Assembly (NCBI RefSeq): GCF_007747445.1
Contig: NZ_CP036425.1
Coordinates: forward strand, 2,898,175-2,962,174
Direction of reading: 5' to 3'
Origin: Poriferisphaera corsica
GTDB lineage: Bacteria; Planctomycetota; Phycisphaerae; Phycisphaerales; Phycisphaeraceae
DNA: 64,000 nt
Below, in pieces: positions 1 through 64,000 of the stretch (position 1 is the first letter of the stretch; the number at the start of each line of letters is the position of its first letter). Below the pieces are notes generated by a model that was not told the origin of the DNA, ran no database searches, and was given only the letters and a program-made list of their open reading frames with translations. The translations under genes and the position numbers were made by a program.

Positions 1-833
1 TCTTCAATCAACGTCACGATCTTACGTCTTCTCACACGGATACGGTTGATCATCTTAACCGCTTCCGCCTTCTTCACGCCGCCCTCTTCCATCTTGTCCC
101 AATCATTGCGATTCATATCCAGTAACCGCTTGATTGTTTTCAGATTCACCGGGATACGTGCAGCGATCTTGCTCTTCGCATCTTCCTCAGCCGTCGAGAT
201 CTTCATCGTACGGTCAAAAGGCAGTTCGCCTTCATCAACCATCTCCAGAATCTCAATCACTTGGCTAATCGCATAATCATTCTCAAGCACTTTTCGCCTG
301 AAAATCATCCGAGTCGTTTCAATCTTCTTCGCCAAACGAATCTCTTCGTCGCGAGTCAGCAAACTGATCTCACCCATCTGCGTCAAATACATACGCACCG
401 GGTCATCAATCCGCCTGTGACCTGATTCATTCAAAGCCACAGCCAACTCATGTCGCATCTGCTCTTGCGTCAGCAGATCCGTACCACCACTACTCTCTTC
501 CTCTGTTTCCTCATCGGAAACTTCTTCTTCATCATCCACCGCCGCTTGTTCATCGTCGACCGGGATCTCTTCCACAGCCGCCTTCTTATTATCAGGAGCC
601 GCATCGGCCTCCTCGATTACGTCCACTTTCTTCTTTGGCTTGAACTTCTCAGGAACCTGCAGGTTGTTGTATAAACCAACACCATCAAGCTCCATCACTG
701 ATAGTAAGCCTTCAACTTTCACCGGATCAACATACTCGTCCGGCAACAAGGCGTTCATCTGATCAAACGTGATAAAACCACGCTCGCGACCAAAACCTAA
801 CAATTCTTCTACCGCAGGATGCAACACGTCCAT
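1..833 (-). CDS. rpoD: RNA polymerase primary sigma factor RpoD (partial, N-terminal part)
   Basis: The frame starts at the ATG at 833 and runs off the window edge, so only about 277 N-terminal residues are present. They begin MDVLHPAVEELLGFGRERG, a region 1.1-like segment. A strongly acidic linker rich in D and E follows, at roughly residues 85-115. Next comes a clear region 1.2, with DDPVRMYLTQMGEISLLTRD and EEIRLAKKIE, and the start of the non-conserved region. Regions 2-4 lie outside the window. The gene lies downstream of dnaG on the same strand, the classic macromolecular-synthesis arrangement. The product directs core RNA polymerase to housekeeping promoters. No strong SD is seen at the start. 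Confidence 0.93.
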   Translation of the reverse strand, partial: MDVLHPAVEELLGFGRERGFITFDQMNALLPDEYVDPVKVEGLLSVMELDGVGLYNNLQVPEKFKPKKKVDVIEEADAAPDNKKAAVEEIPVDDEQAAVDDEEEVSDEETEEESSGGTDLLTQEQMRHELAVALNESGHRRIDDPVRMYLTQMGEISLLTRDEEIRLAKKIETTRMIFRRKVLENDYAISQVIEILEMVDEGELPFDRTMKISTAEEDAKSKIAARIPVNLKTIKRLLDMNRNDWDKMEEGGVKKAEAVKMINRIRVRRRKIVTLIE

Positions 834-1062
834 CAAGCTGCTACCTACCTCTCTTTTATAGTTCACTCGCGCCCAGCTTTCGCCAGACAGCCATTTCACT
901 CGATGCTAACCGTCCGATGCTTCAGCCCAATCTATCCATCCGTTAGATCTCTAACAGACATCAGAACCAGACCTAGACCACACACACTCGTCCTGAATGT
1001 GCGCCCGCAACGCCGCGGGCCTTGTCTTTCTCATCACTAATACCCATCGGGTATCAGCCTCA
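834..1062 (-). other. dnaG-rpoD spacer with two small hairpins
   Basis: This 229-base spacer separates dnaG from rpoD. It holds two short inverted repeats: GCCCGC (1003-1008) with GCGGGC (1015-1020), and ATACCC (1040-1045) with GGGTAT (1049-1054). Neither is followed by a T tract on the minus strand, so they may only attenuate or process a shared transcript. No gene is seen. Confidence 0.4.
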
Positions 1063-3069
1063 CTAATCACGTCTCACTCTTGCAATTCGCACTGGAGATG
1101 GGTTCATCCGACGGTTCTCGACAAGTGCATTCATTAACCGCAACTTGTCCTCTTCTGTTTGTGAACCCGCTCGTCCCTCAGCCTGCAAATGCCGACGTTG
1201 TTCTTCATATTCCTTCTCACGACGACGCGATACAATCTTCTTCACTGCCTCGTGAAACATCTCCCTCACCTCATCACCATCACCAATCCCATACCGATCC
1301 AGCTCCATCTCAATCTCGGTCACAAGACGAACCAGATCCTCTCGCCCACCACTCGCAAGATCAGCGATCAGACTCGTAACACTCAGTTCCTGTCCTTCGC
1401 TTAATCTGTCGTATATTTCCTGATACAGCATCCGATGCTGTTGTTCTTCCATCTCAGCAGGCAGAATCGCTTCATCAAACACCACTTCGTAAATACCCGC
1501 CTGCTCATCACCCATCTGAACCGACTCATGGAACAATCCATGCTCTCGAATCAGGCATCCCATGACCTGACGCTCGGCTTCCCTTACTGATTTAAGTTTA
1601 TGCCCCATTTCCCTTCCGGCAACTTGATTACCAACTCTTTTTTCAGTGTATTCCCCTACCCCACTACCCTCTCCCGCATAAGCAGACTCTCCACCATTCA
1701 ACCCACCCATTTCCTCACCCCGAGGCCGCCGATACTGCTCTACCCTCGCCGCCTTCGCACTAATCAACTGTCCCACCGCCTCTTCACTCATCCCCAATAA
1801 TCCAGCCATCTGACGTATCACAAGCGCCCGACGTATCGCACCCGTCTTACCCAACCCCATCTGCACCATCCGATCAATAAACCCTTCCGCAATCCGCTCT
1901 CGGCCCGTCACCGTGTCATTCCCCGCCATCTGTTCTTTCAACCGACTAAACAAGAAACTCAGCGCATCTTCCGCACCCGTTACAAACCCATCCCATTTCT
2001 CACGCCCACCCTCTTCCTTCATCAAGCTGTCCGGGTCATGCCCGTTCGGCAACACCGCAATCGCAACATCAATCTCACCCGTCAAAAAGACCTCAGCCGC
2101 GCGATCCGCCGCCTTCTGACCCGCCTCATCCGCATCAAAAATCAGCACAACCTTCTCAGCATATCTTCGCAACTCACCCGCATGCTCACGCGTCAACGCC
2201 GTCCCCAGCGTTGCCACCACATTCTTCGCTCCCGCCTGATGACACGCAATCACATCCGTATACCCCTCCACAATTACCGCCGTCCGACTATCAATGATCG
2301 GCTTCTTCGCCGCATGCAGCCCATACAACGTCCGACTCTTATTGAACAGCTTCGTCTCAGGACTATTCAGATACTTCGGCTCATCCTCTTCTCTTAACTT
2401 CCTTCCCCCAAACGCGATCGGCCTCCCAATTGCATCGAAAATCGGGAAAATTAACCGGTGCCGCATCCGATCATAAAGACTCCCATCCTGACGCCGACCA
2501 ACCAACCCCGCCAACTCAAAACCCCTCACATCCCAGCCTCTTTTTGCGATCACCTGCGCCAAACCATCCCACGCATCTACACTCACACCGACCCCAAACA
2601 CCTCCATCATCTCATCGCTGATCTCACGCTTCCCAACATATTCTCTGCCCACCGCCCCATGCCGTTCATGCCCATACATCGCACGGAAAAACTTCACCGC
2701 AATCTCATTCGCCTCCCCAATCAATTGCCTTTCCCCCTTCGCCTCCATCTGCTGCTTCGTCATCTTCTCACGCGTCAGTTCAATCCCCGCACGCTCAGCC
2801 AAATGCTCCAACGCCTCCGGAAACGACATCTTGTGATAATTCATCACAAACGTGAACACATCGCCGCCCGCGCCACAGCTAAAGCACTTATAAATCTGCT
2901 TCTGAGGTGAGACAAACATCGACGGATTTTTGTCTTCATGAAACGGACACAAGCACGCAAACTCACGACCCTTAGGCCGAAGCTGCACCTGCTCGCCGAT
3001 CAAACGAACGATATCCGTCGCCGCCTGCACTTCGAGTTTTTGATCCTCACGAATCACCATCTCGTTCAT
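1063..3069 (-). CDS. dnaG: DNA primase DnaG
   Basis: This is the replicative primase that lays RNA primers for DNA polymerase III. The 668-residue protein opens with a CHC2 zinc ribbon (C41, H44, C62, C65, in FACLCPFHEDKNPS and KCFSCGAGGDVF). The catalytic core follows, and a Toprim domain lies at about residues 265-345 with the acidic motif VIVEGYTDVIACHQAG and the downstream VVLIFDADEAGQKAA. The C-terminal region, from about 500 on, is the helicase-binding type and ends in basic residues. The length is slightly above the usual 580-660. The start at MNEMVIRED fits the short N-terminal tail before the zinc ribbon. rpoD lies downstream on the same strand, and the two are probably co-transcribed. 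Confidence 0.96.
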   Translation of the reverse strand: MNEMVIREDQKLEVQAATDIVRLIGEQVQLRPKGREFACLCPFHEDKNPSMFVSPQKQIYKCFSCGAGGDVFTFVMNYHKMSFPEALEHLAERAGIELTREKMTKQQMEAKGERQLIGEANEIAVKFFRAMYGHERHGAVGREYVGKREISDEMMEVFGVGVSVDAWDGLAQVIAKRGWDVRGFELAGLVGRRQDGSLYDRMRHRLIFPIFDAIGRPIAFGGRKLREEDEPKYLNSPETKLFNKSRTLYGLHAAKKPIIDSRTAVIVEGYTDVIACHQAGAKNVVATLGTALTREHAGELRRYAEKVVLIFDADEAGQKAADRAAEVFLTGEIDVAIAVLPNGHDPDSLMKEEGGREKWDGFVTGAEDALSFLFSRLKEQMAGNDTVTGRERIAEGFIDRMVQMGLGKTGAIRRALVIRQMAGLLGMSEEAVGQLISAKAARVEQYRRPRGEEMGGLNGGESAYAGEGSGVGEYTEKRVGNQVAGREMGHKLKSVREAERQVMGCLIREHGLFHESVQMGDEQAGIYEVVFDEAILPAEMEEQQHRMLYQEIYDRLSEGQELSVTSLIADLASGGREDLVRLVTEIEMELDRYGIGDGDEVREMFHEAVKKIVSRRREKEYEEQRRHLQAEGRAGSQTEEDKLRLMNALVENRRMNPSPVRIARVRRD

Positions 3070-3802
3070 CCATCAAAGCCCATCCCCACCTGTTTTAAGA
3101 GAATCATTCCTCAAACCCACGACAGCTGGTCATGGGGTGTCTTACAACCCAACCATCAATCGCCTGCAATAAAAATCATTACAAACGTTCAATGCATGCT
3201 AACCATATTGAAAGCAAGACTTATCAGGTTGAGCCTTCATCCTCTTAAATTGACGCATGAAATGCTTACACGTTCACTCATCCAAAGCTATCTCATTCCG
3301 TACAGAAAACGCGGCACAAAAACCGCCGTTTCAAACCAATCGCCATTGCACAACGACCGACACGAAACGTACATGACAGCTAAAATTCAGCGTAAACACC
3401 ACGTCATCACGCGGGCTTCGTCCTCATATTCTAAAAAGGTTGTTGCTGCAGCCGCTGGATCAACCGAGTTGCGATTTTTGGGATGTTGCAACCTCACCGG
3501 TAGTCGCTGGCAGCGAATGAAAGTTCCCCAAGATTATCAAAAAATACGTTATCCTGAATAAATTTAAAAGATGATCTGACTTCAAACAGCTTAAAGTAAC
3601 AATCTCATCCCGCTCAGGTCAAGTATTTTCGCCTCCCCAGTTTCCCTCACCCCTGATTTTTCCCCCGCCTTCCCAACGTACGCCGCCCACCTACTCTCCC
3701 GCAACCTAGGGCCCTAACTCACCCCCCACCCTTTGGATACGCCACATGGCGCAGCCGCCTAAAGCAACTCCGCCATGTTTAATCCTGTTCCAGAAACACA
3801 AC
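3070..3802. other. 733-base intergenic region upstream of dnaG
   Basis: No gene is supported here. An open frame running through 3561 on the plus strand has low-complexity, unfamily-like content and overlaps dnaG antisense. The tract holds one copy of the dispersed palindrome family (3112-3177). Near its end is an inverted repeat, ACATGGCG (3744-3751) with CGCCATGT (3771-3778), just past the rpmB stop. It could be an rpmB 3' hairpin but has no T tract on the minus strand. Confidence 0.5.
3112..3177 (+). repeat. Dispersed palindromic repeat, copy 1 (diverged, long form)
   Basis: The copy begins with a CAA-ACCCACGAC arm, has an imperfect palindromic core (3116-3136) and continues through GGGGTGT and a tail ending near CGCCTGCAAT. 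The reverse complement of 59236-59300 aligns with it along its full length of about 65 bases, tail included. The centre is mutated (CAGCTGGTCA in place of CCGCCGGTCG), so this copy is older. Confidence 0.7.
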
Positions 3803-4075
3803 TTATTCAGCAGCGGCTTCTGGTTTATATGCATATTTACGCTTCAGTGGCTTCACAACCAAACCGCTTTTAATCGCTTTGGTGCTCGCCTTAACCTTGC
3901 GAACCGTACCGTCAGGCATCAAAGCATTCACAGACTGAATGTTTGGCTTGAACTTACGCTTTGTCTTACCGGTAACCTTTGTACCGACACCACCCAAGTA
4001 TTTAGCCTTACCACGGAGGGTATAGGTATTACCTGTTGAAGTACGGCGTCCTGTAAATTCACAAACTCGTGGCAT
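3803..4075 (-). CDS. rpmB: 50S ribosomal protein bL28
   Basis: This is a structural component of the large ribosomal subunit. The 90-residue basic protein begins MPRVCEFTGRRTSTGNTY, the characteristic bL28 N-terminus (x-x-x-C-x-x-T-G-x-x-x-x-x-G-N). The conserved KRKFKPNIQSV stretch is in the middle and VKASTKAIKSG is near the C-terminus. A short Ala/Glu tail (PEAAAE) extends beyond the usual end. Only the first of the classical zinc-binding cysteines is evident, so it looks like a zinc-free form. It stands alone, not in a ribosomal operon. The start follows the family. Confidence 0.93.
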   Translation of the reverse strand: MPRVCEFTGRRTSTGNTYTLRGKAKYLGGVGTKVTGKTKRKFKPNIQSVNALMPDGTVRKVKASTKAIKSGLVVKPLKRKYAYKPEAAAE

Positions 4076-4197
4076 GTCTTCACTCCAGTAAAGTAGAGCC
4101 GAATATTCTACAGATCAGCCCACTTCATGGCAAATCTACACTTCCTCCCCAAATTAATCCCCAACACGCTCATTCTAACCCTCAACCCCACCTCAAC

Positions 4198-5181
4198 TCA
4201 AATACGCACCACAATTTTACCCCGCACATGACCCTCTTTCAGCCGCTCCAGCCCTGCAATCGCCCCTTCCAACCCCACAACTTCCCCCACCATCGCATCC
4301 AGATCCCCGCTCAACACCAGCTCCAGCAGCGTCTCCCCCATCTCCTTCAATACACATTGAGCCACGTAATCCCCACTCAAATACGCCCCGCCCAATGTGA
4401 TCGCGTGCTGCGAGTACCCCCTCGCAAACCCATTGATACCGCTCGCATCCGCCATCCCCACCACATGCGCCACATGCCCCCCAAACGCGATCATCTCCAG
4501 CGCCGCCATCCCCGCGTCACCCCCCAGCGTATCCAGCACCACATCCACCCCTCTCCCATCGGTCAACGCCCTCACTCCCTCAGCCACATCCTCTTTCGTG
4601 TAGTCAATCACCTCATCCGCCCCCAAACCTTTAACGTAATCCACATTCCCACCGGAGCACGTCGCGATCACACGCATCCCACCCCTCTTCGCAATCTGTA
4701 TCCCAAATCCCCCCACGCCCCCTGCCCCAGCCTGAATTAATACCGTATCCCCTTCCACCATCCCAACTTTTCTGTCCAGAGCCAATAGCGCCGTCATCCC
4801 CGCGCAAGGCAGCGCCGCCGCCTGCTCAAAGCTCACCCCCTCCGGCATCCGACTCACCACATGCCCCTTCACCACCACATACTCACCCAATCCTCCCTGC
4901 ACCCGAATATCGTTATGCACCATCACCGCCTCGCCCCCCTCATACCCATCCTCACCACCGCACCCCTCACCCACTTCTTCCACCACACCCGCAACATCAA
5001 CCCCTGGCACGTGTGGCCACGCCCATTCCTTCATCCCACCCTCAGCCAACTTGTAGTCCACAGGATTTAACCCACAACACACCACTTTCACCAACAACTC
5101 CCCATCACCTACCTCAGGCTTCTCCATCTCACCCAACTCCAGCGATCCCAAACCCGTCTTGTTCTGAAGCACTGCTCGCAT
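4198..5181 (-). CDS. Zinc-independent medium-chain dehydrogenase, quinone oxidoreductase type
   Basis: This 327-residue protein probably reduces quinones or enones with NADPH. From the chosen start, the catalytic GroES-like domain spans about residues 1-120 (MRAVLQNKTG; HVPGVDVAGVVEEVGEG). The Rossmann fold follows, with AGAGGVGGFG at 151-160 and a later DVVLDTLGGDAG. The Cys/His ligands of zinc alcohol dehydrogenases are absent. The open frame extends upstream to a GTG at 5229, but the ATG at 5181 has AAGGA 7 bases upstream and begins the way this family does, so it is preferred. It lies 44 bases downstream of the membrane-protein gene and may share its transcript. The substrate cannot be told. 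Confidence 0.82.
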   Translation of the reverse strand: MRAVLQNKTGLGSLELGEMEKPEVGDGELLVKVVCCGLNPVDYKLAEGGMKEWAWPHVPGVDVAGVVEEVGEGCGGEDGYEGGEAVMVHNDIRVQGGLGEYVVVKGHVVSRMPEGVSFEQAAALPCAGMTALLALDRKVGMVEGDTVLIQAGAGGVGGFGIQIAKRGGMRVIATCSGGNVDYVKGLGADEVIDYTKEDVAEGVRALTDGRGVDVVLDTLGGDAGMAALEMIAFGGHVAHVVGMADASGINGFARGYSQHAITLGGAYLSGDYVAQCVLKEMGETLLELVLSGDLDAMVGEVVGLEGAIAGLERLKEGHVRGKIVVRI

Positions 5182-5225
5182 ATCCATTTCCTTTTCTGTA
5201 TAGATCCACCCCTGAATCATATCCC

Positions 5226-5903
5226 TCACCCCATCCGCTCGAAGACCTCACCATACTTCTCTTTAGCCGCCACCAGATACGCCTCCCTCGCCGCAAATCG
5301 CGCCCGTTGTCGCCACTCAATATCCACCACAACAACCACACCGATTAGACACGCCCCACAAAGCCCCACTAATAGCCCATACTCACTCCACCCTCGCAAC
5401 GTCTCGCTAAACCCATCATCCAAAACAAACGACACCATCCAGCACCCCCCAGCAAAATGCGTCAACCACCACATCACCCCAAAACACCAGACCTTCCTCC
5501 CCCATCGGCTCCATCGCCAAGCATGACCATCACTCACCCCCTCATTCGGCACACTCCCACGCCACCACTCCATCACCATCAGCGGCAACCCCACCCCATT
5601 CAGCCCCGGCAACAACCACGTCCAAATCAACCAATCTCCGTCAAAAAACAGCCGCTTCGCCCCCAGCCCTCGCACATTCTCATACACACGCACACCCCAC
5701 CACATCAAGACCCATATCCCCAACACCCCCACACCCGCAACACCCATCACCCACCACTCCCAATGCGCCCATCCCATCACGCGCCAAACCAATCCCCCCC
5801 CCGCACCAACCCCCATCACCATCAGCAACGCGCACACCACCCCCACCAATCCTCCCATGGGCTTATATTCCTCAACCCCATATTTAAAACCTAAAATCCC
5901 CAT
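5226..5903 (-). CDS. Trp-rich multi-pass membrane protein, DUF4328-like
   Basis: The 225-residue protein has about five hydrophobic segments: roughly residues 18-40, 50-70, 92-112, 135-160 and 175-197. It is remarkably rich in tryptophan and glycine. The segment YENVRGLGAKRL followed by a hydrophobic WLLPGLN resembles the DUF4328 pattern (an N-(L/V)-R-x-L-G stretch before a W..P..N membrane segment). I am not certain of the family. The C-terminal tail is charged (RARFAAREAYLVAAKEKYGE) and probably cytoplasmic. The function is unknown. The dehydrogenase gene follows on the same strand. Confidence 0.6.
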   Translation of the reverse strand: MGILGFKYGVEEYKPMGGLVGVVCALLMVMGVGAGGGLVWRVMGWAHWEWWVMGVAGVGVLGIWVLMWWGVRVYENVRGLGAKRLFFDGDWLIWTWLLPGLNGVGLPLMVMEWWRGSVPNEGVSDGHAWRWSRWGRKVWCFGVMWWLTHFAGGCWMVSFVLDDGFSETLRGWSEYGLLVGLCGACLIGVVVVVDIEWRQRARFAAREAYLVAAKEKYGEVFERMG

Positions 5904-6070
5904 ACCTCAAACCTCCCTCGTAACACGGTGAATCGATGACAACCGCCACATCATAACCCCAGCCTTATCACGACACACGACTTTATAACAACTACAAACC
6001 ATTAACTTACACTTCTCCTCACACCACCTCATTTCCCTCCCACCCCTTAAACCTCTAAAATACTCCTCCT

Positions 6071-7402
6071 ATGACTCAAATGCAGCGTGAAGAACTTTCT
6101 GTCGACCAGGAAAAAGCCATCCTCGTTGGCTGCCTCCTCCCCAACGATCAAACCGACCCCAACGATCCGCTCGGTGAATTGCGATCCCTCGCATCCACCG
6201 CCGGCGCTATCGCCGTCGATGAAATCCTACAAAAACGCATGAAACCCGCCGCCAAGACCTTCATCGGCAAAGGCAAAGTCGAAGAAATTGCAGACCTCGT
6301 CAAAGCGCACGAAGCATCCGTCGTCCTCTTCGAAAACGATCTCTCTCCCTCACAAATCGGCAACATTGAGCAAGTCGTCGAATGCAAAGTTCTCGACCGC
6401 TCCGAACTCATCCTCGATATCTTCGCAGCCCGTGCACAGACCCACGAAGCCCGCCTTCAAGTCGAACTCGCACAGCTCATCTACACCTACCCTCGTCTCC
6501 GCGCCATGTGGTCACACCTCGAGCGCATCGCAGGCGGCGCCCCCGCCGGCATCGGAACCCGAGGCCCCGGCGAGCAGCAACTCGAAATCGACCGCCGTAT
6601 CGTTCAGAAAAAGAAAACCCAACTTCGCCGCCAAATCGCTGACATCCAAGCCCGCAAAACACGCGAAGTCGCCGCACGCAACAAAGAAAACTACACCGTC
6701 GGACTCGTCGGCTACACCAATGCCGGCAAATCAACATTCTTCAACACCGCAACCGACGGCGGCGTCTACGCCGACGACAAACTCTTCGCCACTCTCTCAA
6801 CACGAACACGCAAATGGAACCTCGGTGACGGCGACGCCGTCATGCTCTCCGACACCGTCGGCTTCGTCCGCAACCTGCCCCACCACCTCGTCGCCTCATT
6901 CCGCGCTACCCTCGAAGAATCCATCCACTCCGACCTCCTCCTCATCGTCCTCGACGTCGCCAACCCGCGTGCCATCCAAGAACTCGACACCGTCATGCAA
7001 GTCCTCGATGACATCGGCGCAACCGAACAACCCCGCGCACTCCTCCTCAACAAAATCGACAAGCTCGATCACAACGCAGACATCCTCTACTTCCAGCAAA
7101 AATACCCCGAAGCACTACCCATCTCCGCAGCAACAGGCAAAGGCTTCGCCGAAGTCGTCGAATTTATCCGTGAACGATCCAACGGCTCATCCCGCGAAAT
7201 CCCCCTCACACTCAACATCGCCGACGGCAAATCAATCCAATACCTCGAATCACGCACGACCGTCCTCAACAGGGAATACCTCGACGACAAAGTCACACTC
7301 ACCGTCCGCATCGGACGCAATCAACTCGACCAACTTCGCGCCATAGGCACAACCGCCAAGCTCCCCGACGACCTCAACACCAAAGGCGGCTGGGGCCGTT
7401 AA
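6071..7402 (+). CDS. hflX: GTPase HflX
   Basis: HflX is a ribosome-associated GTPase that splits stalled or heat-damaged 70S ribosomes. The 443-residue protein has the HflX N-terminal domain (FIGKGKVEEIADLV, about 62-75). The glycine-rich linker signature GIGTRGPGEQQLEIDRR lies at about 160-177. The G domain has G1 GYTNAGKST, G3 DTVGFVRNLPHHLVASF and G4 NKID. The C-terminal region is short. The length is normal for the family. There is no good SD before the ATG. A strong terminator follows 20 bases after the stop, so the gene seems to be transcribed alone. No hfq neighbour is present, unlike in proteobacteria. Confidence 0.95.
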   Translation: MTQMQREELSVDQEKAILVGCLLPNDQTDPNDPLGELRSLASTAGAIAVDEILQKRMKPAAKTFIGKGKVEEIADLVKAHEASVVLFENDLSPSQIGNIEQVVECKVLDRSELILDIFAARAQTHEARLQVELAQLIYTYPRLRAMWSHLERIAGGAPAGIGTRGPGEQQLEIDRRIVQKKKTQLRRQIADIQARKTREVAARNKENYTVGLVGYTNAGKSTFFNTATDGGVYADDKLFATLSTRTRKWNLGDGDAVMLSDTVGFVRNLPHHLVASFRATLEESIHSDLLLIVLDVANPRAIQELDTVMQVLDDIGATEQPRALLLNKIDKLDHNADILYFQQKYPEALPISAATGKGFAEVVEFIRERSNGSSREIPLTLNIADGKSIQYLESRTTVLNREYLDDKVTLTVRIGRNQLDQLRAIGTTAKLPDDLNTKGGWGR

Positions 7403-7421
7403 CCAAAACCAAAACTCACTC

Positions 7422-7450
7422 AACGCGACCCACAACGTCGCGTTTTTTTT
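7422..7450 (+). terminator. Rho-independent terminator of hflX
   Basis: AACGCGAC (7422-7429) pairs perfectly with GTCGCGTT (7437-7444) across a 7-base loop and runs straight into a T tract ending at 7450. Confidence 0.9.
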
Positions 7451-7706
7451 ACCCCCAGCCATGACCTCCTCAAGCTAACCTCTTCACGGTTTCCAGACCC
7501 CAAACACGATCACCACATTACTCTTACAAAAACATTTCGCCACTTCATCCACATGCATTCCCCTGCACCTCTCTCCCCCTTACAATGCACCCTTCACTTA
7601 GAGCAGGCTGCGCCACGACTTGCTGTATAAGTTACTGGCGTAATCAACCGCAGTACCGTCTGAGGAATATTCTGACACAACGGCTTACCGGCCTACGCAG
7701 TAGGTA
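7451..7706. other. Upstream region of the oxidoreductase gene
   Basis: No gene, RNA or known riboswitch motif is recognised. The first part is pyrimidine-rich. From about 7600 the sequence becomes less biased and leads into the promoter-like elements at 7707-7735. Confidence 0.3.
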
Positions 7707-7735
7707 TTGACACAAAACGCTCTAACATACATATA
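7707..7735 (+). promoter_or_regulatory. Probable sigma-70 promoter for the oxidoreductase-ThuA pair
   Basis: A perfect -35 TTGACA (7707-7712) is followed after 17 bases by a weak -10, CATATA (7730-7735). Transcription from here would begin near 7742. That rules out the first ATG at 7742 and supports translation from the SD-led ATG at 7760. Confidence 0.5.
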
Positions 7736-7759
7736 TCAACCATGTGGAGGTGCTTGATC

Positions 7760-8863
7760 ATGACTCGTCCCCTAAACGTCGCTATCGTAGGCGCCGGCAT
7801 CATTTCCGATGCCTACCTCAAAGCCGCCAAAGATTTCAACCATATCAATATCACAACCTGCGCTGACCTCAACCCCGATGCAGCCAAAGCAAAAGCCAAA
7901 ACCTACAACATCCAATCACAAACGCTCGACGACACCTTCAACAATCCCAACGTCGATATCATCCTCAATCTCACCATCCCCAAAGCCCACACCGAAGTGA
8001 ACCTCCGCGCACTCAACGCAGGCAAGCACGTTTACCTCGAAAAACCGCTCGCACTCGATCTCGATGAAGCCAAAACCGTCCTCGAAACCGCAAGAGCATC
8101 TAATCTGCGCATAGGTTGTGCCCCCGACACATTCTTCGGCGGCTCACACCAAACCTGCCGACAACTCATCGACGATGACGCCATCGGCACCCCTACCTCC
8201 GGCACTGCTTTCATGCTCTCTTCCGGTCCCGAGTCTTGGCACGGCGCTCCCGACTTCTATTACAAACCCGGTGGCGGCCCTCTCTTCGACATGGGCCCAT
8301 ACTACCTCACCGCCCTCATCAACCTCCTCGGCCCAATCGAACAAGTCATCGCCTACACCACACGTAAATCGCCAACCCGAACCTGTACCGCCGAAGCAAC
8401 CAACGGACACATCATCTCCGTCGAAGTCGATACCCACATCGCCGCACTACTCAAATTCGAAAACGGCTCCATCATCAACCTCATCATGAGCTTCGACATC
8501 CAAAACCACTCGCTCCCGCCCATCGAAATCCACGGCACTACCGGCTCACTCTCCGTCCCCGATCCCAACGGCTTCGGCGGCGACATCAAACTCACCAACA
8601 TCCACTCCGATCACCCACACGAATGGCAAACCATTACCCCCACCCTACCCTACCTCGATAACCATCGATCCATCGGCCTCGACGACATGGCCAACGCCAT
8701 CATCCACAACACCCCACACCGCGCCTCCGCCGAACTCGCCTTCCACGTTCTTGAAGCCATGTCCGCCATCCTCAAGTCTGGCAACGAAAACAAACCCATC
8801 AATCTAACCAGCCGATGCACCAGACCTCAACCTTTACACCCCGCGCCCCAACCAACCAGCTAA
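7760..8863 (+). CDS. Gfo/Idh/MocA family NAD(P)-dependent oxidoreductase
   Basis: This is a sugar- or inositol-type dehydrogenase, usually acting on cyclic polyols or sugar derivatives with a tightly bound nicotinamide cofactor. The 367-residue protein has the N-terminal Rossmann motif VAIVGAGIISDAYL (residues 7-20) and the family's catalytic EKPLA at 94-98. Its C-terminal alpha/beta domain contains GGGPLFDMGPYYLTAL. An upstream in-frame ATG exists at 7742, but GGAGGTG at 7746-7752 sits ideally for the ATG at 7760. A ThuA-like gene follows 279 bases downstream, a common pairing in carbohydrate catabolism. The substrate is not identifiable. Confidence 0.88.
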   Translation: MTRPLNVAIVGAGIISDAYLKAAKDFNHINITTCADLNPDAAKAKAKTYNIQSQTLDDTFNNPNVDIILNLTIPKAHTEVNLRALNAGKHVYLEKPLALDLDEAKTVLETARASNLRIGCAPDTFFGGSHQTCRQLIDDDAIGTPTSGTAFMLSSGPESWHGAPDFYYKPGGGPLFDMGPYYLTALINLLGPIEQVIAYTTRKSPTRTCTAEATNGHIISVEVDTHIAALLKFENGSIINLIMSFDIQNHSLPPIEIHGTTGSLSVPDPNGFGGDIKLTNIHSDHPHEWQTITPTLPYLDNHRSIGLDDMANAIIHNTPHRASAELAFHVLEAMSAILKSGNENKPINLTSRCTRPQPLHPAPQPTS

Positions 8864-8879
8864 CCACATCCCAAACAAG

Positions 8880-8900
8880 CCCACACGTTCTACGTGTGGG
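8880..8900 (+). terminator. Perfect 9-bp hairpin after the oxidoreductase gene
   Basis: CCCACACGT (8880-8888) pairs with ACGTGTGGG (8892-8900) around a 3-base loop. No T tract follows directly; a run of A appears about 15 bases later. It is preceded by CAAG, as in the dispersed palindrome family, so it may be a diverged member instead of a terminator. Confidence 0.45.
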
Positions 8901-9023
8901 ATAACGTAAAGCTAAAAAAACACTCCCACAATCTACCTCAGCAAAACCCACACAAATACGGCACGTTCCGTAACGTGATAAAAGAGACAAAACCAAATAA
9001 ATATCACACCAACCCCATATCCT

Positions 9024-9060
9024 CAAGCCTGCCACCGCCGGTGGCAGGGTGTTTGAAACA
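9024..9060 (+). repeat. Dispersed palindromic repeat, copy 2
   Basis: The order is CAAG, then CCTGCCACCG (9028-9037), a single C, the exact complement CGGTGGCAGG (9039-9048), and GTGTTT. It has the same architecture and nearly the same sequence as the reverse complement of 22226-22255. It lies between the oxidoreductase and ThuA genes. Confidence 0.75.
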
Positions 9061-9142
9061 AGCACGCTCGACCCCCTACAAAGCAAGCCTCAAAGGCGCG
9101 ATACCAAAACACCTTCGACATAAAAACCAATAAGTAATCATT

Positions 9143-9790
9143 ATGAAAAAAGCAGCAATCTTCTTCGGCGGATGGGACGGACATGAACCCGAACAAACAA
9201 CCGCAATCGTCAAAAAGCTTCTCGAAACCGAAAACTTCGAAGTACACACCTACAACACACTCGACCTCCTCGAAGACAAATCACAATTCGAAGACTTCAG
9301 CCTGATCATCATGAATTGGACGATGGGCGAAATTTCCTTCCCTGCCATCGAAGGCCTCCGCGATCTCATCGCCTCCGGCATCGGTCTCGCAGGATGGCAC
9401 GGCGGCATGGGCGACGCCTTCCGCAACAACGCCGAATTCCAGTTCATCGTCGGCGGGCAATTCGTCGCACACCCCGACAATATCCGTGACTACACCGTCA
9501 ACATCTCCAACACCCAAGACCCTATCACGCAGGACCTCACCGACTTCCCCATGCACTCCGAACAGTATTACATGCACACCGACCCCTCCAACCAGGTCCT
9601 CGCCACCACAACCTTCTCTAGCATCGAATCCCATCCTTGGGTCAATGGCACAACCATCCCCGTCGTCTGGAAACGCACCTACGACAAAGGCAAAATCTTC
9701 TACTCCTCACTCTGCCACGTCGCCGCCGACTTCGACGTCCCCCAAGCCAAAGAACTCCTCCGCCGCGGCATGCTCTGGGCCGCCAAATAA
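9143..9790 (+). CDS. ThuA-like domain protein
   Basis: The 215-residue protein has the glutamine-amidotransferase-like ThuA fold. It opens MKKAAIFFGGWDGHEPEQT and has GLAGWHGGMGDAFR at about 92-105 and FVAHPDN. The conserved SEQYYMHTDP and WVNGTTIPVVWKRTYDKGKIF follow, and it ends in a short ALW-like helix (RRGMLWAA). It has no signal peptide, so it is cytoplasmic. ThuA proteins accompany sugar dehydrogenases of the Gfo/Idh/MocA family and are linked to disaccharide or polyol utilisation, but the reaction is not settled. The upstream neighbour is such a dehydrogenase. The start ATG has no clear SD. Confidence 0.85.
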   Translation: MKKAAIFFGGWDGHEPEQTTAIVKKLLETENFEVHTYNTLDLLEDKSQFEDFSLIIMNWTMGEISFPAIEGLRDLIASGIGLAGWHGGMGDAFRNNAEFQFIVGGQFVAHPDNIRDYTVNISNTQDPITQDLTDFPMHSEQYYMHTDPSNQVLATTTFSSIESHPWVNGTTIPVVWKRTYDKGKIFYSSLCHVAADFDVPQAKELLRRGMLWAAK

Positions 9791-10032
9791 CCAACACGAT
9801 CCAAGCCCCAAACCTTCCCAAGTTGATCGGCGGTATGACGTACCAATTCGAATTCGATCAATCTGATATCCGCAGCATTCCAGATACATTTCGTTTTTGA
9901 CTGCGCACTTTTCCAATCAAAGCTAATCGTGCACGATTGAACCATGGCAATATAACATTACAATGCTGAACATTAATTAACGATGTATTCGCTTATATGC
10001 GACCCGATTCATGCTATTTACCGAGGGCAAAA

Positions 10033-11565
10033 ATGAAATCAGCAGCTACCATTCATATGGCCACTATCCTTGTAGGCCTCACGATATCTCCTTCACTACT
10101 CGCACTCGATCAATCCATCGAACACATCCGAGGTGACCAGTCACGCCAACTTCTAGGTGACGGCACCGGCGTCGTCGTCGGCGTCATCGACTCCGGCATC
10201 GACTACACGCACCCCGCGTTCACCAACCTCACCACCGATGGCAAATCAAAAAAATACGCCGCAAAAAACTTTGTTCCATACGAAAGCTCCACCAACGACG
10301 TCGCAGGTCACGGCACCGCCGTCGCATCCATCATCGCCTCAAACGACCCAAACCACATCGGACTCGCACCCGATGCTCAACTCCTTAACGCACGCGTTCT
10401 CAACAACAACAACGGATTCAACAACGGCCAATGGGTCGGCAACGGCATCGCATACGCCGTCAACAACAACGCCGACATCCTCAACCTCTCTCTAAACTAC
10501 GCCTCCCCCAACAGCAACGGCAACAACATGCTCGACCTCATGCTCGACTGGGCGGCCTACGAACGCAACACACAAGTCGTCTCCATCGCCGGCAACATCC
10601 AGAGCAGCTACACCCAAGTACGAAGCCCCGGATCAATCTACAACGGCTTCGTCGTCGGCAGAACCACCGCCGACTTCTCCCAAGTACACAGCAACTCTGC
10701 CAACGCCTACACACAAGATGGACGCATGAAACCCGATCTCGTCGCACCCGGCACCAACATCACCATCGCCAACGATGACCACGAATATCAAAACGATTAC
10801 CACTACAACTCGGCCTACGGCACCAGCTTCGCCGCACCTCACGTCGCTGGACTTCTCGCACAACAACTCGAATTCGGACGCGCCAACAACCTCTCCACCT
10901 CAAACATGGTCACCAAAGTCACCATGATGAACGCAACCCTCCACATCAACGACAAAACCGGCAACCTCCAAAAACCCGCCACCGCCTTCACCCAAGGCGG
11001 CGTCTACACCGTCACCAAACCACTCTCCGTCGACGCAGGCGCAGGGCAAGTCGACGGCATCAACCTCTACAACCAATACGCACCCGGTGAATTCGGCCCC
11101 GGCTCCGTCAATAGCATCGGATGGGATCTCAACGAAACAGGCGTCGCAAACAACAGCCACGTCGAATACATCATCAACGCACCACTCGAACTTGATTCCG
11201 AACTCGCCGTCACACTCAATTGGCTCCGCAAAGTCACACGCACCGACAACGGCAACAGCATCGTCGATATCAACGACACCTACACCTACTACGACCTCAA
11301 CAACCTCGATCTCCAAATCCTCAAAGACGGCAACATCATCGCTCAATCAATCAGCATCCGTGACAACATCGAACAACTCCGCATCAATATCGATGATGAA
11401 AACGCCCAATACTCACTTCGCGTATTCGGTAAATCCGTCGGCCACACACCCGAATCATTTGCTATCGCCTGGTCCGCTGTCGCAATCCCCGAGCCCGCAA
11501 CACTCACCCTTCTACTCGCACTCTCCCTCACCGCAACAGCACGTAAAAACCGAAAGAACTGCTAA
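10033..11565 (+). CDS. Secreted subtilisin-family serine protease with PEP-CTERM anchor
   Basis: This is an exported S8 peptidase of 510 residues. A signal peptide covers about residues 1-25 (MKSAATIHMATILVGL). The catalytic triad is clear: Asp53 in VIDSGIDYTHP, His93 in AGHGTAVASI and Ser265 in YGTSFAAPHVAG, with Asn188 (SIAGN) as the oxyanion residue. A beta-rich C-terminal domain of about 130 residues precedes a PEP-CTERM tail: IPEP at 485-488, a hydrophobic helix and a basic end. Such proteins are processed by an exosortase and surface-retained or secreted. The open frame extends to 9997, but the ATG at 10033 has GAGGG about 6 bases upstream and starts the signal peptide directly. Confidence 0.93.
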   Translation: MKSAATIHMATILVGLTISPSLLALDQSIEHIRGDQSRQLLGDGTGVVVGVIDSGIDYTHPAFTNLTTDGKSKKYAAKNFVPYESSTNDVAGHGTAVASIIASNDPNHIGLAPDAQLLNARVLNNNNGFNNGQWVGNGIAYAVNNNADILNLSLNYASPNSNGNNMLDLMLDWAAYERNTQVVSIAGNIQSSYTQVRSPGSIYNGFVVGRTTADFSQVHSNSANAYTQDGRMKPDLVAPGTNITIANDDHEYQNDYHYNSAYGTSFAAPHVAGLLAQQLEFGRANNLSTSNMVTKVTMMNATLHINDKTGNLQKPATAFTQGGVYTVTKPLSVDAGAGQVDGINLYNQYAPGEFGPGSVNSIGWDLNETGVANNSHVEYIINAPLELDSELAVTLNWLRKVTRTDNGNSIVDINDTYTYYDLNNLDLQILKDGNIIAQSISIRDNIEQLRINIDDENAQYSLRVFGKSVGHTPESFAIAWSAVAIPEPATLTLLLALSLTATARKNRKNC

Positions 11566-11580
11566 CTAAGCAAAGCTTCG

Positions 11581-11632
11581 CATTTGTGCGCACAATCTGA
11601 TCATCGATCATTTTGTGCGCACAAATGTTTTT
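11581..11632 (+). terminator. Very long stem terminator after the subtilase gene
   Basis: CATTTGTGCGCACAA (11581-11595) is exactly complementary to TTGTGCGCACAAATG (11613-11627). The 17-base loop can itself form TGATC/GATCA, and TTTTT follows. Each arm also contains the self-palindrome TTGTGCGCACAA, so each can fold or bind protein alone. Confidence 0.75.
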
Positions 11633-12364
11633 CAATTTCTACCTCATTTCTCGCCATTCTTTGGCCTTTCTTCACCAAAGTAGAACCTTTTCCCTTCATT
11701 TCTGATCATTCTTCAAATAGACCCATTTCCCTTCTTTCAATCAATAGATCAACCTAACCCGTACACTCCGCACACTTTACCGCTTCATAAACTTCACCCC
11801 GCCGCGCTTTTGTGCGCACCCCCACATTCACGATTTCCCCTCTAGCAACGTTAAACCCACGATTTCCAACTTCCAATTTCAAATTTCCCATCGTTTTTCG
11901 CACACAAACGCGCATCCGTGCGCGCGTTCTATACCAATAAAACCCAACTCCCAGCATATTCCGCGCGCACAAAAGCAAATTCACCCATCAACACTCAATC
12001 ATTTCTGATGCGGATGTTTCTTTATTTTCACTTAAATTCATTTGCATCTTCACCTGTCGAATTGGTTAATTCAAACAGTTCAACGAAAGGAGTCAAACGA
12101 AGATTAGTTAGCAAAAAACAAGTGTAAAAACCATTGAATCATAAAACAAAACACAACTGAAAGGCAGACCGCCATACCATAAGTAACTCAAAATGACGAC
12201 CTAATCATTTCACAGTTTCTTACAAAGGAATCCATATTATCCAGAATTTTCCGTAGCGTAGAAAGATTGAAAGAGATAGATAGTTACTGAAAGGATCATT
12301 CTTATCGAACAAACAAAGTATTGTGACAGCCATCTAAATTTCTACTGACAAGCCCCTCGCTTAC
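11633..12364. other. Gene-free tract with repeated TGTGCGC / GCGCGCACAAA motifs
   Basis: No gene is supported. Motifs related to the adjacent terminator arms recur: TTTTGTGCGCAC near 11812, CGCACACAAACGCGCATCCG and GTGCGCGCG near 11899-11930, and GCGCGCACAAAA near 11962. From about 12000 the tract becomes AT-rich. The stop-proximal end overlaps a bulged inverted repeat, ACAAGCCC...GGGCTTGT (about 12349-12382), that may end transcription of the glycosyltransferase gene on the minus strand. Confidence 0.45.
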
Positions 12365-13714
12365 TCAATAAGCACGGGCTTGTTTCTTTTCTGACACATC
12401 GTTCTTATCAATTGATCGTGTTCCCATACGCAGGCCAATCGTAGCGATCAGAATGATGATCAAGTGGCCCCAAAGCATTTGTGAATGAATCGGCTCATAA
12501 AACGCAAATCGTCCACGATAAACGATCACGATCGGCAACCAATGGATGATCGGAGGCAATATGCACAATATACGGAACATATGACTGCCAGTATGAATAA
12601 AGTAATACGCACAGAGTGCCCAACTGGATGCGCTGATGATTGCGTAATGCTCCCAAAGTAGCGGCCGAAAAATCAGATGAAGGTTAAGCAATATGGTTGC
12701 GGCGCATGCGATCATCAGCGGCGAAGACCGAATTTTACTTCTATATTTGTAAATATAAGCCATCGTTACAAAAATGATAGCCCATTCAATCGCAGTGATG
12801 ATGGTGAGAGCCGAAGAGGGGAGCGACGGCAATCCTGCCCATTTCTTAATTGTATTCACAACTGAATGATTCTGAATGATTGTCGCGGCTTCCATCAGTG
12901 TTGGCGTAATTTGCTTGAAAAATATGTGATAAGGTTCTGAACCGAGCATTGGATAAGTCGCGATGAGAATCAAAACAGTTACGATCCCGGAGATCAATAT
13001 AAGACGAAAATGCTTTAATGGGATCGCGAGAAGGATAAAAGGTAATGACGTTGCTTTGGCAACACCTGCCAATGGAATGAGAATTGCGGCGGTGACCCGT
13101 CGATTCTGAAGATAAAGATAGAAGATTAATGTGATGAGACATGCGATTAAAAGTGAGACGTTGCCGACACGTACGCCACGTAGCATCAGAGGCGATGTGG
13201 CAAGGATGAAGCATAGAAGACCGGGTGCGAGTTGGTGAAGAGTACTTAGCCATCTGTTTTTGGGTGATGGATTATCACGACTAATAGATTGATAAATCAT
13301 CGCGCTGTAATAGGCGGTCAGGAAAGCGGCAATACATAGAAGGATCTGAAATACAAACCTCGCAGATGGATATGAGAGGTATGCAAATGGTAACGCGAGT
13401 ACGGCAACAGGCGGCGGGTAGATATAACGGTTGTTGTCTGCAACGTTGCGTTCGGCTGCCAATTTTTTGTATTGCGGGTTCATGTGTGAACCACGATAGA
13501 AACCGGCGTTGAGTTGCTTGTCATTGGGGATTGGAATGGGGTAGAGGTGCTGTGGTTGGTTTTGCTGAATCATGACAGCGCCCATGTAGAGTTGCGCAAA
13601 ATCTTCCACCTTGGGCTTGGATATTGCATAAGGCAGGAGTAGGCCGAACATGTAGAGGGCGGCGATCATGAAGAATGAGGTGTTGATGCGTTTGGCTGTT
13701 TTTTGTGTGAACAT
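12365..13714 (-). CDS. Polytopic membrane glycosyltransferase, GT87/DUF2029 type
   Basis: The 449-residue protein has about ten transmembrane segments. After the first (residues 13-33) comes an extracytoplasmic loop beginning KPKVEDFAQLYMGA. It holds the conserved acidic residue of the GT-C family, followed by QPQHLYPIP. The signature YPPPVAVLALPFAYLSYPSA (about 99-118) matches the Y-P-P-x...P pattern of GT87/DUF2029 enzymes, which use polyprenyl-phosphate sugars as donors. The C-terminal 25 residues are basic and cytoplasmic. Its GC looks lower than that of its neighbours. The acceptor is unknown. Confidence 0.72.
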   Translation of the reverse strand: MFTQKTAKRINTSFFMIAALYMFGLLLPYAISKPKVEDFAQLYMGAVMIQQNQPQHLYPIPIPNDKQLNAGFYRGSHMNPQYKKLAAERNVADNNRYIYPPPVAVLALPFAYLSYPSARFVFQILLCIAAFLTAYYSAMIYQSISRDNPSPKNRWLSTLHQLAPGLLCFILATSPLMLRGVRVGNVSLLIACLITLIFYLYLQNRRVTAAILIPLAGVAKATSLPFILLAIPLKHFRLILISGIVTVLILIATYPMLGSEPYHIFFKQITPTLMEAATIIQNHSVVNTIKKWAGLPSLPSSALTIITAIEWAIIFVTMAYIYKYRSKIRSSPLMIACAATILLNLHLIFRPLLWEHYAIISASSWALCAYYFIHTGSHMFRILCILPPIIHWLPIVIVYRGRFAFYEPIHSQMLWGHLIIILIATIGLRMGTRSIDKNDVSEKKQARAY

Positions 13715-13804
13715 ACCGCAAGGCCCATTGAGAAGAAGATTCAGATGTGCATTTTAATGGGTGTCGGCAATTAGGGAAAGGTTGATGGGGTCAGAGATTG
13801 ACGT

Positions 13805-13841
13805 CAATAAAAACCCCCAACCATTGCTTGGTTGGGGGTTT
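13805..13841 (-). terminator. Strong terminator of the phosphoglycerate mutase gene
   Basis: AAACCCCCAACCA (13811-13823) pairs with TGGTTGGGGGTTT (13829-13841) around a 5-base loop. Read on the minus strand it ends in TTTTTATT. It could also act on the plus strand. Confidence 0.88.
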
Positions 13842-13863
13842 ATGTTTGTCAGTTTTTAGTGCA

Positions 13864-15069
13864 TCAAAGGCCAGATTGGAGGAAGAATTCCATGAGTTCG
13901 TGGCCGTGCTCGATGTGGAGATCGGAGGCTTCGGCGTTGGCCTCGCAATAGGTACGTTCGACGGCGCCCTTCATTTTGTGGCCTGCAATGAGGAATGGGA
14001 CGGGGCGGGCGTGGTGCTTGCGGTTGTCAACGCGGGTGTAGTGGTCGGGGAGAAGGAGGATGCGGTAAGGTTCGCCGCGGTCTTCGAGTGCGTTGTGGAT
14101 TGGGCCGACGATGTGCTGATCGATGGATTCGATGGCGGCGACTTTGGTTTTAGCGTCCGCGGCGTGAGAAGCTTCGTCGGGCGCTTCGACGTGAACACAG
14201 ACAATGTCATAGGCATCGAGTGCGGCGATGGCGTGTGTGCCTGCTGCGGCGTAGTCGGTGTCGTGATAGGAGGTTTGGCCGGGGACGTCGAGACGGTCCC
14301 AACCGATGAAGGCTGAGATACCGGCGAGGAGGTCGACGGCTGTGATCATAGCGCCCTTGATGCCATATTTTTCGAGGAAGGTGGGCATTTGTGGTTTGGT
14401 GCCCTGCCCCCATGGCCAGAGATGTGTGGCGGGCGCGTCGCCGATCTCGCGGCGTGTCGCGTTGATCTCGTGATCGGCGAAGATGGTCTCTGAACGATGA
14501 ATGATGTCACAGAGGACTTGGGCGGATTCGCCACCGACGGGAAGGTATTTCTTCATGGGTTCGCCGGGAACGTCATGAGGAGGTGTTGTGACGAGTTCGG
14601 AATAGTCACGCGAGCCTGAAGAATCGATGAGGATGTTTCGGTAGCTGACACCGGGATAGATTTTGACGCCGTCGAGTGAGAACTCTTTGGCGAAATCTGC
14701 GAGGAGCGTGCGTGCTTCATTGTCAGTGATGGCGCCGGCGGAGTGATCTTGCATGTTGCCATCGATGACGGTGACGAAATTGACTCGGAAAATCCAGTCG
14801 GTGTCTGAGAGGGGGATTCCGAGTGCGGCGGCTTCGAGTGGAGCGCGTCCAGTGTGGTATTCAGCGGGGTCGTAACCGAGGAGTGACATGGAGCAGACAT
14901 CTGAGCCGCAGGGCATGCCTTGGGGTGTGGTGTTAGCGGTTCCGATACGTCCGGCTTTGGCGAGGGCGTCGGTGTTGGGGATATTGGCGGCTTGGAAAGC
15001 GGTCTTGCCATCGAAGTCTTCGAGGGGAAGGTCGGCGGCTCCGTCGGGGATGATGATGACGTACTTCAT
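13864..15069 (-). CDS. apgM: Cofactor-independent phosphoglycerate mutase, archaeal (ApgM) type
   Basis: It interconverts 3- and 2-phosphoglycerate in glycolysis and gluconeogenesis without bisphosphoglycerate; some bacterial members have instead been proposed as homoserine kinases. The 401-residue alkaline-phosphatase-superfamily protein begins MKYVIIIPDGAAD, where D9 is a metal ligand. GSDVCSMSLLGYDP (55-68) carries the nucleophilic Ser, and HVEAPDEASHA and LLLPDHYTR with a following RKHHARPVPF supply more metal ligands. The open frame continues to 15198, but the added residues are unlike the family, so the ATG at 15069 is used. No SD is visible. It is followed by its own terminator. Confidence 0.88.
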   Translation of the reverse strand: MKYVIIIPDGAADLPLEDFDGKTAFQAANIPNTDALAKAGRIGTANTTPQGMPCGSDVCSMSLLGYDPAEYHTGRAPLEAAALGIPLSDTDWIFRVNFVTVIDGNMQDHSAGAITDNEARTLLADFAKEFSLDGVKIYPGVSYRNILIDSSGSRDYSELVTTPPHDVPGEPMKKYLPVGGESAQVLCDIIHRSETIFADHEINATRREIGDAPATHLWPWGQGTKPQMPTFLEKYGIKGAMITAVDLLAGISAFIGWDRLDVPGQTSYHDTDYAAAGTHAIAALDAYDIVCVHVEAPDEASHAADAKTKVAAIESIDQHIVGPIHNALEDRGEPYRILLLPDHYTRVDNRKHHARPVPFLIAGHKMKGAVERTYCEANAEASDLHIEHGHELMEFFLQSGL

Positions 15070-15243
15070 GTGTGAGATTGTAATGGAGAGAGGGAAATCG
15101 GGGAAGTCGATGGACATGGAAGGCTGAGATGAGACGATAAGTATGCTTGAAATTTTGTCAGATTCTGAACATAAAACGTGATTGTGCGGTAAACCCATCT
15201 CCGAGAAAAGTCACATACTCAATAGAGCTTGAAAGGAGATTTT

Positions 15244-16434
15244 ATGTTTAATTCACGTATTGCAATCGCACTCACATGCTTGGTTTTACAGTTTGTAGGT
15301 GCAGCTCATTTAGTGGCTGATATAGATAAGACTGAGTATATGCCGAACCCAAATCTTGGTATCACGGGCATTCCGGCTGATCTGGAGCCAGAGTATAAGA
15401 AGGCTTTCAATCGATACACAGAGATCATCGCTGAGAATGGGAAACCGATAAGAATCTTTGCTCAAAACAGATTACGTAATGAACAGATTATTCGAAGCAG
15501 AAGTATTCTAGAACACTATCTAACCAATTTAGCTGACTCGAAGTTTGGTCATGATAAATCAAAAATAGGTAATGCGATGGCGAACAATCACGCACAATTG
15601 CTATTGCTTAATGGTGCAGATGGTGAGGGTAGAGAAGTCTATATTGATGGGCAACCGCTTTACGAAAATGAGATTCAGGTTGAGGGGCATCGCTGGTATA
15701 TGAACCAATCTTATGATGATCACCGTGATGCTTCTTACGAAGAGATACTGCATTTGGTGCATGATACGGGGATTGGTGTCGATGGGATCAATTCATTGCC
15801 GGGGGAGGCGCCAATGTTTCAGAAAGCGATACGAAGCGCTCAAGTAGGTGCGATGAAAAACAGGCTGTGGGGTGTGTTGGATCGAGAATGGATCAATGAA
15901 TTGCGGCGTGAAAATAGTTTAAGCCAAGAATATTTAGCGGCTGCTATTGATGCTTACTATGGCTTGTGGGGCGCATGGGATGAAGATCCAACGAAAAGTA
16001 TGTGGGGGCTGTTTGATGTTCGTGATCGCGAAGCGATGAAAACGAAAGATGCACCGGGGTATGCGGCGATAACTGATTTTTTCCATCCATATTTCACTTA
16101 TAACGCTCGAATAGATGAAAATTTCAAGGGTGTATTTTCATTACGATTCAATGGGATGCTTCCATACACCAACCATTCACGATATCTCAAGGATATTACG
16201 CTGCTAGGCAATCATGATATTGATGTTGTCGTTAATGAACTGGACAACTCTATCACTGGAAATGACGGCGTTAATACGGTTATTTTCAGTGGCTCATTTG
16301 AGGAATACATCATTACACAACAAACATCTGGACTCATCGTTAAGGATTTATTGCCCGCGAGAGATGGTGTAAATACGTTGTTTGATATTGAACAACTACA
16401 ATTCTCGGATCAGAGGATCGACACTGAAAATTAA
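15244..16434 (+). CDS. Secreted protein of unknown function with RTX-like C-terminal module
   Basis: I do not recognise the main domain. The 396-residue protein has a signal peptide (MFNSRIAIALTCLVLQFVGA, cleavage near 25). The globular region is rich in acidic and aromatic residues, including SYEEILHLVHDTGIGVDGIN; this has no HExxH, so it is not an obvious zincin. The last 70 residues (GNDGVNTVIFSGSFEEY, then DGVNTLFDIEQLQFSDQRID) resemble the closing segment of haemolysin-type calcium-binding proteins, which commonly end with an IExLxFSD pattern. AAGGAG 6 bases before the ATG fixes the start; an upstream TTG in frame at 15229 is rejected. A strong terminator follows. Confidence 0.7.
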   Translation: MFNSRIAIALTCLVLQFVGAAHLVADIDKTEYMPNPNLGITGIPADLEPEYKKAFNRYTEIIAENGKPIRIFAQNRLRNEQIIRSRSILEHYLTNLADSKFGHDKSKIGNAMANNHAQLLLLNGADGEGREVYIDGQPLYENEIQVEGHRWYMNQSYDDHRDASYEEILHLVHDTGIGVDGINSLPGEAPMFQKAIRSAQVGAMKNRLWGVLDREWINELRRENSLSQEYLAAAIDAYYGLWGAWDEDPTKSMWGLFDVRDREAMKTKDAPGYAAITDFFHPYFTYNARIDENFKGVFSLRFNGMLPYTNHSRYLKDITLLGNHDIDVVVNELDNSITGNDGVNTVIFSGSFEEYIITQQTSGLIVKDLLPARDGVNTLFDIEQLQFSDQRIDTEN

Positions 16435-16490
16435 GCAATAATATCCAATATTTAATTTTAGGTCGGCTTACATTAAATCAACATTATTTT

Positions 16491-16534
16491 GCTAGTAGAT
16501 CTCAGAATATATATTGAGATCTACTAGCTTTATA
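16491..16534 (+). terminator. 14-bp perfect hairpin terminator
   Basis: GCTAGTAGATCTCA (16491-16504) pairs with TGAGATCTACTAGC (16515-16528) across a 10-base AT loop, then TTTATAAG. The opposite side carries AAAATAAT on the minus strand, so only the plus orientation looks efficient. Confidence 0.75.
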
Positions 16535-16586
16535 AGTTTTGTCCCACATAGTCGGATATGAAAGAAATTCGTTCGTTATATTTACG

Positions 16587-16721
16587 TTATTGGTAAAGAA
16601 TTCTGTTAGCTTTCACGACGATGCTTAAGGAGCATGGGACGAGGAGAGCGGCAACGGCCAGTGCGGTTGGAGTGGGGACGGCAACGGCCGAAGGCTCAAT
16701 GGTTTGAACAGTGTTGATACC
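16587..16721 (-). pseudogene. Remnant of a PEP-CTERM/VPTP sorting tail
   Basis: Between stop codons on the minus strand, the sequence reads TVQTIEPSAVAVPTPTALA then VAALLVPCSLSIVVKANRI. This resembles the VPTP-plus-hydrophobic-helix tail of planctomycete secreted proteins. There is no start codon and no upstream domain: a TGA at 16722-16724 and the mlaD-like terminator lie directly upstream. It is probably the leftover 3' end of a decayed exoprotein gene. Chance resemblance is possible. Confidence 0.35.
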
Positions 16722-16741
16722 TCAAATGATTTTAAAACATG

Positions 16742-16771
16742 AAAAAGCTGCAATGATTAGATCGCAGCTTT
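16742..16771 (-). terminator. Terminator of the mlaF-mlaD-like genes
   Basis: AAAGCTGC (16744-16751) pairs with GCAGCTTT (16764-16771). On the minus strand the hairpin is followed by TTTTT. It lies 25 bases past the MCE gene stop. Confidence 0.8.
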
Positions 16772-16796
16772 GTGGTGTTTTATTATGATTGCCTGT

Positions 16797-17822
16797 TTAG
16801 AGATTGAGTTCGATACCTTCGGTGTTCCACTTTTCGAAGAGGATTTGGAGTTCACGCATGGCGGCGCGGAGGCGTTCGGAAGCATCGTTCATGTTGTTGT
16901 AGAGTGCTGGATTGGCGAGGAGTTGGCCGACGGTGCCTTTGCCTTCTTTTGCTTCTTCGAGGGTATCCTGCAGTGTGTTGACGGTTTTTGAGAGGTCGTC
17001 TGCGAGAAGGATGTAGCGGTTTTTGAGTTGAGCGATGTCTGCTTTGACGTCGGTGACAGTCTGGTTGGCGTTGGCGGTGAGATCACGAGCGTTGGCGACG
17101 GTTTGGGTGAAGTTCTCGTGTATTTCTTTGTCGTTTACGTATGAATCGATGCCTGAGAGGACGGTCTTGAACTGCTTGAGACGTGAGTCGGCACGTTGGA
17201 GTACGGTTGCGAGATTACCGACAGCTTTACCGTCATCGACGTCTGTGAGAGATTCGAATTGTGAGAGTTTGCTTAGGTTTTGGCCGAGTTGATTCCATGT
17301 ATCGGAGAGCTCGGTGATATGGTCGGCAACATTGGTGAACTTGTCGAGAGGCTCTTTGAGCATGGTGTTGAGTTGGCCGGTGAGCTGAGCGAATGGAGAA
17401 GACTCGGTGGCAATGATAACGGCGGAGCCATCGAGAGCAAGCATAGGTGTGTTGTCGGTGTAGTCTTCGAGTTTGGCGCGAGAGAAAGAGATAGAGCCCG
17501 AGCCAGAGAGGAGTGATTTGGGGATTGAAACTTCGATGCCTTCGGGTAGGTGATATTTGTCGTCGATTTTGCAGAGGATATCGACGCCGGTTCCTGGAGG
17601 AGGCTGAAGTGTGATCTTGCGAACTTTACCGATGGCGATGCCTTCAAGGTAGACGTTCGAGTCAACTGAGATGCCGGAGGCGGACGAGGCTTTGATTGTG
17701 AGGAGGTATCCGGGCTGTAGTATTTCCGGGAGCCAACCGAAAAGTAAGAGCAAGACCATGAGGCCAAGGACACCACCGAGTGCGGTGAATCCAACGGCAA
17801 TATTTCTGAATCTATCTTTCAT
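16797..17822 (-). CDS. MCE-domain (MlaD-like) lipid transport protein
   Basis: This is the substrate-binding component of an MCE lipid transporter, anchored in the inner membrane and reaching the periplasm. The 341-residue protein has one transmembrane segment (about 8-30) and an MCE domain at about 38-115 (YLLTIKASSASGISVDSNVY, EGIAIGKVRKITLQ). A long helical C-terminal region (about 150-335) follows, typical of MCE proteins that assemble into tubes. The start MKDRFRNIAVGFTALGG is a normal membrane anchor. The ATPase gene lies 53 bases upstream. No MlaE-type permease is adjacent on either side. Confidence 0.86.
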   Translation of the reverse strand: MKDRFRNIAVGFTALGGVLGLMVLLLLFGWLPEILQPGYLLTIKASSASGISVDSNVYLEGIAIGKVRKITLQPPPGTGVDILCKIDDKYHLPEGIEVSIPKSLLSGSGSISFSRAKLEDYTDNTPMLALDGSAVIIATESSPFAQLTGQLNTMLKEPLDKFTNVADHITELSDTWNQLGQNLSKLSQFESLTDVDDGKAVGNLATVLQRADSRLKQFKTVLSGIDSYVNDKEIHENFTQTVANARDLTANANQTVTDVKADIAQLKNRYILLADDLSKTVNTLQDTLEEAKEGKGTVGQLLANPALYNNMNDASERLRAAMRELQILFEKWNTEGIELNL

Positions 17823-17875
17823 GGTTTGATCCTTGGAGGGTGGTGGTGTGATTTTGAGGGTGTCAGATAAAAGAT

Positions 17876-18796
17876 CTAATCACTGGATTGATCTTCTTGT
17901 TTGTTATCGGGATGAGCGGCGGGGTTGCCATCTGTATCTTTATCGAATCCTGAGCGAATGGAATCAAGGTCTTGTTCGTCAGCAATTCCCTTAATAAAAC
18001 GTTGAACGAGTTCGTTGTCGGATTTTCGGAACTGTTCTGGGGTTCCATCGCAGACGATTGAGCCGTTGTAGAGTAGAAGCATTCTGTCGGCGACTTTATT
18101 CGCAGACTGCATGTCGTGGGTGACAACGATGGAGGAAATACCGAGTTCTTTGTTGAGTGCGATAATGAGTTCGTTGATGACGTCTGCGCGGATGGGGTCG
18201 AGGCCGGTGGTGGGTTCGTCGTAGAGGATGAGTTCGGGTTCGAGAACGACGGCGCGAGCAAGGGCAACGCGTTTACGCTGTCCGCCTGAGAGTTGAGCGG
18301 GCATTTTCTGTTCGAGACCCGAGAGGCCGACTTGCTTGAGGACTTGCGCGACACGTGCATTTTGTTGCGGTTTGGTGAGGGTGGTGTGTTCAACGAGGGG
18401 AAATGCGATGTTCTGCCCGACGTTCATGGAGTCGAAGAGGGCGCCCATCTGGAAGAGGAAGCCAATCTTTTTGCGCATTTCGACGAGCTGTTGTTCGTTG
18501 GCGTGATCTACGCGGACATCGTTGAAGAAAACTTCGCCCTGATCGGGCCTGAGGAGGCCGACGATGTGCTTGAGCATGACGGACTTGCCGGTGCCTGATG
18601 GGCCGAGGATGACGGTGGTTTTGCCGCGTTCGAATTCGAGGTTGATTCGATGGAGAACGCGGAGTGGGCCGAAGCGTTTTGAGACGCCGTGAAGGCGCGC
18701 GACATGTGTATCACTGTTATGTGTGATAGCAGGTGGTTTGCTGAGGGGGTGTTGTGATCCCGCCCCTTGGTTGGGTGGTGTGGGGTTATCGGTCAA
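17876..18796 (-). CDS. ABC transporter ATP-binding protein, MlaF type
   Basis: This is the ATPase of a probable MCE-linked lipid transporter. The 306-residue protein has about 30 disordered N-terminal residues. Walker A is GPSGTGKS (65-72), the Q-loop is FLFQMGALFDSMNVGQN, the signature is LSGGQRKRVALARA and Walker B is LILYDEPTTGLDP; the H-loop is VVTHDMQ. The phrase GALFDSM is diagnostic for the MlaF/Ttg2A group. The acidic C-terminal tail (residues 280-306) is not conserved in the family. It is followed by the MlaD-like gene and preceded, 3 bases away, by the DegT aminotransferase gene, so all three may be co-transcribed. Confidence 0.9.
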   Translation of the reverse strand: MTDNPTPPNQGAGSQHPLSKPPAITHNSDTHVARLHGVSKRFGPLRVLHRINLEFERGKTTVILGPSGTGKSVMLKHIVGLLRPDQGEVFFNDVRVDHANEQQLVEMRKKIGFLFQMGALFDSMNVGQNIAFPLVEHTTLTKPQQNARVAQVLKQVGLSGLEQKMPAQLSGGQRKRVALARAVVLEPELILYDEPTTGLDPIRADVINELIIALNKELGISSIVVTHDMQSANKVADRMLLLYNGSIVCDGTPEQFRKSDNELVQRFIKGIADEQDLDSIRSGFDKDTDGNPAAHPDNKQEDQSSD

Positions 18797-18799
18797 ACG

Positions 18800-19912
18800 T
18801 TACTCCGAGAGGAAGAAGTCTTTGATGCAGGCGATGACTTCGTCCTGTTGTTGTCGGGTCAATTCGGGGTAAACGGGGAGGCTAAGCACTTCGGTGGCTG
18901 CTTGTTCTGAGTTCGGCACAGAGCCGGGGTTGTACTTGAGATATTCGAAGCAAGGTTCGGTATGGAGTGGGTATGGGTAGTAGACACGAGCGCCGATGCC
19001 GTTGGCGTTGAGGTGGTTGAGGAGTGCATCGCGGGCGCCGCCGTGGACACGGATGGTGTATTGATTGAAGACGTGCTTGCGGTACTCGTATTCATGAGGG
19101 GTAGCGACAGCGATGTCTTCCAGATGGCGGTTGTAGCGGTGCGCGTGCATGATGCGTTTATTGGTCCATGCGTCGAGCTGGTCGAGCTTGATGGAGAGGA
19201 TGGCGGCTTGAATAGCATCGATGCGGAAGTTGCCACCGATGTTGATGTATTTGTATTCGCCGTCCATGCCGTGGTTGCGTAGTTGGCGGAGCTTTGCGGC
19301 GAGGTCGTCGTCATTAGTGACAATGGCGCCGGCGTCGCCCATGCATGAAAGATTTTTAGATGGGTAGAAGGAGAGGCAGCCGCAGTCACCAAGGGTGCAG
19401 GCCATTTTATCGGTGTACAAGGCGCCGATGGATTGGGCGGCGTCTTCGACGACTTTGAGGTTATGTTTTTTGGCGATGTCCATGATGGGGCCCATGTTGG
19501 CGGGGAGGCCGAAGAGATGGACGGGCATGATGGCTTTGGTTTTGTGAGTAATTGCGGCCTCGATGTTCTGATGCTCGAGGTTGAAAGTTTTGGGGTCGAT
19601 GTCGATGAAGACAGGGACGGCGCCGAGGCGGGCGATGGAGCCAGCAGTGGCGAAGAATGTGAAGGGTGTGGTGATGACTTCGTCGCCGGGCTGGATGCCG
19701 AGAGCCATGAGCGAGAGGAGGAGTGCGTCGGTGCCAGAGGAGACGCCGATGGCGTGTTTGGCGTTGTGGTAGCTGGCGAGTTTTTGCTCAAACTCTTCGA
19801 CGTACTGTCCGAGAATGAATTTGCCGGATCGCATGACTTCGAGAACTTTGTCGTCGATTTGAGGGCGAAGTGCGTCGTGCTGTTGGGAGAGGTCGAGCAG
19901 AGGTACTGGCAT
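18800..19912 (-). CDS. DegT/DnrJ/EryC1-family PLP aminotransferase
   Basis: This is a sugar aminotransferase, probably acting on a nucleotide-linked keto sugar for polysaccharide or glycan synthesis. From the chosen start it has 370 residues. It has SSGTDALLLSLMALGI (58-73) for cofactor phosphate contact, VVEDAAQSIGA (D157, Q160) and the Schiff-base lysine K186 in SFYPSKNLS. NHGMDGEYKYINIGGNFR and the C-terminal LSLPVYPEL are also family hallmarks. The frame is open upstream to 20113. In-frame ATGs at 19948 and 19933 are alternatives; MPVPLLDLSQQ matches the family N-terminus, so 19912 was chosen, without an SD to prove it. It abuts the mlaF-like gene. Confidence 0.85.
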   Translation of the reverse strand: MPVPLLDLSQQHDALRPQIDDKVLEVMRSGKFILGQYVEEFEQKLASYHNAKHAIGVSSGTDALLLSLMALGIQPGDEVITTPFTFFATAGSIARLGAVPVFIDIDPKTFNLEHQNIEAAITHKTKAIMPVHLFGLPANMGPIMDIAKKHNLKVVEDAAQSIGALYTDKMACTLGDCGCLSFYPSKNLSCMGDAGAIVTNDDDLAAKLRQLRNHGMDGEYKYINIGGNFRIDAIQAAILSIKLDQLDAWTNKRIMHAHRYNRHLEDIAVATPHEYEYRKHVFNQYTIRVHGGARDALLNHLNANGIGARVYYPYPLHTEPCFEYLKYNPGSVPNSEQAATEVLSLPVYPELTRQQQDEVIACIKDFFLSE

Positions 19913-20291
19913 GATTGGCACCAAATGATTCATGTCGCCGGGGTGCATGTTTTGGGGGAGTGGCACCGGGGCTGGGGTTGATAAAGTCAGGGAGCGGGCG
20001 TCGTGGCGGTGCTCCGAGGAAAATGATACAGCAAAGGGGGATGGGTTGCTGGGCGATTGCGTAAAAAAATGGTTGTTTTTGGGGGTGTGAGGTCGGTTTT
20101 GCCTGAGAGGCATGGTGTGGATTGAGAGTGTATGGAGGTATTATCGGTTGGCTGGGGGTGTGGGGTATGAAAAAGCGTAAAGGAGGCTGTGTGGATAGAG
20201 AAGCGGGGTTACAATGGAGTGAATTATGAGGCAATGGATGCTTCATGGCGGGTGGACGCGCTGAATGCTTGAAGGATGAACAGGAAACGGT
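19913..20291. other. Region between divergent aminotransferase and zinc-ribbon genes
   Basis: No gene or clear motif is seen apart from possible alternative aminotransferase starts. It should contain the two divergent promoters, but I cannot place them confidently. The sequence is G-rich on the plus strand from about 20050. Confidence 0.3.
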
Positions 20292-21188
20292 ATGTACGAT
20301 CTAAATATTCCGGACGATGAACGAGGGGATGTTCTGAGTGAGCGAAAGCAGGCGGCGCCGGCTCATGAGGGGAAGTGCCCGGCTTGTAATCAGAAAATCG
20401 GGGACGGAGCTGTGCTCTGTATCAAATGTGGTTTTAATCTTACTGAGGGGAAGCGGTTGGAAACCGCGGTGGTGGATGAGGCAGATGCGGAAGCTGCGAA
20501 GGACAAACAGAAACAAGAGAAAACAAATGTCGTGCGGCTGACGGAGGCGGATGCTCTGATTGAGAAGGGGAATCGGGCGGCACTGGCACAGGGACGGGAT
20601 ATTACGAAAAAGAAGGCGGGAGATGAGGCGATGAGAGTGGGGGCGGATGCGGAACACCGGATGAAGGAATATGTCATCCCGGGCGTGAGTATGGTGGTGA
20701 TGCTGCTAATTTTGGGGGCGCTCACGCCAATTGGGTGGGATGCGAGCGGGACAGTGAACGCGATTTCGGATGCAACGGGTTGGGATTTGCCGGTGATGAT
20801 GGGGTACGGTGTGGCGTACCTGTTGAAAGCTGTTTTTTGGGTGGGCTGGTATATCGCGTTATGGGTGGGGTTGATTGTTTTGAATGCACTTTTAAGCGTG
20901 GGTATTGGCTCGATTGGTTCTGCGATCATTAAGATTGGCGCATTAGCGAGTGGGGTGATGCTGATGAGTGCGGTGTATGGGAGTGTCATGCATTTGCTGA
21001 CGGGTGGGTTAGCGGGAGCTGGTGGGATCGGGATGGTGGTCCATATAGCGTGTATTTTGAGTTTGTTTTACGTGTTGTGTTATCAGTTTTTTGAGATGGA
21101 GGGGAAGGAGCCGTTGTATTACTTCATCATATCGGTGGGATTGCCACTGATTGTGATTTCGCTGATTGGCATGTTTTTAGCTATGTAG
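20292..21188 (+). CDS. Zinc-ribbon multi-pass membrane protein (paralogue 1)
   Basis: The function is unknown. The 298-residue protein has a short N-terminal tail (MYDLNIPDDERG) and a zinc ribbon with C29, C32, C43 and C46 (KCPACNQKIGDG, LCIKCGFNLTEG). A charged, Glu/Lys-rich linker spans about 55-125. Four or five hydrophobic segments lie at about 132-152, 170-200, 205-230, 240-262 and 275-297. The next gene encodes a paralogue with the same layout and the same MYDLN start, which supports both start choices. Ribbons of this kind fused to membrane domains are common in planctomycetes. Confidence 0.72.
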   Translation: MYDLNIPDDERGDVLSERKQAAPAHEGKCPACNQKIGDGAVLCIKCGFNLTEGKRLETAVVDEADAEAAKDKQKQEKTNVVRLTEADALIEKGNRAALAQGRDITKKKAGDEAMRVGADAEHRMKEYVIPGVSMVVMLLILGALTPIGWDASGTVNAISDATGWDLPVMMGYGVAYLLKAVFWVGWYIALWVGLIVLNALLSVGIGSIGSAIIKIGALASGVMLMSAVYGSVMHLLTGGLAGAGGIGMVVHIACILSLFYVLCYQFFEMEGKEPLYYFIISVGLPLIVISLIGMFLAM

Positions 21189-21269
21189 CTGTGATGGTAT
21201 GATGGTGAGTTGAATTGGGAGGAGACGAACGGGCAAAATTTAGGGCAATGTTTTCGGGATGAATTGGGC

Positions 21270-22151
21270 ATGTATGATTTAAATGAATCGGGCGATGAAC
21301 GTGCAGTCAAAAAGGAACGTGCGGTTAAGGTGCGTCGGAAGAGCAAGGCTTTGGTGTGTCCATCCTGTAATGCGGAGGTCGGAGCGAAGGCTGTGATCTG
21401 CTTGAATTGCGGGCTGAATCTGTCCAAAGGAAAGTTTGTACAAACGGCTGTCGATAAGGGAGTCGTTTCGACTGTCGCGAGAGATGGTGGCAAGCATAAA
21501 CGAGCGGGGGAAGTTGTGCAGACACATATTCCGGTGGCGAGGAAGATTCGGGATGATGCGAAATTAGAGTTTAAACATGATTGGGCTGAGCCGGGGATTG
21601 TGATGGGCGTGAGCTTAGCATTGCTGTTCATCGCGATGATGGTGACAGGCGCGGAGGGGAGCGCGACAGTGTTTGCGAATGGGATGAGCCGATGGTTGGC
21701 AGGGCCGGTGATGACGGGCGAGCGAATCGTCTTAGCGCTGATTAGTGTGCCGATGATGTTTGTGGCATTGTCGGTATCGAACCTGATTTTCGGAGTATCG
21801 ATGGGGAAGATGGCGGCGGTGCCGTTGAAGCTGATGTCGATGTCGTTGGCGGTGCTGGCAGTGGTGAGTGTGATTGATGGTGGGGTGTATGTGCTGACGA
21901 GCATTTTACCGGGAGTCGGGTCTTTACTCGCACTATTGGGCGTGTTTATTATTCCGATCGTGATCCTGATCGTGCTGACGGTTTTTACGGCTTTGGCAGA
22001 TCATTATTTCGAGATGGATTATATTTCGAGCACTGTTTTTTACTTATTGGGTGTCGTGTTACCTGCGGTGGCGTTAATCGTAATTGCTGGACTGATTATT
22101 GGCGAAAAGATTACGGAGTATGACGTGCGTCTTGGTGGGATGTGGGGGTAA
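21270..22151 (+). CDS. Zinc-ribbon multi-pass membrane protein (paralogue 2)
   Basis: This 293-residue paralogue of the preceding gene starts MYDLNESGDERA. Its zinc ribbon has C30, C33, C44 and C47 (VCPSCNAEVGAK, ICLNCGLNLSKG), and about five hydrophobic segments begin near residue 113. An upstream TTG in the same frame (21210) would add 20 residues, but alignment with the first copy places the start at the ATG at 21270. It lies 81 bases after its neighbour, so the pair is likely one transcript. The membrane domains are diverged, so this is an old duplication. The function is unknown. Confidence 0.72.
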   Translation: MYDLNESGDERAVKKERAVKVRRKSKALVCPSCNAEVGAKAVICLNCGLNLSKGKFVQTAVDKGVVSTVARDGGKHKRAGEVVQTHIPVARKIRDDAKLEFKHDWAEPGIVMGVSLALLFIAMMVTGAEGSATVFANGMSRWLAGPVMTGERIVLALISVPMMFVALSVSNLIFGVSMGKMAAVPLKLMSMSLAVLAVVSVIDGGVYVLTSILPGVGSLLALLGVFIIPIVILIVLTVFTALADHYFEMDYISSTVFYLLGVVLPAVALIVIAGLIIGEKITEYDVRLGGMWG

Positions 22152-22225
22152 GAATAGTGATCGTGAGGGAAAAGATACCAGCTTGGGATGTGGATGTTTG
22201 TAGGTGAATTTAAGTTGGCTGTAAA

Positions 22226-22255
22226 ACACCCCGCCACCGGCGGTGGCGGGCTTGT
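22226..22255 (-). repeat. Dispersed palindromic repeat, copy 3
   Basis: CCCGCCACCG (22230-22239), G, then the exact complement CGGTGGCGGG (22241-22250), with ACACC on the left and CTTG on the right. The reverse complement matches copy 2 at all but a few bases. It lies between the convergent zinc-ribbon and aldo/keto reductase genes. Confidence 0.75.
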
Positions 22256-22296
22256 AGTAGTTGATATTGAATGTGTGGCTAGAAAGACGTTTTGAC

Positions 22297-23544
22297 CTAG
22301 TCGGATTCGGAGAGGCGTTTGACTTCTTCGCCGGCGAGCAGGTCGATGGCTTCGTTGACCATATCGTAGATGACGGAAGCGTCGGGGTGATTGGGTAGTG
22401 CGGCAGTGAGTTGTTCGGGCGTGATTGAATCGAGAATTTCTTGGGGTTTACCGCCGGGGAACCAGTGACCAGCATTGCCGAGTAGGTTGAATCTCATTTT
22501 TGCGTAGTCGGTCAGGTTCCAGCCGAGTGTGAGGTTGCGTAGCCAGAGAATGACTTCGAGATTCAGGCCAAAGGTCTGATCGAGGTCTGGTAGGAATTGA
22601 GTATGGTATTCAGGGTTGCGACAGGCGGTATTGGTTTCGAGGGCATCGTAAAGGCGTTCGATGATGGATGGAATGAGGTCGTTGGATTTATCTAACAGTT
22701 TGATAGAGTCGACATGGATATCGTAATCCGTAGGCTTTGATGCGCCGCAAGAGAGGGTGTGTACTTCAGGTCGAGAGAGGCAGAAGAGGTTGTTGAAAGC
22801 CATGGGATGAAGTGGGCCGGTGAGGTTGGTGAAGGATGGGGGCGCGTTGTAGAGTTGACCGCCCTTATCGTTGGGCGAGATGATGAAAACGCCCATGTCG
22901 CGCTGAGTCGCTGCTTGGATGGCGGGCCAATTGCGTTGAAAGATGAAATACCAGTGGAGGTTGACGTAGTCGAAGCCGCCGTGTTGATCGTTGTGGTTAA
23001 TGGCTTTGAGGATAATGTCGAGAGGGCCGTGTGTTGAAAAGCCGACGTGTTTGACGAGGCCTTTGGCTTGCAGGGTGCGAATTGCGTCGAGGCAACCACC
23101 GGGTCGGACGGATTGTTGTAGTGTTTGGTCGTCGTTGATGCCGTGGATTGAGAGAAGCTCGACGTGAGAGAGGTTGAGACGCTCGAGAGATTCGTCGAAG
23201 TGTTGTAAGAATTCAGCAGGGTCGTCGGTGGGGGCAAGTTTGGTTTGAACGATGAGTTCTTCTCGTGGGAGTTGTGGGAGGATGACGCCGAGTTGCCGTT
23301 CGGAGGGGCCGTATCCGCGTGCCGTTTCGATGTGGTTGATGCCGAGTTCGAGTGAACGAATGATGGTGTTGTTGAGGTTGGTCTGGCCTTCAGATGGTAC
23401 ATCAGAGAGCGGTTTGTCGGTCCATCCATCCTGGTAACGCATGCCTCCGGTTGAGAAGATGGGCATCATGATGTTTGTTTTGCCGAAGCGGCGGCGGATC
23501 ATGCCTTTAGAATCGGTCAACTGATGGGATGCGGATGTGGGCAT
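22297..23544 (-). CDS. Aldo/keto reductase family protein
   Basis: This is a NADPH-dependent (beta/alpha)8-barrel oxidoreductase of unknown substrate. The 415 residues are longer than a simple AKR (about 320). The barrel motifs are FGKTNIMMPIFSTGGMR (start), GINHIETARGYGPSERQLG (about 68-86, containing the catalytic Tyr), QTKLAP (catalytic Lys) and LLSIHGIND (catalytic His). The usual Asp of the DTAxxYG motif is Glu here. The C-terminal 100 residues form a helical extension like that of COG1453-type reductases, but I do not see their 4Fe-4S cysteine cluster. ACGGAG 6 bases before the ATG supports the start. Confidence 0.83.
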   Translation of the reverse strand: MPTSASHQLTDSKGMIRRRFGKTNIMMPIFSTGGMRYQDGWTDKPLSDVPSEGQTNLNNTIIRSLELGINHIETARGYGPSERQLGVILPQLPREELIVQTKLAPTDDPAEFLQHFDESLERLNLSHVELLSIHGINDDQTLQQSVRPGGCLDAIRTLQAKGLVKHVGFSTHGPLDIILKAINHNDQHGGFDYVNLHWYFIFQRNWPAIQAATQRDMGVFIISPNDKGGQLYNAPPSFTNLTGPLHPMAFNNLFCLSRPEVHTLSCGASKPTDYDIHVDSIKLLDKSNDLIPSIIERLYDALETNTACRNPEYHTQFLPDLDQTFGLNLEVILWLRNLTLGWNLTDYAKMRFNLLGNAGHWFPGGKPQEILDSITPEQLTAALPNHPDASVIYDMVNEAIDLLAGEEVKRLSESD

Positions 23545-23603
23545 AGCGAACTCCGTGAATGTATAAGTTTGAGGTTGTATTGTAGCGTAGGTTGGCGTGC
23601 ATG

Positions 23604-23638
23604 AGAAAAGCCGCTCATGGATAAAACGTGAGCGGCTT
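23604..23638 (-). terminator. Terminator of the dehydrogenase gene (sequence lies between two minus-strand genes)
   Basis: AAGCCGCTCA (23608-23617) pairs with TGAGCGGCTT (23629-23638). Read on the minus strand it ends in TTTTCTC. It lies 30 bases past the stop of the gene at 23668-24714. Confidence 0.85.
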
Positions 23639-23667
23639 CAGAATTATTTCGAATGCTTTAATGCGTT

Positions 23668-24714
23668 CTATGGCACGATGACGAGCTTGCCGATGTGCTG
23701 GCCTTTGTGCATTTGGATGTGAGCGTTCTGAATATCTTCGAGTTTGTATTCTGCGTCAACGTGTTGCTTGTATGAACCGTCGGCGAAGCCATCGAGGATT
23801 TCATTACAGCCGCGTCTCCAGACGTCTTCGCCTGCGTACATGAGTTCGCCGAGCACCCAGCCGGTGATGGAGGCGAATTTACGGATGAGTGGTGTGACGT
23901 CGACGGTATCGGGAGCACCGAGGAGGCCGTAGACGTAGACGACACCGAACTGAGCGAGGCATTTAATTTCGGTGTTGAGGTATGAGCCTGATGCGACGGG
24001 GTCGAAGAAAACGTTGACGCCTTTACTTTCGGTGAGCTGGCGCATTTCTTTATGCCATGGGAGCATGGTGCGGTTGCCGTCAGTGTCCTTATCGTGTGTT
24101 AGAACGATGTGATCATAATGAGCGGTAGACATGTTTTTGAGTGTGTCGATTTTATCTTGTGAGGTGGTGAGGCCAATGGTTTTGCAGCCGAATTTTTTGG
24201 CGATTTGTGCGGCGGCGAGTGCGACGGATGATGAGGCAGCGGGGATGGCGATGATGTCGCCGGCTTTAATGCCATGCTTCCAAACAAGACAGCCCCAAGC
24301 GGTGAGGTATGGAAGCCAAAGTGCGCCGAGCTGGTTGTCGGGGATGGTATCGGGGGCCGGCAGGACTTTGGATTCTGGTACGCAGTAGTATTGCTTGTAT
24401 GTGCCGCCGAAACCGCCAGCAGCTGCACGTGGGGCGTCGGGTGTGATGACAACGCGAGTACCTTCTGAGAGGGTGGTATTGGGGCCAGCCTTTTCGATGA
24501 TGCCGCCGCCTTCGATGCCGGGGGTAAACGGAGGCTCGCCAGAGGCAATTTTGTAGAAGCCTTTACGAGCGAGGAGGTCGGCGTGGTTCATGCCGATGGA
24601 AGTGAGTTTCACGAGGACCTGGCCCTCGGCGGGTGTAGGGATTTCGGTGTCCTTGATGAGGAGGTTTTCAGGGCCACCGAACTGCTCGACAATGATTTGT
24701 TTTTGGGTACTCAT
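23668..24714 (-). CDS. Medium-chain dehydrogenase, zinc-independent (quinone reductase-like)
   Basis: The 348-residue oxidoreductase has an N-terminal GroES-like domain (MSTQKQIIVEQFGGPENLLI; GMNHADLLARKGFY; PGIEGGGIIEKAG). In the Rossmann part, the usual glycine-rich AxxGGVG is replaced by AIPAASSSVALAAAQIAK, so cofactor contacts may differ. NVFFDPVASGSYL and VYVYGLLG follow the family. No zinc-ligand set is present. It has its own terminator and no operon partner. The start ATG is family-typical. This is a second member in the window beside the one at 4198-5181; the two are not close to each other in sequence. Confidence 0.84.
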   Translation of the reverse strand: MSTQKQIIVEQFGGPENLLIKDTEIPTPAEGQVLVKLTSIGMNHADLLARKGFYKIASGEPPFTPGIEGGGIIEKAGPNTTLSEGTRVVITPDAPRAAAGGFGGTYKQYYCVPESKVLPAPDTIPDNQLGALWLPYLTAWGCLVWKHGIKAGDIIAIPAASSSVALAAAQIAKKFGCKTIGLTTSQDKIDTLKNMSTAHYDHIVLTHDKDTDGNRTMLPWHKEMRQLTESKGVNVFFDPVASGSYLNTEIKCLAQFGVVYVYGLLGAPDTVDVTPLIRKFASITGWVLGELMYAGEDVWRRGCNEILDGFADGSYKQHVDAEYKLEDIQNAHIQMHKGQHIGKLVIVP

Positions 24715-24759
24715 GAAGGCATTTTAGCGGTGTGAGGGTGTGGTGTCATTTCATGTGTG

Positions 24760-27700
24760 TTAACGGAATATGTCGAGTAGGTCATTTACGGGGTTAGAGC
24801 GTTGATCACGATTACGTGGTTGCTCTTGCGGGGATTGTTGTGGTTGCTGATCGGAACTTGCGTTGGAGGATGACTCGTAATTTTTGGCGAGAGCGATTGC
24901 GGGGGGTGGGGGGTTCCATGCTTTTAGGCCTGCCTTGCGAAGTTTATCTTCGTTCATGTTTTGGCCGATGCCGCCGATCAAGCCTCCAAGGGTACGGCCG
25001 AGGTCACCAGTGTTCTCGGCGATGGCTTTGGTGCCGGTGGTTCCGACGATGTTGAGATAAAGAAAATTCCAGTCGATGTTTGGGTTGTTGATAGAGCCAG
25101 AGATTGGGACGTTGTAGACCTGATCGGCGTTGAAGGACTGGGAGAGGAGTGGGGATTGGGCGATGAAGGAAGCGCCCATAATGCCCATAAATGCGTTGAG
25201 GCGTTGATTGTTGAGATTGGCGCGGACCTGGAAGCCAACGGCAAGGTCTTCAGAGGTCATCCAGACTTGTGAAGGTTCAACGAGGCCGTTGTTGATGGTG
25301 ATGTCCATTGGTGTGAAGGTTGCGGTATAGGATTGGGCTTCGTTACGTTGGCTGGTAAGACCGATACCGAGTCGGCCGATGACGTTGCCCATACCTTGCA
25401 TGAGCCAACCTTGTCGTTTCATTTGAATGGCGCCAAGGTCGAGTGTGCCATCCATGTTGAGGGTCTGGGTTTGAAAATTGGTGAGCGGTAAGGCGAAACG
25501 TTCTTTCTTGACGAGCAGACGGATGGGGCGTTCGGAGTTGATCGCATCTGCAAGGACGGGCTGGGCTTTGGCGAGAAGCGTGGAGAATGTTTGTGGGGTG
25601 GGTTTGAGTTGAGCGTCGAAATCCTGACGGAGGGTGAGGATGTAATCGCGGGTGACGTGAACATAAGCAGGAACATCGAGGGTTTGCGAATCGATTTTCA
25701 GGTCGATATTACCGGGGAAGTCGCCGGTGAGTGTGAGATTGGCGGTAGAACCAACGAGGGCGATGAGCGAACCATTGTAACGACCCAGTTGATCTAACAG
25801 ATCAATAGGCATACTCTGGATTTGGCTGTCGAAATTGAGGTTAAGGTTTTCGGTATTAATCTTGCCTTGCGAATCGACAACATTTGTGAGTGTGGTTTTT
25901 GAACGGATTTTGCCGGTGGATGATTTTTTGTTTGCGGATTGCTGGAGGATGTCGGCTGTTATATTGAGAGTTGTTGGTTGTGTTAGGTCTTGCGCGTCAG
26001 CTGTTGCGGCGAGGTTACGGATAAAGAATTGCGTGTCGGAACCACGTTGAACGGCAAACTCTGTTGAGGTGAGATTTGCTTTAAGTTTGGTTTGTTTCGG
26101 GTTCATGGAGAGAGGGAGAGAGCCGTCGGTGAGATTGAGGGTCAGTGTTGTGGGCTTGAGTAAATTGAGACGGTTGGCGGGGTTGGTATTTTTGTTTTGT
26201 GCAGCGGTGTAGGCGGCATAGGTTTGCGGGGTGAGGGTAAATTTGATGTTGGAGTTAGATTTAATGTCGATAATTTGTTGATTATCGACCGTATCGAGTT
26301 GGCCGTCGATATCGGCAGTGAGATTTGGAGAAGTAACGGAAGTGTTGAGAGTGAAGCGCTTATTGAGGTCACCCTCGGCGGTGATGGTGATATTGTCGAT
26401 TGATGGGCCGATGAGTGTGGCCATACTATTACTAGCGCCAATTAGACTATCAAAGATTGCGGGTGGGATGTCTTTGAGTGTGATCGTTGATTTGTGGAAG
26501 GCAGGTGTTTGCCACTTTTCACCCGGGAAATAAGTGTGAATATTACCCGTGATTGATGCGGATTGTTGCTGATTTTGGAGTTTAGCCGCAAGCTGAATGG
26601 GGATATCTTTATCGCCAAGATTGGTATTAGGGTGGATATAGATGGTTGAGTTTTGAAGATTGAGGTTTTGATAATTGCCTTGCACAAATGAAAGGTTATC
26701 GAGTCGGAGGGTGAGGCCGGTAGTGATGTCGTTGGGGGTGATGGATTGAGATTGGGTATCAATCTTGAATTGTTCAACGCTGAGAATAAGGTTTGCTGGC
26801 GAAGCTAGTTTGTAGTCATCGCTATTTAGGGCTGCTGCGAGAAGATTGGGTTGTATGCGGTAGTTGACGATGGTGTCTTGCGTGAGCTGGATATTATTGG
26901 GTGAAACAACAGCGTCCATGGTTGCGTTGCCGTGCGCGGTGGTGAGTTGAAGATTGAGCATACCTTCTTGTTTTTGACCGCTGTAATTAGCGATCAGGGC
27001 TGAATCGATGGTCGCTCCGAGGGCTTGCATATAGAGATCAGAAGAATTGAGAAGATCATCGAGGATTGCAGCAAGTGGGAATTGATTGACAGCTAGTTTC
27101 ACGTCACTGGTGTACTGATTGGTCGCGAAAGTGTTGTCTGGTGCGAGCCAATCATTGATGTTGGCAGTGAGATTAATTTCGCCACGGTTTTTATTAAGCA
27201 TCGCAACGGAATTGAGATTGGCGGCGAGTGATGTGGCGAGGTGATCGGATTGAAGCGTCGCAACTGTACGGCGAAGATCTATTTCACCGACATTTGGTGT
27301 ATGGAGCATGATCTGTGAGATGTCGAGTTTGAGATCGGTCTGAGCGTTTTGCAGGTTAGGTTTGCTATTCACGATGGGGAGATTGAGCTTATCAAGAGCA
27401 AGTGTGATCGTGAAGGGTTTTTCAAGTGTTGAATTGTTTTGGCCGGTTTGATCACGGGTGATGATTCGCCAAGCTTCTGGGGTGATGTCGAGAGTGAGTT
27501 GTGCTGGCGTGGCATTGGTGATGGAACTGCCGTTGCTTGCGATATCGGCAGAAGCATTGATGTGCTGTGATTGGGTGTTGAGTTTGATTGCCATATTGTC
27601 GAGATTGCCGTTTGCGGTCAGCGAGGAATTGAGCGTCGGGCCGATGAGAGCGATGAGTTTACCTTGCTGATTGGCCATACGATCGATTGCATCAATAGGC

Positions 27701-28449
27701 AGATCGTTGAGGTGGGCTGCGACATCAAGATTGGTTTTTGTGAAGGTGAGTTGGGCATTGTTATCGAGGAGATTTTGGATGTTGGCGTTGATATCGAGTT
27801 TGCCTGCGGATTGATTTTGTGTGATAGAGCCTTGAATGTTGATTGTAATGTCTTGCGGGCGTTTGAAATCAATTTGCGTGGTTGGAATCTCAAGGATGAT
27901 CGGTTCGAGATCTGGAGCGTTGTAGGTTAACTGTGCATCTTTGACGTTTAGTGCAAAAGACAGACCAGCGAGCATATTGGAAGTGCTATCTTTTGAAGGA
28001 GATTTTGGCTTTTTCGGTGTTGATGCTTTGGGTGAAGATATTGCTGCATCGAGATTGGTTTGGCCGGTGGGTTGTTGAATGATGTTGCTGCGCAGGTAAG
28101 CAATATCGATGTTACCTAGATTGCGTGAACCGGAGATGAGTGAGCCAAGGGATGCATCGGGAATTTTCAGCGATTGAATTGAGAGGACAGATTGATTCTG
28201 AGGGTCTCGGAGCTCGAGATCCGTGATGTATTGCCCAGAGAACCAACCGATTGAGATTGACTTAATGGTCACTGATCCGGGGATCTGCGTATTGATTATT
28301 TTTACAAGAAGGGCTTTGCCGGGAGTTGTCGAGAGGAGTGAAGGGAGCGCAAGAATGAGGAGTAGTATTGCGAGAATCGCGATGGCAATAATCTTGCCAG
28401 TACGGTTCTGCTTGGATGGTTGAGCGGCTGGTGTGTTTGTTTCGTTCAT
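24760..28449 (-). CDS. Giant AsmA/TamB-like membrane-anchored protein
   Basis: The 1229-residue protein has a short cytoplasmic tail, one transmembrane helix (about 20-42) and a very long periplasmic region. This region is made of repetitive beta-strand-rich segments with many Asn, Gln, Thr and Leu. The TTPGKALLVKIINTQIPGSV stretch after the helix, together with IDLRRT and ASADIASNGSSI-type repeats, resembles AsmA/DUF748 bridge proteins that move phospholipid to the outer membrane. I infer that role only from architecture. A Pro/Gln-rich C-terminus ends NPVNDLLDIFR. The ATG at 28449 follows GGGGA at 6 bases; the in-frame TTG at 28464 is rejected. Confidence 0.7.
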   Translation of the reverse strand: MNETNTPAAQPSKQNRTGKIIAIAILAILLLILALPSLLSTTPGKALLVKIINTQIPGSVTIKSISIGWFSGQYITDLELRDPQNQSVLSIQSLKIPDASLGSLISGSRNLGNIDIAYLRSNIIQQPTGQTNLDAAISSPKASTPKKPKSPSKDSTSNMLAGLSFALNVKDAQLTYNAPDLEPIILEIPTTQIDFKRPQDITINIQGSITQNQSAGKLDINANIQNLLDNNAQLTFTKTNLDVAAHLNDLPIDAIDRMANQQGKLIALIGPTLNSSLTANGNLDNMAIKLNTQSQHINASADIASNGSSITNATPAQLTLDITPEAWRIITRDQTGQNNSTLEKPFTITLALDKLNLPIVNSKPNLQNAQTDLKLDISQIMLHTPNVGEIDLRRTVATLQSDHLATSLAANLNSVAMLNKNRGEINLTANINDWLAPDNTFATNQYTSDVKLAVNQFPLAAILDDLLNSSDLYMQALGATIDSALIANYSGQKQEGMLNLQLTTAHGNATMDAVVSPNNIQLTQDTIVNYRIQPNLLAAALNSDDYKLASPANLILSVEQFKIDTQSQSITPNDITTGLTLRLDNLSFVQGNYQNLNLQNSTIYIHPNTNLGDKDIPIQLAAKLQNQQQSASITGNIHTYFPGEKWQTPAFHKSTITLKDIPPAIFDSLIGASNSMATLIGPSIDNITITAEGDLNKRFTLNTSVTSPNLTADIDGQLDTVDNQQIIDIKSNSNIKFTLTPQTYAAYTAAQNKNTNPANRLNLLKPTTLTLNLTDGSLPLSMNPKQTKLKANLTSTEFAVQRGSDTQFFIRNLAATADAQDLTQPTTLNITADILQQSANKKSSTGKIRSKTTLTNVVDSQGKINTENLNLNFDSQIQSMPIDLLDQLGRYNGSLIALVGSTANLTLTGDFPGNIDLKIDSQTLDVPAYVHVTRDYILTLRQDFDAQLKPTPQTFSTLLAKAQPVLADAINSERPIRLLVKKERFALPLTNFQTQTLNMDGTLDLGAIQMKRQGWLMQGMGNVIGRLGIGLTSQRNEAQSYTATFTPMDITINNGLVEPSQVWMTSEDLAVGFQVRANLNNQRLNAFMGIMGASFIAQSPLLSQSFNADQVYNVPISGSINNPNIDWNFLYLNIVGTTGTKAIAENTGDLGRTLGGLIGGIGQNMNEDKLRKAGLKAWNPPPPAIALAKNYESSSNASSDQQPQQSPQEQPRNRDQRSNPVNDLLDIFR

Positions 28450-28644
28450 AATATGTCCCCGCAATTCCTGGGGTTAGTTTTTTGTATTTAAGTATAACGA
28501 GCATGAGGGGGTGAGTATTTCAGAGAGTTATCTGTTTCACTGAATCTTGATGCCTGATGATAAGCGCTATATTGATCTTCGTCATGATGAAGGTGGAGAT
28601 GGGGGTAGATGGTGAAAAACCGGTTAGCGGTAGGGGAAGCGATG

Positions 28645-28678
28645 AAAAAACACGCTCATGTACGAAGACATGGGCGTG
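28645..28678 (-). terminator. Terminator of the PIN-PhoH gene
   Basis: CACGCTCATGT (28651-28661) pairs with ACATGGGCGTG (28668-28678), with one mismatch or wobble. On the minus strand it is followed by TTTTTT. It sits 25 bases after the phoH stop. Confidence 0.88.
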
Positions 28679-28703
28679 CTGTATTTCATAGGTTGCTTAA
28701 GCA

Positions 28704-30104
28704 CTAGAGTTTATCGGCGGCTATGGAGGCGAGTTCGCTGCGTTCTGACTTAGCGAGCGTCATGTGGCCGACAAGAGGCTGGCCCTTAAGCCGTTCGATC
28801 ATGTAGGAAAGGCCGTTGGATGAGGCGTCAAGGTAGGGATTATCAATCTGTGCGACATCGCCGGTGAGAATGATCTTGGTGCCTTCGCCGACACGCGAGA
28901 CAATTGTTTTGACTTCGTGGGGTGTGAGGTTTTGTGCTTCATCGATGATGATGAATTGATGAGGAATGGAGCGGCCTCGGATGTAGGTGAGAGGTTCGAG
29001 GACGAGCTGGCCGGAGTCCATGAATTGTTTAATACGTTGCTCGGGGTTTTTAGATTCGGCATGCTGGGAACCTACGCCACGCGTTGACATGAGGTAGGTA
29101 AGGTTGTCGAAGATAGGTTGCATCCAGACCGATAGTTTTTCGTCTTTATCGCCGGGGAGGTAGCCGATGTCACGGCCCATAGGCATGATGGGGCGGGCTA
29201 CAAGGAATTTGTCGTAGCGTTCTTCGATGAATGTTTTACTCATGCCTGCAGCAATAGCGAGGAGAGTTTTACCGGTACCGGCCTGACCGAGAAGGGTGAC
29301 GAGTTTGACTTCATCATCGAGGAGTAGATCAAGGGCCATGGTTTGTTGGACGTTACGTGCCATGACGCCAAAGACGGGTTTACGCGGGGTATTGACAGGG
29401 ATGAGATGATCGGTGTCTGCAAGGCGGCGAGCGATGCCGGAATGCGATGAGTCCATTTGAGATTGTAGCTTGATGAATTGATTAGCATGGATATCGATGG
29501 GCTCCGTTGAGCCATCATCGTTGGTGATGAAAAGGAAATCTTTAATTGAGTCGATATCAAGCTGTTTTTCCTGATAGAGCATGTCGATGATCTCATCGGG
29601 AACTGCGATTTCCAGATAACCTGCGTAGAGGCGGTCACTGTCTACTTTTTGGACTTCAAAATCCTGTGTTTCTATGCCGAGGGCATCAGATTTCAGGCGG
29701 ACGTTAATGTCCTTGGTGATGAGGATGGTTGTTCTGCCAGCTTGCTTGAGGTTATATGCAACGCCGATAATGCGATTATCGGGAACCTCATTACGGATCA
29801 TGTGTGGGCGCTCTTCGTCGGCAAAGTCGACACGGATGCGGCCGCCATGCCCGTTCCAATATACACCTTCGGCGAGCTTTCCTTTAGAACGCAACTTATC
29901 GAGTTCACGGATAACTTGCCGAGCATTGCGGCCGACGTCATCGTTTTCTTTTTTGAATTTGTCGAGTTCTTCGAGAACGGTGAATGGGATCACAACTTCG
30001 TTATCAGCGAACATGAAGAGGGCTGCGGAGTTGTGGAGCAAGACGTTGGTATCGAGGACAAAATATTTTACATGTCCGGATTTGGATGATTCATTCATAC
30101 TCAA
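28704..30104 (-). CDS. PIN domain-PhoH family ATPase (PhoH2 type)
   Basis: The 466-residue protein joins an N-terminal PIN ribonuclease domain to a C-terminal PhoH ATPase. The PIN part is at about 13-145 (YFVLDTNVLLHN, VIPFTVLEELDKFK, and the later ILITKDINVRLKSDALG with acidic metal ligands). The PhoH part is at about 245-460 (Walker A LGQAGTGKT, ARPIMPMGRDIGYLPGDKDE, Walker B FIIIDEAQNLTP, and ILTGDVAQID). PhoH2 proteins are ATP-dependent RNA helicase-nucleases; that role is inferred here. It ends with its own terminator. An in-frame second ATG two codons in is equally possible as the start. Confidence 0.92.
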   Translation of the reverse strand: MSMNESSKSGHVKYFVLDTNVLLHNSAALFMFADNEVVIPFTVLEELDKFKKENDDVGRNARQVIRELDKLRSKGKLAEGVYWNGHGGRIRVDFADEERPHMIRNEVPDNRIIGVAYNLKQAGRTTILITKDINVRLKSDALGIETQDFEVQKVDSDRLYAGYLEIAVPDEIIDMLYQEKQLDIDSIKDFLFITNDDGSTEPIDIHANQFIKLQSQMDSSHSGIARRLADTDHLIPVNTPRKPVFGVMARNVQQTMALDLLLDDEVKLVTLLGQAGTGKTLLAIAAGMSKTFIEERYDKFLVARPIMPMGRDIGYLPGDKDEKLSVWMQPIFDNLTYLMSTRGVGSQHAESKNPEQRIKQFMDSGQLVLEPLTYIRGRSIPHQFIIIDEAQNLTPHEVKTIVSRVGEGTKIILTGDVAQIDNPYLDASSNGLSYMIERLKGQPLVGHMTLAKSERSELASIAADKL

Positions 30105-30356
30105 CGAGTTCCTCTCTCAGCCTAAGATTTCAAAGTCCACCCTGCCCTAAAGGCATTTACTTTTGGGTACGCCTTTCATTATGTCATACGACATTACGAT
30201 CTATTTTGTTCATAAATTGATTATCGGCAAGGATGATTTTGTTTGGTGAATATCTTATGAAGATGTGATGAATGAAATTATATAATCCGGTGGACACATG
30301 TGATAAAATAGGCGTTTTATCGCCTTCAACATAGTATTTACGTTGACATTCTCAGC

Positions 30357-31526
30357 TTAATTGATTTGAGCTTGATGGATTGAGAAAGTGTTCGTTCGAT
30401 GAAGAACTTGAGCGTCATAGCCAGCATGCTTGAGCATTTTGGCATAGGGAAGGAAAGTGTTGGCAACAATCAGCAATTGACCATCTTTGGCTAGATGCGG
30501 CCTGGCGGATTCTAGGAGACGCTGCATCATCGTTATATTTTGCTCATGGCCCTGATGGTATGGTGGATTAGTAATCATCAAATCAATTGATTCAGGGTTA
30601 ATCGGATTCTGAAGATCAAATTGCAATTGAGGATATGGATTATGCGCATCACAAGTTGCTGGGTAGAAAGACATCGCAGCATCGGCCGCGCCAATGCTTA
30701 TGCGATCTTGTAGTGATTGCGTGGATGCATTCTCCCAAGTGCAACTAAGTGCTAGTAGATCGATGTCAGACAGGTAGACATGCTTAGCCCCAAGTTGAGC
30801 GGAGGCTAGGCCAAGAATACCTGAGCCACAACCGACATCCCAAACGGTTTTGCCTTGAACTAGTTCGGAAGATAAATGATCAAGGAGCATTGCAGAGCCG
30901 TTGTCGAGATGCTCCCACGAAAAGATGCCGGGTAGTGTTCGGTGCGAAACAGTCGTATCGGTCGAAGAGAGATCATAGGTATGGTATGAATCGAGGATAA
31001 GCCCAGGATCGTTTTGCCAACGCGTCTGCTTTGTTTGATCAGATTTGTAGCATGTACCGACGCGGCAATGTTTTTTGATAATCGTGGTCTCACCGGAGCC
31101 GAGAAACTGGGTCGCATCTTTGATGATGGATTTTGCGCCCAATTGAGTTTGGCCGACGAGATATAGCGGTGTATTGGGTTTGAGTGCGCGTTTGATTACA
31201 GTAAAAAGTTTACGAGTGAAGTAGCGGCCCTTGGGCACAGTGAGTAACGCTGCGTCATACTGTTCGTGTGCATTCGGCAGGACAGATGGATGCACAGTAA
31301 CTTGGCTGTTATTAGCAAAATGCTGCGACAATGCTAAGTAGCGGCGAAAATCCTTCAAATACAGATCGATTTTAGCGTTGGGGAATAGTTGGTGAGCTTG
31401 CCGTGCAAGGTAGCCAGTTGGGTCTTCGAGGATAAGCAAGCGTTCTGGTAATTGATGATCAGCGTCACGAAAAGCTTGAAAGAGTAGTTGCTGAGCGTTA
31501 TGGAGGGCATCTTTTTTGATGCTCAT
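30357..31526 (-). CDS. Class I SAM methyltransferase, RsmC/RlmG type
   Basis: It probably methylates a guanine N2 in rRNA. The 389-residue protein has the two-domain build of RsmC and RlmG. The N-terminal half is a degenerate methyltransferase fold (ERLLILEDPTGYLARQAHQL). The catalytic half has motif I VWDVGCGSGILGLASAQLGA (about 228-247), SDIDLLALSC and the substrate motif ITNPPYHQGHEQ (about 310-321). NPPY with a following H-x-G is typical of the guanine-N2 group. The length (RlmG about 378, RsmC about 343) favours RlmG-like. There is no close operon partner. Confidence 0.8.
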   Translation of the reverse strand: MSIKKDALHNAQQLLFQAFRDADHQLPERLLILEDPTGYLARQAHQLFPNAKIDLYLKDFRRYLALSQHFANNSQVTVHPSVLPNAHEQYDAALLTVPKGRYFTRKLFTVIKRALKPNTPLYLVGQTQLGAKSIIKDATQFLGSGETTIIKKHCRVGTCYKSDQTKQTRWQNDPGLILDSYHTYDLSSTDTTVSHRTLPGIFSWEHLDNGSAMLLDHLSSELVQGKTVWDVGCGSGILGLASAQLGAKHVYLSDIDLLALSCTWENASTQSLQDRISIGAADAAMSFYPATCDAHNPYPQLQFDLQNPINPESIDLMITNPPYHQGHEQNITMMQRLLESARPHLAKDGQLLIVANTFLPYAKMLKHAGYDAQVLHRTNTFSIHQAQIN

Positions 31527-31637
31527 GAGCGGATTCCTTGCAATAAAACGTGCGTATTTTGAGGATGACGGGTATCGTCATCAATTCTGTCATTGATATT
31601 TCACAAATGTCACGCGACTTGCGAAATGATTGTGAAG

Positions 31638-32429
31638 CTATTTTATTGCATTGAAAGCGGCATAACAAAGGTGCTTATGGAGGATGTCCACTTCGCTGAA
31701 ACCGATAGCACGGAGTTGGTCAATTTGCCAAAGTAAGGAGCGAGGGGTGTCTTCCTGTTTTATATGATCAAAAACGAAATCACGATATTCATCATCTACA
31801 GTTTTTGAGAGATATTGGCCATATCTTGTGTAGGCGTCTTGGTGGATTGAAGAACTGGTGATATCCACAAGATCGAAAACAAAAAGTGAGGCTCCGGGAC
31901 GAAGGGCGGTATGGAGTTGCTTGTAGGTATCCAGCCATTCACGCTCATGACGAAGGTGATGTAAAACAAGCGAACAAAGAATAACATCGTAATGATTTTC
32001 CTTGAGAGAAAGTTTTCGGATATCTTGAGCATGCGTTTTGATTATGCCGGATGTTCGTTTTGCGAGTGATTTTTCGGCGGTTTGAAGCATCTCTCTCGAA
32101 AGATCAACAAGCGTAAGATTTACATCAGGAAGTTGATTGCGGAGATTGGGTGCTTTACTCTGCAATTTCTGAAGTAGTAGATTGGATGCATTACCGCCAC
32201 CACAGCCAAGATCAAGAACGCGCTTGATCTGTGGCTGCTGAGCTACGGCAACTGTGGCGATCATATCGAGACATAGCTGACCATCGAGAATCGCTGGCAT
32301 GATTTGATCTGGGTCACTGAACAGTTCTGTATTTTCTGAAAAAAATTCCCTGATCTGATCAACAGATGAAACTGCTCGGGAAGTCTGCTGTTTTAATGAC
32401 ACACGATCTACGTTTTTTTTACTAACCAT
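31638..32429 (-). CDS. SAM-dependent methyltransferase (tandem paralogue B)
   Basis: The 263-residue class I methyltransferase has motif I RVLDLGCGGGNASNLLL, LTLVDLSREML, then VILCSLVLHHLRHEREW and a conserved C-terminus, RSLLWQIDQLRAIGF then SEVDILHKHLCYAAFNA. The substrate is unknown. The upstream gene encodes a close relative, and the two share DEYRDFVFD-type and LHKH motifs, so this is a tandem duplication. The reading frame is open to 32552 inside the neighbour, but AGGAG 7 bases before the ATG at 32429 gives the start. No terminator separates the pair. Confidence 0.82.
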   Translation of the reverse strand: MVSKKNVDRVSLKQQTSRAVSSVDQIREFFSENTELFSDPDQIMPAILDGQLCLDMIATVAVAQQPQIKRVLDLGCGGGNASNLLLQKLQSKAPNLRNQLPDVNLTLVDLSREMLQTAEKSLAKRTSGIIKTHAQDIRKLSLKENHYDVILCSLVLHHLRHEREWLDTYKQLHTALRPGASLFVFDLVDITSSSIHQDAYTRYGQYLSKTVDDEYRDFVFDHIKQEDTPRSLLWQIDQLRAIGFSEVDILHKHLCYAAFNAIK

Positions 32430-32502
32430 TGTTATGCTCCTGCAATCTATGTAGGACGATAGGCGCAATAAAAGAAAAGAGCACCATTTATGGTGCGTGC
32501 CG

Positions 32503-33231
32503 CTACTTAAATGCACAATACGCGGCACAAACACCGTGTTTATGAAGAACATCTACGCAGGAAAAACCAGCGTTCTCCAGCTGCGTCAATTGCCACATGA
32601 GAGGACGAGGTGAATCCTCTTGATCAATGTAATCAAACACAAGATCTCGGTATTCAGCATCCTTAAAGTTAACGAGATAATCGCTGTACTGTTGCCAAGC
32701 CAATTGATGAAGCGTGTGATTATCATGTTCAACGAGGTCGTAGATCCAAAGGGCACCGCCGGGTTTGATAGCGGTGTGAAGTTTTTGGAATACTTGTGAC
32801 CACTCATGCTCTTCACGAAGATGATGGAGTACCATGGCGGCTACGACACAGTCATATTGCTTTTCGGGAAGATCTTTGTTGCGTATATCGTTTTGAAGCA
32901 GCGTAATTTGCCCCGTGGTTTGCGATGCGATGCGGGTGCTAGCACGTTCGAGCATATTGGGACTGAGATCATTGAGTGATACATGGACTTGATTATGTTT
33001 GAGTTGCTGGAGAATACGAAGCGTGAAGTTACCGGCACCGCAGCCGATATCGAGGATGTGCGACATGTTGGGAGTATGATTTGTTGCGGCTTGAGCGATT
33101 AGATCCAAGCAATAAGCTGCGTCGATGGCCGCGGTCTGGCCGGTTTCGAGATTGGAAAAACGCTCAACGTCATTGTCGAAACGCGATCGGATTTGTTCGG
33201 GGGTTGATTTTTCATTCAGTTGGCGAGACAT
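32503..33231 (-). CDS. SAM-dependent methyltransferase (tandem paralogue A)
   Basis: The 242-residue class I methyltransferase begins MSRQLNEKSTPEQIRSRFD. It has motif I HILDIGCGAGNFTLRILQQL (about 58-77), VSLNDLSPNMLERA, VVAAMVLHHLREEHEW and the C-terminal RPLMWQLTQLENAGFSCVDV with VLHKHGVCAAYCAF. The family resembles small-molecule methyltransferases of the Methyltransf_11/25 type, but the substrate cannot be named. The downstream neighbour is a paralogue 73 bases away. A leuA terminator lies upstream, so the pair must have its own promoter just after it; none is obvious. Confidence 0.82.
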   Translation of the reverse strand: MSRQLNEKSTPEQIRSRFDNDVERFSNLETGQTAAIDAAYCLDLIAQAATNHTPNMSHILDIGCGAGNFTLRILQQLKHNQVHVSLNDLSPNMLERASTRIASQTTGQITLLQNDIRNKDLPEKQYDCVVAAMVLHHLREEHEWSQVFQKLHTAIKPGGALWIYDLVEHDNHTLHQLAWQQYSDYLVNFKDAEYRDLVFDYIDQEDSPRPLMWQLTQLENAGFSCVDVLHKHGVCAAYCAFK

Positions 33232-33260
33232 TCATAAATTCCATTTCAAATGGTGATTTT

Positions 33261-33291
33261 AAAAAAGCAGCTCTCACTTGAGAGCTGCTTT
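33261..33291 (-). terminator. Terminator of leuA
   Basis: AAAGCAGCTCTC (33264-33275) pairs perfectly with GAGAGCTGCTTT (33280-33291) around a 4-base loop, then TTTTTT on the minus strand. It lies only 23 bases past the leuA stop. Confidence 0.93.
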
Positions 33292-33314
33292 GTGGTTTGA
33301 TCTGTGCTGAAGGA

Positions 33315-34901
33315 TCAGGGTTGCTCTGCAAGCACGGGTTCGGTTGTGGTTTTAATTCGATTAATGGCGCTGAGGTATGCATGCACCGCCGCCTCAATGA
33401 CGTCTGTTGAGAATGCGCGGCCTCGAACTTTACGATCGTTGTGTCGAATCTGGACAGCAACTTCACCTTGTGCATCTTTGCCGCCTGTGATGGCTCGTGT
33501 CTGATATTGCTCAAGCTTAACGTTCACGCCCGTAATGCGTTGGATCGCTTCATAACAAGCATCGATCGGCCCATCGCCGGTTGCTGCATCCATCTTTTCT
33601 GCACCTGATGAATCACGCAGAACCACTGTCGCGGTGCTGATTACACCTGTTCCGCTGCTGATTTGGAAACGAACAAGTTCCCAAAGCTGACGCTCTGTTT
33701 CCATTTCCTTATCAATAATCGCTTCAATATCCTCGTCATAAACATCCTTCTTCTTGTCAGCCAAGGTTTTGAAGGCGTCATAAACGCTGATGAGCATTTC
33801 ATCATCGATTGAATAACCAAGTTGCTCAATACGATCTTTAAGTGCATGGCGGCCAGAATGCTTTCCTAATACAAGCTTAGATTCGGGAACGCCGATGTCT
33901 GTCGGGTTCATGATCTCATAAGTATTGCGATTCTTGAGCATCCCGTCTTGGTGGATGCCGGATTCGTGAGCAAATGCATTCTCACCCACAATGGCTTTAT
34001 TACGCTGAACTAACAAGCCTGTGAGGTTGGAGACCATGCGTGATAAGGGGTAAAGTTTTTCAATCTTAATGCCGGTCGTGAACTGCTCATAGAAATCAGC
34101 GCGAGTACGAAGTGCCATGATGATTTCTTCGAGGGCTGCATTACCAGCACGCTCGCCAATACCGTTAATCGTGCATTCAATTTGACGTGCACCACCTTGC
34201 ATGGCAGCGATAGAGTTTGCAACGGCAAAACCCAGGTCGTTGTGACAATGCGACGAGAGGATGATGCCTTTTTCATCAATAATAGGGAGCTGTTCGCGGA
34301 CGTATGAGAAGATGCGGCCGTATTCTGCTGGCATCGCATATCCAACAGTATCGGGGATGTTGATTGTCGTTGCACCGGCCTCGATAACAGCACCGGTAAT
34401 ATCAACCAGATGATTCAACTCAGTGCGTGAGCCATCTTCTGGCGAGAACTCAACATCGTCGGTGTACTCACGTGCATGAGCAACAGATTTCTTTGATAAC
34501 GCAACGATCTCATCGAAAGCTTTGTTTAGTTTGTGTTCACGATGGATTTTTGAGGTTGCACAGAACACATGAATACGTGTTTTATTACCACCTTTGATGG
34601 CTTCGCCTGCACGATCGATATCGCGCGGGACACAGCGAGACAGACCTGCGACGATCGTGTTTTGAATTTCTTGGCTGATGGCACGAACGGAATCGAAATC
34701 ACCTTGAGAAGTGATGGGGAATCCTGCTTCGATGACGTCCACACCAAGCGCTTCAAGTTGCCGTGCAATTTCGAGCTTCTCAGAGTTATTGAGAGAAGCA
34801 CCGGGTGATTGTTCGCCATCACGAAGGGTGGTGTCAAAAATCCGGATGTATTTTGCGTTATTCGGGTCAACTTCGCCAAATTGTTGATTGGTTGTAGACA
34901 T
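33315..34901 (-). CDS. leuA: 2-isopropylmalate synthase
   Basis: It condenses 2-oxoisovalerate with acetyl-CoA, the first committed step of leucine synthesis. The 528-residue protein has the DRE-TIM barrel signature IRIFDTTLRDGEQSPGASLN (about 18-37), the metal-site HCHNDLGFAVANS, the hinge GIGERAGNAALEEI and the HESGIHQDGM subdomain. The C-terminal LeuA dimer domain (about 390-510) is the leucine feedback site; its presence and the long form make feedback inhibition likely. It stands alone, not in a leuABCD operon, with its own terminator. A leucine-rich leader and an intrinsic terminator precede it (34974-35164). Confidence 0.96.
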   Translation of the reverse strand: MSTTNQQFGEVDPNNAKYIRIFDTTLRDGEQSPGASLNNSEKLEIARQLEALGVDVIEAGFPITSQGDFDSVRAISQEIQNTIVAGLSRCVPRDIDRAGEAIKGGNKTRIHVFCATSKIHREHKLNKAFDEIVALSKKSVAHAREYTDDVEFSPEDGSRTELNHLVDITGAVIEAGATTINIPDTVGYAMPAEYGRIFSYVREQLPIIDEKGIILSSHCHNDLGFAVANSIAAMQGGARQIECTINGIGERAGNAALEEIIMALRTRADFYEQFTTGIKIEKLYPLSRMVSNLTGLLVQRNKAIVGENAFAHESGIHQDGMLKNRNTYEIMNPTDIGVPESKLVLGKHSGRHALKDRIEQLGYSIDDEMLISVYDAFKTLADKKKDVYDEDIEAIIDKEMETERQLWELVRFQISSGTGVISTATVVLRDSSGAEKMDAATGDGPIDACYEAIQRITGVNVKLEQYQTRAITGGKDAQGEVAVQIRHNDRKVRGRAFSTDVIEAAVHAYLSAINRIKTTTEPVLAEQP

Positions 34902-34973
34902 CTGCCTAACTCCTGAATTGAGTGACTGAACCGTTCAGCCTGTGAATCTATCAGTGATGATAGAGGTTGGATG

Positions 34974-35007
34974 TAAAAAAACCCTGTCGGTTTTAGCCGG
35001 ACAGGGT
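34974..35007 (-). terminator. Attenuator terminator in the leuA leader
   Basis: On the minus strand, ACCCTGTC (35007-35000) pairs with GACAGGGT (34988-34981), and inner G/C pairs extend the stem. A run of seven T ends at 34974. It sits between the leucine-rich leader peptide and the leuA start, about 70 bases before the ATG. An alternative small hairpin, GGGA/TCCC (35025-35036), precedes it. Confidence 0.85.
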
Positions 35008-35043
35008 GTTGGAAGCTTGTTTTGGGGAAGCATCCCAGTCCGA

Positions 35044-35127
35044 CTAACTGCGCAAAATAAGTAGGCCAAGGCTAAGGCCGAGGTCTAGTTGAATGCTGCT
35101 AAGTCGAATGGAACGTTCGTTGTTCAT
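35044..35127 (-). CDS. leuA leader peptide (27 residues, Leu-rich)
   Basis: The ATG at 35127 opens a 27-codon frame, MNNERSIRLSSIQLDL then GLSLGLLILRS, ending in TAG at 35044. Eight residues are leucine, seven of them within codons 14-25, written with CTT, CTA, CTC and TTG. This is the layout of a transcription-attenuation peptide: leucyl-tRNA shortage stalls the ribosome at the Leu codons and stops the downstream terminator from forming. The promoter at 35136-35164 would start RNA only a few bases before the ATG, so the peptide may be translated from a nearly leaderless mRNA. No SD is present, in agreement. Confidence 0.82.
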   Translation of the reverse strand: MNNERSIRLSSIQLDLGLSLGLLILRS

Positions 35128-35135
35128 GGTTAGTA

Positions 35136-35164
35136 AGGATAATCAGCAAATACGGGTGTGTCAA
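35136..35164 (-). promoter_or_regulatory. Promoter of the leuA leader
   Basis: A perfect -35 TTGACA (35164-35159), a 17-base spacer and the -10 TATCCT (35141-35136). The expected RNA start is near 35129, two or three bases before the leader ATG. Confidence 0.75.
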
Positions 35165-35217
35165 CGGAGCTGGCCGGTTTATGGCAAGATCTTGCGATAA
35201 TCTCACAATTAGTGGGC

Positions 35218-35859
35218 TTAGGCACGGTATGTCGTGACAAGGAAGGCGTATAACTGGGTCTTGCCCGAGTTCTCGATCATGTGAGGGACATCAGCTCGGT
35301 AATGAGCAGAATCACCTTTTTTGAGTACACAGACATCATCACCAGAGTGAACCGAGCCCTGCCCTTTAAGGACAGTGAGGAATTCAGTGGTGCCTTCAAA
35401 GTGCGAAGCGGAGCGCATCTGCGTACCGGGCTCAAGGCGGAGCTCATAAAACTCCACATCTTTTTCTTTATTAAGCGGAGAAAGCGTACGAACCTGCATG
35501 GTGTCATCAGATTTGTAGATGAAGGTCGGGTCATCACCACGGATGATCTCGATGTGCGATTCAGTCATTGCAGCATCGACAAGATGACCAAGGGGGAGAT
35601 TAAAAGCTTGCGCGATACGATATGCGACACCAAGTGTCGGATTGGCCTGCCCTCGCTCAATCTGTGAAAGCATGGAACGGGAGACACCTGACGCATCGGC
35701 AAGTTGCTGCAATGTCCAACGTTGCTTTTTTCGAAGTTCGCGAACTTTATCACAAACAGCCTTTGTGACGGGATCAGAACCGTCATGCCGATCATGAGAA
35801 ACGCTGGGGGTCGGATCTTGTGGTGTATTGCCCTGAGATTGGTTGGGGTTATTCGTCAA
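35218..35859 (-). CDS. XRE-family transcriptional regulator with C-terminal cupin
   Basis: The 213-residue protein has about 28 disordered N-terminal residues. An HTH_3 domain follows at about 36-92 (VRELRKKQRWTLQQLADASG, VSRSMLSQIERGQANPTLGV). A cupin sensor domain is at about 125-205 (EFYELRLEPGTQMRSASHFE, GTTEFLTVLKGQGSVHSGDD, KKGDSAHYRADVPHMIENSG). This is the build of PuuR- or SutR-like regulators of amine or amino-acid metabolism. It diverges from tdh-kbl with a 111-base gap, so it may regulate threonine breakdown; this is inferred from position only. Confidence 0.87.
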   Translation of the reverse strand: MTNNPNQSQGNTPQDPTPSVSHDRHDGSDPVTKAVCDKVRELRKKQRWTLQQLADASGVSRSMLSQIERGQANPTLGVAYRIAQAFNLPLGHLVDAAMTESHIEIIRGDDPTFIYKSDDTMQVRTLSPLNKEKDVEFYELRLEPGTQMRSASHFEGTTEFLTVLKGQGSVHSGDDVCVLKKGDSAHYRADVPHMIENSGKTQLYAFLVTTYRA

Positions 35860-35970
35860 ATGATATCCAATCGAATCATACGGATGGTTTTTTGGGTCTC
35901 AGTCGCATATAAGATACCGAACAAACGTCCATGATATTGTAACACCAAGATACTTCATGTGTGGTGCCCG

Positions 35971-37035
35971 ATGGCAGAATTAATGAACGCATTAGTTAAA
36001 CGAAAGTCAGAACGTGGCCTGTGGCTGGAACAGGTGCCAGTTCCTAAGATTGGGCCAACTGAGGTTCTGATACGTGTGGACCGTACAGGAATCTGTGGTA
36101 CGGATCTGCACATCTATAACTGGGATCGTTGGGCTCAGCAGACAATCCCCGTGCCGATGGTTGTGGGGCATGAGTTTGTGGGTGAGATTATCGAAGTTGG
36201 AAGTATGGTCAGTGATTTCCATGCTGGGCACATTGTCTCCGGTGAAGGACATGTAGTTTGCGGGCATTGTCGTAATTGCATGGCAGGCAGACGGCATTTG
36301 TGTGCTGAAACCAAAGGGATCGGTGTCAATCGACCTGGCGCATTCGCTGAGTATATTGCGTTGCCACAGACAAATGTCTGGTTGCATGAGCATGGGCTTG
36401 GGCGTGACACGAAATCAATATTTGACCCTTTAGGGAATGCTGTCCATACCGCCCTATCTTTCGATGTATTAGGGGAAGATGTATTAATTACTGGAGCTGG
36501 ACCGATTGGATGCATGGCATGTGCGGTCGTGAAGCATGCAGGCGCAAGGTATATCATTGTCACCGATGTGAATGAGTATCGACTTGAACTTGCCCAAAAA
36601 ATGGGAGCAACCTGCACGGTCAACCCAAAGCATGAATCTCTTGATGACATACGAGAAAAGCTAAACATGCGAGAAGGTTTTGATGTCGGGCTAGAAATGT
36701 CAGGCAATCCAAATGCTTTCAGGCAAATGCTTGCACAAATGTGCCACGGCGGAAAGATCGCGATGTTAGGCATCCCGTCTGAGGATATCTCAATCGATTG
36801 GAATCAGGTCGTATTCAATATGATCACGATCAAAGGTATTTATGGACGGGAAATGTATGAAACTTGGTACAAAATGACCGTGATGATTCAGAGTGGCTTG
36901 GACATCTCGCCCGTCATCACGCACCGATTTGATTACACGAACTTTGAAAAAGGTTTTGAGGTTATGAATACCGGCCAATGCGGCAAGGTCATTTTATACT
37001 GGAACCAAGACAATAAACCTCCAAACATTGACTAA
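35971..37035 (+). CDS. tdh: L-threonine 3-dehydrogenase
   Basis: It oxidises L-threonine to 2-amino-3-ketobutyrate with NAD. The 354-residue zinc-dependent medium-chain dehydrogenase matches the E. coli enzyme closely. It has catalytic zinc ligands in [14 protein letters not shown] (C42) and GHE (67-68), structural zinc cysteines in [15 protein letters not shown], and [27 protein letters not shown] and [12 protein letters not shown]. Starts at GTG 35959, ATG 35971 and ATG 35983 are all in frame; 35971 has GGTG at a usable distance, while 35983 gives the E. coli-like N-terminus. kbl follows after 22 bases, completing the two-step pathway to glycine and acetyl-CoA. Confidence 0.95.
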
Positions 37036-37057
37036 CACAACATCAAATGAGGTGCAC

Positions 37058-38257
37058 ATGTACGGTCAATTTAGACAGCATTTAAGCGATGAACTTACTG
37101 CGATAGATAAAGCCGGGTTGTATAAACATGAACGCTTTATTAGTTCTCCCCAGCAAGCTCATGTTGGTGTATACCGACCGGAGGATAAAAACGGTAGTAA
37201 GCCCGTTCTAAATTTATGTGCCAACAACTACCTCGGTCTGGCGAATCATCCAGATATTATCTCAGCAGCAGAACGTGCGATGCGTCAGTGGGGCTATGGT
37301 TTAGCATCGGTTCGATTTATCTGCGGCACACAAACAATACACAAACAACTTGAAGAAAAACTAAGCCATTTTCTAGGAACTGAAGACACGATTCTTTACT
37401 CATCGTGCTTTGATGCAAACGGCGGATTATTTGAAACTATACTTTCTGAGCAAGATGCGATCATTTCAGATCAACTCAACCATGCCTCCATCATTGATGG
37501 CATACGCCTCTGCAAAGCCAAGCGATATCGTTACACCAATAATGACATGAATGATCTTGAAGCGAAATTAAAGCAAGCTGATGAAGCTGGTGTCCGCTAT
37601 AAGTTGATCACAACTGATGGTGTATTCTCAATGGATGGATACATCGCACAACTAGATAAAGTTTGCGATCTAGCTGAACAATACAAGGCACTTGTCCATT
37701 TCGATGACTGTCATGCGACAGGCTTTCTCGGAAAAACGGGACGAGGAACACATGAATTTCGCGGCGTGATGGATCGAATAGATCTCACAACTGGCACCTT
37801 AGGCAAAGCAGTTGGCGGCGCGTCAGGCGGTTACACTTCTGGCAAGAAAGAGATTGTCGAGTTGCTACGGCAACGGTCACGTCCTTATCTTTTTTCAAAT
37901 TCACTCGCCCCCGCGATTGTGGGCGCAACACTCAAATCTCTCGAAATCATGGAATCAACAACTGAACTCCGGGACAAGCTGGAAAGCAACACAAAACTAT
38001 TCCGAGAGGGAATGAGCGAGGCAGGTTACGATATCTTGCCAGGCGAACACCCAATCACGCCGATTATGATTGGTGACGCAAAAAAAGCGGCATCTCTAGC
38101 CGATCAAATGCTCAAGCGTGGAATTTACGTGATCGCTTTCAGTTATCCTGTGGTACCTGAAAATATGGCTCGGATTCGCGTTCAAGTATCTGCTGCTCAC
38201 ACTGAGGAAGATTTGAAATTCGCAATTGATCAGTTTTCTGAAGCTCAAAAAACATAG
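37058..38257 (+). CDS. kbl: Glycine C-acetyltransferase (2-amino-3-ketobutyrate CoA ligase)
   Basis: It cleaves 2-amino-3-ketobutyrate with CoA into glycine and acetyl-CoA. The 399-residue fold-type-I PLP enzyme (E. coli 398) has [52 protein letters not shown] and the Schiff-base lysine in [14 protein letters not shown]. The C-terminal [20 protein letters not shown] fits as well. The frame opens at a TTG at 37028 overlapping tdh, but the ATG at 37058, preceded by GAGGTG, starts [13 protein letters not shown] like the family. It is co-transcribed with tdh. Confidence 0.96.
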
Positions 38258-38326
38258 AAAAATGCAATGAATCTAATCACTCTTCACCTATTCATCACCA
38301 CAACACATCCGTGATACAATGCGTTC

Positions 38327-39484
38327 ATGTCCGATTTATTACCGATTTTCGCGCCCTATAGCGGCTGGTTAATTCTGCTACTCCTGCTAATGATCGGAAT
38401 TTGCATTGCTGCATATGGCCTACTTCGTGACCGGCGCAAGCCATACCCAAGATGCCCAAAATGTCGCTACAACCTTACAGGTTTTCAAAATTCATCTAAC
38501 GATCAATGCCCTGAATGCGGCGAAGTAATTCATACACAAGCTAATCTATACTCATGCAACCGCTCATACCGTTTGATCATCTTGGGCTTGCTATTTGCTT
38601 TCGCATTACCAATCTTTATTGTACAGCGTAGAGTTAGACAATATGGATGGATCTATTATACGTATGTCGGACCGCTTTATTATCTACTGCCTGATGTAGT
38701 GATTGCTGAAAAAGAAATCAATGGTTTCAAAATTATTGAAACGGCAGATCGAAGAGCATATTACACATCTCGAAATGACATCACCCATCTTACGATTGCA
38801 ACTGAAAACGATATTGTCATACAAAAAGATGGATTTCGCTGGCAATACGATATTGATGGCCGCAGTCAGAGTAATCGTGAAATCATCGGACAAGACATTA
38901 CAGGTAACAACTATCCAAATATCGTTTTTTTCGAATGGACCGGCGGTGCACATTGTTGCTATCCAACGACCATTCTAGAACAGCGTGAGGATCAAACTGT
39001 CGTGCTATTCGACGACGATCTGGGGAATTCTTCCATACAAATACTTGATTTGAATAATGATGGCATACAGGAGCTCATTGTTCGTGATCAGATTTTCGCG
39101 TACTGGAAAACATCCTATGCCGGCTCACCCTTACCTCAAGTCATCTATCAATTCGATGGCGACCAATACGTAACCGCTGCCAATCTGATGCTCCAACCTC
39201 CACGAACAGACAAACAGCAAATTGAGATTGCGACGCGCATCAATCAATCGATGCAGAGCAATACTTACCTAGATGCTTACTACTCATATATTCTCACGCC
39301 ATTTACAGACCTCGTTTACTCCGGCAATGCTAGCCAAGCATTTGAGCTTCTGGATTCAACTTGGCCTGAAAACGTCAATACCATATCTAAAGACCAGTTT
39401 ATCTCTGAATTTAAAGCACAAATACGCAAATCTCCCCATTACCAGGTGATCTGCCAGCTTAACGGGGATATATTTGAGGACTGA
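38327..39484 (+). CDS. Membrane protein with zinc ribbon and FG-GAP-like region
   Basis: The function is unknown. The 385-residue protein has a first transmembrane helix at about 12-33. A planctomycete-type zinc ribbon follows, with C43, C46, C61 and C64 (RCPKCRYNLTGF, QCPECGEVI), and a second helix at about 82-100. The long outer region includes FFEWTGGAHCCYPTTILEQR and IQILDLNNDGIQELIVRD; the latter resembles an FG-GAP/VCBS calcium-binding turn (DxNxDG). The last 70 residues are helical. It starts 69 bases after kbl, but a functional link is not implied. Confidence 0.7.
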   Translation: MSDLLPIFAPYSGWLILLLLLMIGICIAAYGLLRDRRKPYPRCPKCRYNLTGFQNSSNDQCPECGEVIHTQANLYSCNRSYRLIILGLLFAFALPIFIVQRRVRQYGWIYYTYVGPLYYLLPDVVIAEKEINGFKIIETADRRAYYTSRNDITHLTIATENDIVIQKDGFRWQYDIDGRSQSNREIIGQDITGNNYPNIVFFEWTGGAHCCYPTTILEQREDQTVVLFDDDLGNSSIQILDLNNDGIQELIVRDQIFAYWKTSYAGSPLPQVIYQFDGDQYVTAANLMLQPPRTDKQQIEIATRINQSMQSNTYLDAYYSYILTPFTDLVYSGNASQAFELLDSTWPENVNTISKDQFISEFKAQIRKSPHYQVICQLNGDIFED

Positions 39485-39596
39485 GCAAATATCACCATAA
39501 TGGGTAATCTGGGAGTGTGTGTGGCCCCTCCCCTTGCAGGCTTGCATTGCACCCTGCATCATCGATGAATCAAAAATACTAGCTGGAGACAGTCAT

Positions 39597-40841
39597 ATGA
39601 CCGCAACCACAGGCGAGCGCATCACGCTAACCGATGGCAAGCTCAACGTACCCAACCAACCTGTTATCCCTTTTATTGAAGGTGATGGCACAGGCCCTGA
39701 CATCTGGGAAGCCTCGCAAGCTGTCTTCGATGCTGCGGTTGAAAAAGCCTACAAGGGTGAAAAGAAAATTGCATGGATGGAAGTCCTCGCAGGTGAAAAA
39801 GCTTTCAACCAAACCAGTGATTGGCTGCCCAAACAAACCTTAGAGGCGTTTGACACATTCCTCGTTGGCATTAAAGGTCCACTCACCACACCAGTCGGTG
39901 GCGGCATTCGTTCACTTAATGTGGCATTGCGTCAGATCCTCGATCTCTACGTCTGCCTCCGACCTGTTCGCTACTTCGATGGCGTTCCCTCACCGGTCAA
40001 ACAGCCAGAGCTCACCGATATGGTAATCTTCCGTGAAAACTCGGAAGATATTTATGCTGGCATCGAGTTCGAAGATGGCTCCGATGATTGCCAAAAATTC
40101 AAAAAACTTTTCGCAGATGCTTTCCCAGACAAAGCATCAAAAATCCGCTTCCCTGAAACAACCGGCATCGGTATCAAACCGATCTCTAAAGACGGTACAT
40201 ATCGCCTCGTCCGCGCAGCGATCCAATACGCTATCGATAACGATAAAGATTCCGTCACGCTCGTCCACAAAGGTAACATCATGAAGTTTACCGAAGGTGC
40301 ATTCCGTGACTGGGGCTACCAGATCGCTCAGGAAGAATTTGGCGCAAAGGAACTTGATGGTGGTCCATGGTGTACTTTCAAAAACCCCAACACCGGCACG
40401 ACGATCACGATCAAGGATGTCATTGCTGATGCTTTCCTCCAGCAGATCCTCACCCGTCCTGCAGAATACTCTGTGATCGCAACAATGAACCTCAACGGTG
40501 ACTACATCTCTGATGCACTAGCAGCATGCGTTGGCGGCATCGGCATCGCGCCTGGCGGCAACATTAACTATGATTCAGGCCACGCCATCTTCGAGGCAAC
40601 TCACGGCACAGCCCCAAAATACGCGAACCAAGACAAAGTCAATCCTGGCTCTGTCATCCTTTCAGGCGAAATGATGCTGCGTTTCCTTGGTTGGACCGAA
40701 GCCGCTGACTTGATCATCAAGGGCATGAACGGTGCCATCGGCGCCAAGACTGTCACCTACGACTTCGAACGCCTCATGGACGGTGCGAAGCTGTTGAAAT
40801 GCTCTGAATTTGGTCAAGCCATCATCAAGCACATGGGTTAA
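39597..40841 (+). CDS. icd: Isocitrate dehydrogenase (NADP-dependent)
   Basis: A TCA-cycle enzyme that converts isocitrate to 2-oxoglutarate and CO2. The 414-residue protein matches the E. coli-type homodimer (416). It has [17 protein letters not shown], the substrate and phosphorylation loop [13 protein letters not shown] (S106 equals E. coli S113), [35 protein letters not shown] and the cofactor region [20 protein letters not shown]. The frame is open from 39519, but GGAGA upstream of the ATG at 39597 and the family N-terminus set the start. No AceK-like kinase gene is nearby. A strong terminator follows. Confidence 0.95.
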
Positions 40842-40871
40842 TCATCCCGATAATATCCAACGAAATACTTC

Positions 40872-40896
40872 AGCCGCTCTCTACGAGCGGCTTTTT
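40872..40896 (+). terminator. Terminator of icd
   Basis: AGCCGCTC (40872-40879) pairs with GAGCGGCT (40885-40892) around a 5-base loop and is followed by TTTT. Confidence 0.92.
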
Positions 40897-41042
40897 CTTT
40901 CCCTCACACATCCAAATACATAAACATCCTCAGTAACCCTACCCCGTATCCATATGGCAATCACCCACAAGCTTTTCCCGAATGTTTAGTCGATGATCTA
41001 CTCATATCAACGATCTGCTCAACAAACACAAAGGAGCAAACC

Positions 41043-41582
41043 ATGTGGAAAGGTTACCTGATTCTAACTCATGCATTGAGCCGCTCTGGTATTGGCGCTC
41101 TACTTGTCAGACTCATGGTTGGCTTTGTCTTCTTTTATCACGGCTCGCAAAAACTTTTTGGTTGGTTTGACGGCCCGGGAATCGACAATGCAAAAATGTT
41201 CTTTACTGAGTTGCAAATCCCTATGCCTCACATCACTGTTTGGGTCGCATCTATCACCGAATTCTCCAGTGGAATCCTTCTCGCCCTTGGCTTCTTGACT
41301 CGACCCGCATCATTTCTCTTGGCATTCTTAATGTTCGTCGCTGCATATGTCGTGCATAGCGGCAACGGTTTTGATTTTTCAAACAATGGATACGAATATC
41401 AAGCAGTTCTGATGATCGTCGCGATAGGCTTTGTGTTCAGCGGCCCCGGCAATATCAGTGTTGATCGAATTTTCTGCCTATGCTGTAAGAAAAACTGTGA
41501 TGACAACATGTGCCCAGCCGACAAATGCGACAAACAATCGCAAGATCCCACATCCGAGGACGGCACCAACCCCACCGAATAA
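41043..41582 (+). CDS. DoxX family membrane protein with Cys-rich tail
   Basis: The 179-residue protein has four transmembrane helices. The DoxX signature is LLVRLMVGFVFFYHGSQKLF (about 20-39), followed by GWFDGPGI, and later VWVASITEFSSGILLALG with FLTRPASFLLAFLMFVAAY. DoxX proteins are loosely tied to redox or thiol-stress defence and quinone-linked oxidoreductases. Unusually, the C-terminal 35 residues carry six cysteines (CLCCKKNCDDNMCPADKC), which could bind metal or form disulfides. AAAGGAG at 41031-41037, 5 bases before the ATG, gives a clear start. It is a single-gene transcript ended by the hairpin at 41608. Confidence 0.85.
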   Translation: MWKGYLILTHALSRSGIGALLVRLMVGFVFFYHGSQKLFGWFDGPGIDNAKMFFTELQIPMPHITVWVASITEFSSGILLALGFLTRPASFLLAFLMFVAAYVVHSGNGFDFSNNGYEYQAVLMIVAIGFVFSGPGNISVDRIFCLCCKKNCDDNMCPADKCDKQSQDPTSEDGTNPTE

Positions 41583-41607
41583 AACAACACAAATCATGAA
41601 TCATCTC

Positions 41608-41632
41608 AAGCCTGCACTCAAGCAGGCTTTTT
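41608..41632 (+). terminator. Terminator of the DoxX gene
   Basis: AAGCCTGC (41608-41615) pairs with GCAGGCTT (41622-41629) around a 6-base loop and is followed by TTT. Confidence 0.88.
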
Positions 41633-41659
41633 CTATGCCGCAATTTTCGATTAGAATAC

Positions 41660-42391
41660 ATGCATCGCCATATACTAGGGAGCATCGTGAAGTATCAACA
41701 ACAAATCGAACTCGAAGATATTCTTGAAACAACCTTTCAGGACATGAAGCTTTCCAACAGTGAGTCTGATGCAATACGTCAGATCGTTGACGACATACAA
41801 GCCGATCACCAAGCGCTTGCGTTCATGCGCAATAAAGCATTCGGTATCGCTCGCAAGCATATAAACTCAAACCCAACTCAAGTCATAGATTGGCTCGAAC
41901 GCCTAGACAAAATAATTGATAACGCAACGCGTCATCCCGCACAACCTTCGTCATCAAAGCAACCGGTCACAACATTCTCACCCGGAACATCATGCCTGCA
42001 ATTAATCAATCAAACGCTCGCCGAGGCTCGCATAGCCATCGACATCTGCGTCTTCACCATCACTGACAATCACATCACACAACAGCTTATCGATCTTCAC
42101 AAACGAGGCATCCCCATTCGCATTATTTCTGATGATGATAAATCAACAGATGATGGTTCCGACATCTACCAGCTAAAACGCATGGGGATCCCAACCCGTA
42201 CCGACCACACCTCAAACCACATGCACCATAAATTCGCGATCATCGATCATAAAACACTTCTCACCGGATCATATAACTGGACCCGTGGCGCTCGCCATAA
42301 TCATGAGAATATACTCCGCATTCATGACTCATCGATCATCAAAGCATACTCACAAACTTTCGATCATTTATGGAATGAGTTCGACATTTAG
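41660..42391 (+). CDS. Phospholipase D-like nuclease (single HKD motif)
   Basis: The 243-residue protein has a helical N-terminal region (about 1-105) of unknown role and a C-terminal PLDc_2 domain. The HKD motif is H189-x-K191-x4-D196 in MHHKFAIIDHK, followed by LLTGSYNWTRGARHNHENIL. IDICVFTITDNHITQQLIDL is the usual first strand of the fold. A single HKD implies dimerisation, as in Nuc-type endonucleases and PLD6, so a nuclease is likelier than a lipase. An SD-like AGGGAG precedes a GTG at 41687, which would remove nine residues and is an alternative start. The neighbour 9 bases downstream may be co-transcribed. Confidence 0.83.
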   Translation: MHRHILGSIVKYQQQIELEDILETTFQDMKLSNSESDAIRQIVDDIQADHQALAFMRNKAFGIARKHINSNPTQVIDWLERLDKIIDNATRHPAQPSSSKQPVTTFSPGTSCLQLINQTLAEARIAIDICVFTITDNHITQQLIDLHKRGIPIRIISDDDKSTDDGSDIYQLKRMGIPTRTDHTSNHMHHKFAIIDHKTLLTGSYNWTRGARHNHENILRIHDSSIIKAYSQTFDHLWNEFDI

Positions 42392-42399
42392 TACTGGAA

Positions 42400-42858
42400 A
42401 TGATGATGCACGACCACACTGAAGAACCTATCGAAAACGACAGCAATAATACTTCTCCAGTTACTCCAACATGCATCAAGTGCATTCAATGTGGCTACGA
42501 TCTCACCGGCGTTGCAATCGGTGGGCAATGTCCTGAATGCGGTGCTTCAGTCAATATCTCATTTCAAGTATCACAAAATACGACATCTGGTTACGCCATC
42601 GCATCACTGATCTTGGGTATCGCATCAATCGCAGGCTGCATGTTTTATGGCATCCCGAGTGTAATCTGCGGACCACTCGCCATCATTTACGCGGGCAAAG
42701 CAAAAGACCAAATCCTTCGTGGTGAACGTATCCCCGCCTCAATGAATATGGCCAACGCTGGGAAAATCTGCGGCATCATTGGCCTATGTATTGGTCTTCT
42801 TGGCTTACTTGCATTCATCGCATTCATCATCATTCAGGTTGTCTTTGTCACGATGTAG
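42400..42858 (+). CDS. Zinc-ribbon DUF4190-like membrane protein
   Basis: The function is unknown. The 152-residue protein has a planctomycete-type zinc ribbon at about 26-50 (CIKCIQCGYDLTG, GQCPECGASV) and two hydrophobic hairpin segments (about 65-95 and 120-150). These fit DUF4190: SGYAIASLILGIASIAGC, then the cytoplasmic AIIYAGKAKDQILRGE, then NAGKICGIIGLCIGLLGLLA. Three consecutive ATG codons begin the frame, so the exact start among them is uncertain. It is probably translated with the PLD-like gene, 9 bases upstream. Confidence 0.8.
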   Translation: MMMHDHTEEPIENDSNNTSPVTPTCIKCIQCGYDLTGVAIGGQCPECGASVNISFQVSQNTTSGYAIASLILGIASIAGCMFYGIPSVICGPLAIIYAGKAKDQILRGERIPASMNMANAGKICGIIGLCIGLLGLLAFIAFIIIQVVFVTM

Positions 42859-42864
42859 CTTAAA

Positions 42865-43413
42865 TCAACTCTCCCCTGCAACCTCATCTTGATAACGCTT
42901 CACACACTCAATAATCTCGCGTGCGGCAGCATCGTTACCTTCCCAGCCCAATGTTTCGACATGATTATCACCTTCCAATTGCTTGTATGTCGCAAAGAAG
43001 TGTTCGACTTCTCTCAAAAAATGAGGTGGCACGCGCCACAAATCACGATAATCCGCGAAAATTGGATCCGTATTCGGAACCGCCAATACTTTAAAATCAT
43101 TGTCTCCCCGGTCCTGCATCCGAAACAAACCTAACGGTCTTGCCTCAATCAAACATCCGGAAAATGTGGGTTCATTAACCATTATCAACACATCAAGCGG
43201 ATCACCATCCTCCGCAAGTGTCTGCGGAATGTAACCATAATCACCTGGATACATCGCTGAGGAATACAGGTATCGATCAAGCTTGATCATGCCTGTTTTT
43301 TTATCCACTTCAAATTTTGATCGCCTCCCTTTCGGGATCTCAACGATCGCATTAATCACTTCAGGTAAGTTTGGCCCTGGTTTTATTTTCGCAAATGCAT
43401 CTGAACTTGGCAT
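42865..43413 (-). CDS. ppa: Inorganic pyrophosphatase (family I)
   Basis: It hydrolyses pyrophosphate released by biosynthesis and so pulls those reactions forward. The 182-residue soluble enzyme has NAIVEIPKGRRSKFEVDKKT, RYLYSSAMYPGDYGYIPQTL and the signature DGDPLDVLIMV, which holds metal-binding aspartates. VPNTDPIFADY and HFFATYKQLEG follow. The length is typical of bacterial family I enzymes. AGGAG 6 bases before the ATG at 43413 sets the start; an in-frame TTG one codon earlier is rejected. It converges with the DUF4190-like gene, with a 6-base gap. Confidence 0.95.
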   Translation of the reverse strand: MPSSDAFAKIKPGPNLPEVINAIVEIPKGRRSKFEVDKKTGMIKLDRYLYSSAMYPGDYGYIPQTLAEDGDPLDVLIMVNEPTFSGCLIEARPLGLFRMQDRGDNDFKVLAVPNTDPIFADYRDLWRVPPHFLREVEHFFATYKQLEGDNHVETLGWEGNDAAAREIIECVKRYQDEVAGES

Positions 43414-43673
43414 CAATATCTCCTCATCAATACTAACTGGCTACACGTCATTGACATCAATCGTGTCTTCTAAACCCGCTTCATAAGCCTGTATATATAC
43501 TAATTCGACCCTCTAACACACAAACCACACACTTAATAAAATAAATCTTCAATCCATAGTTGTATCATTCTTGCCAATCATGCGTCAAACGTCCCCTCGC
43601 CCTCATTACTGGACGCACAACCCCCAAATATCTTTTGTTCAGTGAATAGCTTTTTCTATTAATGATTTTCTCA
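43414..43673. other. Divergent ppa / LOG intergenic region
   Basis: No gene is seen. A TTGACA occurs at about 43452 on the plus strand, but no matching -10 follows. The tract becomes AT-rich towards the promoter at 43674-43702. Confidence 0.35.
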
Positions 43674-43702
43674 TTCACAGTTGCTCTAATCACTGTTAAA
43701 AT
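43674..43702 (+). promoter_or_regulatory. Probable sigma-70 promoter of the LOG gene
   Basis: TTCACA (43674-43679), a 17-base spacer and TAAAAT (43697-43702). Both hexamers match consensus at five of six positions. The expected start near 43709 gives a 5' leader of about 42 bases. Confidence 0.6.
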
Positions 43703-43750
43703 ATTCCGTTAAAAATATAGAAAAGAAAAACATGTAATAGGAAAAGGCAT

Positions 43751-44806
43751 ATGGCCACAGAATCAAAAAAACAAAATCTCGATACAGAACTATTCCAACT
43801 CCTCGGACAAGCCGTCGAGCAGACAGGCACCTCCCCAGATAGCTCAAAAGGCAAACGCATCAGAGAAATGATGCACACAGCTTGTAAACTCTCACGTGAT
43901 CACGCGGATCTAGGCGAGCTAAAACTTCTCTCCCAATCACTCAAAGAAATGAGATACGCCCTAAAAGTTTTCCGCCAATATCCCGGCCACCGAATCTCTA
44001 TCTTCGGCTCTGCGCGTACGCCTGAAGATCACCCCGACTATATCGCTTGTGTCAACTTCTCCAAGGCACTTGCCGAATCTGGATGGATGGTGATCACCGG
44101 AGCAGGCGATGGCATCATGCGCGCGGGACACGGCGGAGCAGGCACTGAAAAATCCTTTGGTGTCTCAATCTCACTCCCCTTCGAAGCAACTGCAAACGAC
44201 ATCATCCAGGGCGACCCGAAACTCATCAACTTTCGCTACTTCTTCACACGCAAACTCATGTTCATGTGGCACTCACATGCTATCGCACTCTTCCCCGGCG
44301 GATTCGGCACACAAGACGAAGGCTTCGAAGCTCTCACTCTCATCCAGACAGGGAAAGCTCCCATTCTCCCTATCGTCTGCATAGACGCACCCGGCGGCGA
44401 CTACTGGCACCACTGGGACAACTACATGACCCACTCACTACTCGACTACGGTTGGATTAGCCCTGAAGATAAAAACCTCTACTTTATCACAGACGATCAT
44501 CTGAAAGCCGTCGAACACATCCAACACTTTTATCGCAACTATCACTCACAACGCTTTGTCTTCGACACCATGGTAATCCGCATCAAACGCCGCATCACTG
44601 ACAAGCAACTCCAAGAACTCAACACCGAATTCGCATGTCTCGTCAAATCAGGCAACATCGAACAAGGCCCTGCCCTACGACAGGAACGCGATCACACTGA
44701 ACTGCCTCGAATTTATTTCGAATCTCATAAAAACCAATACGGCACACTCCGCAGATTAATCAACAAACTCAATGATTTTGATGTCATCAACAACCCCGCC
44801 GTTTAA
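43751..44806 (+). CDS. LOG family protein (TIGR00730-like)
   Basis: The 351-residue Rossmann-fold protein may release cytokinin-like bases from nucleotide monophosphates or act as a more general nucleotide phosphoribohydrolase. The signature is LFPGGFGTQDEGFEALTLIQ (about 180-199), with the catalytic PGGxGT...E. RISIFGSARTPEDHPDY and MVITGAGDGIMRAGHGGAG are the typical N-terminal strand and glycine loop. About 75 N-terminal and 110 C-terminal residues extend beyond the 190-residue core, as in longer bacterial paralogues. AGGAAAAGG precedes the ATG. Confidence 0.9.
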   Translation: MATESKKQNLDTELFQLLGQAVEQTGTSPDSSKGKRIREMMHTACKLSRDHADLGELKLLSQSLKEMRYALKVFRQYPGHRISIFGSARTPEDHPDYIACVNFSKALAESGWMVITGAGDGIMRAGHGGAGTEKSFGVSISLPFEATANDIIQGDPKLINFRYFFTRKLMFMWHSHAIALFPGGFGTQDEGFEALTLIQTGKAPILPIVCIDAPGGDYWHHWDNYMTHSLLDYGWISPEDKNLYFITDDHLKAVEHIQHFYRNYHSQRFVFDTMVIRIKRRITDKQLQELNTEFACLVKSGNIEQGPALRQERDHTELPRIYFESHKNQYGTLRRLINKLNDFDVINNPAV

Positions 44807-44831
44807 TCTTAGCCAACGAGTCAACACTCAA

Positions 44832-44867
44832 ATAAACACCAACATTTACTGTTGGTGTTTATTTTTT
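44832..44867. terminator. Shared bidirectional terminator, LOG gene and methyltransferase
   Basis: ATAAACACCAAC (44832-44843) pairs perfectly with GTTGGTGTTTAT (44851-44862) around 7 bases; T runs follow on the plus strand. The right arm overlaps the stop codon of the minus-strand methyltransferase gene, so one hairpin can serve both convergent genes. Confidence 0.85.
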
Positions 44868-45668
44868 ATCTCTTAATTCATACATCAATATGCCCGCAGC
44901 AACTCCCACATTCAACGAATCCGCATTCTCATCAATCGGCACTATGACCATCTCATCGCATAAACCCCTCACCTCATCCGACAAACCGTTCGGCTCATTC
45001 CCCATAACCAATACGATTCCTTTTTGATTAACACGCCCCTCAAATCGTGCAACATCAATGGCTCGGCCACTCACATCTGCACCTAAAACCACATGTCCCT
45101 TTTGCTTTATACGTTTTATATCCTTCAAAAAATTCGTAGATCTTACAACTGGCAAACCAAACACATTCCCCATTGACACGCGAATCACCCGTCTAGCATA
45201 TGCACTCACACCCTTTCCTCCCAAAAGCACACCACCCACTCCCATTGCCTTCGCTGTTCTTATCATCACACCCAAGTTTTCTTCATTTTCGACATGTTCA
45301 CACACCAGTAAAAATTCTTTCTCACCTAGATCATCAAAATCATATGGTCTCACAACACTTCCATAAGCCATACACCCACGACTAAACCGATACCCCATCA
45401 TCCCCTCAAACACTTCCTGACTAGCCGTGTACAAATTAACATGACTCAATCCCTGAAGAATATCACGACACCGATCTTCCCATCCCTGTTCACATAAAAC
45501 ACAATCCACCTGATATCGCTCATGCTCGCGCGCCCATCTAACCAATCGCTGCACTGGCTCCCAACCCTCAACCACAAAGCGAGTATCATCATTCTCACCA
45601 CGCCGCACGACATACCTAAACTGTTCCAACCGCTTATCATTTACCGAATTGATCGTCTCTATATCCAT
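44859..45668 (-). CDS. TrmH/SpoU-family RNA 2'-O-methyltransferase
   Basis: It transfers a methyl group to a ribose 2'-OH in tRNA or rRNA. The 269-residue protein has a substrate-binding N-terminal domain (RFVVEGWEPVQRLV). The SPOUT trefoil-knot motifs follow: 1, ENEENLGVMIRTAKAMGVGG (about 130-149); 2, IVLVMGNEPNGLSDEV; 3, VPIDENADSLNVGVAAGILM. The usual IPM of motif 3 reads VPI-DEN here. The ATG at 45668 begins MDIETINSVND. It is too generic to name the target nucleotide. Confidence 0.88.
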   Translation of the reverse strand: MDIETINSVNDKRLEQFRYVVRRGENDDTRFVVEGWEPVQRLVRWAREHERYQVDCVLCEQGWEDRCRDILQGLSHVNLYTASQEVFEGMMGYRFSRGCMAYGSVVRPYDFDDLGEKEFLLVCEHVENEENLGVMIRTAKAMGVGGVLLGGKGVSAYARRVIRVSMGNVFGLPVVRSTNFLKDIKRIKQKGHVVLGADVSGRAIDVARFEGRVNQKGIVLVMGNEPNGLSDEVRGLCDEMVIVPIDENADSLNVGVAAGILMYELRDKK

Positions 45669-45693
45669 CTCAATATCATACCCATACCAATGA

Positions 45694-45726
45694 ATATAAA
45701 AAACGTCCGCAAAAAGCAGACGTTTT
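45694..45726 (-). terminator. Terminator of smc
   Basis: AAAACGTC (45700-45707) pairs with GACGTTTT (45719-45726). The stem extends by GC/GC after one mismatch, with an AAAAA loop, and TTTTTTAT follows on the minus strand. It sits 21 bases after the smc stop. Confidence 0.88.
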
Positions 45727-45747
45727 AATAGTTCAATTCAGTGATAA

Positions 45748-48700
45748 TCACTTCGTTTCTGTCGTAACTTTTTCCTCAACCGCCAATTCTTCATCCACCA
45801 CCTCATTGACCATCGCTTCAACCTCAACAGGCTCCTTACCTTCAAGCATGGCCGCCAGTTTTCTACGCATCGGCGACATTTCCTGCGTGTCTTCCTTCGT
45901 CATCTCAACAGGCTCAATCACTGCCGGCCCTTCATTCACATCTAGTTCAGCCGGCTTCACACGCTTCTCATCCACGCTTTCCTGAGCTTGCACAGCCGAC
46001 TCGGAAATTTGGCCATCAGCATCAACCTCGTCAAACTGAACTGCAACGCGCTTCGACACACCACGTTCTTGCATCGTAATCCCGTACATAATATTACACG
46101 CCTGCATGGTGCGTTTATGGTGGGTAATCACAATAAAGTGAGACACATCCAAGAAACTCTGAACAATCTGCGTAAACCGCTCAACATTTGCCTCATCCAG
46201 AGCCGCATCAACTTCGTCAAGAATCGCATACGGCGAAGGCCGGCTCTTAAAAATCGCCATTAATAACGCGATCGCCGTCATTGTCTTCTCACCACCCGAA
46301 AGCTGTGACAACGCACGCGGTTCTTTCCCCGGCGGCTTCGCCATAATCGTAATCCCCGCTTCAAGCACATCAATCTCCCCATCCTCATCAGCCTCCATCA
46401 CCACATCCGCTCGACCACCACCAAACAGCTTGCGGAACAACCCATCCTTACCACCAAAGTTATGCTTGATTTCTTCGAACGTCTGCATAAACATCGTCCG
46501 CGAGTTCGTATTGATCTCGTCAATCAACGATTCAAGTTGCTCTTTGGCTTCCTCAATATCCTTGACCTGCTCAATCAAATCATCATGACGTACTTCAAGA
46601 TCTTCCTGCTCGGCAATCGCATCAAGATTCACATTGCCTAAGCGATGAATCTTCCCGCGTAGTTCGTTGATCTCCTTCTCCACCTCATCCCAAGCAATCT
46701 CAAACGGATCGCTCGGCTCATCTAAGCCGTCAAACGCCTTCATATCCACAGGGGCTTCCACCTGCACTCCACCAATTCCCCATACCTCTAACACAGCATT
46801 AGCCGCTTCCTCAAGCTGCTCCAAATGGCGCTTGTATTCATACACCGAAATCCGGTAATCACCTTTCGCCTTCTTGTACGTTTCACGCACATCTAGCTCA
46901 AGCTGTTCCATTCCGCGTTGCTGAACCCCCTCAAGCTTCACTTCAAATTCTCGCTTACCCATCTCAAGCTTATGCAAACGATTATCAGCCTTATTCAAAG
47001 CCTTTCGATGCGTCTTCACATTCAACTTAAGCTCTGCCAACATCTCTTCTGCATGCTCAACTTTTTCGCCAATCTCTTTGCATTGCTCAACCAGCACATC
47101 AAGCTTTCCTGCCGCATCCTCAGCCTCAACCTTTGCCTCAGCCTGCGTCGTCTCAAGATCTTCAATCCGGCCGCGATGCGAAACCAATTGATCTTCAAGC
47201 ATCTTGTGTTGGCGTTCGACATCTGCTGTAGCAATCTCGATCTGGCGCAATTGCTTTTGCGCTGACGACAATTGTTCCGCGATCTGTCCAGCCTCAACAC
47301 GAATATTGCTCACGCCTTCCCGAGCGTCCTCAGCCTCACGCACCATCTCTTCAATCCCTGCCTCAGCCTCGCGACATGCATCCTTCTTTGTTCTTGCATC
47401 CGTCTCCAGCTGCTCCGCCTCACCACGATTCTGCTCACGTTTCTGAGCTGTCTCCTCAAGCTGCTCTTGGATCTGCTCGATCTCTTCACTCAAGCCAGGC
47501 TGCTCACGTTCCAAACGCTCAACTTGGCCCGTCAAAGATTCAATTCGTGATTCAAGCTTATTGCTTACCGCGGTTGCATCATAAATTGACTTACGCAGCG
47601 CACTCGTAACCTTCTCCACGTGAGCTGCATTTTCGGACAACTCACTGAGTGTATGCGTATCAGCCTCAATCTTAACATCTAATGCACTAATAGATCGCTC
47701 TAACGAGGCCAATTCTGAACGCCGGCTAATCAGCCCACCCATCTGACCACTCATCGGCCCAGCATAGACTCTGCCATCCGCATCCAGCAACTCCCCACTC
47801 CCTGTCACAAAGCGACTACCGCTCGGCATCACCGCGCGCATCATCATCGCCCCATCCAAATCCCTCACAACCCAAGTCTGCCCCAATATCCTTAACGCCA
47901 CAGGCCCCAACCATTCCGGATACGCAACCAAATCCAACACGCACTTAACCCCTGCAACCCCTTTATTCATCCCCAATTGGCTCGGCAGCATCGGCTGATC
48001 AATTGCCAAAAACGCAACACGACCACCCAACGCTTCAATCGCTTCTTTACCACCCTCACTACTACAAATATCCGCTAATCGATCAACCACGATCGCCTGC
48101 TGATACTCACCCAACGCCGCCTCAACAATCGCAGCATCCTCAACGTCAGCCTCAATCAGCTCCGCCAGCATCCCACGCACAAAACCAAACGCAGACCCCT
48201 CCCCTTCCGTTTCAGACAGCGCAAGAACCGCTTTCACCGGATCACTCACGCCCTCCTGATTCTCTTCCATTTCTTGCAGCACACCCCGCCTTGAATCCAA
48301 TGCCGATCGTTCCTGTTTACAATCTCCTAGTTGCTGTGAAATTTCTTTCTGTTGCGAGTCAAACTGCTCTCCTCGTTGAACTTCATGCTCAAGTTGTTGC
48401 TGCTCTTGCTCTAACAGTTGCTTAGCCTCTTCACGCTTCGCCTCAGAATCAGCTCTCTCTTCAAGCAGCCCCTTCAACTGATCACCAATATCTGCCGCAC
48501 GACGATCGATTTTCTCACGCGTCGCATGCAAACTATTCTCATACACTTCAAGCGATTGTACTTCGCTTCTCAGTTTATTCACCCGCCCCATCATCTTCCC
48601 AATACCCCGTTTTTCATCTTCCAACTCGCGGCGTTTCTCGTTAGCTTCCTGCTGCAAACGCTGGTACTTGCTACGTGCATCCTCCAAGCGTGATTCAACA

Positions 48701-49779
48701 GTACTCTCACGCTCAGCCAATTCCTCAGCCAGCTTCTTCGTCTCAACCTGCTCGTCAGCCAGTGTGCGGCCGCGCTCAGTCAACTCCTCAAGCCGATTCG
48801 CATCCCGTTCAATCTGCCCCGTCAAATCCCCAAGCGTAGTCGCAGCAAATCTCTCGCGCTGCTCAGCTTTCTCCTTGCGGCTTTTCTCACTCATCCGCTC
48901 ATGTTCAAGTTGCTTTTGCTGATCCACCACAGCCTTACCCTCAACCTCAGCATCAGCCAAAGCCTGCTCATGCTGCGTCAGCTCTCTCGCCGCAAATGCG
49001 CGATCCGCTTCCGCCTGATCAAGCTCCTCCACCAATCCGCTCAGTCCCTCTTCCAGCTTATGGTACTCAGCAAGTGCATACTGCAACTGCAACTCGCGCA
49101 ACCTCACAGAATAAGTCTGATACGACCGCGCTCTCGCAGCCTGCATCTTCACTGACCGCAACCTTCTCTCCGTTTCTTCCAACCGTGTACGACATAGATT
49201 CAGGTTCGTTTCCGTACGCTCTAACTTACGGATAGCCTCTTTCTTTCTCGCCTTAAATTTACTGATCCCCGCCGCCTCTTCAAAAATAGATCGGCGTTCC
49301 TGCGAATTCGCCTCAAGCATCCGAGCAACCTTGCCCTGCTCGATCACCGAATACGCCTCTGTCCCCACCCCGGTATCCATGAACATCTCTTTCACGTCGC
49401 GCAATCGCGCACGACGATTATTGATCAGATACTCACTCGTCCCATCTCGATAGAGCTGTCTTGTAACCGCCACCTCATCCACATCCAACCCCAAACGCCG
49501 CTGCCCATTCGCCTCAGGCAGATTCTCAAACGTCAACGTCACACTCGCCATCCCGCTCGGCTTACGCGCACTCGAACCGTTGAAAATCACATCCTGCATC
49601 GCACCGCCACGCAGACTTTTCGCGCTCTGTTCACCCAAAACCCATTTAATTGCATCCACGACATTAGACTTGCCACAGCCGTTCGGCCCGACAATGCCTA
49701 CAATCGGAGCATCAAAGTTGATCTCGGTCTTATCCGCAAAAGATTTGAAACCCGCAAGGGTCAGCTTTGCTAATCGCAT
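45748..49779 (-). CDS. smc: Chromosome segregation ATPase Smc
   Basis: This is the condensin core protein that organises the chromosome. The 1343-residue protein has Walker A GPNGCGKS (31-38), two long coiled coils (about 170-500 and 680-1020) and a central hinge at about 505-665. The C-terminal head has the signature [20 protein letters not shown] and Walker [20 protein letters not shown]. It is longer than most Smc proteins (about 1180 residues), largely because of a Glu/Val-rich tail of about 100 residues after the head domain. ScpA and ScpB genes are not in the window. The start [18 protein letters not shown] is the family N-terminus. Confidence 0.96.
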
Positions 49780-50141
49780 ATCGCCTACCGACCTCCATGT
49801 CGCTTATGTATCGTCTCTATAGCCAGCTCCGCCGGCCATCGCCCCTGATCATCTGCCCAACCAGCCTACACACTTTCGTATGCATTCCCTAGACAGACGC
49901 CTTATTTGTCACAACGCACCATCATACGCAAATGGTGCCCACACGTCACCCAATGAACGCCGCTCATTATCGCTAAAAAGCATCCCCAAGTCGAGTCCAA
50001 ATCGATTTTACGCCCAGACTTGCGTAAATCCCCCCTTTCTCAGCCCTGCCTTCCCAGATATCCCCTCCCAAACTTTTCCTACACGCCCCATCTCCCCCCA
50101 CTTCACTTTAGCTTTCCACATCCAGCCGCCACAAATCCATC
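49780..50141. other. Upstream region of smc
   Basis: No gene is seen; short open frames here are not family-like. The tract is C-rich on the plus strand from about 50030. I could not place the smc promoter. Confidence 0.3.
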
Positions 50142-50170
50142 AAAAAAACTGAGCAGCTTTCGCCACTCAG
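50142..50170 (-). terminator. Terminator of the P-ring-like lipoprotein gene
   Basis: On the minus strand, a 9-pair stem (50170-50162 with 50157-50149, including two G-T pairs) is closed by a GAAA tetraloop and followed by seven T. Confidence 0.8.
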
Positions 50171-50201
50171 CTTTTATTCACATTATCCATACAAGCAAGG
50201 C

Positions 50202-52250
50202 TTACTCAGGCCGTGCCTGCTGCTTCGCATCATTACTACCATCGCTCTCAGCACGCCCCTGCTGCGGTTTATCGAACCCGCGCTGCAGCGTCATTGGAGC
50301 GCCAATTCGGCGACCCGCCTTCTCACCAGAAACCGCAGGCGAATCTTCAACCATCGGATCAATCGCGTCGGAATCTCTTCTCACACCATCAATCTGATTA
50401 GCTTTCTGATAATCATCAATCTGCTTCTGCAGCGGACTCTGATGCAACACCACCTCCGCTTTGACATATCCCTGTTTGCTCAACTGGTACACCACATCCG
50501 CCACCTGACTGTACGTCAGATCAAGACCCGGCTGATCTTCAAAATCAACCTGCCTGTGACCCAGTAAGTAAACCAGTGTCGCTACCGTCGACGGGATCTC
50601 ATACTGTTTCGGCTTCCTCGCCTCCACAGCGGCCTTCCGTTTATCTTTCGCATTCGCGACCACATCAGCTTTCTCACGTGCATTCAATCGATAAAACACC
50701 GTCGTTGTCCTGCTCGCCGCACTATCCAGCACGTTTACTGCCGTCGGATCAACAACCCGGTCATTCGACCGTAGCATCAATCGATCGCTCCACATCGACG
50801 CATACCCCTCATCCGCCAGCTTCATCTGATCGTTAAACAACACAATCCGCGGAATCCCATACTCATGCGTCACATAAATCAGTGGCTTCTCAATTCCCCG
50901 AATACGGTCAATCAAGAATTTCACTTCATCATTCCCGTCTCGCACAACATATCGATTCAAAAGCTCATGCCCTGTAATCGCAATACTGTTATACGCCGCC
51001 AATCGTACTTCCTGCTTCGCATCATCCAAGAGCGCGCTCAATGCTTCTCGACCATTCGCCGAGTCAGGTAAGTACACCAGCAGCTCTGCAACCATCTTAC
51101 GTGTTGCCCAATCCGGATCCTTCGACATTTCCTGCAGATACCGCGATGCACGCTCATCACCCAACCACGCCCCAGCTTTCAGAGCAGATCGCTTTACATG
51201 CTGTAAATCATGATCATACAGCACACGTAAAACATCCAAACTCATCTTCCCAAGCGCTCTCCACGCCTGAACAATTTCATCTTCCTGCTCAGGGAATTTT
51301 TCCAAAACCTTCGCCAGCTTCGCTGCTTGTCTTGCCTCAAAACCTGGGCTAACTTCAAGATAGGTACTCTTAATCAACCCCAGTAATTCTTCTGTTCGGT
51401 ATGCCCATCGCTGTGGCACAGTAATCCGAATAAATGTATCCGTCTTCGCCTCCGCAATCGGCTGCGAATCTTCATGATATCCATACTTCTCATTAATCCG
51501 ATCAGCGATCATGCGGCTACGCGTGTAACTCGGCACATTCAACACCAATCGCATATCACGATTATTCTTCACCTCACCGCCAGCAATCACAACCGCCTGA
51601 CGACTAAATTTCTGCAACTCTTTCCGATCCGATATATCGCGCTTCATCGGCGACATATAAATCGGCCCAATCGCTCCCGCTTCCTTCTTGATAAACCGAC
51701 CCGGGAACTGAACACCACCCGGACTCAATTCCGTACGCCACAAACGCCCACCATCCAAACTTTCCGTATCTGTCCCCGGCAACGCAGACACCAACAAATC
51801 AAATCGCTGACCCTTCACCGCACCCGCTGGGATCATCCCCTCAATCGCAACAATCGCACTCCCCTTATCTGCCATCATCCGCTCTGGACTCAACCAACCA
51901 TAACCCTTCGATGGCGTACCCACTCCCTGCTTCCGCAATTCACTCACCATGTACTGCTTCAAGTGTTGCGGTATCTGCCTCGAGCCTGTCCCCTCCAAAT
52001 CCACCACCAAACTGTAATTCGATACAAGCATCGGCGCAAAACCGTCCAGCGACGTCAACGAACCAACCGACCCATGCAGATACGACGGCCCCCTAAACAT
52101 CGGCATAGGCTTCGCACCCGGCGCAGTCGTTCGCTGCTCAGGCTTCGAGCACCCAGGCATACCGACCACCACAACCATAGCCGCACACGCCAGCATCGAC
52201 GCCGCAGCAATCCGCACGACTTCCGTCTTACGTACCTGTCTTTTTTTCAT
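50202..52250 (-). CDS. Lipoprotein with FlgI (P-ring)-like domain and HEAT-like repeats
   Basis: The 682-residue protein has a lipoprotein signal (n-region MKKRQVRKTEVVR, hydrophobic core, lipobox ending at C34 in GMPGC). Residues about 75-290 resemble the flagellar P-ring protein FlgI: SNYSLVVDLEGTGSRQIPQH, AIVAIEGMIPAGAVKGQRFD and the following VSALPGTDTESLDGGRLWRT correspond to FlgI's G-L-V-x-L-x-G-T-G and P-x-x-A-x-x-G-Q-x-x-D stretches. Then come helical HEAT-like repeats (about 330-450) and a charged tail. No flagellar basal-body gene is adjacent. The ATG at 52250 gives a normal signal peptide; earlier in-frame codons to 52295 are alternatives. The role is unknown. Confidence 0.72.
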   Translation of the reverse strand: MKKRQVRKTEVVRIAAASMLACAAMVVVVGMPGCSKPEQRTTAPGAKPMPMFRGPSYLHGSVGSLTSLDGFAPMLVSNYSLVVDLEGTGSRQIPQHLKQYMVSELRKQGVGTPSKGYGWLSPERMMADKGSAIVAIEGMIPAGAVKGQRFDLLVSALPGTDTESLDGGRLWRTELSPGGVQFPGRFIKKEAGAIGPIYMSPMKRDISDRKELQKFSRQAVVIAGGEVKNNRDMRLVLNVPSYTRSRMIADRINEKYGYHEDSQPIAEAKTDTFIRITVPQRWAYRTEELLGLIKSTYLEVSPGFEARQAAKLAKVLEKFPEQEDEIVQAWRALGKMSLDVLRVLYDHDLQHVKRSALKAGAWLGDERASRYLQEMSKDPDWATRKMVAELLVYLPDSANGREALSALLDDAKQEVRLAAYNSIAITGHELLNRYVVRDGNDEVKFLIDRIRGIEKPLIYVTHEYGIPRIVLFNDQMKLADEGYASMWSDRLMLRSNDRVVDPTAVNVLDSAASRTTTVFYRLNAREKADVVANAKDKRKAAVEARKPKQYEIPSTVATLVYLLGHRQVDFEDQPGLDLTYSQVADVVYQLSKQGYVKAEVVLHQSPLQKQIDDYQKANQIDGVRRDSDAIDPMVEDSPAVSGEKAGRRIGAPMTLQRGFDKPQQGRAESDGSNDAKQQARPE

Positions 52251-52595
52251 GCTGTTATTCATCCAATACTTGTACTTCCGGCTCACCGGCCTCATTCAAT
52301 TCAATACCGTTTGCATTCTCGATGTGGCCGAACCTTACGCAGCTTTTTCTGGCAGAAACAAGCTGTGGAAAGAACCTCTGGGGGTTCTAAGGGGGGGATC
52401 GCATTGTCCCTCATTTCAAATTCCACATCAAGAACATTTCAACCACCCACCTACTTTTTGCGATCCATCCTCCTTTATCATCCCCCTCCCCCCCATTACC
52501 ACACATCCCGCACATATCCTACCAAACCCGCCATAAATGTCAGTTTATACACCCCACGCATCCCCAAACCCTCATCACCCTGCTAAACTACACCC
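52251..52595. other. Divergent region between the lipoprotein gene and hpt
   Basis: No gene is seen. A small hairpin, AGAACC (52371-52376) with GGTTCT (52383-52388), is followed by a G run. The part next to hpt is C-rich. Confidence 0.3.
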
Positions 52596-53195
52596 ATGCC
52601 TATGAAACAAGACATCGAACGCGTCCTCATCACCCGCCAGGAAATCGATCAGCGGCTCGACGAGCTTGCCAAGCAGATCTACGACGACATCATCGCCGAC
52701 TCTCCTTCCTGCCCTGACAACGGCACGCCCATCATCCCCGACATCACGCTCGTACCCATCCTCACCGGCTCCATCATCTTCGTTGCCGACCTCATCCGCC
52801 GCCTACCACTCAAAATGCAGATCCGTGTCATGTCTGTCACCTCATACCCCGGCACAGCCACCTCCACAAAAGGTGCATCCGTCGAAGCCGCCCTCACCCG
52901 CCTCCCCGAACGCCTTGATGGCCACCACGTCCTCATCATCGATGACATCCTCGACTCCGGTAATACGCTCAAACTTGTCAAAGAGATCATCGCCAAGAAA
53001 AACCCAGCAACCCTTCGATCCTGCATGCTCCTCCGCAAACAGCGACCCGAAGCCCTCGCTGAGGCCTGTGAATACATCGCTTTCGATATCCCTGACGAAT
53101 TTGTTATAGGCTACGGCCTCGATTATGACGATTATTACCGTAACCTCCCCGAAATCTGTACACTCAAACCCGAGGTCTACGAAAACGATCTATAA
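52596..53195 (+). CDS. hpt: Hypoxanthine phosphoribosyltransferase
   Basis: A purine-salvage enzyme that joins PRPP to hypoxanthine or guanine, giving IMP or GMP. The 199-residue protein has the type I PRT fold, with ILTGSIIFVADLIRRLPLKM, MSVTSYPG, the PRPP loop VLIIDDILDSGNTLKLV (about 110-126) and the C-terminal purine-contact region PDEFVIGYGLDYDDYYRNLP. The DEFVxGYGLDY motif is diagnostic of HPRT. A second ATG two codons in is possible. The PH-domain gene follows 88 bases later. Confidence 0.95.
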   Translation: MPMKQDIERVLITRQEIDQRLDELAKQIYDDIIADSPSCPDNGTPIIPDITLVPILTGSIIFVADLIRRLPLKMQIRVMSVTSYPGTATSTKGASVEAALTRLPERLDGHHVLIIDDILDSGNTLKLVKEIIAKKNPATLRSCMLLRKQRPEALAEACEYIAFDIPDEFVIGYGLDYDDYYRNLPEICTLKPEVYENDL

Positions 53196-53283
53196 ACCCA
53201 CACCCACTCCTCCTCAGACGCATACCCACACCCACGCGATCTAACCGCACCAACATTTTCTCATGCCCCCACGGAGCAAACAC

Positions 53284-53946
53284 ATGTTCCTCACCTCAAC
53301 AACCCAATCCCCATCACCCAAAACGCTTCGCCGCAAGCGCATACCTATCCATCCCAAACATCCCCCCTCCCCCACTAAACTCGACTACGCCGATGATGGC
53401 ATCACTCCCGACATCGAAACCAATATCCGTCCCGGCGTCATGATCCCTCACGACATCCTTCAGCCCGGCGAGGCCATCATCCTCCTACTCAAACCTTCAC
53501 TGCTCTACATCGTCCTTGCTCCGCTCCGCGCCATTGCCATCCTCGCTTTTCTCACCCTCGCAACTCTCGTCGCCAACAACATGTACACCTTCACCAATCC
53601 GCGTGAAATCATCTTCATCGGCGGCGTCGCCATCGCAGCCCGCATCTTCTGGCAATTCGTCGAATGGCTCTCCCGAACCTACATCCTCACCGATCAACGC
53701 CTTATCCGCATCAAAGGCGTCACCACCGTCTCCGTCTACGAAACACCACTCAGTAACATCCAACAAACCGAAGTCATCCGCTCCATCCGCGAGCAGCTCA
53801 CCGCTCTCGGCACCATCGCCTTCTCTACCGCAGGCACAGGACACATCGACGCCTACTGGGTCATGCTCAACAATCCCTACGAAATCCAGAACACCATCAT
53901 CAAAACCATCAACCGCTACCACCCCCGCAATAAACGCAACCCATAA
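53284..53946 (+). CDS. Bacterial PH domain (bPH2/DUF304) membrane protein
   Basis: The 220-residue protein has about 55 hydrophilic residues and an HDILQPGEAIILLLKPSLLY segment. Two membrane helices lie at about 80-100 and 105-125. A bPH2 domain follows, with EWLSRTYILTDQRLIRIKGV, PLSNIQQTEVIRSIREQLTA and LGTIAFSTAGTGHID. Such proteins are membrane-associated and of unknown role. An in-frame ATG exists at 53263, but GGAG (53273-53276) lies 7 bases before the ATG at 53284, so the latter is used. Confidence 0.85.
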   Translation: MFLTSTTQSPSPKTLRRKRIPIHPKHPPSPTKLDYADDGITPDIETNIRPGVMIPHDILQPGEAIILLLKPSLLYIVLAPLRAIAILAFLTLATLVANNMYTFTNPREIIFIGGVAIAARIFWQFVEWLSRTYILTDQRLIRIKGVTTVSVYETPLSNIQQTEVIRSIREQLTALGTIAFSTAGTGHIDAYWVMLNNPYEIQNTIIKTINRYHPRNKRNP

Positions 53947-54261
53947 TCAACTCACAACCCTCGCTTTCCCCTCACTTAGCTCACTCAGCCCTCTGCCCCA
54001 AACGCACCTAAAATCACCAAGCAACCGGCAAACAAAAAGCCAGCATAAACGCCGGCCTTACTTATCAATTCTTTTCCAACATTCTTCCAAGACACATGTC
54101 TTCCCAGCATATCGGTAGCTCATTCGGCCTCACAGAAAATATCACGACGTCTAATATGCCCCCAACCATAAATAATCTAAAAAATTGCCAACCAACACCT
54201 GCAAGTTGGAAGAAGTAAGGTTAATTATCCTTCTTCAATTCAACATCCCTACCCACTATAT
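53947..54261. other. Convergent intergenic tract
   Basis: No gene is seen. An imperfect hairpin about 54040-54062 (AAGCCAGC / GCCGGCCTT) may end the PH-domain gene. A GAAGAAG (54209-54215) / CTTCTTC (54230-54236) inverted repeat may end the glycosyltransferase gene. Neither has a good T tract. Confidence 0.35.
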
Positions 54262-55164
54262 CTACCGAGGAAATAAACGACATTCAGTTGAATTTCTTTC
54301 ATATTTACGACCGGTCAAAACCTTCTGCAATAACCCGACCGGATATTTCCAATAGAAAGGTGTGTACTTCAGGTAGCGCCAATAATCAAACCAGAATGCA
54401 TGCCGTTTTCTCTCAAAATTCCACGGCTTACGCCTGCCCGTGTAATGAACACAACACGGGTCTTTCATCGCTAACTTCAATTGCTCATCAGTTTCCGTTT
54501 TATACTGAACATCTTCGCGATACGGAATTGTTGTCAAATTCCATGTCTGATCCAAAAAATAAATCTTGCCTGCCATAACATAATTGAGAATATCTTGATC
54601 ACATGCCTGTATATTCTCTCCAATAGCAAGCAAAGCCTGCTTGTACTTCGGCAGCAATTCATGCTCACGAATACGCTTCAGATTCATCAGCATCACGCCA
54701 CTGTTAAAACGTATACCTTCTGGCATGTTCATATTATCGTATTCAGTAGCAAGTGCGCAAGAGAGTTCTGCCGCAGCAGCATAATAATCATCAATCGGTA
54801 AATGCCATAGTTCTGATATCGACGCCCTGAAGATTAAATCACAATCAACATACAGAATGCGTTCTAATTGCGGCAACAAATCTGCCAGTGCCAATCTGTA
54901 ATACGCTGCTGTTGTTAAATGAACCGCCAACGGCCAATCTGAAAACTCTGAATCGTCAACCTGTATAAATTCAACGGTTAAAGCCCCAAGTCTTTCACAG
55001 GATTTAATCTGTGATTTCGCTCGTTCACTTAGCTCACCATGCAAAACATAAAGATGAACACTTGCATCAGAATCAAGATTTAAAATTAACGAAGCAATAG
55101 CAACACATGCGTGCTGCACGTAGTTCGAATCGGTTGCAAGCGCAACCTTCATGTGATGAGACAT
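54262..55164 (-). CDS. Glycosyltransferase family 8 protein
   Basis: It transfers a hexose, typically galactose or glucose, onto lipopolysaccharide core or another glycan. The 300-residue GT-A enzyme has MKVALATDSNYVQHACVAIA at the start, YYRLALADLLPQLERILYVD then CDLIF containing the DxD motif (about 103-108), and FNSGVMLMNLKRIRE, CDQDILNYVM and CCVHYTGRRKPW near the end. All are classical GT8 blocks. The frame opens at an ATG at 55209; 55164 and 55152 give shorter, more usual N-termini, and there is no SD to decide. It is isolated, AT-richer than its neighbours and flanked by a repeat-rich tract, so horizontal acquisition is possible. Confidence 0.88.
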   Translation of the reverse strand: MSHHMKVALATDSNYVQHACVAIASLILNLDSDASVHLYVLHGELSERAKSQIKSCERLGALTVEFIQVDDSEFSDWPLAVHLTTAAYYRLALADLLPQLERILYVDCDLIFRASISELWHLPIDDYYAAAAELSCALATEYDNMNMPEGIRFNSGVMLMNLKRIREHELLPKYKQALLAIGENIQACDQDILNYVMAGKIYFLDQTWNLTTIPYREDVQYKTETDEQLKLAMKDPCCVHYTGRRKPWNFERKRHAFWFDYWRYLKYTPFYWKYPVGLLQKVLTGRKYERNSTECRLFPR

Positions 55165-55724
55165 CTGAATATTGACCCCGGAAATAGGCTGAGGATTAGG
55201 ACAGTTCATTAGATAATAATTGCAATTCAGCCGAGTTACAATTTTCCTAATAATGTGTTGTGAACAACATAAAAAGACGTTCTAACCACTTGAACAATCC
55301 TATTGCCAATTGACCTAATCACACAATCAATCGACTACATGACAAAACCTTGACCACACCAACATGTACCCACACACTCCCAGCGATTCTTCAATGCACC
55401 ACCATAAAATTTCAATTACACACCATGCCTATGCAAACATCATGCCGCCATCGCCTTTTTCAGAAGGCGCGCACAAACGCGCGTTTTGGCCATATTTGCC
55501 TAGTTGAAACTCGTGTGTGCGCGCGTTTTTTCGATCGTTTCTTTCAAAAACTGATCAATATCTGCCCAAAACCGGCCAATTCCAAATACATACAAACCCC
55601 AAAATAAATCATACGCGCGCACAAAGCCGCATCAACAACCATATATGAAACTTATCGTTCCGTATTCAAAATATGCACACGTTTTGCGCGCGACATGAAT
55701 TACGTGTTTCCACCGAATCCCAAC
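55165..55724. other. Gene-free tract with repeated GCGCGCACAAA-type motifs
   Basis: No gene is seen. GCGCGCACAAACGCGCG (from about 55468), TGTGTGCGCGCG (from about 55515), ACGCGCGCACAAAG (from about 55613) and GCACACGTTTTGCGCGCG (from about 55674) recur in an otherwise AT-rich stretch. The same core occurs in the 11.6-12.0 kb tract. Confidence 0.55.
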
Positions 55725-55754
55725 AAAAAAGGCTGACACTTAGCATCAGCCTTT
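55725..55754 (-). terminator. Terminator of hisD
   Basis: AAAGGCTGA (55728-55736) pairs with TCAGCCTTT (55746-55754). On the minus strand it ends in TTTTTT. It sits 25 bases past the hisD stop. Confidence 0.9.
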
Positions 55755-55778
55755 CAGAATTCTCTGATTGATTACAAA

Positions 55779-57104
55779 TTACCCGCGACGCACTCGAACA
55801 CTGTCAGCATGGCCATCCAACCCCTCTGCCTCAGCCAACATGGCAATATTCTTGATCGTCTGTTCACTCATCCCGTTCTTGTAACATACAGTCCCTGTAC
55901 GCTTTAGGAACGTGAACGAGCTGATCCCGCTTGAGAACCGCGCCGTCGTCCCAGTCGGCAACGTATGGCTTGGCCCAGCATAATAATCACCCGCAGCAAC
56001 TGGAGTTTGATCTCCAATAAAGATCTCACCCGCGTGACGAATTCGTGGTAACACACTGTCAGCATTAGAGATAGCTAAATTCAAGTGTTCGCACGCGATC
56101 TCATTCGCATACCCAATCGCTTGATCTAAATCTTTCACCAAAACTGCACAACTTTCTGTTTCCAGCGCCCGGTCAATTGCCTCAACACGTTTACGCTTAG
56201 ATAGTTGCGCCTTCACTTCCGCCACAATCTTGTCGATCACCTTCTGATCCCATGCAACCAAAAAGCACTTACCTGGGTTGTGTTCTGCCTGTGCGATCAG
56301 GTCAGCCGCGACACATGCCACTCGGGCCGTATCATCGGCAATTGTGACGATCTCGCTTGGGCCGTAAAACCCGTTGTCCGTGCCAGTTACGCCGTTAACC
56401 ATGGCTTTAGCGAGCTGAACATACATGTTCCCAGGGCCAACGATCATCTCGACCTTGTCGACGCTTTCAGTACCGTAAGCCAGCGCGGCAATCGCTTGAG
56501 CGCCGCCGATGCGGTAGACCTGTTTGATCCCCAGCATCCAACAAGTGCCTAATACCAATGGGCTTATGTCACCAGCTTCTTCATCACCGATACGTGTTGG
56601 GGGCGGGCTAACAACTGAAATATTTTCAACTGGCACCCCCGCAGCCATCGCCGGGACAGCCGTCATGATGAGCGTTGAAAACAAGACTGCCATGCCGCCA
56701 GGCACGTAGCAGCCGACACTGTCGACGGGCGTGAATCGCATACCAAGCTCAGCGCCATCAATTTCGATCGTATCTAAATCCTTGGGGCAACAGTGTTTTT
56801 GATACGCCATGACGTGATTGATCGAGGCTTGCAATGCGGCCTTAATCTCGCTGTCCATGGTGTTATAAGCCGCTTCGAGTTCGGATTCTGCAACTTTGAT
56901 ACGGGCTGCATCAAAGTTTGGATCCGTCCATTTCTGCATATATTTCACAACCCCTGTGTCCCCATGATGCTCAACGTCAGCCAAAACCTCGATGACTGCT
57001 TTTGCTGCGTCGCCGGAGAGGTTCGTGGTTCCTTTCAGTCGCTTGAGGACTGCGTCGTAACCTGCTTTGCCTTGGGCTGTGTTGACATCAAAAACTGGAA
57101 ACAT
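55779..57104 (-). CDS. hisD: Histidinol dehydrogenase
   Basis: It performs the last two oxidations of histidine synthesis, histidinol to histidine, with NAD and zinc. The 441-residue protein has DSVGCYVPGGMAVLFSTLIM (about 130-149), VYRIGGAQAIAALAYGTESV, VGPGNMYVQLAK and the signature-region IADDTARVACVAADLIAQAE with HNPG. CEHLNLAISNAD and the C-terminal GPSHTLPTGTTARFSSGIS follow. The length is normal. No other his genes are adjacent. A short upstream region carries the promoter at 57262-57290, and no His-rich leader peptide was found there. Confidence 0.96.
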   Translation of the reverse strand: MFPVFDVNTAQGKAGYDAVLKRLKGTTNLSGDAAKAVIEVLADVEHHGDTGVVKYMQKWTDPNFDAARIKVAESELEAAYNTMDSEIKAALQASINHVMAYQKHCCPKDLDTIEIDGAELGMRFTPVDSVGCYVPGGMAVLFSTLIMTAVPAMAAGVPVENISVVSPPPTRIGDEEAGDISPLVLGTCWMLGIKQVYRIGGAQAIAALAYGTESVDKVEMIVGPGNMYVQLAKAMVNGVTGTDNGFYGPSEIVTIADDTARVACVAADLIAQAEHNPGKCFLVAWDQKVIDKIVAEVKAQLSKRKRVEAIDRALETESCAVLVKDLDQAIGYANEIACEHLNLAISNADSVLPRIRHAGEIFIGDQTPVAAGDYYAGPSHTLPTGTTARFSSGISSFTFLKRTGTVCYKNGMSEQTIKNIAMLAEAEGLDGHADSVRVRRG

Positions 57105-57449
57105 CTTAATCAGCGCCTTTCGTAAAGTTCGCTAGCAAATGATTTTAGGGTGGTCCTGCCCGACAGTTCGATCGACTGGCCACACATTCATCGTTGGTGG
57201 TATGGGGTATTGATCGCCTCTGATTCTGTGCATAAAAGCGTCATTGAACCGTGAGGATACGTCTATATGATACACGCAGTTCAGGGCCAACACATCTAAG
57301 CCCAGATTATCATTGAATTTGCCATCCCCCCATCCCCCCCTACTTCACACTCCCAATCCCATTCCCCTGCCCCCATTTTCCCCATCCCAACTACTTTTAT
57401 TTATGCGAAGTAAAAACCCTCGTGTAAACGAACATACCGTAGTAATGGG
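57105..57449. other. Intergenic region between hisD and dprA
   Basis: No gene is seen apart from the hisD promoter. The part near dprA is C-rich. Short plus-strand frames here run antisense into dprA and are not family-like. Confidence 0.4.
57262..57290 (-). promoter_or_regulatory. Possible hisD promoter
   Basis: TTGGCC (57290-57285), a 17-base spacer and TATAGA (57267-57262) on the minus strand. Each hexamer matches consensus at four positions. RNA would start near 57255, giving a 150-base leader. Confidence 0.4.
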
Positions 57450-59117
57450 TTATCGACGTGTACCGCGTGAGCGTTTGAAGTACAGGCCATTACGGCGCGC
57501 GATTAAAGATTTAATTTCGAGAACGACGAGCTCTGATTTCAATGTGTGCGTGGGTAGATCAGTCAAACGTATCAGTTCATCAAAATTACGAGCATTCTCT
57601 TCGGTATCAAGCACACTCATGATGATCTCTGAGGGCGTGATGTTTGCATCCGATTGATCTAACTCATCATTAGTTGTTGTGTCGTCTTGATTTTTGATCG
57701 CGTTTTTATGTATCAGTAATTTTTGATTTACAGTATTGCCTGACGATTGCTCTTGATCTTCATGATTCGAATCTATCTTACGTCTATCTAATGATGAGGT
57801 AGTTTGACTGCCTATAGCCGAATGGTAGGGTGCTGCTGAAGGGTGTGTCAGCGAGGAGTTGGCGGGATGATCGCTGCGTTGGTTGGTGGGATGGGAATTG
57901 GGGCGATTGATAGTGGAACTATCCTGGGGTGTTGCTAGAGGTGAAGTTTGTGATGTCGTTGAAAATGTGTTTGACGATAAGGGGGAAGAAGGGGTAGTTG
58001 AGGTGGGAATGAGGGGTGAAATTGTAGACACGCTTGTGGGTGCTGATGGAGATGCTGTCTTTGATGGGTTTGAATCTGTTTCTGAAGCTATTCCGTCGGG
58101 ATTGATGTTTGAGTTCGTCGCGATGTTGATGTCGGTTATTTGCTGGGTTTGCTCTTCGATGGCGGTATATAGATGAGTCTGCTCAGCAACCGTATCAAGC
58201 ACGTCGGCGGGAGTGGTGATGAGTTGAGCGAGTCCGTCGCGGATGAGGGTGTTTGTGCCGGTGGAAACTCGGGAATCGACGCGGCCGGGGAGTGCGAGGA
58301 GATCACGCCCTTGAAGAATGGCGTGCGAGGCGGTGCGCATGGCGCCGGATTTAGTTGCGGCTTCAATGATGAGTGTCGCGAGGGATAGGCCGGAGATGAT
58401 GCGATTGCGAGCGGGGAAGAGTTCGGGGCGTGGGGCGGTGTTCATCGGAAGTTCTGAAATGACGGCGCCGCCGGCGGTTGAGGATGCATCTTGCTCTAAC
58501 TGGCAGATAGATTTGAAGAGTGGCCAATTCTGTTTGGGGTAGGCTTTGGCAAGCCCAGAGCCAAGGACAGCGATGGTGCGGCCGTGACGGTTGATGGTTG
58601 CGGTGTGTGCGGCGGTGTCGATGCCGAGAGCGCCGCCTGAGACGATGGTGAAATTGTGATCGGCGAGTTGTCCGGCAAAGCGTCCTGCCTGCTCTCGGCC
58701 ATAGATGGTGCATTTGCGGGAGCCGACGATGCCGAGCGCATTGGCGTCTTGAAGGTGGAGGTTGCCTTTCACCCAGAGGATGCGGGGCGCGTCGTCGATA
58801 CTGCGGAGGAGTTGGGGGTAATTGTCATCCCAGAGAGAAACGAGGTGAGCGTTATGTTTCTCGATAAGTTCGAGCTCTTGGGAAAGTAAGTCGGATTGAA
58901 GGACGTTGTCGATGGCGGTGCGGATGTTATTTGCACCTTTTGGTGTTAGGCCTTCGATTTGCTGTAGGTTGCTGTTGTCGAGAGAGATGACACGGCGTGG
59001 ATCTGGGGGTTGGTTAATGAGTTTCGCTTCACCAAGGATGAGTTTCTGAGCGGTGATCGGGCCGATACCTTTGGCGAGACGAAGGATGAGTTCGCAATGT
59101 GTTTTGCCCCAATTCAT
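57450..59117 (-). CDS. dprA: DNA processing protein DprA with long low-complexity linker
   Basis: DprA binds incoming single-stranded DNA during transformation and loads RecA. The 555-residue protein has an N-terminal helix-hairpin-like segment (LRLAKGIGPITAQKLI). The Rossmann core follows: YPQLLRSIDDAPRILWVKGN, ALGIVGSRKCTIYGREQAGR, IVSGGALGIDTAAHTATINR, TIAVLGSGLAKAYPKQN, RNRIISGLSLATLIIEAATK and SGAMRTASHAILQGRDLLAL. A C-terminal winged helix lies at about 490-550 (SVLDTEENARNFDELIRLTD). Between core and winged helix lie about 160 residues rich in S, T, N and P, which is highly unusual for DprA (typically 300-400 residues). The ATG at 59117 starts MNWGKTHCEL; the upstream frame is the translated palindrome repeat. 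Confidence 0.92.
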   Translation of the reverse strand: MNWGKTHCELILRLAKGIGPITAQKLILGEAKLINQPPDPRRVISLDNSNLQQIEGLTPKGANNIRTAIDNVLQSDLLSQELELIEKHNAHLVSLWDDNYPQLLRSIDDAPRILWVKGNLHLQDANALGIVGSRKCTIYGREQAGRFAGQLADHNFTIVSGGALGIDTAAHTATINRHGRTIAVLGSGLAKAYPKQNWPLFKSICQLEQDASSTAGGAVISELPMNTAPRPELFPARNRIISGLSLATLIIEAATKSGAMRTASHAILQGRDLLALPGRVDSRVSTGTNTLIRDGLAQLITTPADVLDTVAEQTHLYTAIEEQTQQITDINIATNSNINPDGIASETDSNPSKTASPSAPTSVSTISPLIPTSTTPSSPLSSNTFSTTSQTSPLATPQDSSTINRPNSHPTNQRSDHPANSSLTHPSAAPYHSAIGSQTTSSLDRRKIDSNHEDQEQSSGNTVNQKLLIHKNAIKNQDDTTTNDELDQSDANITPSEIIMSVLDTEENARNFDELIRLTDLPTHTLKSELVVLEIKSLIARRNGLYFKRSRGTRR

Positions 59118-59235
59118 AAGATTGATGGTAGCAGAAGGTGTTTGGGGTGTGAAGATTTTTGAGTATGAATTACGGAATGATGTGGAGATGCGACGGCGAG
59201 TGTGGCTCGCTGACGATTGTTTAACGGAATATGCA

Positions 59236-59300
59236 GATTTTGATTGCAGGCAATCGTCGGGCGGTTGTAGCACACCCCACGACCGGCGGTCGTGGGCTTG
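59236..59300 (-). repeat. Dispersed palindromic repeat, copy 4 (long form)
   Basis: CCCACGACCG (59276-59285), G, then the exact complement CGGTCGTGGG (59287-59296) and CTTG. On the left, a tail carries the small palindrome GATTGCAGGCAATC (59241-59254). The reverse complement aligns with 3112-3177 over about 65 bases. It lies between dprA and the RNA candidate. Confidence 0.8.
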
Positions 59301-59330
59301 ATAGAAAAGGTGGGGGGGGAGAAAGTGAAT

Positions 59331-59362
59331 AAAAATGGCTCGCCACGTAGGTGTGACGAGCC
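59331..59362 (-). terminator. Strong terminator of the RNA candidate
   Basis: On the minus strand, GGCTCGTCAC (59362-59353) pairs with GTGGCGAGCC (59346-59337), 10 pairs with one wobble, loop ACCTAC, followed by ATTTTTATT. It lies upstream of dprA, so it can act as an attenuator for that gene. Confidence 0.88.
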
Positions 59363-59498
59363 GTAGAGGTCGGTATTGTCGGGAGCTTGCCGTCACATCC
59401 CCGGCTGGTGCCGCGAGTGAACGTGGTGACTCCGTAATCAACCCTGGGTGCGTTCAATAAACGGGTGTGTACTGAACGTCAAAGAGGGGGGGGATTGA

Positions 59499-59540
59499 TT
59501 ACCGGGGATTGCTCCCGCTCATACATTGATAATCAGTCAC
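59499..59540 (-). CDS. 13-residue open frame behind a perfect extended Shine-Dalgarno
   Basis: The GTG at 59540 opens VTDYQCMSGSNPR and ends at TAA (59501-59499). AAAGGAGGTGATC (59555-59543) is complementary to the full anti-SD end of bacterial 16S rRNA (GATCACCTCCTTT), with GGAGG 7 bases before the GTG. Most genes in this window have weak or no SD, so this site stands out. It may encode a sensor-type leader peptide or serve as a ribosome-binding decoy. I know no family with this sequence. Confidence 0.45.
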   Translation of the reverse strand: MTDYQCMSGSNPR

Positions 59541-59784
59541 TAGATCACCTCCTTTGAAAAAGGGTTTGTCTGGCCGCCACAAGGTTGCCGATTCGCCACC
59601 GACTGGCTGATAAGTCGGCCCTTGCCGCCAAAATTTTATTGCACCGCAACGTCTTGCGGGCACACTAATCAATGGCTGCACAGCGGTTCAATAGACTATG
59701 CGAGCCAATGATCGGTCAGCCTGGATGGAGATTGCGTGGCATGGTTCGCACGCTTTGCAGATCACCACTTGGACTGACAATTTA

Positions 59785-59813
59785 ATTATGTGGCTGAAAA
59801 TTGTGAAAGTCAA
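59785..59813 (-). promoter_or_regulatory. Promoter of the RNA candidate
   Basis: TTGACT (59813-59808), a 17-base AT-rich spacer and CATAAT (59790-59785); both hexamers match consensus at five of six positions. The expected start is near 59778. Confidence 0.65.
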
Positions 59814-60023
59814 TGATTTTTAGCACATCGTTTGGTAGAAATCCAAATCGTTTTATCACTTGTATGACTATCTGCAATAAGGGGCAAAGCGGTCTTCGGC
59901 TTGCTGGACCAGCGACCTGTCAGGTTTCGGCTATTGAAGTGGTAGGTCATAAGTTGGATGTAAATTTGGATGAATCTGCGAGCTGGAAGCACATAGCTAT
60001 TTGAGAATGAGAAAAGAGGTCAT

Positions 60024-60054
60024 AAAAAAACGAGCAGCGGAAAGCTGCTCGTTT
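60024..60054 (-). terminator. Terminator of the conserved unknown gene
   Basis: AAACGAGCAGC (60028-60038) pairs with GCTGCTCGTTT (60044-60054) around GGAAA, followed by TTTTTTT on the minus strand. Confidence 0.93.
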
Positions 60055-60094
60055 GGGAAAATAATGTTTTTGTGAGGGGAGGAGAGGGGGAGGA

Positions 60095-60634
60095 TTATTT
60101 TGTGTTGGTGAGGAATTTGTATTTGCGTTTGAAGAGGTCGGTAAGGTGTTCCACTTCAGTGGAAGCGTTAGGCGACCATGAGGCCCAAGCAACTTCAACA
60201 GCACACTTGGCAACAGCGGTACGGATGCCTTCACGGATAAATTTGTTGAGGCGTTTGAGAGGGAGTGCTTCGATGAACTCTTCACGAAGCGGCACGCAGA
60301 TTCCAGGGGTTTCTGGATTGGGGATGAAGTAGGCGAGGACTTCGATGTCTTTGCCTTTGCTGTCGGTGAGGATGAACTGCTCGGTCCATTTCCAAGCGGA
60401 GCCGAACCAGATGATTTCGCGACGGATGTTTGGGAATTCGTCGAAGTTTACGAAGAGCTGTTCGAGAATACGCTTGCGACCGGCAGGGTCGTAAACGCTC
60501 ATGAGCATGTCGAAAGTTGGTTTGGTCCAACGATCTTCCCATGCGCCTTGTGTATTTGATTCGGTTGAACTCATGGATTGGATATCCTGTCGTGCTGGTT
60601 CGGAAGAAAAGCCCGGCTGTGGTAGTTGAGTCAT
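60095..60634 (-). CDS. Hypothetical protein of unknown family
   Basis: I do not recognise this gene. The 179-residue soluble protein is rich in aromatic residues. It has FDMLMSVYDPAGRKRILEQL, NIRREIIWFGSAWKWTEQFI, AYFIPNPETPGICVPLREEF and VAKCAVEVAWASWSPNASTE. It looks like a compact alpha/beta protein with a substrate- or nucleotide-independent fold, has no signal peptide or membrane helix, and ends in a basic tail. The ATG at 60634 has AGGGGG 6 bases upstream. An ATG at 60574 (MSSTESNTQGAW) is an alternative, and a TTG at 60676 is rejected. The strong terminator and full SD suggest real expression. Confidence 0.65.
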   Translation of the reverse strand: MTQLPQPGFSSEPARQDIQSMSSTESNTQGAWEDRWTKPTFDMLMSVYDPAGRKRILEQLFVNFDEFPNIRREIIWFGSAWKWTEQFILTDSKGKDIEVLAYFIPNPETPGICVPLREEFIEALPLKRLNKFIREGIRTAVAKCAVEVAWASWSPNASTEVEHLTDLFKRKYKFLTNTK

Positions 60635-60814
60635 GCGGTGCCCCCTGCCCGGCTGTCGGAAAATGATTTTACTCAACAGCTTGCGGTAGGAGGGGTATGA
60701 TGTTGTGCGATTACAGGGGCTGAGCTGCGGATTTGCAGGAAAGACACTATACGTGGATTAAAAAATCAAAGCAAACGGGAAGCTGGGGCGTGAATCCGAG
60801 CATAAAGTCATATT

Positions 60815-61687
60815 ATGAGAGAACTTAGAAATAATAATGCGGGGTATGGTGGGGGAAACGATGGGGGAAATGAACACGGAGGTCATCGAGGCCGTGAGCG
60901 TACGGGGCCGGTACGGGTGGTATTGATGAGCAAGCCACCGATGCCGGGAGCGGTGAAGACACGGCTAGCGAAGGATACTTCAGCGTTTTGTGCGGCACGG
61001 ATCCATCAAGCGATGCTCCAGACAATGATTACGCGATTATCGCATCTGGCAGCGGATATGGGGAAGGGGAAAATTGAGCTGGTGCTGGCACTGACAGATG
61101 TGGAGGGGATGGATGGTAAGATGCGAAAATGGGGGGATATGGTGACACAAACAGCGATCGGCACCAAAATTTTGACGATGGCGAGATGCGACAATCCGCG
61201 GGATGATGAGGTGATGTCGGTGACGTTGCCAGAGGATTGGGGATTAGTGGATCAGGGGACTGGAGAAAATTGGGATTTGGGCAAACGGCTGGAGCACGTT
61301 TGGGGGATGCGGCCTAAGCAGAGTGTGATGTTTTTGGGGACGGATTCGCCCGATGTGCCGGTGGATTATTTGTGGGAAGCGGTGAGGCGATTGAAGAATG
61401 GCCGGGAGGGTGTGATTGGGGAGGTCAGTGATGGGGGGTATTGGACGCTGGGGATGCCTTGGTTTGAGCCAGAATTGGTGAGAGGTGTCGACTGGGGCAC
61501 GGGGAGCGTGTACCATCAGACACTGGAGAACGCTGAGAACGTGAATGTGAGGCTGACAAGTTTGCCGAAGTGGCATGATGTCGACACGTTAGAAGATTTG
61601 AAGGCGATGAGAGATCGCATGAAATTCGAACGTGAGCCTGCGTTACAGCAATTAGTTAAGAAACTGGATGAACTAGCAGGGGTCTGA
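60815..61687 (+). CDS. DUF2064 / TIGR04282-type glycosyltransferase-like protein
   Basis: The 290-residue GT-A-fold protein belongs to the family annotated as arsenosugar-biosynthesis glycosyltransferase-like or DUF2064. VVLMSKPPMPGAVKTRLAKD (about 35-54) is the nucleotide-sugar loop. FLGTDSPDVPVDYLWEAV holds the DxD-like site, followed by GVIGEVSDGGYWTLGM and LPKWHDVDTLEDL. The Gly/Asn-rich N-terminal 30 residues are variable, and a start nearer MSKPPMPG cannot be excluded. The receiver-domain gene begins 6 bases after the stop, so the two are probably translationally coupled. The substrate is unknown. Confidence 0.85.
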   Translation: MRELRNNNAGYGGGNDGGNEHGGHRGRERTGPVRVVLMSKPPMPGAVKTRLAKDTSAFCAARIHQAMLQTMITRLSHLAADMGKGKIELVLALTDVEGMDGKMRKWGDMVTQTAIGTKILTMARCDNPRDDEVMSVTLPEDWGLVDQGTGENWDLGKRLEHVWGMRPKQSVMFLGTDSPDVPVDYLWEAVRRLKNGREGVIGEVSDGGYWTLGMPWFEPELVRGVDWGTGSVYHQTLENAENVNVRLTSLPKWHDVDTLEDLKAMRDRMKFEREPALQQLVKKLDELAGV

Positions 61688-61693
61688 TTGCTT

Positions 61694-62227
61694 ATGAATA
61701 ATGGTGCAGACACAAATAAGGTTGAGGCGCGACAGGACGAGGTTGATTTTGATTTGTCGCAGTCACGAATTCTGATTGTTGATGATAATGAGCAGAATGT
61801 GGAGTTATTGCAGGCGTATTTGGATGCGTTGCCGTGCGAGGTGGATGTGGCATATGACGGTGTGGAAGCGATTGAGTTTATTGAAGATGGGGAGAAAGCG
61901 CTGCCTGATCTGATCTTATTGGACATTATGATGCCAAAAATGTCGGGGTTTGAGGTGTGTCGAAAGTTGAAGGATGATCCGGCGACAAGAAGCATACCGA
62001 TTATGATGGTGACGGCGTTGAATGAACTTGGAGATATTGAACGGGGCGTGGAATCGGGGACGGATGACTTTGTGACCAAGCCAGTCAATAAGCTTGAGCT
62101 ATTAACTCGAGTTAAATCATTACTTCGCGTCAGGCATTTGAAACGGGAACTGGATCGGACTGAAGCGTATATCAAGAACCTGCAACGAGAAGCTGAAGAT
62201 GATCAGATGCAGGATGATGCTGAGTAA
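61694..62227 (+). CDS. Single-domain response regulator (PleD-like receiver)
   Basis: The 177-residue protein has about 20 variable residues and a CheY-like receiver. SRILIVDDNEQNVELLQAYL holds the acidic pocket. The phospho-acceptor Asp is in PDLILLDIMMPKMSGFEVCR, the conserved Thr in MMVTALNELG and the Lys in DFVTKPVNKLELLTRVKSLL. The C-terminal 35 residues form a coiled coil (HLKRELDRTEAYIKNLQREA) with an acidic end and no output domain. The DNEQNVELLQAYL stretch resembles PleD receivers. A TTG two codons earlier is the frame's first start; the ATG is preferred. No kinase is in the window. Confidence 0.88.
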   Translation: MNNGADTNKVEARQDEVDFDLSQSRILIVDDNEQNVELLQAYLDALPCEVDVAYDGVEAIEFIEDGEKALPDLILLDIMMPKMSGFEVCRKLKDDPATRSIPIMMVTALNELGDIERGVESGTDDFVTKPVNKLELLTRVKSLLRVRHLKRELDRTEAYIKNLQREAEDDQMQDDAE

Positions 62228-62255
62228 TTGCTATATACATATAGATAAAAGATTG

Positions 62256-62282
62256 AACGCTGGCTGAGAAGCTGGCGTTTTT
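62256..62282 (+). terminator. Terminator of the DUF2064-response regulator pair
   Basis: AACGCTGGCT (62256-62265) pairs with AGCTGGCGTT (62270-62279), with two G-T pairs, around GAGA, and TTT follows. Confidence 0.85.
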
Positions 62283-62758
62283 GCTATTTAAGAGGATGTG
62301 GATTGGTCCGACTAATCGATCGGAAAATGGGATTGAATGGGCGAGATTATGGGTTAGAGCCGATAAGTGGGCGGCGAAGGGTGTTAATTTGTGCGGATTG
62401 TGCGGATTGTGCGAGATGTATGAGGGTCAAAGGCGGAAACTCCGAGTTGGATTAAATCAAGAGGTAATACTTAGATGGAAGGGTGTCGATGTCATGCACG
62501 TCACGACAGATGTATGTCGTGGAAGATAGAGCTGAGCCGACCAATCTCGACTCTATTCAAAAGTTAGATCCAGCTGACTTGAATCCCTGCCGAGTCAGCA
62601 CTGCAAGAGTATGCAGTTTTGAAACGTCAGGGGTTTGGTCTCAAGAGGGTCCAGAACATTTCTAAAAACCGGCAACAGCAGCTTCGACAGCTCAAAAGTA
62701 ACTACAGATAACTGTCACGAAGCAAAAAGCCGGCGAAAGAGAATGGAGGACAGTTAGC
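62283..62758 (+). other. Long flagellin upstream region
   Basis: No gene is supported. A GCCGATAA (62359-62366), identical to the sigma-28 -10 consensus, is present, but no TAAA-type -35 stands at the right distance. A perfect hairpin, CACGACA (62502-62508) with TGTCGTG (62515-62521), and a GGATTGTGC direct repeat (about 62386-62408) lie between it and the flagellin start. Confidence 0.4.
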
Positions 62759-64000
62759 ATGAGTCGAATTAATACCAACGTTAATGTGATGACGGCACAA
62801 CGCGTCACCGGGATGAACACAAAGTCCCTGAACACTTCCTTGGAACGTCTGAGCACGGGTTTACGAATCAACCGTGGTAAAGATGATCCCGCGGGTCTGA
62901 TCGCTTCTGAGAACTTGCGTTCTGAGAAAGCTGCGATTGAATCTGCTATCAGTAATGCGCAGCGTGCTGATCAGGTCGTGAACGTCGCTGAAGGCGGCTT
63001 GCAGGAAATCAACAGTGCTTTGGTCGAGCTTCAGTCACTGGTTACAGGTTCAGCAAACGAAGCTGGTCTGTCCAAGGAAGAAAAAGAAGCGAACCAGCAG
63101 CAGGTTGAATCCATCCTGCAGACGATTGACCGTATCTCAAACAATACTTCTTTCCAGGGTACAAAACTGCTTAATGGCGATTTTGATTTCCAAGTAGCAG
63201 GCAAAGATGCCAACGTACAGTCATTGGAAATCAATGCAGCCAAGATCGGTAGTGAACCACTTAAGGTTCAGGCAAACATCACGCAGTCTGCCCAGCAGGC
63301 TGGTGTCTACATGTCACTCGGCGGCACGCTTCAGCTCGACGACGATGCGGACAGCACCTTCTCCATCGAGATCGGCGGCTCACTCGGCTCACGTCAGCTC
63401 AGCTTCGCTTCCGGCACAACCACTTCCGATATGGCGGCACAGATCAACACCTTCACCGATGTCACCGGCATCAAGGCTGTCGCAGTCAACAGCGGCGACC
63501 AGGACGGCATCAAGTTGGTCTCGACCGACTACGGCTCAAATGAGTTCGTGTCTGTGGAAGTTCTCGATGACGGCAACGCATCTGCAGGCGACGGCATCTA
63601 TAATCTTGACAGCAAGAACACCAACGCTCTCGGCAAGACCTTGGGGACGCCTACGACAACAACCAGTGATGACCAAGCTGATGCCGCCACTGCGACCGCA
63701 TTTGGTATCGCGGTCGGCGATATTGGCACGCTCAATGTTGGTGATACCCGTACCGTGGTCGCAGCCAACGGCGATCAAACGGTCTACACTTATCAGGGTG
63801 CTGGTACCAACAGCGATCACAAGTTTGATGTGGCGGTGAGCGTCGCAAGCACCAGCGCATTGACAAGCTTTGCGAGTGCGAACGATGTGATCCGTGATGA
63901 AGGCCAGGATGTCACCGGCACGATCAATGGTTTGGCAGCCCGCGGTGATGGCCGCACGATGTCGGTGAAGAGTGATGCACTGGATATGTCGGTGACACTC
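62759..64000 (+). CDS. fliC: Flagellin (partial, runs off the window)
   Basis: This is the structural protein of the flagellar filament. The visible 414 residues start MSRINTNVNVMTAQRVTGMN. The conserved D0/D1 N-terminal helices cover about 1-140 (LERLSTGLRINRGKDDPAGL, SNAQRADQVVNVAEGGLQEI, ISNNTSFQGTKLLNG). A variable region follows with a flagellin IN motif at about 190-260 (TFSIEIGGSLGSRQLSFASG, then SDMAAQINTFTDVTGIKAVA) and a probable second module from about 330. The C-terminal D1/D0 lies outside the window. GGAGGA at 62745-62750, 8 bases before the ATG, is one of the strongest SDs in the window. Confidence 0.95.
   Translation, partial: MSRINTNVNVMTAQRVTGMNTKSLNTSLERLSTGLRINRGKDDPAGLIASENLRSEKAAIESAISNAQRADQVVNVAEGGLQEINSALVELQSLVTGSANEAGLSKEEKEANQQQVESILQTIDRISNNTSFQGTKLLNGDFDFQVAGKDANVQSLEINAAKIGSEPLKVQANITQSAQQAGVYMSLGGTLQLDDDADSTFSIEIGGSLGSRQLSFASGTTTSDMAAQINTFTDVTGIKAVAVNSGDQDGIKLVSTDYGSNEFVSVEVLDDGNASAGDGIYNLDSKNTNALGKTLGTPTTTTSDDQADAATATAFGIAVGDIGTLNVGDTRTVVAANGDQTVYTYQGAGTNSDHKFDVAVSVASTSALTSFASANDVIRDEGQDVTGTINGLAARGDGRTMSVKSDALDMSVTL

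Follow-up and report, generated by a model that had tools for sequence, protein, structure and literature searches.

A putative ribosome-recruiting small RNA gene with a tiny reading frame in Poriferisphaera corsica and its candidate relatives in several bacterial phyla

Close to dprA in the genome of Poriferisphaera corsica lies a stretch of about 450 nt that, judged from its sequence, is very likely a real structured RNA, independently promoted and terminated. Our main reading, to which we assign a probability of roughly 0.6, is that it is a single-copy structured small RNA gene combining a ribosome-recruiting complement of 14-16 nt to the 3' tail of 16S rRNA, a tiny and likely translated reading frame, and a terminator of its own, and that it belongs to a group spanning Planctomycetota, Alphaproteobacteria (part of which is the RNA family CC2171), Myxococcota, and a few other lineages. 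Computation supports the layout, the complementarity, the selection on start and stop codons, the covarying hairpin and pseudoknot in relatives, the single copy, and the spread; transcription, translation, and binding of the 30S subunit are what these features would predict. The features of the locus, given in positions of the window (the whole stretch of DNA analysed, 64,000 nt), are as follows.

59785-59813, minus strand: sigma-70-type promoter TTGACT-17-CATAAT, from a site scan; its hexamers are kept in a sister species (genome G001).
59330-59778, minus strand: RNA gene of ~450 nt, predicted from the fold and comparison with G001, its ends inferred from promoter and terminator.
59569-59778, minus strand: structured 5' domain, its sequence poorly conserved between window and G001, both whole RNAs folding well.
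59540-59555, minus strand: 16-nt complement of the 16S rRNA 3' tail, an over-long Shine-Dalgarno sequence (AAAGGAGGTGATCTAG against CTGGATCACCTCCTTT, with one G-U).
59504-59555, minus strand: match to the covariance model R1 (37.8 bits), in whose alignment the arms pair as a short local alternative.
59499-59540, minus strand: 13-codon frame from GTG to TAA (MTDYQCMSGSNPR), with start and stop kept across relatives.
59511-59517, minus strand: 5' arm of a predicted hairpin (CGGGAGC) inside the frame, considered equivalent to the outer stem that covaries in alignment A1.
59380-59386, minus strand: 3' arm of that predicted hairpin (GCTCCCG), in a 3' block nearly identical in G001.
59337-59362, minus strand: intrinsic terminator stem of 10 pairs, then a T run, from a site scan and comparison with G001.

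The promoter (59813-59785) and the terminator (59362-59337) lie exactly where a preliminary description of this DNA had put them. Because a scan of 57500-62000 finds such sites at nearly their chance level (seven promoters against 4.0 expected, five terminators against 3.7), they weigh little alone. In G001, which carries the RNA at the same position before dprA, the two hexamers are identical with a spacer of 16, and the terminator stem shows a C-G pair replaced by U-A and a one-sided change in another pair, as read by eye from the alignment. The minus strand from 59778 to 59326 has a folding energy of -175.9 kcal/mol against -141.7 +/- 5.7 kcal/mol for shuffled sequences (z -6.04; 0 of 100 reach it), compared with z -1.42 for the plus strand of the same segment and z -5.37 for the homologue in G001. 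Between the two species, near-identity is confined to ~70 nt around the complement and the frame and to a block of ~50 nt that extends to the 5' arm of the terminator; the remainder has drifted strongly. A DNA search finds a single copy in the genome.

An Rfam search, as had been proposed, brought no family to its cut-off anywhere in the window; ARAGORN found neither tRNA nor tmRNA in the window, and neither program matched RNase P RNA, SRP RNA, 6S RNA, or tmRNA. (In a relative, L147, a weak match to the microRNA mir-1304 below its cut-off, at 2712-2825, is taken as chance.) The earlier suggestion of an independent structured RNA is supported by its own promoter and terminator, by the fold (z -6.04), and by covariation in relatives (12 of 13 pairs). 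The remark that the segment contains no long frame is true, but a short conserved one is present, running from the GTG at 59540 to a TAA ending at 59499; that start codon and frame, the complement of the 16S tail, and a sub-threshold match to Rfam CC2171 had been overlooked.

It was this match to CC2171 (RF01867) that led to AAAGGAGGUGAUC.AGUG at 59555-59538. The same segment, AAAGGAGGUGAUCUAG+GUG, is predicted to form a 16-nt pairing with the 3' tail of the genome's own 16S rRNA, whose gene ends with CTGGATCACCTCCTTT, which we take to be the exact mature 3' end; the first base of the GTG is shared with the complement. The 13-mer GATCACCTCCTTT occurs twice in the 4.29-Mb genome, once in the 16S gene and once at the RNA locus. 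In a rough count over 39 crude gene models of the window, no exact match to the tail near a possible start exceeds 7 nt; the RNA reaches 10 nt, the maximum obtainable with that test. Conservation of the complement was assessed over 120 distinct members from the scans of the phylum, the order, Alphaproteobacteria, and Myxococcota described below, which give a censored view, as at most one mismatch was permitted and position 14 could be C or T; L138, L181, and L213, being plain genes or mismatched in the start, were dropped beforehand. Positions 3-10 and 12 are invariant, and 23 of the 24 substitutions in positions 3-14 preserve the pair as G-U. Ten of these fall at position 14, where T was freely allowed; excluding that position leaves 13 of 13. 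Members found with models diverge by G-U in L256, L258, L259, L262, L267, and L281, and have broken 16S pairs in L260, L261, L263, L264, L268, and L269.

Whether pairing within the RNA hides the Shine-Dalgarno sequence was also considered, with mixed results. Duplex energies gave a downstream signal in three alphaproteobacterial groups (mean z -1.3 to -1.8), which pairing from the partition function hardly backs (8.2 against 7.3 nt in the main group, 7.4 against 8.0 and 6.1 against 5.8 in the others), and there was little signal in Phycisphaerales (upstream 6.7 against 5.6 nt, downstream 5.4 against 6.8). An upstream element resembling the 16S tail, CUGG, is seen in 30 of 74 sequences against 9.4 expected; we note it and claim nothing from it.

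The short frame differs between the window and G001 by one substitution, and its start and stop bear marks of selection in relatives. In the alphaproteobacterial scan, position 16 of the motif, where the start codon begins, reads A at 10 and T at one of 31 places and otherwise G, and T17 and G18 are fixed. All of the 20 examined members with diverged motifs found by models have a GTG, ATG, or TTG start at a distance of 14-17 nt from the motif's first base, followed by frames of 10-14 codons, several of these members being near-identical (L286-L288; L263-L264) and L282 having two more starts in other frames. The start spacing is altered in seven of them with the core intact, by -1 in L256, L257, L259, L267, and L269 and by +2 in L282 and L284. 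At the other end, codon 19 in 44 Rhodobacterales-like members, chosen by their stem, is TAG in 25, TAA in 10, TGA in nine, and TGG in none, and codons 13-18 of the same 44 members are mostly hypervariable.

Frame 0 shows a narrow range of lengths; in the other two frames the lengths scatter. In frame 0 they amount to 10-13 codons in 61 of 74 Phycisphaerales sequences and, in 126 alphaproteobacterial rows, to 18 codons in 45, 14 codons in 13, 20-26 codons in 63, and other lengths in five; frames above 45 residues, taken as plain genes or as cases with a mismatched start, were dropped before counting, and the groups labelled 'Rhodo' and 'Brady' were set by frame length, which makes them circular for this measure. 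Selected start and stop codons, as looked for in dual-function sRNAs and small mRNAs, are thus found in relatives, and since start codons switch among GTG, ATG, and TTG and stops among TAG, TAA, and TGA, the short frame is presumably translated. Ribosome profiling in Caulobacter, in the part of the study available to us, shows that intergenic ncRNAs are untranslated, yet two formerly predicted ncRNAs are translated (Schrader et al. 2014, PMC4117421). Many frames among the myxococcal loci L231-L252 share T-A-G-E-V-V, encoded by GGTGAGGTGGTG, a second stretch resembling a Shine-Dalgarno sequence.

Relatives were sought with sequence patterns and with R1, a covariance model built from A1, an alignment of 46 Phycisphaerales sequences from which the window and G001 were deliberately excluded, as were L023 (off-type) and L148 (a near-duplicate). 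R1 recovers the window RNA with 37.8 bits (E 1.9e-7 over the window, 1.3e-5 over the genome), and this is its sole match in the genome at E <= 0.001. Within the window's family R1 hits 18 of 51 genomes, and across the phylum 40 of 294, never more than once in a genome; the remaining 33 family genomes have no match at the cut-off used, with strict filters. An exact search for the 18-mer, allowing C or T at one position, picks out 5 of 294 phylum genomes. With at most one mismatch the 18-mer is found in 73 of 201 genomes of the order Phycisphaerales, at 74 places including a plain gene (L138), a mismatch in the start (L181), and a locus cut by a contig end (L143); in 31 of 240 alphaproteobacterial genomes, of which at least L213 is a plain gene; and in 22 of 188 of Myxococcota. 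The reversed pattern, used as a control, gave 0, 0, 1, and 0 genomes in those four scans. A scan of named genomes yielded at least 117 stretches; among the 80 matches listed, the majority are from Alphaproteobacteria, and the others are from Phycisphaerales, other Planctomycetota, two Myxococcota, one Krumholzibacteriia, and one SAR92, a few matches being plain genes (L042, L071).

The common layout is a long Shine-Dalgarno sequence, a start codon, a frame of mostly 10-26 codons that ends in a hairpin, and a terminator. A terminator-like site lies 3' of the motif in 204 of 230 distinct rows by a crude rule; promoters of relatives were viewed by eye and stand outside all counts. One match per carrier genome together with changing neighbours indicates, as far as sequence can tell, that the RNA has a gene of its own. 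The likeness across the phyla need not reflect common descent, since the 16S tail is universal and a strong Shine-Dalgarno sequence followed by a start could arise by convergence; R1 and RF01867 presumably both draw much of their score from this shared motif.

In Phycisphaerales, the outer stem of the hairpin starts within the frame and encloses the stop codon, and is followed by an inner hairpin with a C-GACG-G loop. The check for covariation in relatives that had been called for gave a positive answer, with 12 of the 13 pairs of A1 changed on both sides at least once; 91.3% of the A1 cells are paired, compared with 83.6% after shuffling and at most 48.0% after sliding. The best hairpin 30-43 nt before the motif is present in 68 of 73 Phycisphaerales sequences, and its loop is often complementary to the codons after the start, most commonly as GUACAG/CUGUAC, with GUCAC/GUGAC, ACAGUC/GACUGU, and CAGUCA/UGACUG as further combinations. 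The longest helix between loop and codons averages 4.18 pairs against 3.66 +/- 0.11 with permuted partners (0 of 500 reach it) and has at least five pairs in 29 of the 68 sequences. A cruder test that does not require the hairpin finds helices of at least six pairs in 36% of the 73 sequences, compared with 8% in shuffles. In Phycisphaerales, the covariation of this loop with the codons after the start therefore describes a predicted pseudoknot; the cruder test gave no excess of such a long-range helix in Myxococcota or in two alphaproteobacterial groups. Neither the pseudoknot nor the inner hairpin is clearly seen in the window itself. Four pseudoknot pairs are counted there, in a hairpin farther upstream, and a five-pair AUCAG/CUGAU helix is possible by eye. 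The site of the inner hairpin holds a long insert, with GACGG in the 3' block at 59394-59390, and R1 aligned a short local alternative.

The window copy scores 15.9 bits against RF01867, well short of the cut-off of 75. RF01867 reaches that cut-off in 5 of 12 alphaproteobacterial loci tried and gives sub-threshold matches of 24-37 bits at the correct place in 9 of 13 other loci (12 from Planctomycetota and one from Myxococcales); some alphaproteobacterial members are therefore CC2171, which on these sequence matches appears to be part of a larger, or convergent, group. Both CC2171 and the window RNA have the 16S-tail complement directly before a start codon and an intrinsic terminator as the 3' end. 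The CC2171 model carries AAAGGAGGUGAUCCAGUG near its 5' end, and its relatives show the short frame, the long hairpin, and the intrinsic terminator. There are also differences: the model starts ~9 nt before the motif, whereas the window RNA has a 5' domain of more than 200 nt. In alphaproteobacterial members, a helix closes right after the start codon, and in many of them UCAUUGUC pairs with GACAAUGG before the terminator; the window RNA is without this helix from start to terminator, its conserved stem beginning 23 nt past the first base of the GTG and pairing with 59380-59386. In two very short versions, L070 (SAR92) and L104, CCAGTG of the motif is complementary to CACTGG immediately upstream of the terminator, into which the frame runs. 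The original report of CC2171 is said to be that of Landt et al. in 2008. No function for CC2171 or RF01867 was found in the literature searched by name, the parts available of papers naming CC2171 giving none, and topic searches returned no title or abstract describing such an RNA.

An alternative explanation for the RNA would be that of a cis-acting leader or attenuator of dprA, in which translating the short frame decides on read-through past the terminator at 59337, and a role in dprA attenuation had indeed been put forward. dprA starts ~210 nt downstream of the RNA on the same strand, and it is likewise downstream and in the same orientation in 6 of the 18 family carriers, representing three genera. 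This small share tells against attenuation of dprA as a general role and makes the RNA probably not mainly a dprA leader: in G436, dprA lies ~3 kb away in the opposite orientation, and in the remaining 11 family carriers no dprA was found downstream over the 0.3 to 8.7 kb examined. Over all collected loci, many of which reach only 0.6 to 1.5 kb from the RNA, tblastn with the window DprA finds dprA only at the window and in G001. Other neighbours elsewhere also speak against this explanation, which we regard as very unlikely, although within this family the RNA may still affect dprA in cis. In Rhodobacterales-like loci, the RNA follows one gene family in 29 loci, as clustered (Vut_1 by Pfam on one), and precedes another in 11 (an RF-1-domain family by Pfam on one); beyond these, neighbours vary. 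As ordinary coding sequence of a small mRNA, on the other hand, the frame itself could be the product, the strong Shine-Dalgarno sequence just securing high expression of a peptide of 10-26 residues that matters in its own right. The conserved start, stop, and frame agree with this, as does D-C-x-K/R-G-L-R/H, found before the stop in many Phycisphaerales peptides, but no common peptide motif is visible by eye between phyla, and codons 13-18 are mostly hypervariable in Rhodobacterales. Moreover, a Cys codon occurs among codons 3-8 in 59 of 74 Phycisphaerales sequences; 58 of them use TGT and one TGC, and this codon often lies within the pseudoknot pairing, so that RNA pairing explains the Cys as well as a peptide would. 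We consider the small-mRNA explanation unlikely.

An RNA with no coding role that works by pairing with the 16S tail, in 16S 3'-end maturation or as a plain blocker of the 30S subunit with the frame incidental, would fit the conservation of the complement, which exceeds that of all other parts and extends to positions 9-14, between the Shine-Dalgarno core and the start. Without translation, however, neither the switching among GTG, ATG, and TTG nor a stop that is never TGG (44 of 44) is expected, and a guide for maturation is further disfavoured because the complement stops at what we take to be the mature 3' end of 16S rRNA and is variable in its first two positions. This alternative appears quite improbable to us.

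Several observations on the surroundings may be recorded here. The gene upstream of the RNA (60095-60643, minus strand; a 182-residue protein without Pfam match) has a homologue adjoining the RNA in 11 of the 18 family carriers and is a steadier neighbour than dprA. L041, L013, and similar loci have Vut_1, a putative transporter, before the RNA and in some cases the RF-1-domain gene, which can be read as ArfB-like, after it; a neighbour of this ribosome-rescue type may be chance or a hint. DprA itself (57450-59117, minus strand) carries a long insert rich in Ser and Thr that separates the core domain from the winged-helix end. Two palindromes, ACGACCGCCGGTCGT and CGGCGAGTGTGGCTCGCTG, lie at 59186-59300 between the RNA terminator and dprA, and G001 has a similar CGGCGAGCGTGGCTCGCCG in the interval from the RNA to dprA.

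Within our main reading of a small RNA gene with a ribosome-recruiting complement and a short frame, we tentatively propose a way of working, because the complement exceeds what initiation needs, the first codons are structured, and the peptide is unconserved between phyla. The RNA would fold with its first codons held in the pseudoknot, as seen in Phycisphaerales, until a free 30S subunit, by invading the long 16S complement, opens the fold. Translation would then run through 10-26 codons into the hairpin and end there, after which the RNA would refold. Its shape or stability could thus signal how many 30S subunits are free and competent for initiation, or divert such subunits. As a general statement, namely an ancient multi-phylum RNA device that measures such subunits, with the 16S tail as the ligand, the pseudoknot as the gate (in Phycisphaerales), and translation as the reset, this is speculative and may well be wrong. 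If true, it would be a riboswitch-like RNA with the small ribosomal subunit as its ligand.

The analysis corrects the idea of a competence-specific leader and gives the group new testable parts, namely the 16S-tail complement, the selected short frame, the covarying hairpin, and the pseudoknot. Rfam covers one slice of it as a single sRNA family, and the group is far wider. According to the accessible part of the Caulobacter study, 75.4% of genes in that organism lack a Shine-Dalgarno sequence at their start (PMC4117421). Against that background, a conserved RNA carrying an almost complete one is conspicuous, and it would provide a direct handle on the use of the anti-Shine-Dalgarno sequence in such bacteria.

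Among known systems, rnTrpL/peTrpL of Sinorhizobium meliloti is likewise a small RNA with a tiny frame. As described in the accessible part of the source (PMC10117765), rnTrpL is leaderless, whereas the window RNA has a nearly full-length Shine-Dalgarno sequence, and neither a biosynthetic operon nor a run of codons for the same amino acid was seen with it. In Staphylococcus aureus, cryo-EM of an extended Shine-Dalgarno interaction shows pairing past CCUCC toward the start (PMC13009471, in the part available); there the extension amounts to two extra pairs, compared with a complement of up to 16 nt here that reaches the start codon. With respect to selective recruitment of ribosomes with a free 16S tail, as proposed here, the closest likeness appears to be the mRNA of bS21 itself in Flavobacterium. 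The two differ in that rpsU encodes a ribosomal protein and the window RNA just a tiny frame, and in that they occur in different groups of organisms. The strong Shine-Dalgarno sequence of the rpsU mRNA is read by ribosomes lacking bS21. The accessible part of the Flavobacterium study describes how bS21 buries the anti-Shine-Dalgarno sequence and controls its own synthesis (PMC10931766).
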